The translations under genes and the position numbers were made by a program. Positions 1 to 43,707 of a DNA stretch of 43,707 bases are shown here, piece by piece; position 1 is the stretch's first letter, and each line of letters begins with the position of its first letter. The notes beneath the pieces are model-generated. The model had not been told where the DNA came from and ran no database searches. It was given only the letters and a program-made list of their open reading frames with translations. Origin of the DNA: Cytophagaceae bacterium (GTDB taxonomy: Bacteria > Bacteroidota > Bacteroidia > Cytophagales > Flexibacteraceae); contig JAIXQU010000176.1 in assembly GCA_027485575.1 (NCBI GenBank), forward strand, positions 1-43,707, written 5' to 3'.

Positions 1-1458
1 CTCGGAAGGTGATAATGCGATTGGCTTTTCTACAAAAACATCCTTTCCCGCATTTAATGCTTCTATGCTCATGGAAGCATGTTGATTGTGCCTTGTGGTA
101 ATGATTACCATCCCTACATCAGGGGCAGAAATTACCTGTTTGTAATCTGAGGTAGATTTTGAAATATCATATTTTCTTGCCAAAAAAGTTCCACTCACCC
201 CCGAGCTGCTTGCGATAATTCTTAATGGTGCTCCAGCTTTTTTCAGAATAGGCAACATGGTCATTTTGGTGTAGTTGCCTGCACCAACAATCCCGATTCC
301 TTTTTTAGAGGAAACCATGTTAGAAATCAAAATTGTGGAATCGGGTTCCTTGTTTTCATTATAAACAAGGATACTTGCTATTGCCCCTTTGCCGCCAATC
401 CCTTCGTAAATTTGTTTGTAGTTTTCAATTGATATCAACTCTGAAATAAGGGGTTTCACTTTTAACTGACCCCGTGAAATGGCTTGAACCACTGCCTCAA
501 AATTCCTTTTCTCGGTCCATCGAACAAAAGATAGTGGATAATCAATTCCTTTTTGTTCATAATTTTCATCATACCTTCCTGGACCATAGGAACATGAAAC
601 CTGAAAATTCAGTTCTTTTTCATAAAATTCAGATCGGTTCAATTCCAATCCTGTAACACCAACCAATACAATTCTGCCACGCTTTCGGCTCATTCTGGCA
701 GCCTGGCTCATTAGGGAACTATCTTTTGTAGAGGCTGTTATCAAAACTCCATCACAACCAATTCCTTTGGTCAGGTTCTCAACTATTTTGACTGAATCTA
801 CTCCATGTGAAATCTGGATGGCGTCTATTCCTTTTGATTTTGCAATCTCAATTTTTGAAGGATCCAAATCAAAGCCAATCACATGACATCCATTGGCAAA
901 AAGCATTTCGGCTGTAAGAAGACCAATTAAACCCAGGCCAAAAACGACAATTGTTTCTCCAAAAGTAGGATTTAAAAGACGAATACCCTGAAGACCAATA
1001 GAACCTATAACTGTGAAACAGCCTTCATTGTCACTTACATTATCTGGCAAATGAACCGCGAGATTGACGGGTATGCAAACAAACTCTGCATGCGGACCAT
1101 TGCTTGCCACCCTATCTCCTATTTTGAAATCTGTTACCCCATCCCCTATTTCTATAACCTTTCCAACATTGCAATAACCTAATGGAATAGGCTGTTCTAA
1201 TTTACTAAAAACTGCCTCTAATGTAGGCAAAATCCCATCTGACTTGACCTTATCCAGCACCATTTTCACTTTTTCCGGTTGCTGCCTTGCTTTTGAAATA
1301 AGATTGGATTTACCGAATTCAACCAACATTTTTTCTGTACCGAGAGATACCAGACTTCTGGAGGTTTGAATCAAAATATGCCCTTTTCTGACCAAAGGAG
1401 AAGGGACATCTTCCAGGATTGTTTCACCTGTTTTAAAAGATTGAATTATCTGTTTCAA
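1..1458 (-). CDS. Bi-domain oxidoreductase (zinc-less MDR domain fused to Gfo/Idh/MocA domain), C-terminus off the window
   Basis: I translated the minus strand by hand; the frame is open to the left edge, giving 486 residues of a protein whose family is usually about 700 long. The N-terminal part is a medium-chain dehydrogenase without obvious catalytic zinc cysteines, with a GroES-like region (LGYCNVG near 93-99, GDRVASNGPHAEFV near 114-127) and a Rossmann loop GLGLIG at about 174-179. A second nucleotide-binding domain follows (GIGIVGAGNYTKM) and reaches the Gfo/Idh signature FVEKP close to the edge. The family is often found in surface-polysaccharide gene clusters, but its substrate is not established and the partner genes lie outside the window. 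There is no ATG near the N-terminus. TTG at 1458 gives MKQIIQSFKTGE, which matches the usual N-terminus of this family as I recall it; a second TTG lies at 1482. Confidence 0.85.
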   Translation of the reverse strand, partial: MKQIIQSFKTGETILEDVPSPLVRKGHILIQTSRSLVSLGTEKMLVEFGKSNLISKARQQPEKVKMVLDKVKSDGILPTLEAVFSKLEQPIPLGYCNVGKVIEIGDGVTDFKIGDRVASNGPHAEFVCIPVNLAVHLPDNVSDNEGCFTVIGSIGLQGIRLLNPTFGETIVVFGLGLIGLLTAEMLFANGCHVIGFDLDPSKIEIAKSKGIDAIQISHGVDSVKIVENLTKGIGCDGVLITASTKDSSLMSQAARMSRKRGRIVLVGVTGLELNRSEFYEKELNFQVSCSYGPGRYDENYEQKGIDYPLSFVRWTEKRNFEAVVQAISRGQLKVKPLISELISIENYKQIYEGIGGKGAIASILVYNENKEPDSTILISNMVSSKKGIGIVGAGNYTKMTMLPILKKAGAPLRIIASSSGVSGTFLARKYDISKSTSDYKQVISAPDVGMVIITTRHNQHASMSIEALNAGKDVFVEKPIALSPSE

Positions 1459-1622
1459 TAACGGCTTAAAATGAGGCTGCAAATATGCAACCTTTCAACC
1501 GACCTTTTAGCTTTTAATCCATGACTAATCAGACAAAAAAATACAAATAGAAAACCTAAGAAAATGTAACTGAAACAAAAAGAAGTGCATTTATTTCAAT
1601 TTCAAAACGTTGAAAAATATCT

Positions 1623-1630
1623 TAGCTTTG
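1623..1630 (+). promoter_or_regulatory. Bacteroidota -7 promoter element (TAGCTTTG)
   Basis: An exact match to TAnnTTTG, 46 bases before the ATG of the lipoprotein gene at 1677. A TTG lies upstream but only 10 bases away, so the -33 part is not convincing. The rest of the 218-base gap shows nothing else clear. Confidence 0.5.
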
Positions 1631-1676
1631 TGTCTCGTTAGGTATCTTACATGCATTATATTTTAATACTTTTAAA

Positions 1677-2831
1677 ATGAAATTTATAAAACATCTGCCT
1701 TTTCTGGCAATTATAAGTCTGATGGCCTCATGTGGGTTGGCAGACTTGTCCTCCGGAGATTTTAAGGATAAAAAATCTCAATGGATTCTTCCCATTTTCA
1801 CATCCCAAATCTCAGTCGAATCTATCAGCCAATTGGCGGAATTAAAATTTACAAGGGAAGTTTTTCAAGATAATTTGCCACTTGTATTGAGAAGCGGTAT
1901 TATTCCAAAATTTGATACAACCAATAATCTTGAAATAGGCCCTCTTCCAATGGATGATGTGGATGATTTCTATGTAAAAGCCAAAAGTGATACTGCCATT
2001 TTGAGGGCAACTATTTACAACAATTTTCCTTTTCCACTTGGGAAAGGAACAATAATTGAAATATACAATAGAAATATTCTGGATGGAGAGACAAAGAAAA
2101 ATTTAATCTATCGAAAGAAGTTGACCCAGGATATTCCTGCGAATGGTGGTGTAGAGTCGTTAGAAATAAAACAAAACACTTTACTCGGTTGGATTGACAA
2201 TGATTTTGATTTATACCTCAAAAATTTTGCGACTCCTGGCAGTGGAGGCAAAAATGTTGACAACGATGTAAATGTTGTTAACGGTGTTTATAAGCCGTTA
2301 AAAATTGTATTTGAACTTATTGTGCTAAAAATCAATGTGGTAGAATTGAATCAAGGAAAAAAGTATACCATCGACGAAGAATCTGATATTAGTTTTGAAG
2401 ATAATGGCATAGTAGGAACCACCCGTGCCAATTTTAATTTATTTATCAAAAATGGATTTCCTGCTACTTCAATACTTCAAGCCTATTTTCTGGATGAAAA
2501 CAGAAACAAAGTGGATTCTTTGATAAAACCAGACTCAGGACAAACAAATTTAAATTACAATGTTATAGCTTCAGCTCCTGTAAATTGGATTCCTAATAAC
2601 GCGATTGTTGATTCTATTGAGCTTAAAAAAGAAAAAGAACTTCTCTTTAAAACAAAATGGAAGGAAACTGAATATGATAATTTAAAATCGAGAGTAAAGT
2701 ATCTGAGAACTGTTTCAACATTTACCACTCCTAATCAAGGAAGTCCAAACCAGGTTATTAACATTTACCATAAAGATAAAATTGGTGTAACCCTGACCGG
2801 AGAATTTGATATTGTTTATGACCTCGATTAA
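1677..2831 (+). CDS. Outer-surface or periplasmic lipoprotein of unknown function, operon with DUF5723 barrel
   Basis: A 384-residue lipoprotein precursor. The N-terminus is a type II signal peptide (MKFIKHLPFLAIISLMASC) with the lipidated cysteine at residue 19, followed by a polar stretch GLADLSSGDFKDKK. There is no membrane helix after the signal. The rest has the short alternating hydrophobic pattern of beta-sandwich domains, with regions near 60-190 and 200-384 that could be two related beta domains (both carry IxLKIN- or VExLxLK-like strands). I do not recognise a named family. The stop is 7 bases before the ATG of the DUF5723 barrel gene, so the two are very probably co-transcribed from the promoter at 1623-1630 and may form an outer-membrane lipoprotein-barrel pair. 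That partnership is an inference from spacing alone. Confidence 0.75.
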   Translation: MKFIKHLPFLAIISLMASCGLADLSSGDFKDKKSQWILPIFTSQISVESISQLAELKFTREVFQDNLPLVLRSGIIPKFDTTNNLEIGPLPMDDVDDFYVKAKSDTAILRATIYNNFPFPLGKGTIIEIYNRNILDGETKKNLIYRKKLTQDIPANGGVESLEIKQNTLLGWIDNDFDLYLKNFATPGSGGKNVDNDVNVVNGVYKPLKIVFELIVLKINVVELNQGKKYTIDEESDISFEDNGIVGTTRANFNLFIKNGFPATSILQAYFLDENRNKVDSLIKPDSGQTNLNYNVIASAPVNWIPNNAIVDSIELKKEKELLFKTKWKETEYDNLKSRVKYLRTVSTFTTPNQGSPNQVINIYHKDKIGVTLTGEFDIVYDLD

Positions 2832-2838
2832 TTTAGAA

Positions 2839-4176
2839 ATGAAAAACCCTATTATTTTCTTTTTTGTCCTTTGTATCTTCATCGAAAGCAAAGCCCAAAA
2901 CAATTTGCCAGTTTTCTATGATCAACACTGGACATTGCATAGTTCCAAATATATACCAAGCAAACTTGGAGATGATTATGGTACATTCAATGCCACCATT
3001 ATGAATCCATATTCTTATCTCAATAACTCTGGTTTTGGATTGAAAAATCTGGCTGGAATAGACAATGCAAAAATAGACAATGCCTTGAAGCAAATGGCAC
3101 CCAGTAATATTGCAGGGGGAGGATTGGATATTGACATTATTGGAATGAGCTATAAAATCATGAAAAGAGAAAAGGAATTTATGAGTTTCTCTTTTTTCGC
3201 TACTGACAGACTTGGTACGAATTTTATATACACCCGAGACTTTTTCGATCTCATATGGAATGGAAATGCAAAATTTGAAGGCAAGAAAGCCGACATGACC
3301 CTTGGATTTAATGCCAGTTATATGAGAGAATATGCCTTAGGTTGGTCAATGCCAATTGATATTCCTAGTATTGGCGATGATGTAAAAATGAAAGTAGGTG
3401 CCAGAATGAAGTTGATGAGAGGCTTTGCGGCAATTTCATTTCCTAAATCAGAAATATCACTAAAAACTTCAGACCTAGGTCGGTCTTTGGTTTTTGAAAC
3501 TGATTACACAATGAATATAGCTGGTTATGATGGAACTGAAGTAGTTGACAACCCACTAAATGCCAGAGGTGGCGGTGTAGGAATGGATTTGAGCACAACA
3601 GTTTCTTTTCTTAAAAATTTTGAAGCCTCTTTGGCTGTAATTGACATTGGTTCAGTTAAATACAAAGATGACACTTACCAGTATTCCAGAAAAAGCCAGA
3701 TAAATTTTGACGGTATTCCAATCAAAGATGTCCTTAAGGGAGGAGATTTTGATATTGAAAACTACATAACAGATGAATTCAAAGGAACTGAAAAAGCTTC
3801 TTCATCTTTCTCAAACCCACTTCCAACAAGATTGATTCTTCAGGGAGAGTACAAAACCAAATCAAACACCAAGAAAAAGAACCGGGAATTTTACGATAAA
3901 CGGGCATCATTTACTTATATTCAAGGATTTAACAATCAACCTGGTGGCACTACAAAACCATTTTTCAGCTTAGGTTACAACCATAGTTTCAACTATGTTT
4001 TTAATATTGGAGCAACTACCAATTATGGTGGATATGGAAGATTTGGATTCGGCCTGAATACTTCTTTAAGATTCGGAGGTTTAAGAATTGGTGTAGGCAC
4101 AACCAACCTTTTTGGGGCAACGAATCTGGTGGGTTCAGGGGTTGATTTTACATTCTTAACAGGGATAACGATTTAA
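2839..4176 (+). CDS. DUF5723-type outer-membrane beta-barrel protein
   Basis: A 446-residue precursor with a signal peptide (MKNPIIFFFVLCIFIESKAQ, cleavage after residue 20). I chose the ATG at 2839 because upstream in-frame starts lie inside the preceding gene and would add residues before the signal. The mature protein consists of amphipathic strands rich in Gly, Tyr and Phe and ends in strands such as LRIGVGTTNLFGATN and VDFTFLTGITI, as in outer-membrane barrels. The order of blocks (NNAG-like glycine-rich N-terminus, the FSFFATDRLG strand, MREYALGWSMPI) fits DUF5723, a Bacteroidota family of unknown function. It follows the lipoprotein by 7 bases and is closed by the hairpin at 4186-4235. 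Confidence 0.75.
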   Translation: MKNPIIFFFVLCIFIESKAQNNLPVFYDQHWTLHSSKYIPSKLGDDYGTFNATIMNPYSYLNNSGFGLKNLAGIDNAKIDNALKQMAPSNIAGGGLDIDIIGMSYKIMKREKEFMSFSFFATDRLGTNFIYTRDFFDLIWNGNAKFEGKKADMTLGFNASYMREYALGWSMPIDIPSIGDDVKMKVGARMKLMRGFAAISFPKSEISLKTSDLGRSLVFETDYTMNIAGYDGTEVVDNPLNARGGGVGMDLSTTVSFLKNFEASLAVIDIGSVKYKDDTYQYSRKSQINFDGIPIKDVLKGGDFDIENYITDEFKGTEKASSSFSNPLPTRLILQGEYKTKSNTKKKNREFYDKRASFTYIQGFNNQPGGTTKPFFSLGYNHSFNYVFNIGATTNYGGYGRFGFGLNTSLRFGGLRIGVGTTNLFGATNLVGSGVDFTFLTGITI

Positions 4177-4185
4177 AATAGAAAC

Positions 4186-4235
4186 ATTATATAGAACAAA
4201 AAAGGGCCGGTTGGCCCTTTTTTGTTCTATATAAT
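4186..4235. terminator. Bidirectional intrinsic terminator, 23-bp perfect stem
   Basis: 4186-4208 is the exact reverse complement of 4213-4235, with the loop GGTT at 4209-4212. The GC core GGGCC/GGCCC is flanked by A6 on one side and T6 on the other, so it can terminate both the DUF5723 gene arriving on + and the SDR gene arriving on -. The TAG stop of the SDR gene (4227-4229) lies inside the stem. Confidence 0.92.
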
Positions 4236-4928
4236 ATCCCCTAAAATGGGTCTTAACAAAATCTCCTCCACAACACAATTTTCAGATAGAGAATAGGCTG
4301 CCCAAATTAATTCAGCAATATCTTCTGGTTTCATAAATCTACTTTCTGGAATTCCTGATAATGACCAGGAATCGGTAAATGTAGCTCCCGGCAATATCGA
4401 AGTCACTTTAACATTAAATGGCTTTAATTCTTCCCTCAAAACTTTACTAAAACCCAATAGTCCAAATTTAGAAATACAATAAGAGCCGCCGTTTACATAA
4501 GCAGTGATACTGGCTGTGGAGCAAATGTTGAAAATATGGCCAGATAAAATTGATTTGAAACCTGGAAGAAATGCTCTGGTTGTGTGATATGCAGAACCAA
4601 GGTTTGTTGCCATCAGTTCTTCAAATGTGTTTTCCTCTTCTTCTCCAATACTTCCAGGCAGAAAACGTCCGGCATTATTGACCAAAACCGAAACATGATT
4701 AATGCCGGTTTTTATCCTATTGGCCCAAATTTCAATTTCTTCACGTTTTCGTAAATCCACCCGGGATACAAAAAGGTCTGGATTTGGGTAGGTTGAAATT
4801 AAGTCTTCAACTGATTTTTGTGACGAACCACAAGTATGAACTACAAATCCATTATCCAGGAATTTTTTAACTATCGATAAACCAATTCCTTTGGTTCCGC
4901 CGGTTACTACAGCAATTTTATTATTCAT
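4227..4928 (-). CDS. Short-chain dehydrogenase/reductase (SDR)
   Basis: A 233-residue classical SDR; NAD(P)-dependent oxidoreductase with unknown substrate. Visible motifs, numbered from the ATG: the cofactor loop TGGTKGIG at 9-16, NNAG at 84-87, the structural Asn 109, the catalytic Ser 137, and Tyr 150 and Lys 154 in the YCISK motif. All catalytic residues are present. The length is slightly below the usual 240-260, with a short C-terminus. The ATG at 4928 overlaps the TGA of the esterase gene by one base (TGATG), indicating translational coupling; a TTG just upstream at 4931 is less likely. It is the last gene of the nadD-MATE-esterase-SDR run and ends within the terminator stem. Confidence 0.9.
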   Translation of the reverse strand: MNNKIAVVTGGTKGIGLSIVKKFLDNGFVVHTCGSSQKSVEDLISTYPNPDLFVSRVDLRKREEIEIWANRIKTGINHVSVLVNNAGRFLPGSIGEEEENTFEELMATNLGSAYHTTRAFLPGFKSILSGHIFNICSTASITAYVNGGSYCISKFGLLGFSKVLREELKPFNVKVTSILPGATFTDSWSLSGIPESRFMKPEDIAELIWAAYSLSENCVVEEILLRPILGDII

Positions 4929-5818
4929 CAAAATCTTTCAAAAAAATCAAGGGCCAAATGGACCCATTCCGGTGCTTCTGCCCTTTCAACCCTTCCAAGC
5001 CCAAAACCATGGCCTCCAAATGGAAATAAATGAATCTCCGAATGGACCTTTTTCTTTAACAGATTTTCAAAAAATATTTCTGAATTTTGGTAAGAGACCG
5101 ACTGATCATCTGCTGAATGAATCAACAGTGTAGGAGGTGTATCCTTCGAAATTTGCAATTCGGAAGAGAATAAATCGACCATAGATTGTGAAGTATCTTT
5201 CCCCAAAAGGTTCCTTTTAGAATCAACATGAACACTCTCTTTAAAACTGATAACCGGGTATACCAGGCAAGCAAAGTTCGGTGGCTTAACTGCGGCTTTA
5301 TATGGATTTTTATCAAACAAAGTAGCCAGATTAGAAGCCAGATGCCCCCCGGCAGAAAAGCCTATAACCCCAACCTTATCGTAGCCTCGCTTTTGAATCA
5401 GTTCCAAAGCAGTCATGGCGTCTGTGAGTGGCACCCAAGGTGCAGATTTTTGGCAATCAGGATTTGGAAGCCGATATTTAAGGACGAAAACGTCGAAACC
5501 TTCATTCTGAAATCTTTCAGCCACCTTTCTCCCTTCATTTTCATAGGATACAAAAGCATAGGATCCTCCGGGAATGACCAACAACGCTGTTTTTTTGGGC
5601 CGTGGTTTAAATGTTTTCCAGTAGGTCATCTTAGGAATCTGAATATTCTTAAGTCTTGAAGGTCGGCCTTCTTTTGTGCTGTCTATTTTAGGAATTGAAC
5701 TGCAGTTTTTATTTAATGGAATATTCCCATCCGGGTATAAAAGAAAATCCTCTGGCTGGCTAAAAACCAACACTGAAGATAGAAACATCCACAAAAACAA
5801 AGTCAAAACTTTTTTCAT
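4928..5818 (-). CDS. Secreted alpha/beta-hydrolase (carboxylesterase, acetyl-xylan-esterase-like)
   Basis: A 296-residue precursor with a signal peptide (MKKVLTLFLWMFLSSVLVFS), so the enzyme works in the periplasm or outside. It belongs to the BD-FAE/Axe-like alpha/beta-hydrolases: oxyanion loop PGGSYAF at 83-89, nucleophile elbow GFSAGG with Ser 155, acid Asp 238 in SADDQSV, and base His 270 in FGGHGFG. The family removes acyl groups from sugars or small esters; the substrate cannot be read from the sequence. It lies 46 bases after the MATE gene and is coupled to the SDR gene by a TGATG overlap, so a shared small-molecule or sugar-modification role is possible but not shown. Confidence 0.87.
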   Translation of the reverse strand: MKKVLTLFLWMFLSSVLVFSQPEDFLLYPDGNIPLNKNCSSIPKIDSTKEGRPSRLKNIQIPKMTYWKTFKPRPKKTALLVIPGGSYAFVSYENEGRKVAERFQNEGFDVFVLKYRLPNPDCQKSAPWVPLTDAMTALELIQKRGYDKVGVIGFSAGGHLASNLATLFDKNPYKAAVKPPNFACLVYPVISFKESVHVDSKRNLLGKDTSQSMVDLFSSELQISKDTPPTLLIHSADDQSVSYQNSEIFFENLLKKKVHSEIHLFPFGGHGFGLGRVERAEAPEWVHLALDFFERF

Positions 5819-5864
5819 GAAAAATTAAAAGAGAATAAATAATTGATTTTGGTTATAAAGAAAA

Positions 5865-7226
5865 CTACGGGATAAATAAACGTTTCTTCCAGCTCCCAAA
5901 CAAAAGAAAAAAGAAACAAGGAATAAAAAGAAAAATCCAATATATCCACTCACTAACCCAGGCAATCCATATTGGAAACGTATTCAGCTCAAGGCTCCAA
6001 TATACGTAGCAGATATACATGACCAGGGAGATGACTTCTGCAAATAAACTAAACCTGCTATTTCCAGTGGCTACTACCGCATTTAGAATAACTGAAGATA
6101 TTGACATTAAGACCATTGCAATACTTACAACTCTCAGAGTTGGCAGTCCTTCTGCATAAAATTGATTGGTTTGGCCAAACAAACTCAAAAAAGTTTCGGG
6201 AAACAGATTTAGAAAAATAGCGCCACATAGGGTGCAAGAAACAGAAAGCCAAATAATCCTTCTGATCAATTTCCAGAAAACAGGAGTTAAGCCTTGACCT
6301 AAAATGTTAGAAACCATAGCATTTGTAGTTGAAGCAAAAGCCCAGCTAATTGAACCAAAAATTCCAAATACATTTCGCATAGCATTTGAAATTTGCAATG
6401 AGTTGGTTCCCTGATGTTCAATCAGAATAAAAAAGTATTCCCAGGTGGCTATGCTAAAAGCCTGCTGGAAAATAAGAGGGAACGAAAACCATAATATTTC
6501 TTTCCAATAATTAAAATTGATGCGAAAAGTAGAAAACAAACCAAATCTTTTGGAAATTCCTTGTTGCCTGATTACCAGATAGATAACGAACATGCCTAAA
6601 AACTCAGAAATGACAGAAGCATAGGCAGCTCCGTTAAATCCCAATTCAGGAAATCCAAATTTTCCAAAAATGAGCGAATAGTCTAAGATAACATTGCTTA
6701 AAGCCTCAACTACCGTTCCAAAAACAAGAAACCTGCTTTGATTGGTTCCAACCAAAAGCGCATTCCTCATCTGATATATGTAGAGAAAAGGCAAGCCCCA
6801 GATTCTGATTTTTAGAAACGAAATAGCCTCTGCCTGTCGGTTCAAATCGTGAATTGCCCATTTAAAAAAAACAGGTGTGAAAAACCATGTCGATATAAGT
6901 CCGATAGCAGCAATCGCCAATGAAATAAAAACGCCTTGGTTAAAAAGAATGCCAATTTCATCTGGCCGGTTTTCTCCAGCCCTTCTGGATATAAGGGACT
7001 GAAGACCACTATTTAAACCATATCCGATGGCTGAAAATACCAGATAATAAACTCCTGTAATTCCTGCCGTGGCCAGCGCACCTGAGGAATAATGGCCTAA
7101 GAAGATATTGTTTACTATGAAGTTAAACTGTGGAATAAAAATGGCAAAGCTTATTGGCAATGTCATTTTCAAAATCTGAGAATAACTTATCTTAAGTTGT
7201 AGGTCTGACAGTTTATTTTCAGTCAT
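5865..7226 (-). CDS. MATE-family efflux transporter
   Basis: A 453-residue integral membrane protein with about 12 hydrophobic segments in two six-helix halves and no signal peptide. The N-terminal half begins with the typical KMTLPISFAIFIPQFNFIVNN-like helix 1 and the LATAG turn, and the second half repeats this layout (IFQQAFSIATWEYFFILIEH, then NAMVSNILGQG). MATE proteins export cationic compounds or metabolites in exchange for Na+ or H+; the substrate is unknown. The ATG at 7226 is 37 bases downstream of the nadD stop, and the esterase gene follows 46 bases later, consistent with a four-gene minus-strand operon. Confidence 0.9.
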   Translation of the reverse strand: MTENKLSDLQLKISYSQILKMTLPISFAIFIPQFNFIVNNIFLGHYSSGALATAGITGVYYLVFSAIGYGLNSGLQSLISRRAGENRPDEIGILFNQGVFISLAIAAIGLISTWFFTPVFFKWAIHDLNRQAEAISFLKIRIWGLPFLYIYQMRNALLVGTNQSRFLVFGTVVEALSNVILDYSLIFGKFGFPELGFNGAAYASVISEFLGMFVIYLVIRQQGISKRFGLFSTFRINFNYWKEILWFSFPLIFQQAFSIATWEYFFILIEHQGTNSLQISNAMRNVFGIFGSISWAFASTTNAMVSNILGQGLTPVFWKLIRRIIWLSVSCTLCGAIFLNLFPETFLSLFGQTNQFYAEGLPTLRVVSIAMVLMSISSVILNAVVATGNSRFSLFAEVISLVMYICYVYWSLELNTFPIWIAWVSEWIYWIFLFIPCFFFLLFGSWKKRLFIP

Positions 7227-7263
7227 TGGCGCTCAAATTTAGGCCAACTATTGATTCTATCCA

Positions 7264-7833
7264 TTATTGATAGAATTTCTTTTGCCTTATAAGCCGCAAT
7301 GCATCTTCCGGAATAAGGTATTTGGGACTTATTTCCATTTTAATCATTTCCCTTAACGTGGTAGAAGACAAATTGATTAATGGTGCACTAATGATAGCAA
7401 CCAACTCATTGTCCGGATTTGAAACTTTTTGACCCTCTCTCGGATAAACAATAAATCGAACATTCTGCCTCAATTCTTCAATATTTTTCCACTTGCTTAA
7501 ATTTCGAAAATTGTCTTCGCCCATTAAAATAAAAAATTCACAGTCTGGATTTTCTTCTTTTAACTTTCTGATTGTCAAATAGGTATATGACGGTTTTGGA
7601 AGCTGGAATTCTATGTCTATTGCCTTAAAATCTGGATTATCTCTCGTTGCCTCCCTTACCAAATCAAATCTATCAAACTCATGCAGGAGCTTACTATAGT
7701 CTTTATCGGGGCTGCTTGGAGAAACAACAAACCAAACTTTGTCTACGCCAGCTTGTTGTAAGGCAGCTTGACCAATAATCAAATGACCTATGTGAATCGG
7801 ATTAAATGTTCCGAAAAATAAAGCAATTTTCAT
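7264..7833 (-). CDS. nadD: Nicotinate-nucleotide adenylyltransferase
   Basis: A 189-residue cytoplasmic enzyme that adenylates nicotinate mononucleotide to deamido-NAD, the penultimate step of NAD synthesis. The nucleotidyltransferase motif GTFNPIHIGH (8-17, His 14 and His 17) is complete, the substrate-binding MGEDNF lies at 104-109, and the second ATP motif SSTTLR at 156-161. The length is usual for the family. It is the first gene of the minus-strand run that continues into the MATE, esterase and SDR genes. Upstream at about 7840-7847 the minus strand reads AACCTTTG, one base off the -7 consensus, so a promoter there is possible. Confidence 0.96.
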   Translation of the reverse strand: MKIALFFGTFNPIHIGHLIIGQAALQQAGVDKVWFVVSPSSPDKDYSKLLHEFDRFDLVREATRDNPDFKAIDIEFQLPKPSYTYLTIRKLKEENPDCEFFILMGEDNFRNLSKWKNIEELRQNVRFIVYPREGQKVSNPDNELVAIISAPLINLSSTTLREMIKMEISPKYLIPEDALRLIRQKKFYQ

Positions 7834-7866
7834 TTAGGCAAAGGTTGCTAAACCCTATTGAAATAG

Positions 7867-7900
7867 AAAAAAAAATGCCTGATTCAATTTTGAACCAGGC
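7867..7900 (-). terminator. Intrinsic terminator of the chitobiase-repeat gene
   Basis: On the minus strand a stem GCCTG-G-TTCA / TGAA-T-CAGGC (7900-7877, loop AAAT) contains one G-U pair and is followed by a run of nine T. It starts 30 bases after the stop of the 7930 gene. On the plus strand the same position is an A-C mismatch, so the element is directional. Confidence 0.85.
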
Positions 7901-7929
7901 CTACCATTGTCTTGAATTGAGTGGTTAAA

Positions 7930-9396
7930 CTATTTTATAACCAATCTTTTTATATCACTTGAAACCCCTGATTTGATAAAGTAGATTCCAGACTTAAGTT
8001 CTGAAAAATCCATCTTAACTTCCATTTGACCCTCTGGAAAAGTGAATTTTGATACTTCTGTGCCAAGGGAGTTAAAGACTATAAATTCCACATCCTTTTC
8101 TACCTGGTTTTCCCATTTAATCGAAACCAAACCTGAAGAAGGATTTGGAAAAACAATTAATGAATTAGTTGAAACGGGATTCAACTGCTCTTCTGCCACT
8201 TTTTCTCTGGTAAATCCACCATTTACTACGATTGACAAATTAACTGTCACAACCGCAGACCCAATAAAACCTTGCTTGACAGCCATTGCTTTAATGGTTG
8301 CAGAAGCTGGCAAAACAAAAGGACCAGTGTACAGTTTCGTAAATCCGGCGCCTAAAACCGGTGTATTTCCGGTAAGTGTATAATAGATGATTGAACCTGG
8401 CGTTGAAGATGAAATCGTAACTGTTTGTGGCCCCATGTAAAACCCTGAAGCTGGTGTAATAACTGGATTGGAAACAATGGTTGGATTGACAATTGAATAA
8501 CTTGAAACCAGAATTCCACTTGAAGCCATATTGGACTTAATCGCCATGGCCCTAACGGTAGCACTTGCGGGAAGTTGAAAAGGTCCATTATAAATTCTTG
8601 TGAAACTGGAACCTGGATTTGGCACATTGCCTGATGTAGTATAATAAATTACAGCACCTGGCGTTGAGGAGGAAAGCATTATAGTAATTGGACCGGAATA
8701 AGACCCAGCGGCTGGAAAAATTACCGGAGTTGCCACTATTGAAGGGCTGTTAATAGAAATATAAGAAGAGCTTACCGGGCTATTTCCCATCCCTGATTTC
8801 ACTGCCAATGCTTTTATGGTTCCGGTTAAAGGCAATTGAAATGGGCCCGTATAAATCCTGGTAAAAGAGGTTCCAACCACGGGTGTATTTCCAGTTGTGG
8901 TAAAATAAATTGTAGAATTCGGAGTTGAGCAGCTGATGGAAATGGTTTGCGGGCCTGAAAAACTGCCCGAACCCGGCGTGATAACCGGAGCATTTGCATG
9001 AACCGGGTTGGTAGAAAATGTCAAAACAGAAGTTGAAATCTGGCTTCTGATATTATTTTTTACCGCAAGGGCTTTAAGAGTTGTGTTTTGAAAAATAGCA
9101 AATGGACCGACAAATACGTGCGTGGCACTTCCACCTGGGATAGGATTTGTACCATTGGTTGTGAAATAGATAATTGCCCCACTTGTTGGACACGTGATAT
9201 TTACATTTGTAGGACCATTTAAAACGGAAGAATTCGGAGTAATTACAGGTTTCTCTACCGTATGGGTTTGGGTCATTTCAATCCCAAACATTTCTGATTT
9301 TGGTTCAAATCCTCCACAAATTATTATTTCAGAAGCATTGATTTGAAATAAAATGGACATTGTCAAAAAAGAAAGCAGTGCAAATCGTCTTTTCAT
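7930..9396 (-). CDS. T9SS-secreted protein with four chitobiase/hexosaminidase C-terminal-type repeats
   Basis: A 488-residue surface or secreted protein. A signal peptide spans about 1-22 (MKRRFALLSFLTMSILFQINA). Four tandem repeats of about 80 residues follow, at about 49-127, 136-216, 223-303 and 310-390, each with P-V-I-x-P, G-P-x-x-x-x-I, a YYTTxGxxP-type strand, Y-x-G-P-F and a KA-x-A-V-K ending. This is the pattern of the CHB_HEX_C_1 (Fn3-associated) beta-sandwich. The C-terminus (about 412-488) is a T9SS type A sorting domain with FPNPSSG, SGIYFIK and a basic end KRLVIK. There is no catalytic domain, so an adhesive, scaffolding or glycan-binding role is likely. I chose the ATG at 9396 because the signal peptide begins there; the longer frame starts inside the promoter at 9424-9431. 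It ends at the terminator at 7867-7900. Confidence 0.88.
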   Translation of the reverse strand: MKRRFALLSFLTMSILFQINASEIIICGGFEPKSEMFGIEMTQTHTVEKPVITPNSSVLNGPTNVNITCPTSGAIIYFTTNGTNPIPGGSATHVFVGPFAIFQNTTLKALAVKNNIRSQISTSVLTFSTNPVHANAPVITPGSGSFSGPQTISISCSTPNSTIYFTTTGNTPVVGTSFTRIYTGPFQLPLTGTIKALAVKSGMGNSPVSSSYISINSPSIVATPVIFPAAGSYSGPITIMLSSSTPGAVIYYTTSGNVPNPGSSFTRIYNGPFQLPASATVRAMAIKSNMASSGILVSSYSIVNPTIVSNPVITPASGFYMGPQTVTISSSTPGSIIYYTLTGNTPVLGAGFTKLYTGPFVLPASATIKAMAVKQGFIGSAVVTVNLSIVVNGGFTREKVAEEQLNPVSTNSLIVFPNPSSGLVSIKWENQVEKDVEFIVFNSLGTEVSKFTFPEGQMEVKMDFSELKSGIYFIKSGVSSDIKRLVIK

Positions 9397-9423
9397 ATCA
9401 CAATTTTTTCTAAGTATTTTTTG

Positions 9424-9431
9424 CAAAGATA
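9424..9431 (-). promoter_or_regulatory. Bacteroidota -7 promoter element (TATCTTTG)
   Basis: An exact TAnnTTTG match on the minus strand, 28 bases before the ATG at 9396. No TTG sits at the expected -33 distance. Its position rules out the longer reading frame that begins at 9426. Confidence 0.6.
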
Positions 9432-9703
9432 TTTAAAAGTATAATTATTCATATTTTTTTATATAATTTTTTCAATATTTTCTAAAATCAAGCATTTCCA
9501 ACTACAGCATCTTATCTCCATTTTGACCAATGGTTAAATCGCAATCACAATGATTTTCAAATTCTTAAATCAAAATTGCCAACACCTTTCCAACCTGAAA
9601 CTCCTATTATTTCTTTATCCGTTATCAATTCATCGCATTAGGCGGTTTCGGCCAGGTCAGGAAAAAATTTAAATCCAGTTTTAAATCAGGATATAAAATA
9701 TTG

Positions 9704-9938
9704 AAATGGGATTTTCCAATTCAAAGATGTCATGCATATGAGCCAATGGGAAATGGAAACCAGGGCTTATTGATATGGAATGGCGAATCTGTGCTAAAAA
9801 TATCCATTGCACATGGCGGCTTCTGGGACAGAAGATGAGTAGGATTGTTCGTTACAAACCTGACTTCAGAAAAAATATGCACACAAGTTTAATGGAAAAC
9901 CGGCAAAAGAAAGTGTCCTTAACGGGACTTTTGGGTAA
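9704..9938 (+). pseudogene. Decayed fragment of a glycoside-hydrolase-like gene
   Basis: In the 640-base gap between two divergent genes the plus strand encodes KWDFPIQRCHAYEPMGNGNQ, then GLLIWNGESVLKISIAHGGF and WDRR, ending at TGA 9836-9838. The PMGNG-x-x-G-x-x-x-W block followed by a strand and an aromatic-W-D-x-R turn resembles the N-terminal region of (alpha/alpha)6 glycoside hydrolases of the GH95-like kind. Beyond the TGA the same frame continues as FVTNLTSEKICTQ to a TAA at 9890-9892, and another frame continues as FNGKPAKESVLNGTFG to 9938. Several stops and a frameshift within a short stretch, and no start or full-length frame, indicate a remnant. The family call is by eye. I see nothing else clear in 9432-10000. 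Confidence 0.5.
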
Positions 9939-10000
9939 GATGAAATTTTAATTGTTTAGTCAATTTTATAGGTTTTTTACAATTATTTATAAAATTAGTT

Positions 10001-10028
10001 TTGTTTTTGCAATTTATTATTACTTTTG
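10001..10028 (+). promoter_or_regulatory. Bacteroidota promoter, TTG-N17-TACTTTTG
   Basis: A -33 TTG at 10001-10003, a 17-base spacer and a -7 element TACTTTTG at 10021-10028. It lies upstream of the HisKA_2 sensor kinase gene, leaving a leader of about 30-80 bases depending on the start used. Confidence 0.7.
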
Positions 10029-10117
10029 CAATACGGGAATTATGAGTCATTGCGTAATTCTCAATATTGAAAATTCTGAATAAGTCTATCTCATTCAAAA
10101 TTCAAAACCAACCACAC

Positions 10118-12175
10118 ATGCAATTCCATTTGACAGGGGATGAAATATCTCTTCACAAAACTCTAGAGGAATTGGTTTCCTTGTTTGAGCCTTATCCGGT
10201 TTGGATACTGGATGAAAGCCTGAATACTGCAGCATGTTCAAAAGCAGCAAAAAAAATCAACGAAACATTTTTCAATTCAAATTCCAATAAACACAACATA
10301 CAAGCACTAATATCAGGAACTGATGAAACCAAAACCAATTTCAGATTAAAAATTGGTTTGAAGGATGAAATATCAGGTTTATTTTCGGCCTCAAAAATAA
10401 CCATATCAGGTCATAAATATACTATCGTTAAGCCAGTGAACCCGCCAGTAGATCTTCAAATTTCCTCCCAAAATATTATAGAAGCCGAATTTGGAATATA
10501 TACCTGGCAATTCAATCTTGAATCTAATTTATTTTATTTTTCTAAAGAAGCTGCAGATAGTTTATTCGGAAAGAAGGTTAAAAACCTGGATTATCAGGAT
10601 TTCTATTCTGCCTTGTCCATTGAGTCTCTTGATAGATTTTCCCGGGCAATGGAGGAGGCCATCAATCTTAAAAAGGATTTTTCCATAGACCTCATGATAG
10701 AAAAACCAGGTGGAAATTCCTGGGTTAATTTCATCTGCAAGTCAACCCTGGATAATGAAAATGGCATTTGGCTAACTGGTTTAATTAAAGATTGCCAAAA
10801 GGAAAGAACTGAAGAAAAAGCCAAAAGAGATTTGAACCTATGGCTAAACTCTGGTTTGAATAAGCTGGAGGTAAAAAATTCAGAAGGCGAAATCATTGGG
10901 CAATGGGGGAATTCTAACCCTGACCGAGGCACAACTTTTTTAGATGGAAAAAGGTCTTCTATAATTTACGATTTTAGAAACAAACCAAAATTTAGTGTCG
11001 TTTCCGAAATTCAAAATCAAGTTGAAACCAAATCAGATTCCAAACTAAAAGAAGAGCAGGAAGAGTCAAAATCTGAAGCGATTTCCCTTCCAACCCTTGA
11101 AATTTCTGTTCCCGAATCCAACTTTAGTAAGGAGGAAAAATGTGTCGCAATAACCAAACAAATCGGAATTTCAATTGATGCCCAGGTATCCGCTCTTGGA
11201 ATATTTGATGGAAGTAGATTTGAATGGAAAGCATGGTGGAAAAGCCCGAATAAATATGCCTTACCTATAAAAAAATACAGCGGCGAATGGCTTCCGGAGC
11301 TTGATTGGTTGGTCGATGTCGAAATTGAGAACAAAAAATTTCCAGACCGCTATTGGTGGCCACAAGATATGCTTCCGTTTGAGATTGGAAAATCATTTGG
11401 TGAAGGTTGGATGCTCATCGCAGAACCTATCTCCCAAAAGGAAACTTCTGTTCTTGCAATTAAGACCAACACACCGGAAGAAGCCAAAAAACATACCGGT
11501 ACAATTCTCCAAAGTCTTGATGCCTTAAAACCGATTCGATCCGAATCAAAAGGCGAAAATTCCGTGCAAAAGTTACAAGCTGAAATACAGGAAAAAGATT
11601 TGGCCATTAAGGAGATAAACCATAGGGCAAAAAACAATCTTGCACTCGCTGCAAGTATGGTAAAAATGGAAGCAGGCTATTCTGAGAATCCTGAAGCGCT
11701 GTTTTCGCTTAAACAAACACAAAAAAGGCTTGAGACTTTGGCCTCCATTCACGAATTGCTTTACAAGAACCCAATTTCAAAAGAAACTGTTGATATCAAA
11801 GAATATCTTACACAACTTCTTGGGGGGTTAGTTTCAAGCTTTGGAAATCAGGATATTGAGTTAGAATTGCAGATTGATTCCGTAGAGATACCAATGAAAA
11901 AGGCCTGTACAATAGGCTTGTTGGTAAATGAACTTGTTTGTAATTCATTTAAATATGCATTTGAAGTTGGAAAAAAAGGACTACTTCGGGTTGATTTTTT
12001 AGATAAGGGAGATGTTTTCAAAATGAGAGTAACCGACAATGGACCAGGAATTAAGAAAAATGATAAGGACTCACTTGGAAAAATATTAATCGAAGAATTT
12101 GTAAAACAATTGGAAGGGAATATTGAAATTGACAATTCAAACGGAACTACTTTTTTTATCACTTTTAAGAAATAA
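10118..12175 (+). CDS. PAS/GAF-type sensor histidine kinase, HisKA_2 family
   Basis: A 685-residue kinase without signal peptide or membrane helix, so probably a cytoplasmic sensor. Numbered from the ATG at 10118: a short N-terminal domain (about 1-110), a PAS-like domain (about 120-230), a charged linker (about 295-335), a tryptophan-rich GAF-like domain (about 340-470, with WKAWWKS and RYWWPQD), then a HisKA_2 dimerisation domain whose phospho-acceptor is His 502 in INHRAKNN, and a HATPase domain with N box LVNELVCNSFKYAF and G1 box DNGPGIK. HisKA_2 kinases usually signal to stand-alone receivers, and one follows 27 bases later. A TTG start at 10067 would add 17 residues and cannot be excluded, because this genome clearly uses TTG. 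Confidence 0.88.
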   Translation: MQFHLTGDEISLHKTLEELVSLFEPYPVWILDESLNTAACSKAAKKINETFFNSNSNKHNIQALISGTDETKTNFRLKIGLKDEISGLFSASKITISGHKYTIVKPVNPPVDLQISSQNIIEAEFGIYTWQFNLESNLFYFSKEAADSLFGKKVKNLDYQDFYSALSIESLDRFSRAMEEAINLKKDFSIDLMIEKPGGNSWVNFICKSTLDNENGIWLTGLIKDCQKERTEEKAKRDLNLWLNSGLNKLEVKNSEGEIIGQWGNSNPDRGTTFLDGKRSSIIYDFRNKPKFSVVSEIQNQVETKSDSKLKEEQEESKSEAISLPTLEISVPESNFSKEEKCVAITKQIGISIDAQVSALGIFDGSRFEWKAWWKSPNKYALPIKKYSGEWLPELDWLVDVEIENKKFPDRYWWPQDMLPFEIGKSFGEGWMLIAEPISQKETSVLAIKTNTPEEAKKHTGTILQSLDALKPIRSESKGENSVQKLQAEIQEKDLAIKEINHRAKNNLALAASMVKMEAGYSENPEALFSLKQTQKRLETLASIHELLYKNPISKETVDIKEYLTQLLGGLVSSFGNQDIELELQIDSVEIPMKKACTIGLLVNELVCNSFKYAFEVGKKGLLRVDFLDKGDVFKMRVTDNGPGIKKNDKDSLGKILIEEFVKQLEGNIEIDNSNGTTFFITFKK

Positions 12176-12202
12176 ATCAACCAAATTCTAAATCCAGGAA
12201 AA

Positions 12203-12577
12203 TTGAAAAAAATATTAATTGTTGAAGACGAAAGAATACTTGCCGTTTCGTTAAAAATGGACCTTAATGAAATTGGGTATGAGAACATTACGATTGTAAC
12301 CAATTGTGATGATGCTTTAGACATAGTTAGACAAGGAAATTTAGATTTAGCCTTGCTTGACATCAACATTCAAGGAGATAAAACTGGAATTGATACTGCA
12401 TACTTAATCTCAGAAAAATCAGAAATTCCAGTTATCTTTTTAACCGGAGAAACAGACTTCGAGACCAGATTCAAAGCAGAATCTGCGCCAAATTGTAAGG
12501 GTTATTTAACCAAACCTGTGAAATTGGATATTTTACAGCCCCTTATTTTTCAGATTTTCAGTCTGAGTCCGGTTTAG
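12203..12577 (+). CDS. Single-domain response regulator (receiver only)
   Basis: A 124-residue CheY-like receiver with no output domain. Acidic pocket Glu 8/Asp 9, phospho-acceptor Asp 53 in LLDINIQG, Thr 81 in LTGE and Lys 104 in TKP are all present. The INIQGDKTGID loop resembles receivers paired with HisKA_2 kinases. The start is TTG at 12203: it gives MKKILIVEDE, the standard N-terminus, and no ATG is available. It lies 27 bases after the kinase gene and is the probable phosphorylation target. Its last codons overlap the stop of the convergent agmatine deiminase gene by four bases (TTAG). Confidence 0.9.
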   Translation: MKKILIVEDERILAVSLKMDLNEIGYENITIVTNCDDALDIVRQGNLDLALLDINIQGDKTGIDTAYLISEKSEIPVIFLTGETDFETRFKAESAPNCKGYLTKPVKLDILQPLIFQIFSLSPV

Positions 12578-13635
12578 ATTGGCTCTTGTTGACTCAAACA
12601 ATGAAAGCTTCCTAAGCCCCAAATCAAATCAGTAGAGTCGATTCCAAAAATCTTTCTATCCGGAAAACACCTTTGAATGGTTCTTAAGGCAATCGGATCA
12701 TTTTTTGAATCTCTAAAAGTAGGTACATACACAGCCCCATTCCCAATATAAAAATTGGCATAACTCGCCGGCAATCTCTGGTCTTCCCAAATCACCGGTT
12801 TTGGCATAGGGATTTCAATCACATTTACGGGTTTACCATCCAATAATTTAAAAGTCTTGAGCATTTTCAGATTTTCCTGAAGCACTTCATAGTTCTCATC
12901 CTCAGGGTCTTCTTCAACCACTGTAAGGATTGTGTCGGGCTTTACAAACCTGGCAATATCATCTATGTGACCATCTGTATCATCACCAACAATACCATCG
13001 CCCAACCACAAGATTTGTTCTGCTCCATAAAACTCTTTTAAATACCATTCAATCTGCTCCTGATTTAGGCTGGGATTTCTATTGGGATTCAACAAACAAG
13101 CCTTTGTAGTTAGAATGGTGCCGGCTCCATTAAACTCAACTGAGCCACCTTCCATTACAATACCAGGATTAAAAACTTCTAAACCAAGCAGTTCACCTAC
13201 TCTTGTGGGGATAACATCATCCAGATCGTAGGGCGGGTACTTTTCTCCCCAGGCATTATATCCCCAATCAATAATTGCTCTTTTTCCTTTTTGGGTTTTA
13301 TGAAGCAAAAAAGCGGGACCATGATCACGACACCAGGCATCATTGGTTGGGAAATAGTGGAACTTAACATTGTGCCAATTGAGCTCATATTTTTTTAATC
13401 TGTTAATGGCAGATTGCTCCATTTCCTTGTCTGCAATATTGATATTTACCTGCTCTAAAAAACTCAATTTGGAGATAAATTCGCAATAAGCAGGGTATGC
13501 CTCCTCAAGTTTACCCGGCCAGGAAGCCTCCTTTTGAATCCAGCTTAACCAGGTGGAAGCGTGTAATGCCCATTCGGGTGGAAAGTAATATCCTGACTGT
13601 TTAGGAGTTATAGTTGAAAAAGAAGTTTCTAACAT
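12574..13635 (-). CDS. aguA: Agmatine deiminase (PAD_porph family)
   Basis: A 353-residue cytoplasmic enzyme that hydrolyses agmatine to N-carbamoylputrescine and ammonia, a step of the arginine-to-putrescine/spermidine route. Guanidino-modifying signatures are complete: DAWCRDHGP with Arg 103 and Asp 104, MEGGS with Glu 162, DDTDGHIDD with His 223, and the nucleophile Cys 346 in GSFHCLSQQ. The length is usual. It has no signal peptide, unlike the secreted peptidylarginine deiminase of Porphyromonas. N-carbamoylputrescine amidohydrolase, its normal partner, is not in the window. Its stop overlaps that of the convergent receiver gene. Confidence 0.93.
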   Translation of the reverse strand: MLETSFSTITPKQSGYYFPPEWALHASTWLSWIQKEASWPGKLEEAYPAYCEFISKLSFLEQVNINIADKEMEQSAINRLKKYELNWHNVKFHYFPTNDAWCRDHGPAFLLHKTQKGKRAIIDWGYNAWGEKYPPYDLDDVIPTRVGELLGLEVFNPGIVMEGGSVEFNGAGTILTTKACLLNPNRNPSLNQEQIEWYLKEFYGAEQILWLGDGIVGDDTDGHIDDIARFVKPDTILTVVEEDPEDENYEVLQENLKMLKTFKLLDGKPVNVIEIPMPKPVIWEDQRLPASYANFYIGNGAVYVPTFRDSKNDPIALRTIQRCFPDRKIFGIDSTDLIWGLGSFHCLSQQEPI

Positions 13636-13660
13636 TCAATAAGGTTTTCTGTGGAATGGC

Positions 13661-13668
13661 TAGGTTTG
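13661..13668 (+). promoter_or_regulatory. Bacteroidota -7 promoter element (TAGGTTTG)
   Basis: An exact TAnnTTTG match in the 63-base divergent gap between aguA and tgt. Transcription from it would start near 13675, which excludes an upstream in-frame start for tgt at 13651 and supports the ATG at 13699. Confidence 0.6.
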
Positions 13669-13698
13669 CACTGCAAAACAACACAAAAGGAATTTAAG

Positions 13699-14829
13699 AT
13701 GAAGTTTGATCTGCAATCAAAAGATAAATTTTCTAAAGCCAGGGCTGGAATTATCCAAACAGACCATGGAACAATAGAGACTCCCATATTTATGCCAGTA
13801 GGAACTGCAGGCACAGTAAAGGCGGTTCATCAAAGAGAACTGCACCAGGATGTAAAAGCAGAAATAATTCTTGGGAATACTTATCATCTTTATTTAAGAC
13901 CTGGTCTAGATGTTTTAGAAAATGCCGGGGGATTGCACAAATTCAACCATTGGGACAAACCAATCCTGACAGATAGCGGTGGATACCAGGTTTTTAGCCT
14001 TGCTGCACAAAGAAAAATAACCGAAAAAGGGGTAACATTCAAATCCCATATTGATGGAAGCAGCCATCTTTTTACACCAGAAAGAGCGATGGAAATCCAG
14101 AGGTATATTGGAGGAGATATTGTAATGGCTTTTGATGAATGCCCACCCTACCCTTCTGAGTACAAATATGCAAGAGACTCAATGGGACTAACGCATAGAT
14201 GGCTTGATAGATGCATACAATTTATGAAAGATTCTGAACCCAAATATGGGCATACCCAAAACTTGTTTCCCATTGTCCAAGGTTCTACTTATAAAGACTT
14301 GCGAAAAGAGTCAGCTGAATTTATTGCTTCCCGCGGAATGGATGGAAATGCCATAGGTGGACTTTCAGTTGGAGAACCTGCCGAATTGATGTATGAACAC
14401 ACAGAGTGGGTGAATGAGTTTTTACCCGAGGACAAGCCAAGATATCTTATGGGTGTTGGAACGCCTGAAAATATTTTGACATGTATAGGTCTGGGAGTTG
14501 ATATGTTTGATTGTGTTATGCCAACAAGAAATGGAAGAAATGGAATGCTTTTTACAACCCAAGGCATTATTAACATTAAAAATGAGAAGTGGAAATTTGA
14601 CAACTCAAGCATTGACCCAGGTTTAGAAAGTTATTCCAGCCAGTTTTATTCTAAATCTTACCTCAGACATTTGTTCATATCCAAAGAATTCCTGGCGCTT
14701 CAAATTGCTTCGCTTCAAAATCTGGCGTTTTACATTTATCTTGTAAAGCAAGCCAGACAAAAAATTATGAATCAGGAGTTTGAGTCATGGAAATCCGGAG
14801 CCATAGCACAATATATGCAAAGACTTTAG
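13699..14829 (+). CDS. tgt: tRNA-guanine transglycosylase (queuine), lacking the zinc site
   Basis: A 376-residue enzyme that replaces guanine 34 by preQ1 in tRNAs with GUN anticodons, for queuosine synthesis. The TIM-barrel motifs are intact: Asp 92 in TDSGGYQVFSL, PIVQG at 191-195, GGLSVGE near 220-226 and the nucleophile Asp 271 in FDCVMPTRNGRNG. The zinc-binding subdomain is aligned by IDP (305-307) and YLRHL (321-325), but all four ligands (canonical C-x-C-x2-C-x25-H) are replaced: Leu 309, Ser 311, Ser 314, Gln 340. Spacing is otherwise exactly conserved. I recall that other Bacteroidota TGTs also vary here, so this may be a lineage trait. The ATG at 13699 agrees with the promoter at 13661-13668. 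queD, from the same pathway, lies at 22423. Confidence 0.95.
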   Translation: MKFDLQSKDKFSKARAGIIQTDHGTIETPIFMPVGTAGTVKAVHQRELHQDVKAEIILGNTYHLYLRPGLDVLENAGGLHKFNHWDKPILTDSGGYQVFSLAAQRKITEKGVTFKSHIDGSSHLFTPERAMEIQRYIGGDIVMAFDECPPYPSEYKYARDSMGLTHRWLDRCIQFMKDSEPKYGHTQNLFPIVQGSTYKDLRKESAEFIASRGMDGNAIGGLSVGEPAELMYEHTEWVNEFLPEDKPRYLMGVGTPENILTCIGLGVDMFDCVMPTRNGRNGMLFTTQGIINIKNEKWKFDNSSIDPGLESYSSQFYSKSYLRHLFISKEFLALQIASLQNLAFYIYLVKQARQKIMNQEFESWKSGAIAQYMQRL

Positions 14830-14844
14830 GTTTAAAAACCTAAA
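14825..14844 (+). terminator. Weak inverted repeat at the end of tgt
   Basis: TTTAGGTTT and AAACCTAAA are perfect 9-base arms separated by AA; the tgt stop TAG lies in the left arm. The stem is AT-rich and is not followed by a T-run, so termination is uncertain. The following 170 bases to the kinase gene show nothing else clear. Confidence 0.25.
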
Positions 14845-15017
14845 ATATTCAGTGGCTTATCGGAAGTCAAATCTTCCTTATTACTCCATTTGGTACAGGA
14901 ATCTTGAAATTGAAAAAAAATATTGATTTTTTGTAAATGAAATAAAAAGCTGAATTGAAGTCAAAATCGACTTTGGTGTTTAGGTTAAAAACTTAATTTC
15001 AGGGTAAATTACAAAAA

Positions 15018-17222
15018 TTGAAATCAACTACCGGAGCATCCATTCTTTCAGAAATATTTTCAAACCTTGGGCAGCTGGTTTGGAGTAAAAACATAGCTAC
15101 TGGTGAAGTTTCTTTGCTTACCGAGGGATTTGAAGAACTATTTGAATACCCGATAGCAGTCCTGAAAGAAAACCCTAGACTTTTGGTAGAGTCAATTCAT
15201 CCTGAAGATGCTCCTTATGTAGATTTGTTCTCTAAAGTACTGCTTTCCAATACATTTGAACAATCTGAATACCGGATAATTACTCCCAACGGAAAGGTAA
15301 AGTGGATTCAGGAAAGGAAAAAACTGGTAAAGGACAATCTCGGCCTGATAGAAAGGTTAGATGCTCTACTGATAGAAATAACCGAACAAAAAGAAGAAGG
15401 CCTGAGGCTTTTTGAATCTGAATCCACATTCAAGGCTTTATTTTATAAGCACCCAAGTCCGATGTGGGTTTATGATGTCGAGACTCTTTATTTTCTGGCG
15501 GTAAACGATGCTGCGATTAAGTTTTATGGATATTCTCATTATGAGTTTTTCCAGATGACAGTCAGACAAATAAGACAGCAGGAGGATATTGAAGAATTGC
15601 TGATGGCAATACGTTCCAACGATTTTGAGAAATATTCCGAAAAAACATGGAAGCATTTCAAAAAAGATGGATCTCCCATATTTGTAAAACTACAATCCAA
15701 TGCCCTGAAATTTAATGGGCACAATGCCCGGGTTGTCCATGCGATGGATATTACCAAACAGGTTGAAGCAGAAACCAAAACAGAAAATGCATACAAATAC
15801 CTTGAAAATTTTCAAGACGCTGTTTCAAGAATAAGTCTTTTGGGTTTGATGGATGAGAAAGGACACCTTGTCTTTGTAAATGAAAGTCTTTTAGAAAAAA
15901 CTGGCAATGAATCCATAGAGCTGATAGGAAAAAAATGGACCGCTCTTTTATCCAATATTTATACCCAGGAAGATTTTAATGAAATCTGGGAAATTATTCA
16001 AACCAAAAAAATATGGAATGCCCAACAGAAATTTTTAAAGAAATCGGGGCAATATTTCTGGGCAAATTGCACCATAATTTCCATAGTTGAAGGGGAACAG
16101 GCACCCTCGCAGTACCTTTTGATTGCCGACGACATCAGTAGTCTAAAAGATGCCGAGAAAAGAAATCGGGAATATGCGGTAAAGCTGCATAATATATTGG
16201 AGGGTGTAACAGATGCCATATTTGTGATTGACAAAAACTGGCTGATTACAAATACAAACAACGAAGCCAAACGTTTGCTTGGAAAAACCGGAGAATCCCT
16301 CTATGGAAAGAATATTTGGGAAATATTTCCGGCAGAAGAGGGATTTAAGTTTTACCAGTTTTTCAGAAAGGCGAAAAAACGAAAAATAACTGTTCAATTT
16401 GAGGAGTTCTATTCGCCTAATAATCAATGGTTTGATATAAGTATTTACCCCTCAAAAGATGGTCTGGCTGTATGCTTTAGAAATGTCACTGAAAGAAAGC
16501 AAAAGGAAGAAGAGCGAAAGGAGATATTAGAACATCTTATTGTTCAAAACAGAGACCTTGAAGAGTTTACCTACATAACTTCCCATAGCCTGAGGGCCCA
16601 AATTGCAAATATTATAATGCTTTCGTCTGCCCTTGATCCAAATGGCCTCACCCCACTCAATCACGAGATTTTTGAAAAATTGCATCAATCTTCCGTCAAT
16701 CTTAATATGGTGATTTCAGATTTAAACACCATTCTGACTGTTAAAAACAAAGGTCCTGTCCTTCTTGAAGATGTCAATCTTAATAATGTCTTTATTAATG
16801 CTATGGCCAAAATTCCAGCCGACCTTTCGGCCTTCAAAAAATATGTAACCCCGTCATTTGAAAAAGCGATTAAAATCAGATCGGTCAGGTCATATTTAGA
16901 AACCATTTTAAATCAATTAATTACGAATTCAATTAAGTTCAGGTCTCTTGACAAAACGCCCAAAATTGAAATCAGGTCGGAAGTTTTAAAAAATAAATGC
17001 CTGATTTCTATAATTGACAATGGCATAGGTATAGACCTCAATAAAAATGAAAAGCATCTATTTAAGCTTTACCAAACATTCCATCCAGGGAAAGGAGGAA
17101 AAGGTTTAGGTCTTTATTTGTGCAAAATCCTTGTGGACGAATTAAATGGCTCAATTGACATTTCATCCGAAAAAGACAAAGGGACCAAAATATCAATCAT
17201 TTTTCCAATTCCGGAGGCGTAA
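15018..17222 (+). CDS. Multi-PAS sensor histidine kinase
   Basis: A 734-residue soluble kinase without signal peptide or membrane helices. Four PAS-type domains can be seen at about 15-125 (PAS_3 type, ending in DALLIEITEQK), 130-250 (ending in VHAMDITKQ), 262-378 (ending in IADDISSLKD) and 385-495 (ending in CFRNVTERK). Then comes a HisKA-like helix with His 523 in TSHSLRAQIANI and a HATPase domain with N box LNQLITNSIKF, G1 DNGIGID, F box LYQTFH and G2 GGKGLGLYL. The start is TTG at 15018 (MKSTTG); no ATG is suitable. No receiver lies directly downstream; the nearest are 12203 and 17505. The 282 bases after its stop contain no gene that I can support. Confidence 0.9.
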   Translation: MKSTTGASILSEIFSNLGQLVWSKNIATGEVSLLTEGFEELFEYPIAVLKENPRLLVESIHPEDAPYVDLFSKVLLSNTFEQSEYRIITPNGKVKWIQERKKLVKDNLGLIERLDALLIEITEQKEEGLRLFESESTFKALFYKHPSPMWVYDVETLYFLAVNDAAIKFYGYSHYEFFQMTVRQIRQQEDIEELLMAIRSNDFEKYSEKTWKHFKKDGSPIFVKLQSNALKFNGHNARVVHAMDITKQVEAETKTENAYKYLENFQDAVSRISLLGLMDEKGHLVFVNESLLEKTGNESIELIGKKWTALLSNIYTQEDFNEIWEIIQTKKIWNAQQKFLKKSGQYFWANCTIISIVEGEQAPSQYLLIADDISSLKDAEKRNREYAVKLHNILEGVTDAIFVIDKNWLITNTNNEAKRLLGKTGESLYGKNIWEIFPAEEGFKFYQFFRKAKKRKITVQFEEFYSPNNQWFDISIYPSKDGLAVCFRNVTERKQKEEERKEILEHLIVQNRDLEEFTYITSHSLRAQIANIIMLSSALDPNGLTPLNHEIFEKLHQSSVNLNMVISDLNTILTVKNKGPVLLEDVNLNNVFINAMAKIPADLSAFKKYVTPSFEKAIKIRSVRSYLETILNQLITNSIKFRSLDKTPKIEIRSEVLKNKCLISIIDNGIGIDLNKNEKHLFKLYQTFHPGKGGKGLGLYLCKILVDELNGSIDISSEKDKGTKISIIFPIPEA

Positions 17223-17504
17223 AAAACGGACTGGTATTGAATTACTTTTAAGTCCTCTTCACTAAATTTAGAAAGCCAGACCGTCTGGTTACAGTTTTCT
17301 GTGACAGCAACGCTGAACCTAAAAGATATGCAGCCACCATTTTCACGTTGAGATATGAATTATCCAGATGCAACTTTTCTGCTTCTTTTTCCTCGTGATT
17401 CCTACGGTCAAGGCAAAGATCGTCAAATCCGTTTTCATTCGATCCTGTGCTTTTGCAGACACTGTAAAAGCAGAATCTAAATTTATTGGAATTGGCTAAA
17501 TGAA

Positions 17505-17882
17505 TTATGCCAAAGCTTTTACCTTTTCTACCAAAACATCAAAATTTAATGGCTTTTGTAGAAAGTCGTTAAATCCTTGCGCTTTGTAATCTTCCATACT
17601 CAGGTTTTTTGCATTCCCGGTAATGGCGATGATTGGAATGTTGGCTTTGGACGGGTCATTTAATTTTCGAATGTTGGCTGTGCATTCCGTTCCATCCATT
17701 CCCGGCATATTGATATCCATTAGAATCACATTAAACTGCTCTCCACCAGCAAGCATATCCAGGACTATTTGTCCATTTTTTGCTGAGAATATCTCACAAT
17801 TCTGAAACTCAAGAATCTTCTTGGTCAGATTTAGAATTACAGAACTGTCTTCTGCAATGAGAACTTTAATTTTTCCACTCAT
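17505..17882 (-). CDS. Single-domain response regulator overlapping the hybrid kinase
   Basis: A 125-residue CheY-like receiver with Glu 11/Asp 12, phospho-acceptor Asp 56 in LMDINMPGMDG, Thr 88 in ITGN and Lys 110 in QKP. It has no output domain. Its ATG lies 17 bases inside the 3' end of the hybrid kinase gene in another frame, so translation is probably coupled. The Hpt domain at the end of that kinase could pass phosphate to this receiver, making it the likely final acceptor of the relay. The effector downstream of the receiver is not visible. Confidence 0.92.
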   Translation of the reverse strand: MSGKIKVLIAEDSSVILNLTKKILEFQNCEIFSAKNGQIVLDMLAGGEQFNVILMDINMPGMDGTECTANIRKLNDPSKANIPIIAITGNAKNLSMEDYKAQGFNDFLQKPLNFDVLVEKVKALA

Positions 17883-20800
17883 GGCTTTTGTTTAAAAGGT
17901 TATAAGATTTTAAGAATTGATTGGCTGAGTCTCTTAATTTTTCAATTTGACTTGATAAAGTGGCAAGTTTATTATTTTTCAAATCAAATTCAATTTCTTT
18001 AGCGATGGCAGACAACTGATTGACGCCAAATGTACCTGCATTGCCTTTCAACGTATGTGAATGGCTCTTTAATGTTTCATAATCTTTCATAAGCAAAGCT
18101 GTATCCATTTCTTCAAGCAACTTAGATGTTTCCATGGCAAACTCATGGATGCTGTCAAGTAAAATATCCTCACCCAGGTGTTTGTAAAGTCCTTTTAAAG
18201 CTTCAAAATCAAAGATCGATTCCAGTTCTCCTCTAATTGTCAGGTGTTTAACCTCAGGAACTAAATCATCTGTAATTTCCAAATTTCTTCGGGAAGCTCC
18301 AAAACTTTTCTCAGTCCAGTATTTTACTTTACTTAATATTTTATCAGCTGAAATGGGCTTGGCAATAAAGTCATCCATTCCTGCTTCAACAAACCTCATT
18401 TTGTCCTCTTTAAGACAATAGGCTGTCATAGCAATTATCGGAGGACACCAATCCAAATCGAGGCCTTTGATTATATTAGTTGCAGTAACCCCATCCATGA
18501 CTGGCATTTGAATATCCATCAGGACTACATGATAAAAAGTCGATTTAATTTTATCTACCGCTTCTTCACCATTGGTGGCCACACCAACCTGACAACCATA
18601 CTTCACTAAAATTTCATACGCAACTTTTAAATTGATCGCATTGTCATCCACCAAAAGAACTTCCGGCACAAATCCCTCAAAATATGAAGTCTTTTGCAAT
18701 GCGATTGGACTTTGATTTGCCAACGGAACCACTGGAATGAATGGTAATTTTAACCAAAAAGTGGATCCCACTCCTGGCGAAGAAACAAACCCAAACTGGC
18801 CAGACATCGCCTTGGCAATCAACTTAGAGGTCAGCAAACCAACTCCACCTTTTGTGGCCTGAAAAGCATATTCAGGATTTTCCGAGGCGATCATTTGTTT
18901 TAAGGACGTCTGTTCGGTAAACGAAAGTCCGCACCCGGTATCAGAAACTTCAACGGATAAAAACTCTTTTGAAAGAGACTTGTCTATAGAAACTTTTATT
19001 TTGATGGAGCCTTGGATAGTAAACTTAAAAGCATTGGAAACCAGATTATTAAGCAATTGATAAAACCTGGTTTCATCTATAAGAACATTTTCAAGTTCTG
19101 AAGGCATTTCGTAAGAAAACTCAATATTCTTGAGTCTTGCCTGGTCCATATAAAGTCGGGAAATACCTTTTACCAAATCGGGCAAATAAACTTCAGTAGA
19201 CTTCAATATGATTTTACCCGTTTCGGCATCACTCAAGTCAAGCAGGTGATTCAAAATATGCAAAAGAGCATCTCCGGACCTTTGAATTATTTCAACATAT
19301 TCCTTTTGACCTTCTTTCAATTGGGTATCGTACAAAAGCTGGGCCATTCCCATTATCCCGTTAAGTGGAGTTCTTATTTCATGACTAATATTTGCAAGAA
19401 ATCTCTCCTTAACTTTCAAGGCATCATTTGCTTCCAGCTTTGATTTTGTTTCGCTCCATTGGGCAAATCTCATGGCTGAGTTATCTCTGGCTATTCCCTC
19501 AAAACCCATCCACTCATTCCAGGAGGAATGGATTGGTTTTAAATTGGCATTTAACCAGATTTCCTTCCCTTCTTTCCCCATTAAACAAAGCTCCAGTCCG
19601 GTTACCAGGTTTCCATCTCTAAGAGAAACCAATTGTTTATGAAATTGGTCAGGTGCTGGTAAATAGGTTTTAATATTCGTACCAATTACCTCCTCCGTTT
19701 TAATTCCTGTTACTTTAAAAATACCTGAAGAAACAGAGGTTAAATTCCCAAATTTATCTGCCTGGAAATAAATATCGTCAAAAGCATCTATCAACTCAAC
19801 ATATTGCTGGTGACTTCCTTGTGCTTCATTTTCGCGTTTTTTAAACTTGGTTACATCATTTGCAATGCCTAAAACTTCGGCGTAACCTAAATTTTCACTT
19901 TCGATTGGGATTAATCTGATTTCCCACCAGAAAACGTTGCCGACAGAATCAATGGACTGAATTTCAAATTCAATCAATTCCCCGGAAAAGGCCTTATTGT
20001 ACTCTTCTTCCCAATCTGAAAAACCTTGAGCAGTTTTCCCCTCCTTATTTTTTGGATAGGATACTTTGGTTCCAAATCCAGCACCTTTTTTAACCACCGC
20101 ATCAATAAACGATTGATTAAAATAACCAACCACGCCATCCGAAGAAACTGACCAACAAGCAGAACCATTAAAATCAGCTATTTTTTGAAATCGGTTTAAT
20201 TGTTGGTTTTCAAAACTTTTATCTCTGTAATCCGATAAAATCACACTTAAAAGGTCAGCAATGAGAAGTCCATTGTATTCGAATTCAGGTTTTTTTCCGC
20301 TTTCAGAAAAACTGATAAAACCAACAACGCCCAAACACTCTCCCTGATGAAGGAGAGGTAAAGCCAAAAGACTTGAAGGCTTTGAAGAATTTGAATCTAT
20401 TGAGCCCTCCTTTAAAACTTCAAATATTTCATCATCCAGGAGATAAAGCTGCGTTTTGCTGTTAACCACAACCGGATTTACCCAATCAGAAAGGCTTTTA
20501 AGTTCTTCAATCCTGTATTTGGCTCCGGACCACCATTCAGCTCCAAGTTCAGAGATTTCACCCATAGATGGGGCTATTTTCTCAATATAAACCAAATCCT
20601 GATGCATTCTTTTAGAAATGAACTCGACAGCATTCCGGATGAATGAAACCTCGTTCTTTTCCTGCACAGAAAGTTGTGCCAGTTCACCCAGAAGCAATTG
20701 AACATTGAATTCTTTAGAACTATTTTTCCAACTTTCAGAAAGGCCTTTCAATTTCAAACCATCGGAGTGAAGAACTCCCTCCTTCTTTATCTGGGCATTT

Positions 20801-21192
20801 AGTTCTTGAAAAAAATCACCATTTAACCCGGAATCCTTAACGGTAGCCAAAAGTAGAATGGCCACCTGGTTGTTGTAATAGGTATGAAAAAAGGACAACT
20901 TTGATGATTTCAATTCCTTTACCAAAGATTTTCCCGGATATAAAAAACTGATTTCCTCGATGATAAAATGATTGAGCTCTGGAAAAATCTCAAGAATAGA
21001 CTTGCCTTTGGTTTCTTTGGGAGATTTCTTTATCCAGGTTTGTATTTCTTTATTGGACTTGATAACCATCCCCTCTGCTGTGAGCAAAATGGCCGGAGAT
21101 TTTATTTTATCCAGGCTAAATTGCTGTTCACCAACAGTATAGGCTGGGCTTGAATCCTTATTTACTAGAGTCAAAGTAGTTTTATCTTTCAT
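17866..21192 (-). CDS. Hybrid sensor histidine kinase with PAS, GAF, HisKA, HATPase, receiver and Hpt domains
   Basis: A 1108-residue phosphorelay protein without membrane segments. Domains from the ATG: PAS-like (about 25-120), GAF (about 175-325), PAS (about 335-450), PAS (about 460-575), HisKA with His 604 in NISHEIRTPLNG, HATPase (N box LNNLVSNAFKF, G1 DTGCGLS, G2 KGGVGLLTS), receiver with Asp 893 in LMDIQMPVMDG, and Hpt with His 1046 in HTLKG. All phosphotransfer residues are present, giving a complete His-Asp-His relay in one chain, with a separate receiver encoded next. I preferred the ATG at 21192; a GTG at 21222 would add 10 residues. The promoter element at 21258-21265 precedes both. 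Confidence 0.93.
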   Translation of the reverse strand: MKDKTTLTLVNKDSSPAYTVGEQQFSLDKIKSPAILLTAEGMVIKSNKEIQTWIKKSPKETKGKSILEIFPELNHFIIEEISFLYPGKSLVKELKSSKLSFFHTYYNNQVAILLLATVKDSGLNGDFFQELNAQIKKEGVLHSDGLKLKGLSESWKNSSKEFNVQLLLGELAQLSVQEKNEVSFIRNAVEFISKRMHQDLVYIEKIAPSMGEISELGAEWWSGAKYRIEELKSLSDWVNPVVVNSKTQLYLLDDEIFEVLKEGSIDSNSSKPSSLLALPLLHQGECLGVVGFISFSESGKKPEFEYNGLLIADLLSVILSDYRDKSFENQQLNRFQKIADFNGSACWSVSSDGVVGYFNQSFIDAVVKKGAGFGTKVSYPKNKEGKTAQGFSDWEEEYNKAFSGELIEFEIQSIDSVGNVFWWEIRLIPIESENLGYAEVLGIANDVTKFKKRENEAQGSHQQYVELIDAFDDIYFQADKFGNLTSVSSGIFKVTGIKTEEVIGTNIKTYLPAPDQFHKQLVSLRDGNLVTGLELCLMGKEGKEIWLNANLKPIHSSWNEWMGFEGIARDNSAMRFAQWSETKSKLEANDALKVKERFLANISHEIRTPLNGIMGMAQLLYDTQLKEGQKEYVEIIQRSGDALLHILNHLLDLSDAETGKIILKSTEVYLPDLVKGISRLYMDQARLKNIEFSYEMPSELENVLIDETRFYQLLNNLVSNAFKFTIQGSIKIKVSIDKSLSKEFLSVEVSDTGCGLSFTEQTSLKQMIASENPEYAFQATKGGVGLLTSKLIAKAMSGQFGFVSSPGVGSTFWLKLPFIPVVPLANQSPIALQKTSYFEGFVPEVLLVDDNAINLKVAYEILVKYGCQVGVATNGEEAVDKIKSTFYHVVLMDIQMPVMDGVTATNIIKGLDLDWCPPIIAMTAYCLKEDKMRFVEAGMDDFIAKPISADKILSKVKYWTEKSFGASRRNLEITDDLVPEVKHLTIRGELESIFDFEALKGLYKHLGEDILLDSIHEFAMETSKLLEEMDTALLMKDYETLKSHSHTLKGNAGTFGVNQLSAIAKEIEFDLKNNKLATLSSQIEKLRDSANQFLKSYNLLNKSHEWKN

Positions 21193-21257
21193 ATTAAAAT
21201 TGGCAAGCCTGAATTGGCTCACAAACCTGTGCTTTCAGAGTACGGGTTTTTACAAAA

Positions 21258-21265
21258 CAAAAGTA
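21258..21265 (-). promoter_or_regulatory. Bacteroidota -7 promoter element (TACTTTTG)
   Basis: An exact TAnnTTTG match on the minus strand in the 77-base gap between the hybrid kinase gene and the divergent FecCD permease gene. It ends five bases before the ATG of the permease, so the two transcription units are tightly packed. Confidence 0.55.
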
Positions 21266-21269
21266 GTGT

Positions 21270-22346
21270 ATGACCCAATGGTTGAAGGCCTTCAATCAAT
21301 GTTTACCTTACATTTGTCCATTGTTAACCAAAGCTTTTTCTTTGAAGGGTTCAAGGCTGTATTTCTTGTTATTTTTTATTGGCTTTCTTGCCATATTCCT
21401 ATTTTCTATCCGTCTTGGAACGATTGAGACAACATGGGACTCTGTAATTGCATCACTTTTACACAGAAATCCTGAAAACCTTGCAAGCAATTTGATTTGG
21501 AATGTTAGGCTGCCGCGGTTTTTAATGGCTTGCCTGGCAGGCGGAGTTTTGGCAATGGCCGGGCAAGGAATGCAAATTGTAGTTCGTAATCCTCTTGCAG
21601 ACCCGTATACAATGGGCACGGCCAGTGGAGCCGCACTGGGAGTTAACCTGGCTACATTGGGGTGGTTACCAAACTTTTATTCTCAATTTTATTATATTCC
21701 TTTTTGGGGATTTATTGGAGCGATGATCAGCTCAGTCTTGGTATTAAGCTTGTCGAAAAAAAAAGTGGACAATGGCACTTTACTTTTAATTGGGGTTGCT
21801 ATTTCAATTTTGGCCAATAGTTTACTCAGCCTACTCACTTATTATGCTGCAAGACAAACTGAGGTGAGACATTTGTTATTTTGGGCGTTTGGGAATCTGG
21901 ATAAATCCGATTGGAATTCATTTTATTTTGCTCTTTCCTTTTCTTCTCTCGGGCTACTCACACTTTGGTTGGGTTCTTCATCCTGGAATATGCTGTTATT
22001 GGGAGATGAAAAAGCCGATTCAATTCGTTTAAATTCAAGCAAAACAAAATTCGCACTTTTGACAATTTGTGCTTTTCTGACTGCAACTATTGTTTGCCTC
22101 ATTGGACCCATTGGATTTGTCGGCCTTGTGGTGCCATTCTGGGCCAGAAAGTTGATTCCAGTTACCAGACATGGTTTTTGGCCATTGACATTTTTGGTAG
22201 GTGCCTTGTTTTTATCGCTATGCGATTTGATCTCACGGGTGGCATTTAAACCATTTGGTTTACCCATCGGTTTGATTACCTCATTGATTGGTATACCCTT
22301 CTTCCTATATTTGCTCCGCGATTCGCAAAAGAAATCTTCTTTTTGA
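21270..22346 (+). CDS. FecCD/BtuC-type ABC transporter permease
   Basis: A 358-residue inner-membrane protein with about 9-10 hydrophobic segments. It carries the FecCD signature of siderophore, haem or cobalamin importers: RLPRFLMACLAGGVLAMAGQ at about 78-97 followed by NPLADPYTMGTASGAALG, GNLDKSDW in the ATPase-coupling region, and GPIGFVGLVVP near the end. Such permeases need an ATPase and a substrate-binding protein, but neither is adjacent: the next genes are queD and lpxB. It is therefore an orphan permease in this window, and the substrate cannot be assigned. The start at 21270 leaves a long N-terminus before the first helix, so a later start is possible. Confidence 0.9.
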   Translation: MTQWLKAFNQCLPYICPLLTKAFSLKGSRLYFLLFFIGFLAIFLFSIRLGTIETTWDSVIASLLHRNPENLASNLIWNVRLPRFLMACLAGGVLAMAGQGMQIVVRNPLADPYTMGTASGAALGVNLATLGWLPNFYSQFYYIPFWGFIGAMISSVLVLSLSKKKVDNGTLLLIGVAISILANSLLSLLTYYAARQTEVRHLLFWAFGNLDKSDWNSFYFALSFSSLGLLTLWLGSSSWNMLLLGDEKADSIRLNSSKTKFALLTICAFLTATIVCLIGPIGFVGLVVPFWARKLIPVTRHGFWPLTFLVGALFLSLCDLISRVAFKPFGLPIGLITSLIGIPFFLYLLRDSQKKSSF

Positions 22347-22422
22347 AGAAAAAAATAATAGAATTGGCTGTTAAGATTGCAGGTTCTGCCTCAACACCTA
22401 ATTGTTGATATTAAATAAATTA

Positions 22423-22836
22423 ATGGTTTACATTAGCCGAAAAGAGTTTTTTAATGCAGCCCACAAACTGCATAACCCAAGCTGGACCAAGGAAGAAAAT
22501 GAGGCTTGCTTTGGACCTTGCGCCAATGAATATTATCACGGTCACAACTTTGAACTTACTGTCACAGTTGTAGGGATCCCCAATCCTGAAACTGGCTTTG
22601 TTATTGATTTAAAAAAATTGGGAACCCTGACCAAAACATTGATTGTGGATAAAATAGACCATAAAAACCTGAATATGGATGTGGATTTTTTAAAAGGAAA
22701 AATGACCAGTTGCGAAACCCTGGTTCAGGAATTTTGGAAAATTCTGGCCCCTGAAATTGAAAAAGTTTCTACAGGAAAACTATTCAAAATCACACTTCAG
22801 GAAACGCATAAAAATTATGTGGAATATTTTGGCTAG
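22423..22836 (+). CDS. queD: 6-carboxy-tetrahydropterin synthase / 6-pyruvoyl-tetrahydropterin synthase family protein
   Basis: A 137-residue cytoplasmic T-fold enzyme. QueD converts dihydroneopterin triphosphate to 6-carboxytetrahydropterin in the queuosine (preQ1) pathway. Zinc ligands His 14 (NAAHKL), His 39 and His 41 (YYHGHNF) are present, as are Cys 29 and Cys 33 (ACFGPCANE) and the catalytic Glu near 128 (LQETHKNY). The NPSWTKEENEACFGPCANEY insertion resembles the eukaryote-like PTPS subgroup more than short bacterial QueD, so the exact reaction is less sure than the family. The presence of tgt in the window favours a queuosine role. I chose the ATG at 22423; an upstream frame adds seven residues. 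Confidence 0.88.
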   Translation: MVYISRKEFFNAAHKLHNPSWTKEENEACFGPCANEYYHGHNFELTVTVVGIPNPETGFVIDLKKLGTLTKTLIVDKIDHKNLNMDVDFLKGKMTSCETLVQEFWKILAPEIEKVSTGKLFKITLQETHKNYVEYFG

Positions 22837-22872
22837 ACTTATCCAAAGCCAGAACATCTCAAAATCAATAAA

Positions 22873-23982
22873 ATGAAATACTATTTCATCGCTGGGGAAC
22901 GCTCGGGAGATTTACATTGTGCCAATCTTTACAAGGCTATAAAAAACAAAGATCCGGAAGCAGTAGCAACGGGCATTGGTGGTGGCTTTATGCATGATGC
23001 CGGAGTCACCTTAACCAAAAACTATGAAGAACTTGCTTTAATTGGCGTATGGGAAATCATTGAAAAACTTGGAAATATCAGGGCCGCACTAAAACTAGTT
23101 AAAAAGGAACTCACCCAGGAAAAGCCCGATGTCCTCATTTTGGTAGATTATGCGGGATTCAATTTACGGGTTGCCAAATTTGCGAAGGAAAACGGTATTA
23201 AAGTTTACTACTATATCTCGCCCAAAATATGGGCCTGGCATGTAAGCAGGGTGGAAAAGATTAAGGCATTTGTTGATAAAATGTTTGTCATACTGCCCTT
23301 CGAAAAGGATTTCTACAAGAAGAACAATTATGAAGTGGACTATATTGGAAATCCTATTTTAGATGCCATAAGCGATTTCAAGCCAAATCCGGACTTCAAA
23401 AAGCAAAATTCTCTGGAAGAAAAGCCAATAATTGCAATCCTCCCAGGCAGCAGAAATAAAGAAATCGAAAGCACCTTGTTCAGGATGCTCAGTATTTTAC
23501 CTGCCTTTCCCAATCATCAATTTGTTGTGGCTGGAGTGGATAATTTTCCTGCAAAATATTATGAAAATTTCAGGAGAAATGGAATGGTTCATATCGTTTA
23601 TGAACAGACTTATGACCTATTGAAAAACGCAGAAATGGCCATAGTAACCAGTGGAACCGCAACCCTTGAAACGGCATTGTTCAGGGTTCCTCAGGTGGTA
23701 GTTTACAGGGTAAATTTGCTTTCTTACTGGATAATAAGGCTAATGATAAAAGTACCTTATATTTCTCTTGTAAACCTGATTGCCAACAAAAAGGTGGTGG
23801 CAGAGTTGATTCAGGATGATTTCAATCCAAGCAATATCAGAACTGAAATGGAAAAAATAAAAGTTGGCGGTTCAGATAGAGAAGAAATTCTAAGAAACTA
23901 TGACGAGATTGCAGAAAAAATCGGAAAACCCAGTGCTTCTGCTAAAGCAGCAGAATTGATTGTTTCCTACCTGAGGAAATAA
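22873..23982 (+). CDS. lpxB: Lipid-A-disaccharide synthase
   Basis: A 369-residue peripheral inner-membrane glycosyltransferase (GT19) that joins UDP-2,3-diacylglucosamine and lipid X to make the lipid A disaccharide. Visible family features: the N-terminal FIAGERSGDLH, the GIGGGFMHDAG block, the VDYAGFNLR strand, YYISPKIWAW, the YIGNPILD motif, LPGSRNKEI at about 196, and a C-terminal TSGTATLETA nucleotide-sugar motif. The length is usual. It lies 36 bases after queD. Its stop is six bases from that of the convergent gpsA gene. Confidence 0.96.
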   Translation: MKYYFIAGERSGDLHCANLYKAIKNKDPEAVATGIGGGFMHDAGVTLTKNYEELALIGVWEIIEKLGNIRAALKLVKKELTQEKPDVLILVDYAGFNLRVAKFAKENGIKVYYYISPKIWAWHVSRVEKIKAFVDKMFVILPFEKDFYKKNNYEVDYIGNPILDAISDFKPNPDFKKQNSLEEKPIIAILPGSRNKEIESTLFRMLSILPAFPNHQFVVAGVDNFPAKYYENFRRNGMVHIVYEQTYDLLKNAEMAIVTSGTATLETALFRVPQVVVYRVNLLSYWIIRLMIKVPYISLVNLIANKKVVAELIQDDFNPSNIRTEMEKIKVGGSDREEILRNYDEIAEKIGKPSASAKAAELIVSYLRK

Positions 23983-23988
23983 AAAAAA

Positions 23989-25005
23989 TTACTTTAGAAT
24001 TTCTTTTAGCCTGGCTATCACCTCTTTAACCTTTGCGTTCTGGTAGAAAATGGCATACATGGAATCAGCTATTGGCAATTGAATTCCAAGTTTTTGCTTC
24101 ATTTTGTACAGGCCTTCTATGGCATAATACCCTTCAGCAACCATTCCTAGCTCAATCTGAGCTGCTTTTATGGAATACCCTCTTCCAACCATATTGCCAA
24201 AAGTTCTATTTCTGCTAAAGGTAGAATAAGCAGTTACCAAAAGGTCTCCCAAATACGCTGAACTAAGCGGCTCTCTTTCAAAAGGAGAATAATGATGAAG
24301 AAACAAATTCATTTCCTGCATAGCATTTGAAACCAAAACTGCCTGAAAATTATCCCCGAAACCTTGGCCATGACAAACCCCGCAAGCAATGGCATACACG
24401 TTCTTCAATACCGCGGCCCACTCAAGTCCATCCAAATCTCCGGAAGTCTGAACAGAAATGTAGCGGCTTTGCATGATTTCCTTTAGGGAATTTGCCAAAT
24501 CCAAATCTAAGGAAGCAACGGTCAGATAGCTTTGTTTTTCCAATGCCACCTCTTCTGCATGACAAGGGCCACCAATCACCGCCATATCATTTGGGTCGGC
24601 AGCAAAATGACTGGCAAAAAAGTCAGTGACCAGTTGTAATTCAGCTGGCATTATGCCCTTTATGGAGGAAATAAGTTTTTTTCCTTGCAAAGATTCTTTC
24701 CGAATTGGCCGAAGAACCTGACTAACAAAAGCTGATGGAACTGCTATAAGGACGGCATCTGTTCCTTCAAGTGCAAGTTCAAGGTCATAAAAAACCTGGA
24801 TTTTCCTCCCTTTAAAATCGACATCAGTTAAATATCTGGGATTTTGAGAGAATTCCAAAAAATGTTCCGCATCTTCCTGTCGGTGAAACCACCACTTAAT
24901 TTCTATTCCAGATTCTGAAAATATTTTACAAAGTGCTGTAGCCCAAGATCCTGCGCCAATAATTGTTAAAGACTTAATTTGGATATTTTTATTCAATCTG
25001 ATCAA
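23989..25005 (-). CDS. gpsA: Glycerol-3-phosphate dehydrogenase [NAD(P)+]
   Basis: A 338-residue cytoplasmic enzyme that reduces dihydroxyacetone phosphate to sn-glycerol-3-phosphate for phospholipid synthesis. Motifs: dinucleotide loop GAGSWATAL at 17-25, SSIKG with Lys 116, GGPCHAEEVA at about 145-154, the catalytic Lys 201 in VLKNVYAIACG, and GDLLVTAYSTFSRNRTFG later. There is no ATG near the N-terminus: TTG at 25005 gives MIRLNKNIQI and TTG at 24996 gives MNKNIQI. The first overlaps the T-run of the terminator at 25003-25036, so the second may be the real start, or the gene may depend on read-through. The gene is convergent with lpxB. Confidence 0.95.
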   Translation of the reverse strand: MIRLNKNIQIKSLTIIGAGSWATALCKIFSESGIEIKWWFHRQEDAEHFLEFSQNPRYLTDVDFKGRKIQVFYDLELALEGTDAVLIAVPSAFVSQVLRPIRKESLQGKKLISSIKGIMPAELQLVTDFFASHFAADPNDMAVIGGPCHAEEVALEKQSYLTVASLDLDLANSLKEIMQSRYISVQTSGDLDGLEWAAVLKNVYAIACGVCHGQGFGDNFQAVLVSNAMQEMNLFLHHYSPFEREPLSSAYLGDLLVTAYSTFSRNRTFGNMVGRGYSIKAAQIELGMVAEGYYAIEGLYKMKQKLGIQLPIADSMYAIFYQNAKVKEVIARLKEILK

Positions 25006-25036
25006 AAAAAAAAGAGATTCAAAACTGAACCTCTTT
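25003..25036 (-). terminator. Intrinsic terminator after siaC, abutting gpsA
   Basis: On the minus strand the stem AAAGAG-G-TTCA / TGAA-T-CTCTTT has loop GTTT, one G-U pair and is followed by a run of about ten T. It ends 31 bases after the siaC stop, and its T-run meets the first TTG of gpsA. Confidence 0.75.
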
Positions 25037-25067
25037 CTTCTTAAATCAAAGAAAATGAAATAAAAAG

Positions 25068-25433
25068 TTAATCCAAGGTATGGTAAGAAAACGGAAGACG
25101 AAGCAACTCTTCAAACTCCTTACCACTCTCAAGCATATCTTCATCATCCTCAAAATGAAACCAGTTTATGGTAACATTCTCGCCACGTTTAAATTTAGTG
25201 AGCATGGAAAGTAAAACTTTGCTGGTAGCTGTATTAAAATACTCTAGTTTGATATTGATCTCAGTCTTTTCACTTGGATTTAGAAGATAACTTTCGATCC
25301 AGGTTAAAATTGGCTTGTAAAAAGTGGCGGTATCTTCTGGTAAAGACCTGCCAGAAAACTCAAGTTTTCCTATCGAAGAATCAAGAAAAACGGAGGGGGT
25401 TTCAAAAGTGGGCTGTAGCTTTAGAGTTTCCAT
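25068..25433 (-). CDS. SiaC-family regulatory phosphoprotein (DUF1987)
   Basis: A 121-residue small cytoplasmic protein of the SiaC/DUF1987 family. The family core is clear: LEFSGRSLPEDTATFYKPIL (24-43), then EYFNTATSKVLL (64-75) and FHFEDDEDMLESGKEFEELL near the end. Thr 68 in FNTATSK corresponds to the Thr phosphorylated by SiaB in Pseudomonas SiaC. In that system SiaC is phosphorylated by SiaB, dephosphorylated by SiaA, and in its unphosphorylated form activates the diguanylate cyclase SiaD. Here only SiaB is present, two bases upstream; no cyclase or phosphatase lies in the window, so the target is unknown. Confidence 0.9.
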   Translation of the reverse strand: METLKLQPTFETPSVFLDSSIGKLEFSGRSLPEDTATFYKPILTWIESYLLNPSEKTEINIKLEYFNTATSKVLLSMLTKFKRGENVTINWFHFEDDEDMLESGKEFEELLRLPFSYHTLD

Positions 25434-25435
25434 AG

Positions 25436-26005
25436 TTAAATATTATCTTCTTTTTGAATAAAAGTGGCCTGAAACGAAAAAAATGCATTCTCATTATCAA
25501 CCGGAGTAAATTGATACTCCAGCTTCTTTCCAGATTTTCTTGCAATTGAAATAAGGCCTAAACCTGCATTATTGGATTCCTTAGATTTCAATGATTCCTT
25601 AATTGCCTGCATGTGTAATTGCTTAAGACCATCTGAATCCAGATTATTAATTTGGTCAAGCTTTCTTCTCAGGTTTTCGACTTTGGAACTTTTAATTGTA
25701 TTGCCAGAACTGATATAAAAATCATTGCCCTCTTGACCAATAATGAAAATACTGTTTGGGAAATCAGTATTGCGGTCTGAATGACTCGAAATATTCTGAA
25801 GGCATTCAACAGCGATATTGAATGCCCTTCTTTTAGATATTCCATTACTTAGTTTTTGTTCTAAATTTTTCTCGGCAAGAGACAAAACTGACTGAGTGAT
25901 AACCTGGTTAAATTCCCCTTCATAGGCAATTATAACCTGATTATCTTCCATAGATCTATGCAACTCATAGACAGTTTTTAAATCATTTAATTTATTTGTC
26001 TCCAT
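25436..26005 (-). CDS. SiaB-family protein kinase (DUF6272, GHKL-like)
   Basis: A 189-residue cytoplasmic protein with a Bergerat-type ATP-binding fold. The N-box-like helix AFNIAVECLQNISSHSD carries Glu 67 and Asn 71, and a glycine-rich loop SNNAGLGLISIARKSGK lies at 144-160. The family phosphorylates SiaC on a threonine. The siaC gene starts two bases after its stop, so the pair forms one operon ending at the terminator at 25003-25036. No canonical promoter is visible in the 207 bases upstream; near 26049-26056 the minus strand has TAATTTG, with the spacing short by one base. Confidence 0.88.
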   Translation of the reverse strand: METNKLNDLKTVYELHRSMEDNQVIIAYEGEFNQVITQSVLSLAEKNLEQKLSNGISKRRAFNIAVECLQNISSHSDRNTDFPNSIFIIGQEGNDFYISSGNTIKSSKVENLRRKLDQINNLDSDGLKQLHMQAIKESLKSKESNNAGLGLISIARKSGKKLEYQFTPVDNENAFFSFQATFIQKEDNI

Positions 26006-26212
26006 TCAAATTTCGAAAAATGAAAAATACTTTTTTGGTGATGCCAAATTATCAAGAAACAAAATCGCTTGCCCTCGACAGTTGATTAAAATATTACACT
26101 GGAAATGAATCAATAAAAAGAATCTCTACATCAGATTTAAAAAAATTATATAGAGGAACATCAATCCAGAAGCCCCTTCTCAATAATTAAACTGAAAGCT
26201 TGGTTCAAAAAA

Positions 26213-27115
26213 TTAAAAGCAAAGTGCTGCTGCACCTAAAACTCCTGCATCATTTCCCAAAGTGGCTAACCTGAAATCCAGGGAATTGGTATAATAGGGA
26301 GGTAAATATGCATTAAGTACTTTCCAAACACCTGGCTTTATAAACTCGAATCCAGCAGATAATCCTCCACCAACTATAATTGTTTTTATGTCAAGGATTC
26401 GGATTAGCGCTATCAAACCTTCCCCAAGAATTTCGCCCACTTCATAAAAAACAGTCCTGGAAAACTCATCACCCTCTGAGGCAGAAACTACAAGTTTGGT
26501 TGCTGAAACTGGCTGGTCTCTAGGGATTATCGTGGTTCCATGGTAAGATTCCAGCCGGACAGTTGCAAGATTAATTATTCCTTGTTTTCCAATATTTCCT
26601 TCAAGATGTCTATCATTTCTACTTCTGATATGGCCCAGTTCAAGTCCATTCCCATCTCCGCCTGTAAAAATTTTTCCATCGATAACTGCCGCACTACCAA
26701 TACCCGTGCCTAAAGTGATAAAAGCAAAAGTGGAAGGTAATTTTTCTTTACAAAATTCTGATTCGCCCAGGGCTGCGGCGTTGGCATCATTTTCAAGAAA
26801 AAATTCAATGTCAGGAAATTTGTCTTTTAATCTCAAATACAGAGGTTGGCCATTTAGTTCGGGAATGGCCGGGATTTCAATAGGCACTCTCCTATCTTTA
26901 GAGATCATTCCAGGCAAGCCAATACCAATTTTTTTTACATCCTTGTGGCTTAATAATTTAAAAGACAAAATCTCAATAAACTTACCAATAAAATCTCCAT
27001 CCTCTTTTAGGTCTGAAGTATGGTAGCTTTGGAAATCATGGATGGTTCCATCTTTATCTACCAACCCAGTTTTGACATGGTTCCCTCCAATGTCTACGCC
27101 TAAATATTTTTCCAT
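26213..27115 (-). CDS. ROK-family sugar kinase (glucokinase-like) without the CxCGxxGC zinc motif
   Basis: A 300-residue cytoplasmic ASKHA kinase that probably phosphorylates glucose or a related sugar. Visible: the phosphate-1 loop VDIGGNHVKTG at 7-17, GIGLPGM at 64-70, ENDANAAALGE with catalytic Asp 110, TLGTGIGSA at 134-142, LELGHI with His 162 and the adenosine loop VGGGLSAG near 248-255. Most ROK proteins have C-x-C-G-x2-G-C-x-E just after the GH motif; here the stretch is RSRNDRHLEGNIGKQGIINL, with no cysteine. Such variants exist in ROK glucokinases, so activity is likely retained. It stands alone: 207 bases lie to siaB and a long empty gap is upstream. The minus strand has CATATTTG at 27167-27174, near the -7 consensus. 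Confidence 0.88.
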   Translation of the reverse strand: MEKYLGVDIGGNHVKTGLVDKDGTIHDFQSYHTSDLKEDGDFIGKFIEILSFKLLSHKDVKKIGIGLPGMISKDRRVPIEIPAIPELNGQPLYLRLKDKFPDIEFFLENDANAAALGESEFCKEKLPSTFAFITLGTGIGSAAVIDGKIFTGGDGNGLELGHIRSRNDRHLEGNIGKQGIINLATVRLESYHGTTIIPRDQPVSATKLVVSASEGDEFSRTVFYEVGEILGEGLIALIRILDIKTIIVGGGLSAGFEFIKPGVWKVLNAYLPPYYTNSLDFRLATLGNDAGVLGAAALCF

Positions 27116-27687
27116 TTCGGTTTTAAATATGCAATGAAGTTAAATTATAACAACAAGGGCCAAATATGCTAAAACTTACTACTTCCAAAAGGTATTACTT
27201 CATAAATATTGGAATTATTGCTTTAACGCTGTTTGAGGGCCAGAAACATTAAACAGAAAAAAAGAAGGTATTCAGCTTTTAAAAGGGCAGAATTTATTTT
27301 CCTTTTATTTACTAATACACTGTTTTTCAGACTATTATTTTTTGCGAACTTAGAAAGATCCGGCTCGAATTTCAGCACCCGCCAATTTGAACCATCTGAG
27401 GGATTGGCTTTTGATAAATTCATCTAATTGTGTTTCTGAATTCTAAAAATGGAAAATTATATTTTTTGATACGCAGAAGGCATATTGACATTTTAGCCAA
27501 ATGAGCGACCGATTCAATTGAATAGACCAAAGGCTTTGCAAAAAATTCGACACATATTGATGATTTTCTGAAGGTTGGATCGCGAACTCCGTAGTCTGGG
27601 TAAATTGCCGGAAATGGACCTTCAACATTTACCATTGGCGAATTAAAAAGTTTATATTTTGTTGGAGCCAATTTGAATATGGTATCC
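27116..27687 (+). other. Intergenic region without a supported gene
   Basis: 572 bases between the divergent ROK kinase and LolD genes. Short open frames exist on both strands (for example 27420-27671 on minus, 83 codons), but they have no start context, family resemblance or neighbour support. I see no tRNA, repeat or hairpin with a T-run. It may be a remnant or hold a small RNA. Confidence 0.4.
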
Positions 27688-27695
27688 TACTTTTG
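27688..27695 (+). promoter_or_regulatory. Bacteroidota -7 promoter element (TACTTTTG)
   Basis: An exact TAnnTTTG match. Transcription would start near 27702, past the TTG at 27700, so it supports the ATG at 27712 as the start of the ABC ATPase gene. TTGs lie upstream, but at 12 and 23 bases rather than 17-19. Confidence 0.6.
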
Positions 27696-27711
27696 ACCCT
27701 TGAAAAATAAA

Positions 27712-28374
27712 ATGATTTCAACCGAAGGTCTTAATAAATTCTATAAAGGTGCGGAGCAATTTCAGGCACTTAGGGATGTCAGTTTGGAAATTGCAAAGGG
27801 GGAATTTGTGGCAATAACTGGGCAATCCGGCAGTGGCAAATCAACACTTTTGTACGTGCTTTCAACGCTGGATACTGATTATGAAGGTGAAATAAAAATT
27901 AATGGAAATATTCTTAAGTCACTAAATAACAATCAATTATCCTCATTGAGAAATAGGGATATTGGCTTTGTTTTTCAATTCCACTATTTGCTGCCAGAGT
28001 TTACCGTACTGGAAAACGTGAGCCTTCCTGCAATGAAACTAAAAAGGTTTACCCCAAACCAAATCAGAGAAAGGGCCATAGAAAAATTAGAACTTTTGGG
28101 TCTGAAAGACCAGATTTCAAAAAAAGGAGGACAGCTTTCTGGCGGGCAGCAACAAAGAGTTGCAATTGCAAGGGCATTAATCAACGACCCTGTAATTATT
28201 TTTGGAGATGAGCCAACAGGTAACCTAGATTCCAACAATGCCAAAATCGTATTTGACATTTTCAAGGAACTTAGTGAAAAACACGAACAAACAATTGTGA
28301 TCGTAACCCATGACCCAGGAATTGCAGCCAAATCCGACCGCTGTATTACCTTGAAAGATGGAAGAATTGTGTAG
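27712..28374 (+). CDS. LolD/MacB-type ABC transporter ATP-binding protein
   Basis: A 220-residue cytoplasmic ATPase of the LolD/MacB/FtsE group. Walker A GQSGSGKST at 37-45, Q loop FVFQFHYLLPEFTVLENV near 87-103, signature LSGGQQQRVAIARAL from 142, Walker B with DEPTGNLD at 166-173 and the switch His 200 are all intact. LolD energises release of lipoproteins from the inner membrane by LolCE; MacB-like proteins use the same ATPase type. No permease gene is adjacent, as is common for lolD in Bacteroidota, so lolD is the best guess but not certain. The start follows from the promoter at 27688-27695. Four bases separate it from the convergent argS stop. Confidence 0.87.
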   Translation: MISTEGLNKFYKGAEQFQALRDVSLEIAKGEFVAITGQSGSGKSTLLYVLSTLDTDYEGEIKINGNILKSLNNNQLSSLRNRDIGFVFQFHYLLPEFTVLENVSLPAMKLKRFTPNQIRERAIEKLELLGLKDQISKKGGQLSGGQQQRVAIARALINDPVIIFGDEPTGNLDSNNAKIVFDIFKELSEKHEQTIVIVTHDPGIAAKSDRCITLKDGRIV

Positions 28375-28378
28375 GGAA

Positions 28379-30169
28379 TTACATTCGTTCCGGCATAACA
28401 ATTCCTAGTATTTTCCCACAAGCACGTATTACCTCCCCAGATTTAACTGAAAGTGCAACCCTGAATTGAACTTTCTCCGCAGTAGAAGCCTGAAAAATAG
28501 ATTCATGCGCAAAAAAGCTGTTGTATAATCGGCTCGTCTCATATAAATAGTTGGCAATAACAGCCGGACTATATTCAGTTGAAGCCTCTAAAACTATACT
28601 TTCAAACTTCAAAAGGTGCTTTAAAAGGTCTTTCTCAGATTTTTCAAGAGAATCTGGAATGGCTGTCAATTTCAATTCCAAACCTTGTTGAATGGCTTTT
28701 CTTGAAATGGCTGAAATTCTTGCATGGGTATATTGGATTGCTGTGGCCGTATTTCCATTTAACTCGATGGACTCCTGCGGATTAAACATCATCCTCTTTT
28801 TGGGGTCTACCTTGAGTAAAAAATATTTTATGGCACCTAGTCCGAGTACCTCATATAATTCATTCAGTTCATTGGCTTCAAAATCTGCAATTTTTCCCAA
28901 CTCGCTGGTTCTTTCCTTTGCAGTATTTACCATTTCATCCATCAATTCGTCTGCGTCAACAACAGTCCCTTCTCTGCTTTTCATTTTTCCGCTTGGCAAA
29001 TCAACCATGCCATAACTCAAATGATGAAGACCTTTTGCATATGACCTTCCGAGCTTCCTCAAAATATGAAACAATACGACAAAGTGATAATCCTGCTCAT
29101 TACCAACTACATAAACAGACCGATCCATTTTAAACTCTTTAAACTTAAGTTCGGCTGTTCCAATATCCTGGGTAATGTAAACTGAGGTTCCATCTGATCT
29201 TAAAACCAGTTTCTGGTCAAGACCCTCATTGGTTAAATCAATCCATACAGAGCCATCCTCTTTTTTAAAAAACACGCCAGATGCCAATCCTTCGTCAACC
29301 ACATCTTTGCCTAAAATATAGGTATCAGACTCATAATAGAATTTATCAAAATCGACACCCATCCTTTTATATGTAGCCTCAAACCCTTTATAAACCCAAC
29401 CATTCATGGTTTTCCAAAGGCCTAAAACTTCTTTGTCGCCAGATTCCCAATCCAAAAGCATCTTCTTTGCTTTGATACTCACTGGCGCTTTTTCTTTAGC
29501 CAAATCTTCAGAAACACCGTTTTTAACCAATTCAGCAACCTGAGATTTGAGAATCTGGTCAAACTGAACATAGTATTTTCCGACAAAATGATCCCCTTTC
29601 ATTCCTGATGATTCTGGAGTTTCCGTCATTCCGGATTCCATATAGGCAACCATAGATTTACAAATATGGATTCCCCTATCATTGACAAGGTTGGCTTTAA
29701 CTACATCATAACCAGCAAATTTCAACAATTCTGAAAGTGAATACCCCAGAAAATTATTCCTTAAATGCCCCAAATGAAGTGGTTTGTTGGTATTAGGTGA
29801 TGAATACTCAATTAAAATTCGCTCAGATTTTCCCGGTAAACCTTTCCAAATTTCAGAATCACCAAAATCCAGAAATTCTTTTTTCCAGGAACTATCCTTT
29901 ACAGAAAGATTCAAAAACCCTTTTACAACATTAAAATTCTCAATGTCTGAACAATTTTCCAATAAATATCCTCCGATTTCATTTCCAATTTGCTCCGGAT
30001 TTTTTCCCAATAACCTGGTAAACTGAAAACAGACCAAAGTAAAATCCCCCTCAAATTCAACTTTTGTGGCTTGAAGTGATATTTCGCTCAGTTGCTCGCT
30101 TGCTACCTTACCAATTGAAACAATTGCCTTGTGGATGTGGCTACAAATATTGGATTCTAAATTTTTCAT
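28379..30169 (-). CDS. argS: Arginyl-tRNA synthetase
   Basis: A 596-residue class I synthetase that charges tRNA-Arg. It has the N-terminal Add-1 domain (about 1-110), the HIGH box HLGHLRN at 132-138 after SSPNTNKPL, the catalytic core with VNDRGIHICKS, a KMSKS-like loop SGKMKSREGTVVDADEL typical of ArgRS, and a DALR anticodon-binding domain ending in the standard CGKILGIVMPERM. The length is usual. The -7 element at 30186-30193 gives a leader of only about 10 bases. It is convergent with the LolD gene. Confidence 0.97.
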   Translation of the reverse strand: MKNLESNICSHIHKAIVSIGKVASEQLSEISLQATKVEFEGDFTLVCFQFTRLLGKNPEQIGNEIGGYLLENCSDIENFNVVKGFLNLSVKDSSWKKEFLDFGDSEIWKGLPGKSERILIEYSSPNTNKPLHLGHLRNNFLGYSLSELLKFAGYDVVKANLVNDRGIHICKSMVAYMESGMTETPESSGMKGDHFVGKYYVQFDQILKSQVAELVKNGVSEDLAKEKAPVSIKAKKMLLDWESGDKEVLGLWKTMNGWVYKGFEATYKRMGVDFDKFYYESDTYILGKDVVDEGLASGVFFKKEDGSVWIDLTNEGLDQKLVLRSDGTSVYITQDIGTAELKFKEFKMDRSVYVVGNEQDYHFVVLFHILRKLGRSYAKGLHHLSYGMVDLPSGKMKSREGTVVDADELMDEMVNTAKERTSELGKIADFEANELNELYEVLGLGAIKYFLLKVDPKKRMMFNPQESIELNGNTATAIQYTHARISAISRKAIQQGLELKLTAIPDSLEKSEKDLLKHLLKFESIVLEASTEYSPAVIANYLYETSRLYNSFFAHESIFQASTAEKVQFRVALSVKSGEVIRACGKILGIVMPERM

Positions 30170-30185
30170 TCTAAAAAAAGGATTG

Positions 30186-30193
30186 CAAATATA
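30186..30193 (-). promoter_or_regulatory. Bacteroidota -7 promoter element (TATATTTG)
   Basis: An exact TAnnTTTG match on the minus strand, 17 bases before the ATG of argS. No clear -33 TTG. Confidence 0.55.
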
Positions 30194-30250
30194 GAACTAT
30201 GCCAGTGGTATAGTCCTGATCAGAATTGAAAAAAAGTAAATCTAAAAGAA

Positions 30251-31924
30251 TTAGAAACTTGCAGCAATAGAAGCAGAAACTCCTGAACTGGCAGGAACAA
30301 AACGACAAACACCTCCGACACAAAAAACACCTGCTCTTTGTCTGCCTCCGGATATAGAGACCCTTACAGTGCCTTTTGTATATCCGACTGAGCCCCCCAA
30401 ATAATGTATTTTTTGATTCTCAATCTTATTTCCATAATTGTACTCGTCATAAATGGCGAAAAAATAGTGCGAACCCATTTGATATTCTAACAATGCCATG
30501 GCCCAGGATCCATTGTCCTGGTCGGTTTGCAAATGTTGCAATTCGGTTCTTAATGTATGTTTCGGTTTAAATTTCCAGGCAACATCAATGATTCCTATAT
30601 GGGCATAGATAGTTTTTGCTGAGAGATTTAAAGCTTGCTGAAGAACTTGATTGTCAGCCTCAATAAATATGTATGAAACAATGGTTTTAACAGTTGGGCT
30701 TATTTTCTTTGAGATTTCCAGACTAAGATTTTGATAATAAGTGTTTTTACCCAAGCTCAAAAAATTAGAATTATACCCTTTTGCACTATCCTGACCAATT
30801 ACTTTTGTGGTCTTTAAACCTTTGATATTGCAATAATTAAATGAAAAACTGGTTCCATATTTCCCTCCTATAAGACTTCCTTCTTTGGCATTATAAAAAA
30901 TATCTGTCTGGGCACCCATCTCACCCAGGGGTTGCGTTGCATAGGGATATAAGGTTGCAAGTCTATAGGTATGTTGCGGGGTTAATGGTGGCAGGTAATT
31001 AATTGCCAACCTATTAAATGCAGCAGGTGATTCCCGGTCACCTCTGAAATCAAAATTATCTATTCGCTTTGCCCCTAAAGAGATGCCAAAACCATTAGCA
31101 GAAAATCCACCTGTTAATAGTAGGGCCTGTCCGGGTCTGTATATCTTTTTATTAATAGCACTTGGGTCATTTGCCTTGTAGGCATACTCCGTTTCAAAAC
31201 TGAAGGCATTTCTGGCAATTTTTGCTCTTCCGGAAAAAGCAGCCACATTTTCAGGAAGCCGCAATTGCGGGTCTTCATCTTCCTGATACTTACTAATGAC
31301 CCCTGCTCCTGCTGTAATTTTTGTTGCACTGGTTTCAATAGAAGAAAATAATTCATTAAAAGAAAACTCCATGTCCGCACCACGGATAAGTGCAGGACCC
31401 TGTTCGAAATTTATTCTTTGTTTTCCTACAAAAGCTTTTACCTGAATTCCTTCCAGCAAATTGTATCTTATTCTTGCCCCATCAATGGAGTTGTCAAATC
31501 CAAGACCCCAATCCCAATAACTTCTGTAAATCAATCCACTACCGAATTGTTCGTAAAAATTTCCGAGTGTTACGGATAGCTCCTTCCATTTATAATTTAT
31601 GAAACGGAATGGAATTCCTGCACCCTTTAATCCCTGGTCGTATCCTTGGAGCGGAGGTTGATACACTTCAAACCGGACTCCGCCTGACAAATTACCTCTG
31701 TCATACAGAAGGTTAAGATATGTATTGTTCCCAACCTTTTGAGGAAATTTCTCTGCCCTTGGAACCTTTGGCTCATAAAAATAATACTGGGCATCTGTTT
31801 GAAAATCACCATGAATATAACTTGCTTCCTGTGGGTCGCTTTCTTCCTCCTCCTGAGCAAATGAAGAACCCGCCCAAAAAAGAAAAAAAACAACCAAAAA
31901 AGTCTTCAGCTGCTTATCGTTCAC
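30251..31924 (-). CDS. DUF6029-type outer-membrane beta-barrel protein
   Basis: A 557-residue precursor with a signal peptide (start, then NDKQLKTFLVVFFLFWAGSS and FAQ) and an acidic mature start EEEESDPQE. The rest is a chain of amphipathic strands: GNNTYLNLLYDRGNLSGGVRF, the QPPLQGYDQG loop and GNFYEQFGSGLIYRSY match DUF6029 as I know it, and the protein ends with the barrel-type terminus SGVSASIAASF. Function unknown. I chose GTG at 31924: it puts the signal at the N-terminus and lies 13 bases after the stop of the TlpA-like gene, while ATGs at 31999 and 31984 would put some 25 extra polar residues before the signal and overlap that gene. It is probably co-transcribed with the thioredoxin gene. 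Confidence 0.8.
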   Translation of the reverse strand: MNDKQLKTFLVVFFLFWAGSSFAQEEEESDPQEASYIHGDFQTDAQYYFYEPKVPRAEKFPQKVGNNTYLNLLYDRGNLSGGVRFEVYQPPLQGYDQGLKGAGIPFRFINYKWKELSVTLGNFYEQFGSGLIYRSYWDWGLGFDNSIDGARIRYNLLEGIQVKAFVGKQRINFEQGPALIRGADMEFSFNELFSSIETSATKITAGAGVISKYQEDEDPQLRLPENVAAFSGRAKIARNAFSFETEYAYKANDPSAINKKIYRPGQALLLTGGFSANGFGISLGAKRIDNFDFRGDRESPAAFNRLAINYLPPLTPQHTYRLATLYPYATQPLGEMGAQTDIFYNAKEGSLIGGKYGTSFSFNYCNIKGLKTTKVIGQDSAKGYNSNFLSLGKNTYYQNLSLEISKKISPTVKTIVSYIFIEADNQVLQQALNLSAKTIYAHIGIIDVAWKFKPKHTLRTELQHLQTDQDNGSWAMALLEYQMGSHYFFAIYDEYNYGNKIENQKIHYLGGSVGYTKGTVRVSISGGRQRAGVFCVGGVCRFVPASSGVSASIAASF

Positions 31925-31937
31925 TCGACTTGAATTA

Positions 31938-32444
31938 CTAAAGTTTCGGTGTGTTTTTCTTAATAATTTCAAACAACTCATCTTCATCTCCAGGCGCATA
32001 AGAATTATGCTGCCAAAGAATATCGCCTTTTGAATTTACGACAAAGGTATGCGGGATGTTGTTTACGTTCAGTGCTCTTTTAAAGTCGCCATTGGGGTCC
32101 AACATAATCTGGTATGTCCAGCCCTTCCCATTAACCAAAGGACCTACTTTTGGAATATTCCTGCTATCGTCAATGGAGACTGCTACAATTTTAACCTTTG
32201 TTTCTTTTTGCCAATCAGAATAAAGATCCTTTATATTGTTTAGTTCAAGCATACAAGGTTTGCACCATGTTGCCCAGAAATTAATGACGGTCAAACCCTC
32301 CTGATTAAGTAAGCTTTTTGAATCCACATTTTCACCTCCCAAAGCCTTAAGTTGGACATCTGGTAATTTTCTGAATGAATTTTGAGAGAAAGATTCATTG
32401 CTAAAAAAAGTAAAACCTATTAGAACCAATAGAAAAGTTCGCAT
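31938..32444 (-). CDS. TlpA/ResA-like periplasmic thioredoxin-fold protein
   Basis: A 168-residue protein with a signal peptide (MRTFLLVLIGFTFFSNESFS) and one thioredoxin domain. The active site is WCKPC (Cys 61, Cys 64) in NFWATWCKPC, and the cis-proline loop is NIPHTFVV near 130-137. Proteins of this type reduce or shuffle disulfides in the periplasm. It lies between the Omp28-like T9SS gene and the DUF6029 barrel gene, all on the minus strand; it is 13 bases from the latter. The substrate may be one of these envelope proteins, which is only an inference. Confidence 0.92.
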   Translation of the reverse strand: MRTFLLVLIGFTFFSNESFSQNSFRKLPDVQLKALGGENVDSKSLLNQEGLTVINFWATWCKPCMLELNNIKDLYSDWQKETKVKIVAVSIDDSRNIPKVGPLVNGKGWTYQIMLDPNGDFKRALNVNNIPHTFVVNSKGDILWQHNSYAPGDEDELFEIIKKNTPKL

Positions 32445-32464
32445 TCTTTTTATTCCGGATTAAA

Positions 32465-32498
32465 TAAAAAGCCTGGAGAATGAATTCCCCAGGCTTTT
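32465..32498 (-). terminator. Intrinsic terminator after the Omp28-like gene
   Basis: On the minus strand the stem GCCTGG-G-GAAT / ATTC-T-CCAGGC has one G-U pair and a tiny loop and is followed by five or six T. It starts 13 bases after the stop of the 32511 gene. A T-run exists on the other side too, but on that strand the stem has an A-C mismatch. Confidence 0.85.
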
Positions 32499-32510
32499 CT
32501 ATGATAATAA

Positions 32511-34565
32511 TTATTCGATTACAATTTTCTGTATTGGAGATTTAGCCCCATCAACATTAAGCTGTAAAAAGTAAATGCCTGAACGTAACCCACTAGTTGA
32601 TAAAGTGTGGTAACCTCCATTGTTTGCAGAAACCTTTTCATCTCTAACTACCTGACCAGAAATTGAGGTCAAAGTTACATTTCCTCTTTCTTCGAGAACA
32701 GGGACCATTAACTTATCTTTTGCTGGATTTGGAAATGCTGGTGACAAAGCTCTTAGTTCATTTTGAAATTCAACTGCAGTTAAGGTTCCATCAAACCACT
32801 TGTTGCAAGTAGATATTAACAAATTCCTAAATGCACCATTTCCTGTGTTGGCAGTCGAAAAAGCTTCCATTCTGAATGCCACGTAAACAGTTTTCCAGTT
32901 TCCATCAAAATTGTAGATACCTGCAGCATTACCAGTTGAATAATTCAGGAAAACTGCAGCATTTGGGGCAGAACCAGAAAGCTCTATTTCGTCAGGATAA
33001 CTTCCAGTACCAGAAACCGCAAGTGAACCAGTTAAAAATGAACCATATATTGGGTCTGTTGAAACCGGAGTGACTGTAACTGCTGTAGCACTACCATCAG
33101 CAAGATAGCTTGCCCCTAAAATAGTTGAGTAAAAGTCCTCTGCTTCAAAAGTTCCAGACGTCGAAATTTCGTACCCAATATCCTGACCTATCATAAATAG
33201 CTTTCCACCAGAATTAAGATAGTTAGAAAAAGCAAATACAATATCATTGTTCATAGTACTTCCATATGCGGCACCTGTTGAATAATAAATCTTTCCAATT
33301 GAATTTGAATTCAAGCCGGAGGAATCAAGACTAGCGCTTTCTTCAGCATCCAGAGCGAGGAAAGGAAGACTTGCAGCAGCAAATGAACTTGTAAATCTGC
33401 TTAAGGCTGTACCTCCAACATCCATTAACAAAGTAGAACTAGGCATGATGGCTGTAAAGGAGGTTGAGAAATTAATGGATGGAAAAGTTCCATTTATGGA
33501 CGCTGCATTAATTTTATATTTGATTTTCTGGTTAGTCAAACTTCCATTTGGCCCGGAAATTTTTAAAGTTAAAGTCTTACTTGCATTTCCCGAAAGAGCA
33601 ATTTCAGGAGAAACACCCAGAGAAACATTGTTTTCAAAAACCTCCGAAACCCAACCTGAAGGCAAACCGACACCTTCTGCCGTAATTTTAACTGTTTGAG
33701 CAGTTCCGGTTTTTGATTTAACAACAAAATCAAAACCAACGTCATTACCCGCTTTTACTTTTGTAGGCTTGCTATTAATTGATCTTTCTAAAGCCAGGAA
33801 AGGCCTTGGAGCATCATATCCACCATTTAAAATTTCTTTGGTTGTATTGTTTTGAACAAAAGCCACAGCTGCTGCATTTGAAATATCATAATACTCAGGT
33901 GTACCATTGGCTTTAACAAGGGACCATTTGAAAGTATATTGAAGAGAATCGCCGGCTGCCATTGCTGGAAGATTGGTTCCATCTGCTGTTGGAAACATCT
34001 TTTTCATCACACTTTCAAATCTCTTTTCACCATTTGAACCAGGTGCAGTTGCGAAATTAATTTCCTTTTCAATGGCTGCAACCATTAATTTCATGCCAGC
34101 AGCAATATTTGATGTCGCCTTTACTTTTACGCTAATCAACATAGAATCTTTTAAAGGTGGCTGATTTCCAATTAAAGTATAATTAACGGTTGTATTTAAC
34201 GTAGACGCAACAGCATATCTTTGATTTATTTTTGCCGCTGTAACACCACTGGGAGCTCCTTTGTAGAAATTACCATCCATCACCGAGTTTGGCACGCCCG
34301 ATACAGTGTAATACGTTACCCTCTTCTGGACATCTGCAGGGTTAGCTGCGTTCATCGGATCCACACCTGGCCAGGAAGTTTGATATTTGATGGCAACAAT
34401 TTTTCCTACGTTCGCGTCCAAAACAGCTTTTAAAGCTGGATTCTGAGAAGCACAAGGACCGCAAGATGCCTGCGTAAAATGCTCAAGTATAACCAAACGT
34501 TGCTGAGCAAACGAAGCCATTGAAACAAAAGCAATAATTGCTGATGTAAGTAATGTTTTTTTCAT
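32511..34565 (-). CDS. Omp28-like protein with T9SS type A sorting domain
   Basis: A 684-residue secreted or surface protein. The signal peptide is MKKTLLTSAIIAFVSMASFA. The N-terminal domain (about 21-250) is Omp28-like with a thioredoxin-type CGPC motif (Cys 35, Cys 38) in EHFTQASCGPCASQNP. A middle region has Ig-like strands (SGNASKTLTLKISGP), followed by a domain with FMIGQDIGYEIS that looks like a Rossmann or GATase-like module around 380-590. The C-terminus (about 605-684) is a T9SS type A sorting domain with AFPNPAKDKL, SGIYFLQL and QKIVIE. The ATG at 34565 starts the signal; an upstream frame adds 10 residues. The gap of about 170 bases upstream has no exact TAnnTTTG element. Confidence 0.88.
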   Translation of the reverse strand: MKKTLLTSAIIAFVSMASFAQQRLVILEHFTQASCGPCASQNPALKAVLDANVGKIVAIKYQTSWPGVDPMNAANPADVQKRVTYYTVSGVPNSVMDGNFYKGAPSGVTAAKINQRYAVASTLNTTVNYTLIGNQPPLKDSMLISVKVKATSNIAAGMKLMVAAIEKEINFATAPGSNGEKRFESVMKKMFPTADGTNLPAMAAGDSLQYTFKWSLVKANGTPEYYDISNAAAVAFVQNNTTKEILNGGYDAPRPFLALERSINSKPTKVKAGNDVGFDFVVKSKTGTAQTVKITAEGVGLPSGWVSEVFENNVSLGVSPEIALSGNASKTLTLKISGPNGSLTNQKIKYKINAASINGTFPSINFSTSFTAIMPSSTLLMDVGGTALSRFTSSFAAASLPFLALDAEESASLDSSGLNSNSIGKIYYSTGAAYGSTMNNDIVFAFSNYLNSGGKLFMIGQDIGYEISTSGTFEAEDFYSTILGASYLADGSATAVTVTPVSTDPIYGSFLTGSLAVSGTGSYPDEIELSGSAPNAAVFLNYSTGNAAGIYNFDGNWKTVYVAFRMEAFSTANTGNGAFRNLLISTCNKWFDGTLTAVEFQNELRALSPAFPNPAKDKLMVPVLEERGNVTLTSISGQVVRDEKVSANNGGYHTLSTSGLRSGIYFLQLNVDGAKSPIQKIVIE

Positions 34566-34767
34566 GAATTTAAATTGATTGGAATAATTGTACAAAAAAA
34601 TATTAATAATCTCTGTTAACCAAATAATACCTCTAATAATTCACAATTTTCCGTCCTAAATTTGGATTTTGCCCTTATTCCTAAGATTTTATTCTTAATT
34701 CCACTTTAATACTCCATTAACTCAAATGGCTGATTCAAGTCCTTTCCTGGTAAGAAAAAGAAACAGT

Positions 34768-35886
34768 TCAATGATTAAAAAGTGTGGAAACAATAAAATC
34801 TGCTCCTTTCAGGTCATCAAATTGAACCAAAAAGCTTTCCCGTTTTTTACTTTCGTCATTTGAATAATCCTTGTCCTTTAATTCTCTGAATAAGGTATTT
34901 AAGCGATCTTTATTTTTAAAAATATAGCAAAGTTCATCCAGCCCGGTTCCCTCTACCATTTCTGGATTCACCATCACAAAGCGGCCCCGAAACAAAGATT
35001 TAATCAATTTTAGTTTTACACCTGTTGATTGAAAAGTAGGAAGTATATGAATCTGAGCATCTTCTATTATTTTGTTCATTTCATTATCCTTAGGATTTTC
35101 AATCAGAACAAAACCCGATTTGCTTTCAATGGCCTCCTTCAGTTTAGAATTGGGTTTTTTGCCTGCAATATAAAAAGGAAATGATGCGTCCACTTCAAGA
35201 TTTTCCAGAAGCCAATAAACCGCTTCTTCGTTTTCTGGAACACTTAAATTTCCATGATAAAGCCCATAACTACCTTTTCCTTTTTGTTCATAGTTGATGC
35301 CAACTCCATGGAAAGGAAACAGCAATTGGGTCTGTGGATATCTGTTGGTTAAATACTCAGTTTCGGTTTTGCTAATGGCAAAAATATGATTTGCATGAAT
35401 CAAAACAGATTCAAACCGGTGTAATCGTTTTGATTCAACAGCATAATAAATAGACTTGAATGGGTCAGTGGAGTAGTCGAATAAACCCCGGTAATATTGC
35501 CATTCCACGTTATGCATCCTCACTGCCTTTATTTTCGAAGCCAATAGCGGATGGTCCAAATATGCGCAAGTGTGCAACCCTTCAAAAAGTATTGGAAAGT
35601 TATCTTTAGACAAGCGCTCCAGTAAATCCGGATTAATCCTCGAGCCTACTATATAAGGCACCCGGCTTACAATTCCGGTATAAATCCTTTTCCGGGGATA
35701 ATAATGTACCTGCTCACAGAGGGCTTTCAATTTTTCGGATTCTTTCCTTCCATATTGAAAACAATGTAAATGAATTTTTATTCCAAGTTGAGCCAGTGCC
35801 TTCAATTTGAAATAAACATCAATAACACCGCCATAATCAGCAGGATAAGGAATATCAAAAGAAACTACATGAATACTCCTGTCCAT
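34768..35886 (-). CDS. GT-B glycosyltransferase (GT4-like)
   Basis: A 372-residue cytoplasmic or membrane-associated glycosyltransferase. The N-terminal half starts with HVVSFDIPYPADYGGVID (acceptor-side glycine loop), and the C-terminal half has YGLYHGNLSVPENEEAVYWL, the GxxP-type FYIAGKKPN strand and the donor-site region STGVKLKLIKSLFRGRFVM. The usual acidic residue motif (E-x7-E) is weak, and donor and acceptor are unknown. Start: ATG at 35886 directly follows a TTG (35889), and the ATG is preferred. It is divergent from the Wzi/RemB-like barrel gene, which suggests a shared surface-polysaccharide role but does not prove it. Confidence 0.82.
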   Translation of the reverse strand: MDRSIHVVSFDIPYPADYGGVIDVYFKLKALAQLGIKIHLHCFQYGRKESEKLKALCEQVHYYPRKRIYTGIVSRVPYIVGSRINPDLLERLSKDNFPILFEGLHTCAYLDHPLLASKIKAVRMHNVEWQYYRGLFDYSTDPFKSIYYAVESKRLHRFESVLIHANHIFAISKTETEYLTNRYPQTQLLFPFHGVGINYEQKGKGSYGLYHGNLSVPENEEAVYWLLENLEVDASFPFYIAGKKPNSKLKEAIESKSGFVLIENPKDNEMNKIIEDAQIHILPTFQSTGVKLKLIKSLFRGRFVMVNPEMVEGTGLDELCYIFKNKDRLNTLFRELKDKDYSNDESKKRESFLVQFDDLKGADFIVSTLFNH

Positions 35887-35984
35887 CAATATACTAAGAT
35901 ATAATTTTCATTCATTTATGACTGCAAAAAAAGTAATAATATTTGGAAGCATGTCTTGTCCGGCATTTAATCAAGGTCAGAATT

Positions 35985-35992
35985 CAAAGGTA
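35985..35992 (-). promoter_or_regulatory. Candidate -7 promoter element (TACCTTTG)
   Basis: A TAnnTTTG match on the minus strand in the divergent gap, about 100 bases before the glycosyltransferase ATG. No -33 TTG at the proper distance; the long leader lowers confidence. Confidence 0.35.
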
Positions 35993-36042
35993 ATTCGGAA
36001 CAAAGAATGTAATCGAAAATAAAACTGTTGCTTTATTGCAGT

Positions 36043-37749
36043 ATGATTCGCTCCTGGTTTTTGTTTATTTTCATTTTAATACATTTATTATTAAACACTT
36101 ATACGTTTGGTCAATCCACGTTTCAACCTTTGGACCAGGATATTTACCATTGGATATCAAGAGCAGAAATTAAAACACAAGCACTGAATGGAAAATTTCA
36201 TTCGGCGGTTCAAGCCTTGAGTCGAAAAGACATTGTCGCTTTGATGGACTCAAATCAAAAATGGAACCATCAAAATCTTTCCTCAATTGACAGATACCAC
36301 ATTCGGTATTTCAGAGAAGTAAATTCAGAATGGGCCCAGAATGATTCCTCATCTTTGAGAACTCCATTGTGGAAATCCCTTTTCAGAAGAAAAGCAGATA
36401 TACTTTCTTATCAGGATAAAAATTTTGATGTTCACGCCAATGTTGTAGGAAACGGAAGCCTTGGAAAAGCCAGCGATAATACTTCTCAGCAATATACAAA
36501 TACAAGAGGAATTGAGATAAGAGGTATGATAGCCAATAGAATAGGGTTTTATACCTTTATGACTGAAAACCAGATAACTACACCCGGCTATGTAAACCAA
36601 TGGCCACAACTTTATAGGTCCATTCCCCATGAAGGCTTTTGGAAAAAGTTTAATACCAATGGTTATGATTTTTTTACTGCCCGTGGATACTTTACTTTCA
36701 ATGTTACCAAATTTATTGATTTCCAGGTTGGTCATGACAGGATCCATGTCGGAAATGGATATCGTTCCCTAATCCTGTCTGACTTCGGCAATAACTATAG
36801 CTTTGTCAAGATAAACACCAAAATCTGGAAAATTCAATACACCAATCTATTTGCAAACCTGAAAGGAGACATTGGGATAGGCCCGACAGGAACACCGGGC
36901 AGTCGGCTAATTCCTGATAAGTATTTGTTTTTCCATAGATTAGGAATCAACCTTGGCAGAAAAATAAATGTAGGTATTTTCGAGTCGATAGTTGCAGGTA
37001 GGGACCCGGGAATTTATCCAAATGCAACTAAGATTGAACTTAGTTATTTGAATCCCATCATTTTCTATCGGTCTATTGAACAAAATGCCGGTAGCCCTGA
37101 CAACTCTTGTCTTGGGCTTGATTTTAAAGCAATCCCAATAAAAAACGTTCAGATTTATGGTCAGATGTTTTTGGATGAATTTCTACTAAAAGAAATTAAA
37201 GGCCAAAAAGGATGGTGGGGCAACAAATATGCCTTTCAGGCAGGAGGAAAATACATTGATATTTTTGGTTTAAAAAATGTAGACATCCAGCTTGAGTATA
37301 ATTTTGTACGACCATATACCTACACCCATCAAAGCAGCTATACGAGCTATGCCCATTATAGCCAACCACTTGCCCATCCGCTTGGGGCTAACTTTTCTGA
37401 ATTTCTTGGAATTTTAAGGGTCCAACCTTTTTCTTTTCTAACTGCAAGTTTCAAAACCATTTATTTCAAAAAAGGTCTGGATAAAAATGGAATTAACTAT
37501 GGGGGAAACGTATTGCTGTCCTACAATCAAAGATTTGAAACATATGGAAATGAGGTGGGCCAAGGCAGAACAGTCAATGTCTTATTTTTTGATGCCACAG
37601 TTTCTTACCAACCCTGGACCAATTTTTTTATTGATTTCAAACAAGTAATAAGGAAAGTTAGTGGCCAACTTGTTGCAGGGGAAACAAGCAGTACGCTTAC
37701 AAGCATGGGCGTAAGGTGGAATATTCCACAAAGACTTCATGAATTTTAA
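36043..37749 (+). CDS. Wzi-like outer-membrane protein, possibly RemB-related
   Basis: A 568-residue precursor. The signal peptide is MIRSWFLFIFILIHLLLNTYTFG. After a helical N-terminal part (FQPLDQDIYHWISRAEIK, ALSRKDIVALMD) there is a long series of aromatic-rich strands ending in LTSMGVRWNIPQRLHEF. The layout of helical plug plus barrel, with RGIEIRGMIANRIGFYTFMTEN-type strands, VGHDRIHVGNGYRSLILSD and YLNPIIFYRSIEQNAGSPDN, fits capsule-assembly Wzi-type proteins; RemB, a gliding-motility protein of Flavobacterium, belongs to this group as I recall. It could therefore anchor surface polysaccharide or support motility. ATG 36043 puts the signal at the N-terminus; a TTG at 36028 adds five residues. 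Confidence 0.72.
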   Translation: MIRSWFLFIFILIHLLLNTYTFGQSTFQPLDQDIYHWISRAEIKTQALNGKFHSAVQALSRKDIVALMDSNQKWNHQNLSSIDRYHIRYFREVNSEWAQNDSSSLRTPLWKSLFRRKADILSYQDKNFDVHANVVGNGSLGKASDNTSQQYTNTRGIEIRGMIANRIGFYTFMTENQITTPGYVNQWPQLYRSIPHEGFWKKFNTNGYDFFTARGYFTFNVTKFIDFQVGHDRIHVGNGYRSLILSDFGNNYSFVKINTKIWKIQYTNLFANLKGDIGIGPTGTPGSRLIPDKYLFFHRLGINLGRKINVGIFESIVAGRDPGIYPNATKIELSYLNPIIFYRSIEQNAGSPDNSCLGLDFKAIPIKNVQIYGQMFLDEFLLKEIKGQKGWWGNKYAFQAGGKYIDIFGLKNVDIQLEYNFVRPYTYTHQSSYTSYAHYSQPLAHPLGANFSEFLGILRVQPFSFLTASFKTIYFKKGLDKNGINYGGNVLLSYNQRFETYGNEVGQGRTVNVLFFDATVSYQPWTNFFIDFKQVIRKVSGQLVAGETSSTLTSMGVRWNIPQRLHEF

Positions 37750-37813
37750 ACTGATAAGGCAAAGCCATTCCGTTTCAGAAAGACCTTATTAAATTCACCG
37801 GTAGATAAGTTTA

Positions 37814-39007
37814 ATGATAAATACTCCTAAAAACCTGTCCTTGATTTCAGTGTGCTTGTTGTTCCTGTCCATAAATTTGTCAATTCAAAAGGCAAATGGG
37901 CAATGGGCAACAAACCCATTAAGTACCCTTCCCCAAAAGGCGGGTTATAAACCAGGGAGTTTCAGATTTGACGAATATGAAAAAGACCTGAAAGGAAAAA
38001 GGCTCGCTTTGGTTGTCAACCATACGTCGCAGTTCAAAGGCATTTCATTGGTCGATACGCTTCTGAAAAGAGGTCATTCCATCTCAAAAATATTCGCACC
38101 TGAACATGGATTCAGGGGAACAGCAGATGCAGGGCAGTTGATTTCTTCGGAAGTGGATAAAAAAACCGGAATTCTTGTTGTCTCCTTGTATGGCAAAAAC
38201 AAAAAACCTGGCAAAGAAATGCTTGAAGATGTGGATGTTGTCTTGTTCGACATTCAGGATGTAGGCGCCAGATTTTATACCTATATCTCCACACTCAAAC
38301 TGGTGATGGAGGCTTGTAACGAAAACAAGAAAATGCTGCTTGTTTTGGATAGGGCGAATCCATTGGGCTTTTGTGTAGAAGGGCCTACTTTGGAAAAGGG
38401 CCTTGAATCTTTTGTTGGAGCGTTTCCGATACCTGTTGTTCATGGGCTCACCATAGGGGAATTGGCAATGATGGCCAAGAAATCGGGGTGGATAAACCAT
38501 GGAAAAAGGTTAAAAATTAAAGTCATTCCCTGCGAAGGCTATGCCCACAAAGACACTATTTTTCCGGAATTGGCACCATCTCCAAATTTAACAACCGCAT
38601 TGAGTATTTTGGCGTATCCTTCACTTTGTCTTTTTGAAGGCACAACGCTTTCTGTGGGCAGAGGTACTGATTTTCCGTTTCAGGTTTTTGGAAAGCCTGA
38701 TAGCCTTTTTGGACCATTTATTTTCACACCAAAACATCGGATTACAAATTCACCACCACCACTGTTTGTAAACAAAAAATGTTTCGGCTATCTTCTTGGT
38801 TTAGATTCAATAAAATCCTGTTTTGATACGAGATTTTTAAGGTTTGCCTACAATAAATCAGGAAGTGACAGTTTATTTTTCAATACATTTTTCGATAAAT
38901 TAGTTGGGAATAAATGGCTCAAAAAATCAATTCAGACAGATAATGAAATCATTTTTGATAACAAAAGCTATATTGCGAGAAGGAAAAAGTTTTTGCTTTA
39001 CCCCTGA
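37814..39007 (+). CDS. namZ: Exo-beta-N-acetylmuramidase NamZ-like protein (DUF1343, GH171)
   Basis: A 397-residue precursor with a signal peptide (about 1-29, ending in KANG). The DUF1343 family includes NamZ, which removes terminal N-acetylmuramic acid from peptidoglycan fragments during recycling. Conserved blocks are present: LALVVNHTSQF at 64-74, IFAPEHGFRG with Glu 97 at 93-102, LFDIQDVGARFYTYISTL at 144-161, DRANPLG at 179-185, GPTLE, PVVHGLTIGELA and GTTLSVGRGTDFPF. The length is usual. It is the only peptidoglycan-recycling gene here. The upp gene starts eight bases after its stop, so the two are probably co-transcribed. Confidence 0.88.
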   Translation: MINTPKNLSLISVCLLFLSINLSIQKANGQWATNPLSTLPQKAGYKPGSFRFDEYEKDLKGKRLALVVNHTSQFKGISLVDTLLKRGHSISKIFAPEHGFRGTADAGQLISSEVDKKTGILVVSLYGKNKKPGKEMLEDVDVVLFDIQDVGARFYTYISTLKLVMEACNENKKMLLVLDRANPLGFCVEGPTLEKGLESFVGAFPIPVVHGLTIGELAMMAKKSGWINHGKRLKIKVIPCEGYAHKDTIFPELAPSPNLTTALSILAYPSLCLFEGTTLSVGRGTDFPFQVFGKPDSLFGPFIFTPKHRITNSPPPLFVNKKCFGYLLGLDSIKSCFDTRFLRFAYNKSGSDSLFFNTFFDKLVGNKWLKKSIQTDNEIIFDNKSYIARRKKFLLYP

Positions 39008-39015
39008 GAAAATTC

Positions 39016-39669
39016 ATGACATTCAATTTATCCACACAATCTAGCTTAGCCCAGGTTTACCTTCGTGAACTAAGGGATGTAGAAATCCAAAAAGACAGAT
39101 TACGGTTTAGACATAATCTGGAAAGGTTGGGTCAGATACTTGCCTATGAAATCAGCAAATCGCTTCCTTTTAGCCATCAGGAAGTTCAAACCCCGTTGGA
39201 GCGCACTGAAATTTCTATGCCGTCAGAACAACCGGTCTTAAGTTGCATCATGCGGGCAGGCATTCCATTTTTTAACGGTTTTTTATCCTACTTTGACCAC
39301 TCAGATTGTGCCTTTGTTGGGGCTTACAGGGGTCGACATGAAAAAGATTTTACATTCAATGTTGAATTAGACTATGTGGCATCACCCAGTCTGGAAGGAA
39401 AAACATTGATATTAATAGACCCAATGCTGGCGACAGGAAAGTCATTATTGAAAGCGGTGGAAGCACTTAGAAAACTGGGAGAACCTTCCTCAATTCACAT
39501 TGCCGCTGTTATTGCTTCCCCTGAGGGTATAGATTGGTTAGAAACCAGATTGCCTCAGGCTGATATATGGACCTGTGCAATAGACAGGGAACTAAATGAA
39601 CATTTTTATATTGTTCCTGGTCTTGGTGATGCGGGTGATTTGGCTTTTGGATGCAAAACAGAAGCATAA
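39016..39669 (+). CDS. upp: Uracil phosphoribosyltransferase
   Basis: A 217-residue cytoplasmic salvage enzyme that makes UMP from uracil and PRPP. It shows the CIMRAGIPFFNG block at 77-88, the PRPP-binding loop LILIDPMLATGKS at 131-143, and the uracil-binding end VPGLGDAGDLAFG. The pattern and the length near 210 fit upp rather than the pyrimidine regulator PyrR. It lies eight bases after namZ. The next gene is convergent, with a 40-base gap that holds only a weak GAAGT/ACTTC repeat. Confidence 0.94.
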   Translation: MTFNLSTQSSLAQVYLRELRDVEIQKDRLRFRHNLERLGQILAYEISKSLPFSHQEVQTPLERTEISMPSEQPVLSCIMRAGIPFFNGFLSYFDHSDCAFVGAYRGRHEKDFTFNVELDYVASPSLEGKTLILIDPMLATGKSLLKAVEALRKLGEPSSIHIAAVIASPEGIDWLETRLPQADIWTCAIDRELNEHFYIVPGLGDAGDLAFGCKTEA

Positions 39670-39709
39670 AGAAGTCCTTTAAAGTAAACAACTTCCATTT
39701 CAGACTTTC

Positions 39710-40456
39710 CTATTTTCCATATTGCTTCATCATTTCCTCCATCAGTTTTTGCCTTTCTTCCGGACTCATGCTTTTTATTTTTTCCAGATCCATTCCATTC
39801 GGTCCGAAGGGCAATTCCTTTTTTTGAAAACCATCAAGACTAAATTTTGAATCCGGAATCTGGAGAGATTCAGATTTAATAAGGTCCATAACGATTTCAT
39901 TTTCTGAGATTTTCATTTTCATCTTTACAGGAAAGCCATCAAAACCTTTTGAAGAAAGTGCCTGGTACAAATCTTCATCTGCCAGATATTCACCTTTTAT
40001 TTTCCTTAAATCTTCAAAGCCTTTCACCTCTTTGCTGATCCAATAATGCATTTCCTGACTTTCTCCTTTTTTCTTTATGGTTATGTGATTGGCATTGAAT
40101 CCATTAACCTTTTCTTTCCCAATCTGATTGATTAAATAATCTGATGATTTATGTAAGGAACCTCCTTTCTGTTCTGGTTGAGTGATTTCCGAATAGGTTT
40201 TCGAATCCATATTTAACATAAAAGTCTTTTTAGGATGTTGCCTTAAATTTAGCCCGACCATATTTCCACCCAGAGGTAGGCCCATTTCACCCAAATTAAT
40301 TTCCGTCCTCGTGTTACCATCCTGATACCAGACTTTCATAATTCCCTTAACCATTTGATTTCCAGAGAATTTAAACTCAATATAGTTTCCAGCAAAACAA
40401 CCCGATACTGACCAGATATAGACCAGTACAAGCACAATAACCTTTTTGATTTCCAT
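39710..40456 (-). CDS. DUF4412-type exported protein, possible lipoprotein
   Basis: A 248-residue exported protein. The N-terminus MEIKKVIVLVLVYIWSVSGC is a signal sequence; VSGC at 17-20 fits a lipobox, so lipidation at Cys 20 is possible, though SPase I cleavage after FAG cannot be excluded. The mature part is a beta-rich DUF4412-like fold (strands IEFKFSGNQMVKGIMKVWYQ, then INQIGKEKVNGFNANHITIK and MHYWISKEV) followed by a charged helix MSPEERQKLMEEMMKQYGK at the end. Its function is unknown. It is divergent from trpS, and no exact TAnnTTTG occurs upstream of it, only TACTTTG with one base fewer. Confidence 0.8.
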   Translation of the reverse strand: MEIKKVIVLVLVYIWSVSGCFAGNYIEFKFSGNQMVKGIMKVWYQDGNTRTEINLGEMGLPLGGNMVGLNLRQHPKKTFMLNMDSKTYSEITQPEQKGGSLHKSSDYLINQIGKEKVNGFNANHITIKKKGESQEMHYWISKEVKGFEDLRKIKGEYLADEDLYQALSSKGFDGFPVKMKMKISENEIVMDLIKSESLQIPDSKFSLDGFQKKELPFGPNGMDLEKIKSMSPEERQKLMEEMMKQYGK

Positions 40457-40578
40457 TTCTTAAATTTAAAAATTCAAATTACTATTTTTCATTTCAAAGT
40501 AAAAAACCAGGGAATAAAGATTTCAACCTGATGAAAACTTCAAATTAGGTCTTCATCTTTGTGCCATAAATCAAATCA

Positions 40579-41550
40579 ATGGCCAGATATCTTACAGGAA
40601 TTCAATCTTCAGGCATACCACATTTAGGAAATATTTTAGGGGCAATAAAGCCTGCAATAGAATTTTCGAAGAATTTAAATAACGACTGCCTATTCTTTAT
40701 TGCTGATTATCACTCTCTTACAACCATTAAATCTGCAGAAGAGAGAATAAAAAATATCCGTTCAGTAGCGGCCACCTGGATTGCATTTGGATTCGATTAC
40801 AACAAAAATATTCTATTTCGACAATCAGATGTAAAAGAGGTACTTGAACTAATGTGGATTTTGAATTGCTTCACGCCGTTTCCAATGTTGGCAAATGCCC
40901 ATTCCTTTAAAGATAAATCTGATAAGCTTTCTGATGTCAATGCCGGACTTTTTACATATCCTGTGTTGATGGCTGCAGATATCCTTTTATATGACGCTCA
41001 GTTTGTTCCAGTTGGAAAAGACCAAATTCAACATATAGAAATAGCCAGAGACATTGCCTCCATTTTTAATGGAACCTATCAAACAAGCTCCTTTGTTCTG
41101 CCAGAAGCTGCTGTTCAGGCTGAGGCTATGACCATTCCCGGAACAGACGGTGGAAAAATGAGCAAAAGTTATGGGAATTTTATTGATATTTACCTGGAGG
41201 AGAAAGCTTTAAGAAAGGTAATCATGTCCATAAAAACGGATTCCACACCTTTGGAACTTCCGAAAAATACGGAAGGTGACACAACCTTTAAATTATATAG
41301 TCTACTGGCAAGTGAGGAAGAAACGAACCACCTGAAAAAGCTTTATGAAAATGGTAATTTCGGGTATGGAAATGCCAAACAAATGCTATTTGATAAAATC
41401 ATGGAACATTTTAAGGAAGCAAGGGATGCATATTTTGAACTAATGGCCCATCCGGAGAAAATAGATGAGATTCTATGGGTTGGTGCACAAAAAGCATCCA
41501 AAATTGCCCAAACTGTCTTAACCAGAATAAAACCATTGGTTGGGTTCTGA
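40579..41550 (+). CDS. trpS: Tryptophanyl-tRNA synthetase
   Basis: A 323-residue class I synthetase that charges tRNA-Trp. The HIGH box is PHLGN at 14-18 after GIQSSGI, the substrate region is DYHSLTT and YPVLMAADILLYDA, the VPVGKDQIQH helix binds tryptophan and ATP, and the KMSKS loop is exact at 193-197. The length is usual. The upstream CATCTTTG at 40554-40561 is one base from the -7 consensus. The BioF-like gene follows at once, the first possible start being the codon after its TGA. Confidence 0.96.
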   Translation: MARYLTGIQSSGIPHLGNILGAIKPAIEFSKNLNNDCLFFIADYHSLTTIKSAEERIKNIRSVAATWIAFGFDYNKNILFRQSDVKEVLELMWILNCFTPFPMLANAHSFKDKSDKLSDVNAGLFTYPVLMAADILLYDAQFVPVGKDQIQHIEIARDIASIFNGTYQTSSFVLPEAAVQAEAMTIPGTDGGKMSKSYGNFIDIYLEEKALRKVIMSIKTDSTPLELPKNTEGDTTFKLYSLLASEEETNHLKKLYENGNFGYGNAKQMLFDKIMEHFKEARDAYFELMAHPEKIDEILWVGAQKASKIAQTVLTRIKPLVGF

Positions 41551-41568
41551 TTGGACCATTCTGTTGAC

Positions 41569-42720
41569 ATGTACGACCAGGATTCAATTTTAGACCCCGA
41601 TTTCAGCCATTTTCTAAACAAAAGAATTGAAGAAAATTTATACCGGACTTTGGGACCAAAAAGGGACCAAAAAAAATCCGATTTTTATTCTAATGATTAT
41701 TTGGGGCTAAGCGACAATCCTGAAATCAGGAACAAAATCGTTCAACTGGTTCACAATGGCTTAAATTTTGGTTCTTCAGGCTCCAGATTGGTATCCGGTC
41801 AAAACGAAAGCATTGAAAAACTGGAAGCGTTAAGTTCTTCGTTTTTCAAAACAGAAGAGGCAATATTTTTTCCAAACGGGTATATGGCAAATTTGGCCCT
41901 TCTATCAGCCATCCCGACAAGACACGATACCATAATATATGATGAAGAATGCCATGTTAGCTTGAAAGATGGGATGCGATTAAGCCTTGCCAAAAAAATG
42001 TCATTCAAACACAATGACCTGGCCGACCTCGAGAAAAAGTTAAAACCCTTGAAGGGAAAAATTTATGTTGTAGCAGAAGGAATATATAGCATGTCGGGAA
42101 GTTTAGTCCCAATTACTGAAACGGCAGATCTCTGTGAAAAATATGAAGCAAGATTAATAATAGATGAAGCCCATTCCACAGGCACAATTGGAGAAAAGGG
42201 TGAAGGAATAGTTATTTCATCCCAGATGAAAAAAAAGGTTTGGGCCAGAATTTATACATTCGGCAAAGCACTAGGAGCTTCCGGAGCATTTCTGGCTATC
42301 AACCAGCAAACAAAACAAATGCTTGTTAACAAAGCACATCCACTTATCTACTCCACTTCTCCTTCACCTATTCAATGCGAAATATGCTTCCTTCAATTAA
42401 AACATCTCATAGACAATCCCACTATAGTTTCAGAACTTCAACGAGTGATAAAATATTGGAATGAAAAAACATTTGAAGGAAATTTAAATATTTCGAGAAA
42501 TTTTTCATCCCCTATTCAGTACTGTATAAAAAGAGGAAACACAGAGGCAATAATTTTATCAAAATACTTGCAAAACACTGATATTCAGATAAAGGCGATG
42601 CTCAGCCCAACCGTACCCAAAGGCAATGAAAGGCTAAGAATTACTTTACACAGAACCAATACGAGTTCCGAAATAGACCACCTTTTAGAAACAATTAGAA
42701 ATTTTGAAAATATTTTTTGA
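41569..42720 (+). CDS. Alpha-oxoamine synthase (8-amino-7-oxononanoate synthase-like)
   Basis: A 383-residue PLP enzyme of fold type I. BioF condenses pimeloyl-CoA or -ACP with alanine in biotin synthesis; relatives use other acyl-CoAs and amino acids (2-amino-3-ketobutyrate ligase, serine palmitoyltransferase). Visible: substrate loop [21 protein letters not shown], His 129 stacking on PLP (DEECHVS), DEAHSTG with Asp 199 and His 202, and the PLP lysine 233 in TFGKALG. No other biotin gene is nearby, so bioF is likely but not certain. ATG at 41569 is 18 bases after the trpS stop; TTG at 41551 is a possible longer start. It ends eight bases before the -33 element of the rpsH promoter. Confidence 0.88.
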
Positions 42721-42728
42721 ATCAGGCT

Positions 42729-42758
42729 TTGCCGTTCAAATCAAAAACTGTACTTTTG
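42729..42758 (+). promoter_or_regulatory. Consensus Bacteroidota promoter of rpsH (TTG-N19-TACTTTTG)
   Basis: -33 TTG at 42729-42731, spacer of 19 bases, -7 TACTTTTG at 42751-42758: the full consensus and the best promoter in the window. It lies in the 77 bases between the BioF-like gene and rpsH, so transcription starts near 42763. Confidence 0.88.
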
Positions 42759-42786
42759 CACTCCCTTTTCAAGAAAGGGTGTTTTT
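42759..42786 (+). terminator. Hairpin and T-run at the rpsH transcription start
   Basis: CCCTTT (42763-42768) pairs with AAAGGG (42774-42779) across a TCAAG loop; an outer CA/TG pair is possible. A run of five T follows (42782-42786). It can stop read-through from trpS-bioF, or act as a 5' leader hairpin in the rpsH mRNA, as it begins where transcription should start. Confidence 0.5.
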
Positions 42787-42797
42787 ACGCAAAAAAT

Positions 42798-43196
42798 ATG
42801 GTAATTGATCCAATAGCTGATTATCTGACCCGACTGCGCAATGCCTTAAAAGCAAGGCACTTGGTAGTAGAGGTTCCCGCTTCAAATATGAAGAAGCGAA
42901 TAACTGAGATCCTTTTTGAAAAAGGGTACATATTAAGCTACAAATTAGAAGACGATGGTCCTCAGGGCAAAATTAAGATCGCTTTAAAGTATAGCTATCC
43001 AAGTAAAGAGCCTGCAATTATGAAACTTGAGAGGATTAGTAAATCCGGTTTGAGGAAATATACAGGAGCTTCAAGATTACCAAGGGTTCTAAATGGTCTT
43101 GGTGTTGCAATTTTGTCAACTTCAAAAGGAGTAATGACAGACAAGGAAGCCAGGTTAAATAATGTTGGAGGTGAAGTATTGTGTTACGTTTATTAA
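42798..43196 (+). CDS. rpsH: 30S ribosomal protein S8
   Basis: A 132-residue ribosomal protein that binds 16S rRNA helix 21 and in many bacteria represses the spc operon. The N-terminus [20 protein letters not shown] is standard; [25 protein letters not shown] and the C-terminal [20 protein letters not shown] are typical, and it ends with GGEVLCYVY. The ATG at 42798 is certain from homology; a longer frame begins inside the promoter. Normally rpsN (S14) and rplE (L5) lie directly upstream; here a BioF-like gene does. rplF follows after 12 bases. Confidence 0.98.
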
Positions 43197-43208
43197 TCCT
43201 GAATAGAA

Positions 43209-43707
43209 ATGTCTAGAATTGGAAAACTACCTATTGAAGTTCCTGCAAAAGTGGAAATCACAATAGATAAATCAAACACAGTAACAGTTAAAGGTCCAAA
43301 AGGAATTTTAAGTCAAGCTGTAGATCCGGATATCGAACTTTCTCTTGACGGAGGAATAATGTTGGTGAAAAGACCGACAGAACAAAAAAGACATAAAGCA
43401 ATGCATGGTCTTTACAGGTCATTAATTGCAAATATGATTAAAGGAGTTAACGAGGGCTACAAGGTAGATTTAGAATTGGTTGGGGTTGGTTTTAAATCAA
43501 CACTTCAAGGAACAAATAACCTTGAGTTGTCACTGGGCTTCTCTCACAATCTTGTAATTGGTTTACCTCCGGAAATAAAAGTATCAACAATTACCGAGAA
43601 AGGTAAAAATCCAATAGTTACGTTGGAAGGAATTGATAAACAATTGGTTGGTCAGGTTGCTGCCAAACTAAGAAGTTTAAGAGAAGTAGAACCATACAAA
43701 GGAAAAG
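43209..43707 (+). CDS. rplF: 50S ribosomal protein L6 (C-terminus off the window)
   Basis: 166 complete codons from the ATG to the right edge, out of about 180. The N-terminus MSRIGKLPIEVPAKVEITI, the VKGPKG turn, TEQKRHKAMHGLYRSLIANM and the second L6 repeat GVGFKSTLQGTNNLELSLGFSH are all standard, and the rRNA-binding C-terminal end has begun (REVEPYKGK). It lies 12 bases after rpsH, so the rest of the spc operon (rplR, rpsE and so on) probably continues beyond the window. Confidence 0.97.
   Translation, partial: MSRIGKLPIEVPAKVEITIDKSNTVTVKGPKGILSQAVDPDIELSLDGGIMLVKRPTEQKRHKAMHGLYRSLIANMIKGVNEGYKVDLELVGVGFKSTLQGTNNLELSLGFSHNLVIGLPPEIKVSTITEKGKNPIVTLEGIDKQLVGQVAAKLRSLREVEPYKGK

Follow-up and report, generated by a model that had tools for sequence, protein, structure and literature searches.

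tRNA-guanine transglycosylase (TGT) swaps a base into tRNA, the step that starts queuosine synthesis, and the enzyme is normally held together by zinc. The locus described here raises the question of what a TGT has become when none of its four zinc ligands is in place, and whether it can still work. It lies in a window, by which we mean the whole stretch of DNA that was analysed, of 43,707 nucleotides from a Cytophagaceae bacterium. The gene, tgt, occupies positions 13699–14829 of the forward strand and encodes a tRNA guanosine(34) transglycosylase of 376 amino acids (P0001), as identified from its translation with TIGR00430, which gives a full-length, equivalog-level match over residues 8–372 at 483 bits (cut-off 306.75), and with PF01702 (501 bits, cut-off 26.3). 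The mechanical open reading frame opens at a GTG at 13651; the start at 13699 was used because the alignments of most relatives begin at residue 1 of P0001. The genome, with completeness rated at 100%, gave P0001 as its one TGT match, and no second TGT, zinc-bearing or other, was found there. In the surrounding stretch (window positions 10067–17222), genes for a HisKA_2 sensor kinase and for a receiver protein on the forward strand and a Porphyromonas-type peptidyl-arginine deiminase family gene (PF04371) on the reverse strand lie just 5′ of tgt, which is followed by a multi-PAS kinase at 15018–17222.

In an alignment of P0001, E. coli K-12 TGT, and other loci (314 loci in all), with columns numbered after the E. 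coli enzyme as the reference, Leu309, Ser311, Ser314, and Gln340 of P0001 take the places of Cys302, Cys304, Cys307, and His333, exactly as an earlier note on this DNA had placed them. The former zinc loop (residues 309–314, positions 14623–14640) and Gln340 (14716–14718), both on the forward strand, read L-x-S-x2-S-x25-Q in place of the C-x-C-x2-C-x25-H of the canonical zinc site, and all four ligands that the note described as lost are indeed missing. Nor do the cysteines lie elsewhere in the C-terminal part, a possibility that the note itself had raised: the only cysteines of P0001 are Cys148, Cys172, Cys262, and Cys272, and residues 281–376 contain none. The E. coli TGT, which is of the same family and length as P0001 but has the four ligands, was reportedly described as a zinc metalloprotein by Chong in 1995. 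The Zymomonas mobilis TGT (1pud and many other PDB entries) resembles P0001 in fold, active-site residues, and dimer hot-spot positions, but it binds zinc through a Cys3His site, seen in the alignment as three cysteines and a histidine, of which P0001 keeps none.

The comparison drew on nineteen genomes including the window's own, 34 named loci (three of them duplicating G001, G003, and G004), and a draw of 395 genomes from the phylum, of which 381 have a TGT and 14 gave no TGT match; from this draw every TGT-bearing genome of the same class (83) and of the same order (14) was read, and those outside the class were read in part. The full Cys/Cys/Cys/His set is kept in none of the 116 genomes from the window's class (its own, 4 of its genus, 6 of its family, 22 of its order, and 83 of the class) and in none of 31 further named loci, 30 of them titled Bacteroidota and one an uncultured bacterium. 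The 161 rows from outside the class comprise 56 with the full set, 103 without it, and 2 without a readable C-terminal part; they are a nonrandom sample (30 best Pfam matches, 30 from one family, and the rest picked to cover families), and 56 of 159 is consequently not an estimate of frequency. By family, 10 of the 43 out-of-class families are only zinc-bearing, 31 only zinc-less, 1 mixed, and 1 unreadable, the mixed family (f40) having four genomes with the site and one without. Four zinc-less families (f25, f27, f38, and f59) are taken to be green sulphur bacteria because the FMO bacteriochlorophyll protein was found in all seven of their genomes tested (one match partial) and in none of 15 others, and they carry F-N-C-Q/H in every row but one. 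Other Bacteroidia, the green sulphur bacteria, and several sister classes have TGTs that, like P0001, lack the full set and usually keep the loop length, but other residues stand at their four columns (G-T/S-D-H, F-N-C-Q/H, and L-G-S-Q among others). The absence of the ligands is not a matter of chance, since 56 genomes of the phylum, as well as E. coli, have the full set and all 116 class genomes lack it. The earlier suggestion of a lineage-wide trait is therefore borne out for the class and the named loci, and the trait reaches further than the note had supposed, 31 families outside the class being only zinc-less.

Duplicates (L084, L020, L021, L022, and L314) were left out of all counts, and L273 and L274, in which the TGT is split or cut and the C-terminal part is absent from the frame used, were left out of the ligand counts; L243, L051, and L043, which are partial or have an internal gap, were also left out of the trees and the cysteine scan. 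In a one-contig genome (G197:C1:2356013-2357085) the TGT lies in two overlapping frames with a break near profile position 250, and this may be a pseudogene, a programmed shift, or a sequencing error.

The earlier note had taken the clean replacement of all four ligands as a sign of adaptation, a view that the comparison does not support: only 14 of the 116 class genomes, and 67 of the 250 zinc-less rows, match none of the four, and one ligand is still matched in 95 and 153 of them and two in 7 and 30, respectively. The states within the window's genus are L-S-S-Q (its own), L-G-S-Q, I-C-S-H, L-S-S-Q, and I-C-S-H, two of the four other genomes keeping Cys304 and His333, and a concerted fourfold replacement was rejected as an adaptive explanation because the ligand columns turn over inside this genus. 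The exact spacing, also claimed earlier, is kept in P0001 but is not universal, the loop being shortened by about four residues in nine named loci.

After the loss the columns turn over under constraint. Column 302 is mostly hydrophobic or Gly (chiefly Leu, Phe, Gly, or Ile), at column 307 the residue is mostly Ser (99 of the 250 zinc-less rows), Asp (84), or Cys (48), and column 333 is His (153) or Gln (97) and nothing else; column 306 is Thr in 46 of 56 zinc-bearing rows, Val in 148 of the 250 zinc-less ones, and Ser in P0001. Of the 84 rows with Asp at column 307, 83 have His333, and the remaining one is gapped. On a pruned quick LG+G4 tree, from which L268 (gapped loop) was left out, no His/Gln change at column 333 was counted among the 81 rows with Asp307 (tree length 12.8) or among zinc-bearing rows (57 including E. 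coli, tree length 21.4), as against 29 among the 165 remaining zinc-less rows (tree length 50.5), a contrast by tree length with binomial p values of 0.0014 and 3.5e-5, respectively, the Asp307-His333 test having been framed after the pattern was seen. Eight Thr307 rows are likewise unchanged at column 333, on a short tree, and the association of Asp307 with His333 was not significant by independent pairs, which were too few. The pattern suggests that an Asp307-His333 pair may stand in place of the metal where column 307 is Asp.

When the ligand columns were followed on a tree across Bacteroidota, a check that the earlier note had proposed, the loss proved widespread, and zinc state changes at least five times on a 304-row protein tree built with the zinc columns removed; a slower 105-row tree also gives five changes, with several deep branches weakly supported. 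We infer that the zinc-bearing state is the older one, because regaining four ligands is improbable and because E. coli and Z. mobilis, the two enzymes that make up the comparison beyond the phylum, bear the zinc set. A single loss of the site, in a common ancestor of all the phylum's zinc-less lineages, is in our judgment rather unlikely: an AU test did not reject a tree with the 78 zinc-less rows of the 105 forced into one clade (p 0.112), but this constraint lowers the log-likelihood by 39.5, the best trees need five changes, family f40 is mixed, and Cys307 is retained in family f33 and, with one row excepted, in the green sulphur bacteria, most others having Ser or Asp. Several losses are likely on this evidence, a single one less so. 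A stronger proposal is that the losses in this one phylum were independent and that each lineage has its own packing, a hydrophobic residue with Gln or His in some and an Asp-His pair in others, which would make the zinc requirement lineage-limited and the phylum a natural series of metal replacement; we put it forward tentatively, at somewhat under an even chance.

Among the residues that we take to form the active site, Asp271, Gln194, Gly221, and Arg277 are present in all 250 zinc-less rows, and Asp92, Asp146, Cys148, and Arg280 are missing only from gapped ones. P0001 itself carries Asp92, Asp146, Gln194, Gly221, and Asp271 at the conserved catalytic and base-recognition columns, the roles of Gln194, Gly221, and Asp271 being background on the family. 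Both catalytic aspartates are kept, as had been claimed: Asp92 (13972–13974, forward strand; E. coli Asp89) is the general acid/base and Asp271 (14509–14511, forward strand; E. coli Asp264) the nucleophile according to PMC4425180. At the Asp92 column all 56 zinc-bearing rows and 248 of the 250 zinc-less ones have Asp, the other two being gaps, and the Asp271 column is Asp in all 306 rows.

An AlphaFold2 model of P0001, made without metal from P0001 and 26 relatives, has a mean pLDDT of 90.4, with 94–97 per block over residues 301–340 (95 for 301–310 and 94 for 311–320) and 64–70 across residues 91–110, the stretch adjoining Asp92. The predicted fold is the TGT barrel, with a Z score of 47.8 to the top structural match and of 47.6 to Z. 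mobilis TGT (1pud; rmsd 1.8 over 363 residues, 44% identity). The structure prediction, another of the proposed checks, thus gives a zinc-less loop that is confidently folded within a retained TGT fold, and the high pLDDT at the old zinc site counts for little because AlphaFold2 folds metal sites without their metal anyway. No close relative of P0001 was found among solved structures, the best PDB sequence match scoring 355 bits and the structural matches listed having 42–46% identity; a Bacteroidota TGT structure has presumably not yet been solved.

Directly 3′ of the former zinc loop are the codons for Tyr317, Tyr321, and His324 (14647–14670, forward strand), which together with Phe82 (13942–13944, forward strand) align to Trp326, Tyr330, His333, and Phe92 of the Z. 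mobilis enzyme, in a numbering that we assigned ourselves from the alignment. These four Z. mobilis residues are the aromatic hot spot of the TGT dimer, according to PMC5395182. The Phe82 column is Phe in 246 of the 250 zinc-less rows, Tyr321 is kept in 248 and His324 in all 250, and position 317 is Tyr or Phe in 236; because these columns are conserved, the zinc-less enzymes probably still form dimers.

QueG, whose step comes after that of TGT, was found in each of the 12 genomes with a zinc-less TGT that were examined for it (the match in G044 has an internal stop) and in none of four TGT-less genomes, and this co-occurrence ties the zinc-less TGTs, at the level of gene content, to queuosine synthesis. 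Those four, G165, G213, G217, and G362 of genus g121 (family f45), are each 99% complete and gave no TGT or QueG matches, and they retain matches to QueA and to a YhhQ-type transporter; the fifth genome of the genus, G346, has a zinc-less TGT, QueG, QueA, and a YhhQ-type transporter. QueA was found in 30 of 30 genomes tested, including six without TGT (G058, G165, G213, G217, G362, and G386; of the 14 TGT-less genomes, six were examined for QueA and four for QueG), and the presence of QueA was set aside as a proof of TGT function, being weak when all six TGT-less genomes match it. A second QueA-like protein is encoded in the window's genome at G000:C127:4474-5637 (open frame of 413 amino acids), besides QueA at C153:2173-3204, and similar long second copies occur in G067, G090, G035, G063, and G214.

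QueH was not found in 12 genomes searched. No full-length QueC, only weak stretches, was found in the window's genome (G000), in seven others of the class (G067, G090, G035, G063, G075, G117, and G030), or in G044 from outside it, all of which have TGT, QueA, and QueG; full-length matches were found in G028, G021, and G346, and the control, Bacteroides ihuae, was also positive, so the absence is not established as class-wide. A YhhQ-family transporter is present in seven of these nine genomes, the window's included, the exceptions being G117 and G030. The QueC-less genomes look like cases of preQ1 or preQ0 salvage, by variants described in PMC6593275.

The reading in which we have considerable confidence is that P0001 is a working bacterial TGT with a zinc-free C-terminal subdomain, still exchanging its base and dimerising, its loop held by packing, and derived from one or a few old losses; the absence of metal, the activity, the dimer, and the packing contacts are inferred here from the residues, their distribution and conservation, and the model. 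The small C-terminal subdomain would no longer hold zinc, guanine-34 of the tRNA would be exchanged for preQ1 through Asp92 and Asp271, and dimers would still form by way of the aromatic patch that adjoins the former zinc loop. Side-chain packing would hold the loop itself: a large hydrophobic side chain, Leu309 in P0001, would occupy the first ligand position, the second and third would carry small polar residues, and the fourth would have a Gln or His able to hydrogen-bond to the loop, with an Asp-His pair in many relatives. The zinc-less state, which was found in every class genome read and in several other classes, would go back to one old loss or, more likely, to a few.

Asp and His can both bind zinc, and the near-constant pairing of Asp307 with His333 would fit a metal that is still bound, either noncanonically (for example, by these two residues with Ser or Thr and water) or weakly. 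We regard this as improbable, since the Leu, Ser, Ser, and Gln of P0001 include no usual zinc ligand, the loop has been shortened in the nine named loci mentioned above, and neither CxC nor CxxC occurs in the C-terminal part of any of the 247 zinc-less rows scanned. To the alternative that P0001 is a TGT in decay, or one turned into a noncatalytic protein, we give still less weight. The zinc domain is one of two hallmarks of TGT according to a paper on human QTRT1 (PMC6165067), and its disappearance could be read as decay; the persistence of QueA in TGT-less genomes also means that retention of neighboring genes is not tight evidence of function. Against this, the active-site columns are invariant in the 250 zinc-less rows, gaps aside, and in genus g121 QueG is absent from the four TGT-less genomes and present in the fifth, with its zinc-less TGT. 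It is most likely that P0001 is active without zinc, because the residues of the active site and of the dimer hot spot are conserved, prediction confidence for the loop is high, and both QueA and QueG are found. The expectation of an active enzyme in the earlier note is probably right, given that the catalytic and dimer columns are conserved throughout the zinc-less rows.

A requirement of TGT for zinc is stated in a 2022 paper (PMC9508795), which counts against the zinc-free reading. A known member of the family that, like P0001, has the TGT fold and departs from canonical residues is the eukaryotic accessory subunit QTRT2, but it is the reverse case, keeping the zinc residues and having Glu for the catalytic Asp (PMC4425180 and PMC6165067). 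We found no report of a zinc-less TGT among open-licence papers; subscription papers and the UniProt and HAMAP annotation may already have it.

Taken as it stands, the protein is a genuine and widely distributed variant of a familiar enzyme, most likely without structural zinc, and zinc seems to be dispensable for TGT in many bacteria of the phylum. Its interest lies in the conflict with the published requirement for zinc and in the replacements as a natural series, rather than in the particular residues of P0001. Should queuosine be made throughout the class by a TGT without zinc, the published requirement would have to be restricted, the pathway would cost different amounts of zinc in different phyla, and findings on the zinc subdomain or on the dimer interface might not apply to Bacteroidota. 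Because zinc-bearing and zinc-less forms occur within one phylum, the replacement of the metal would be directly testable.
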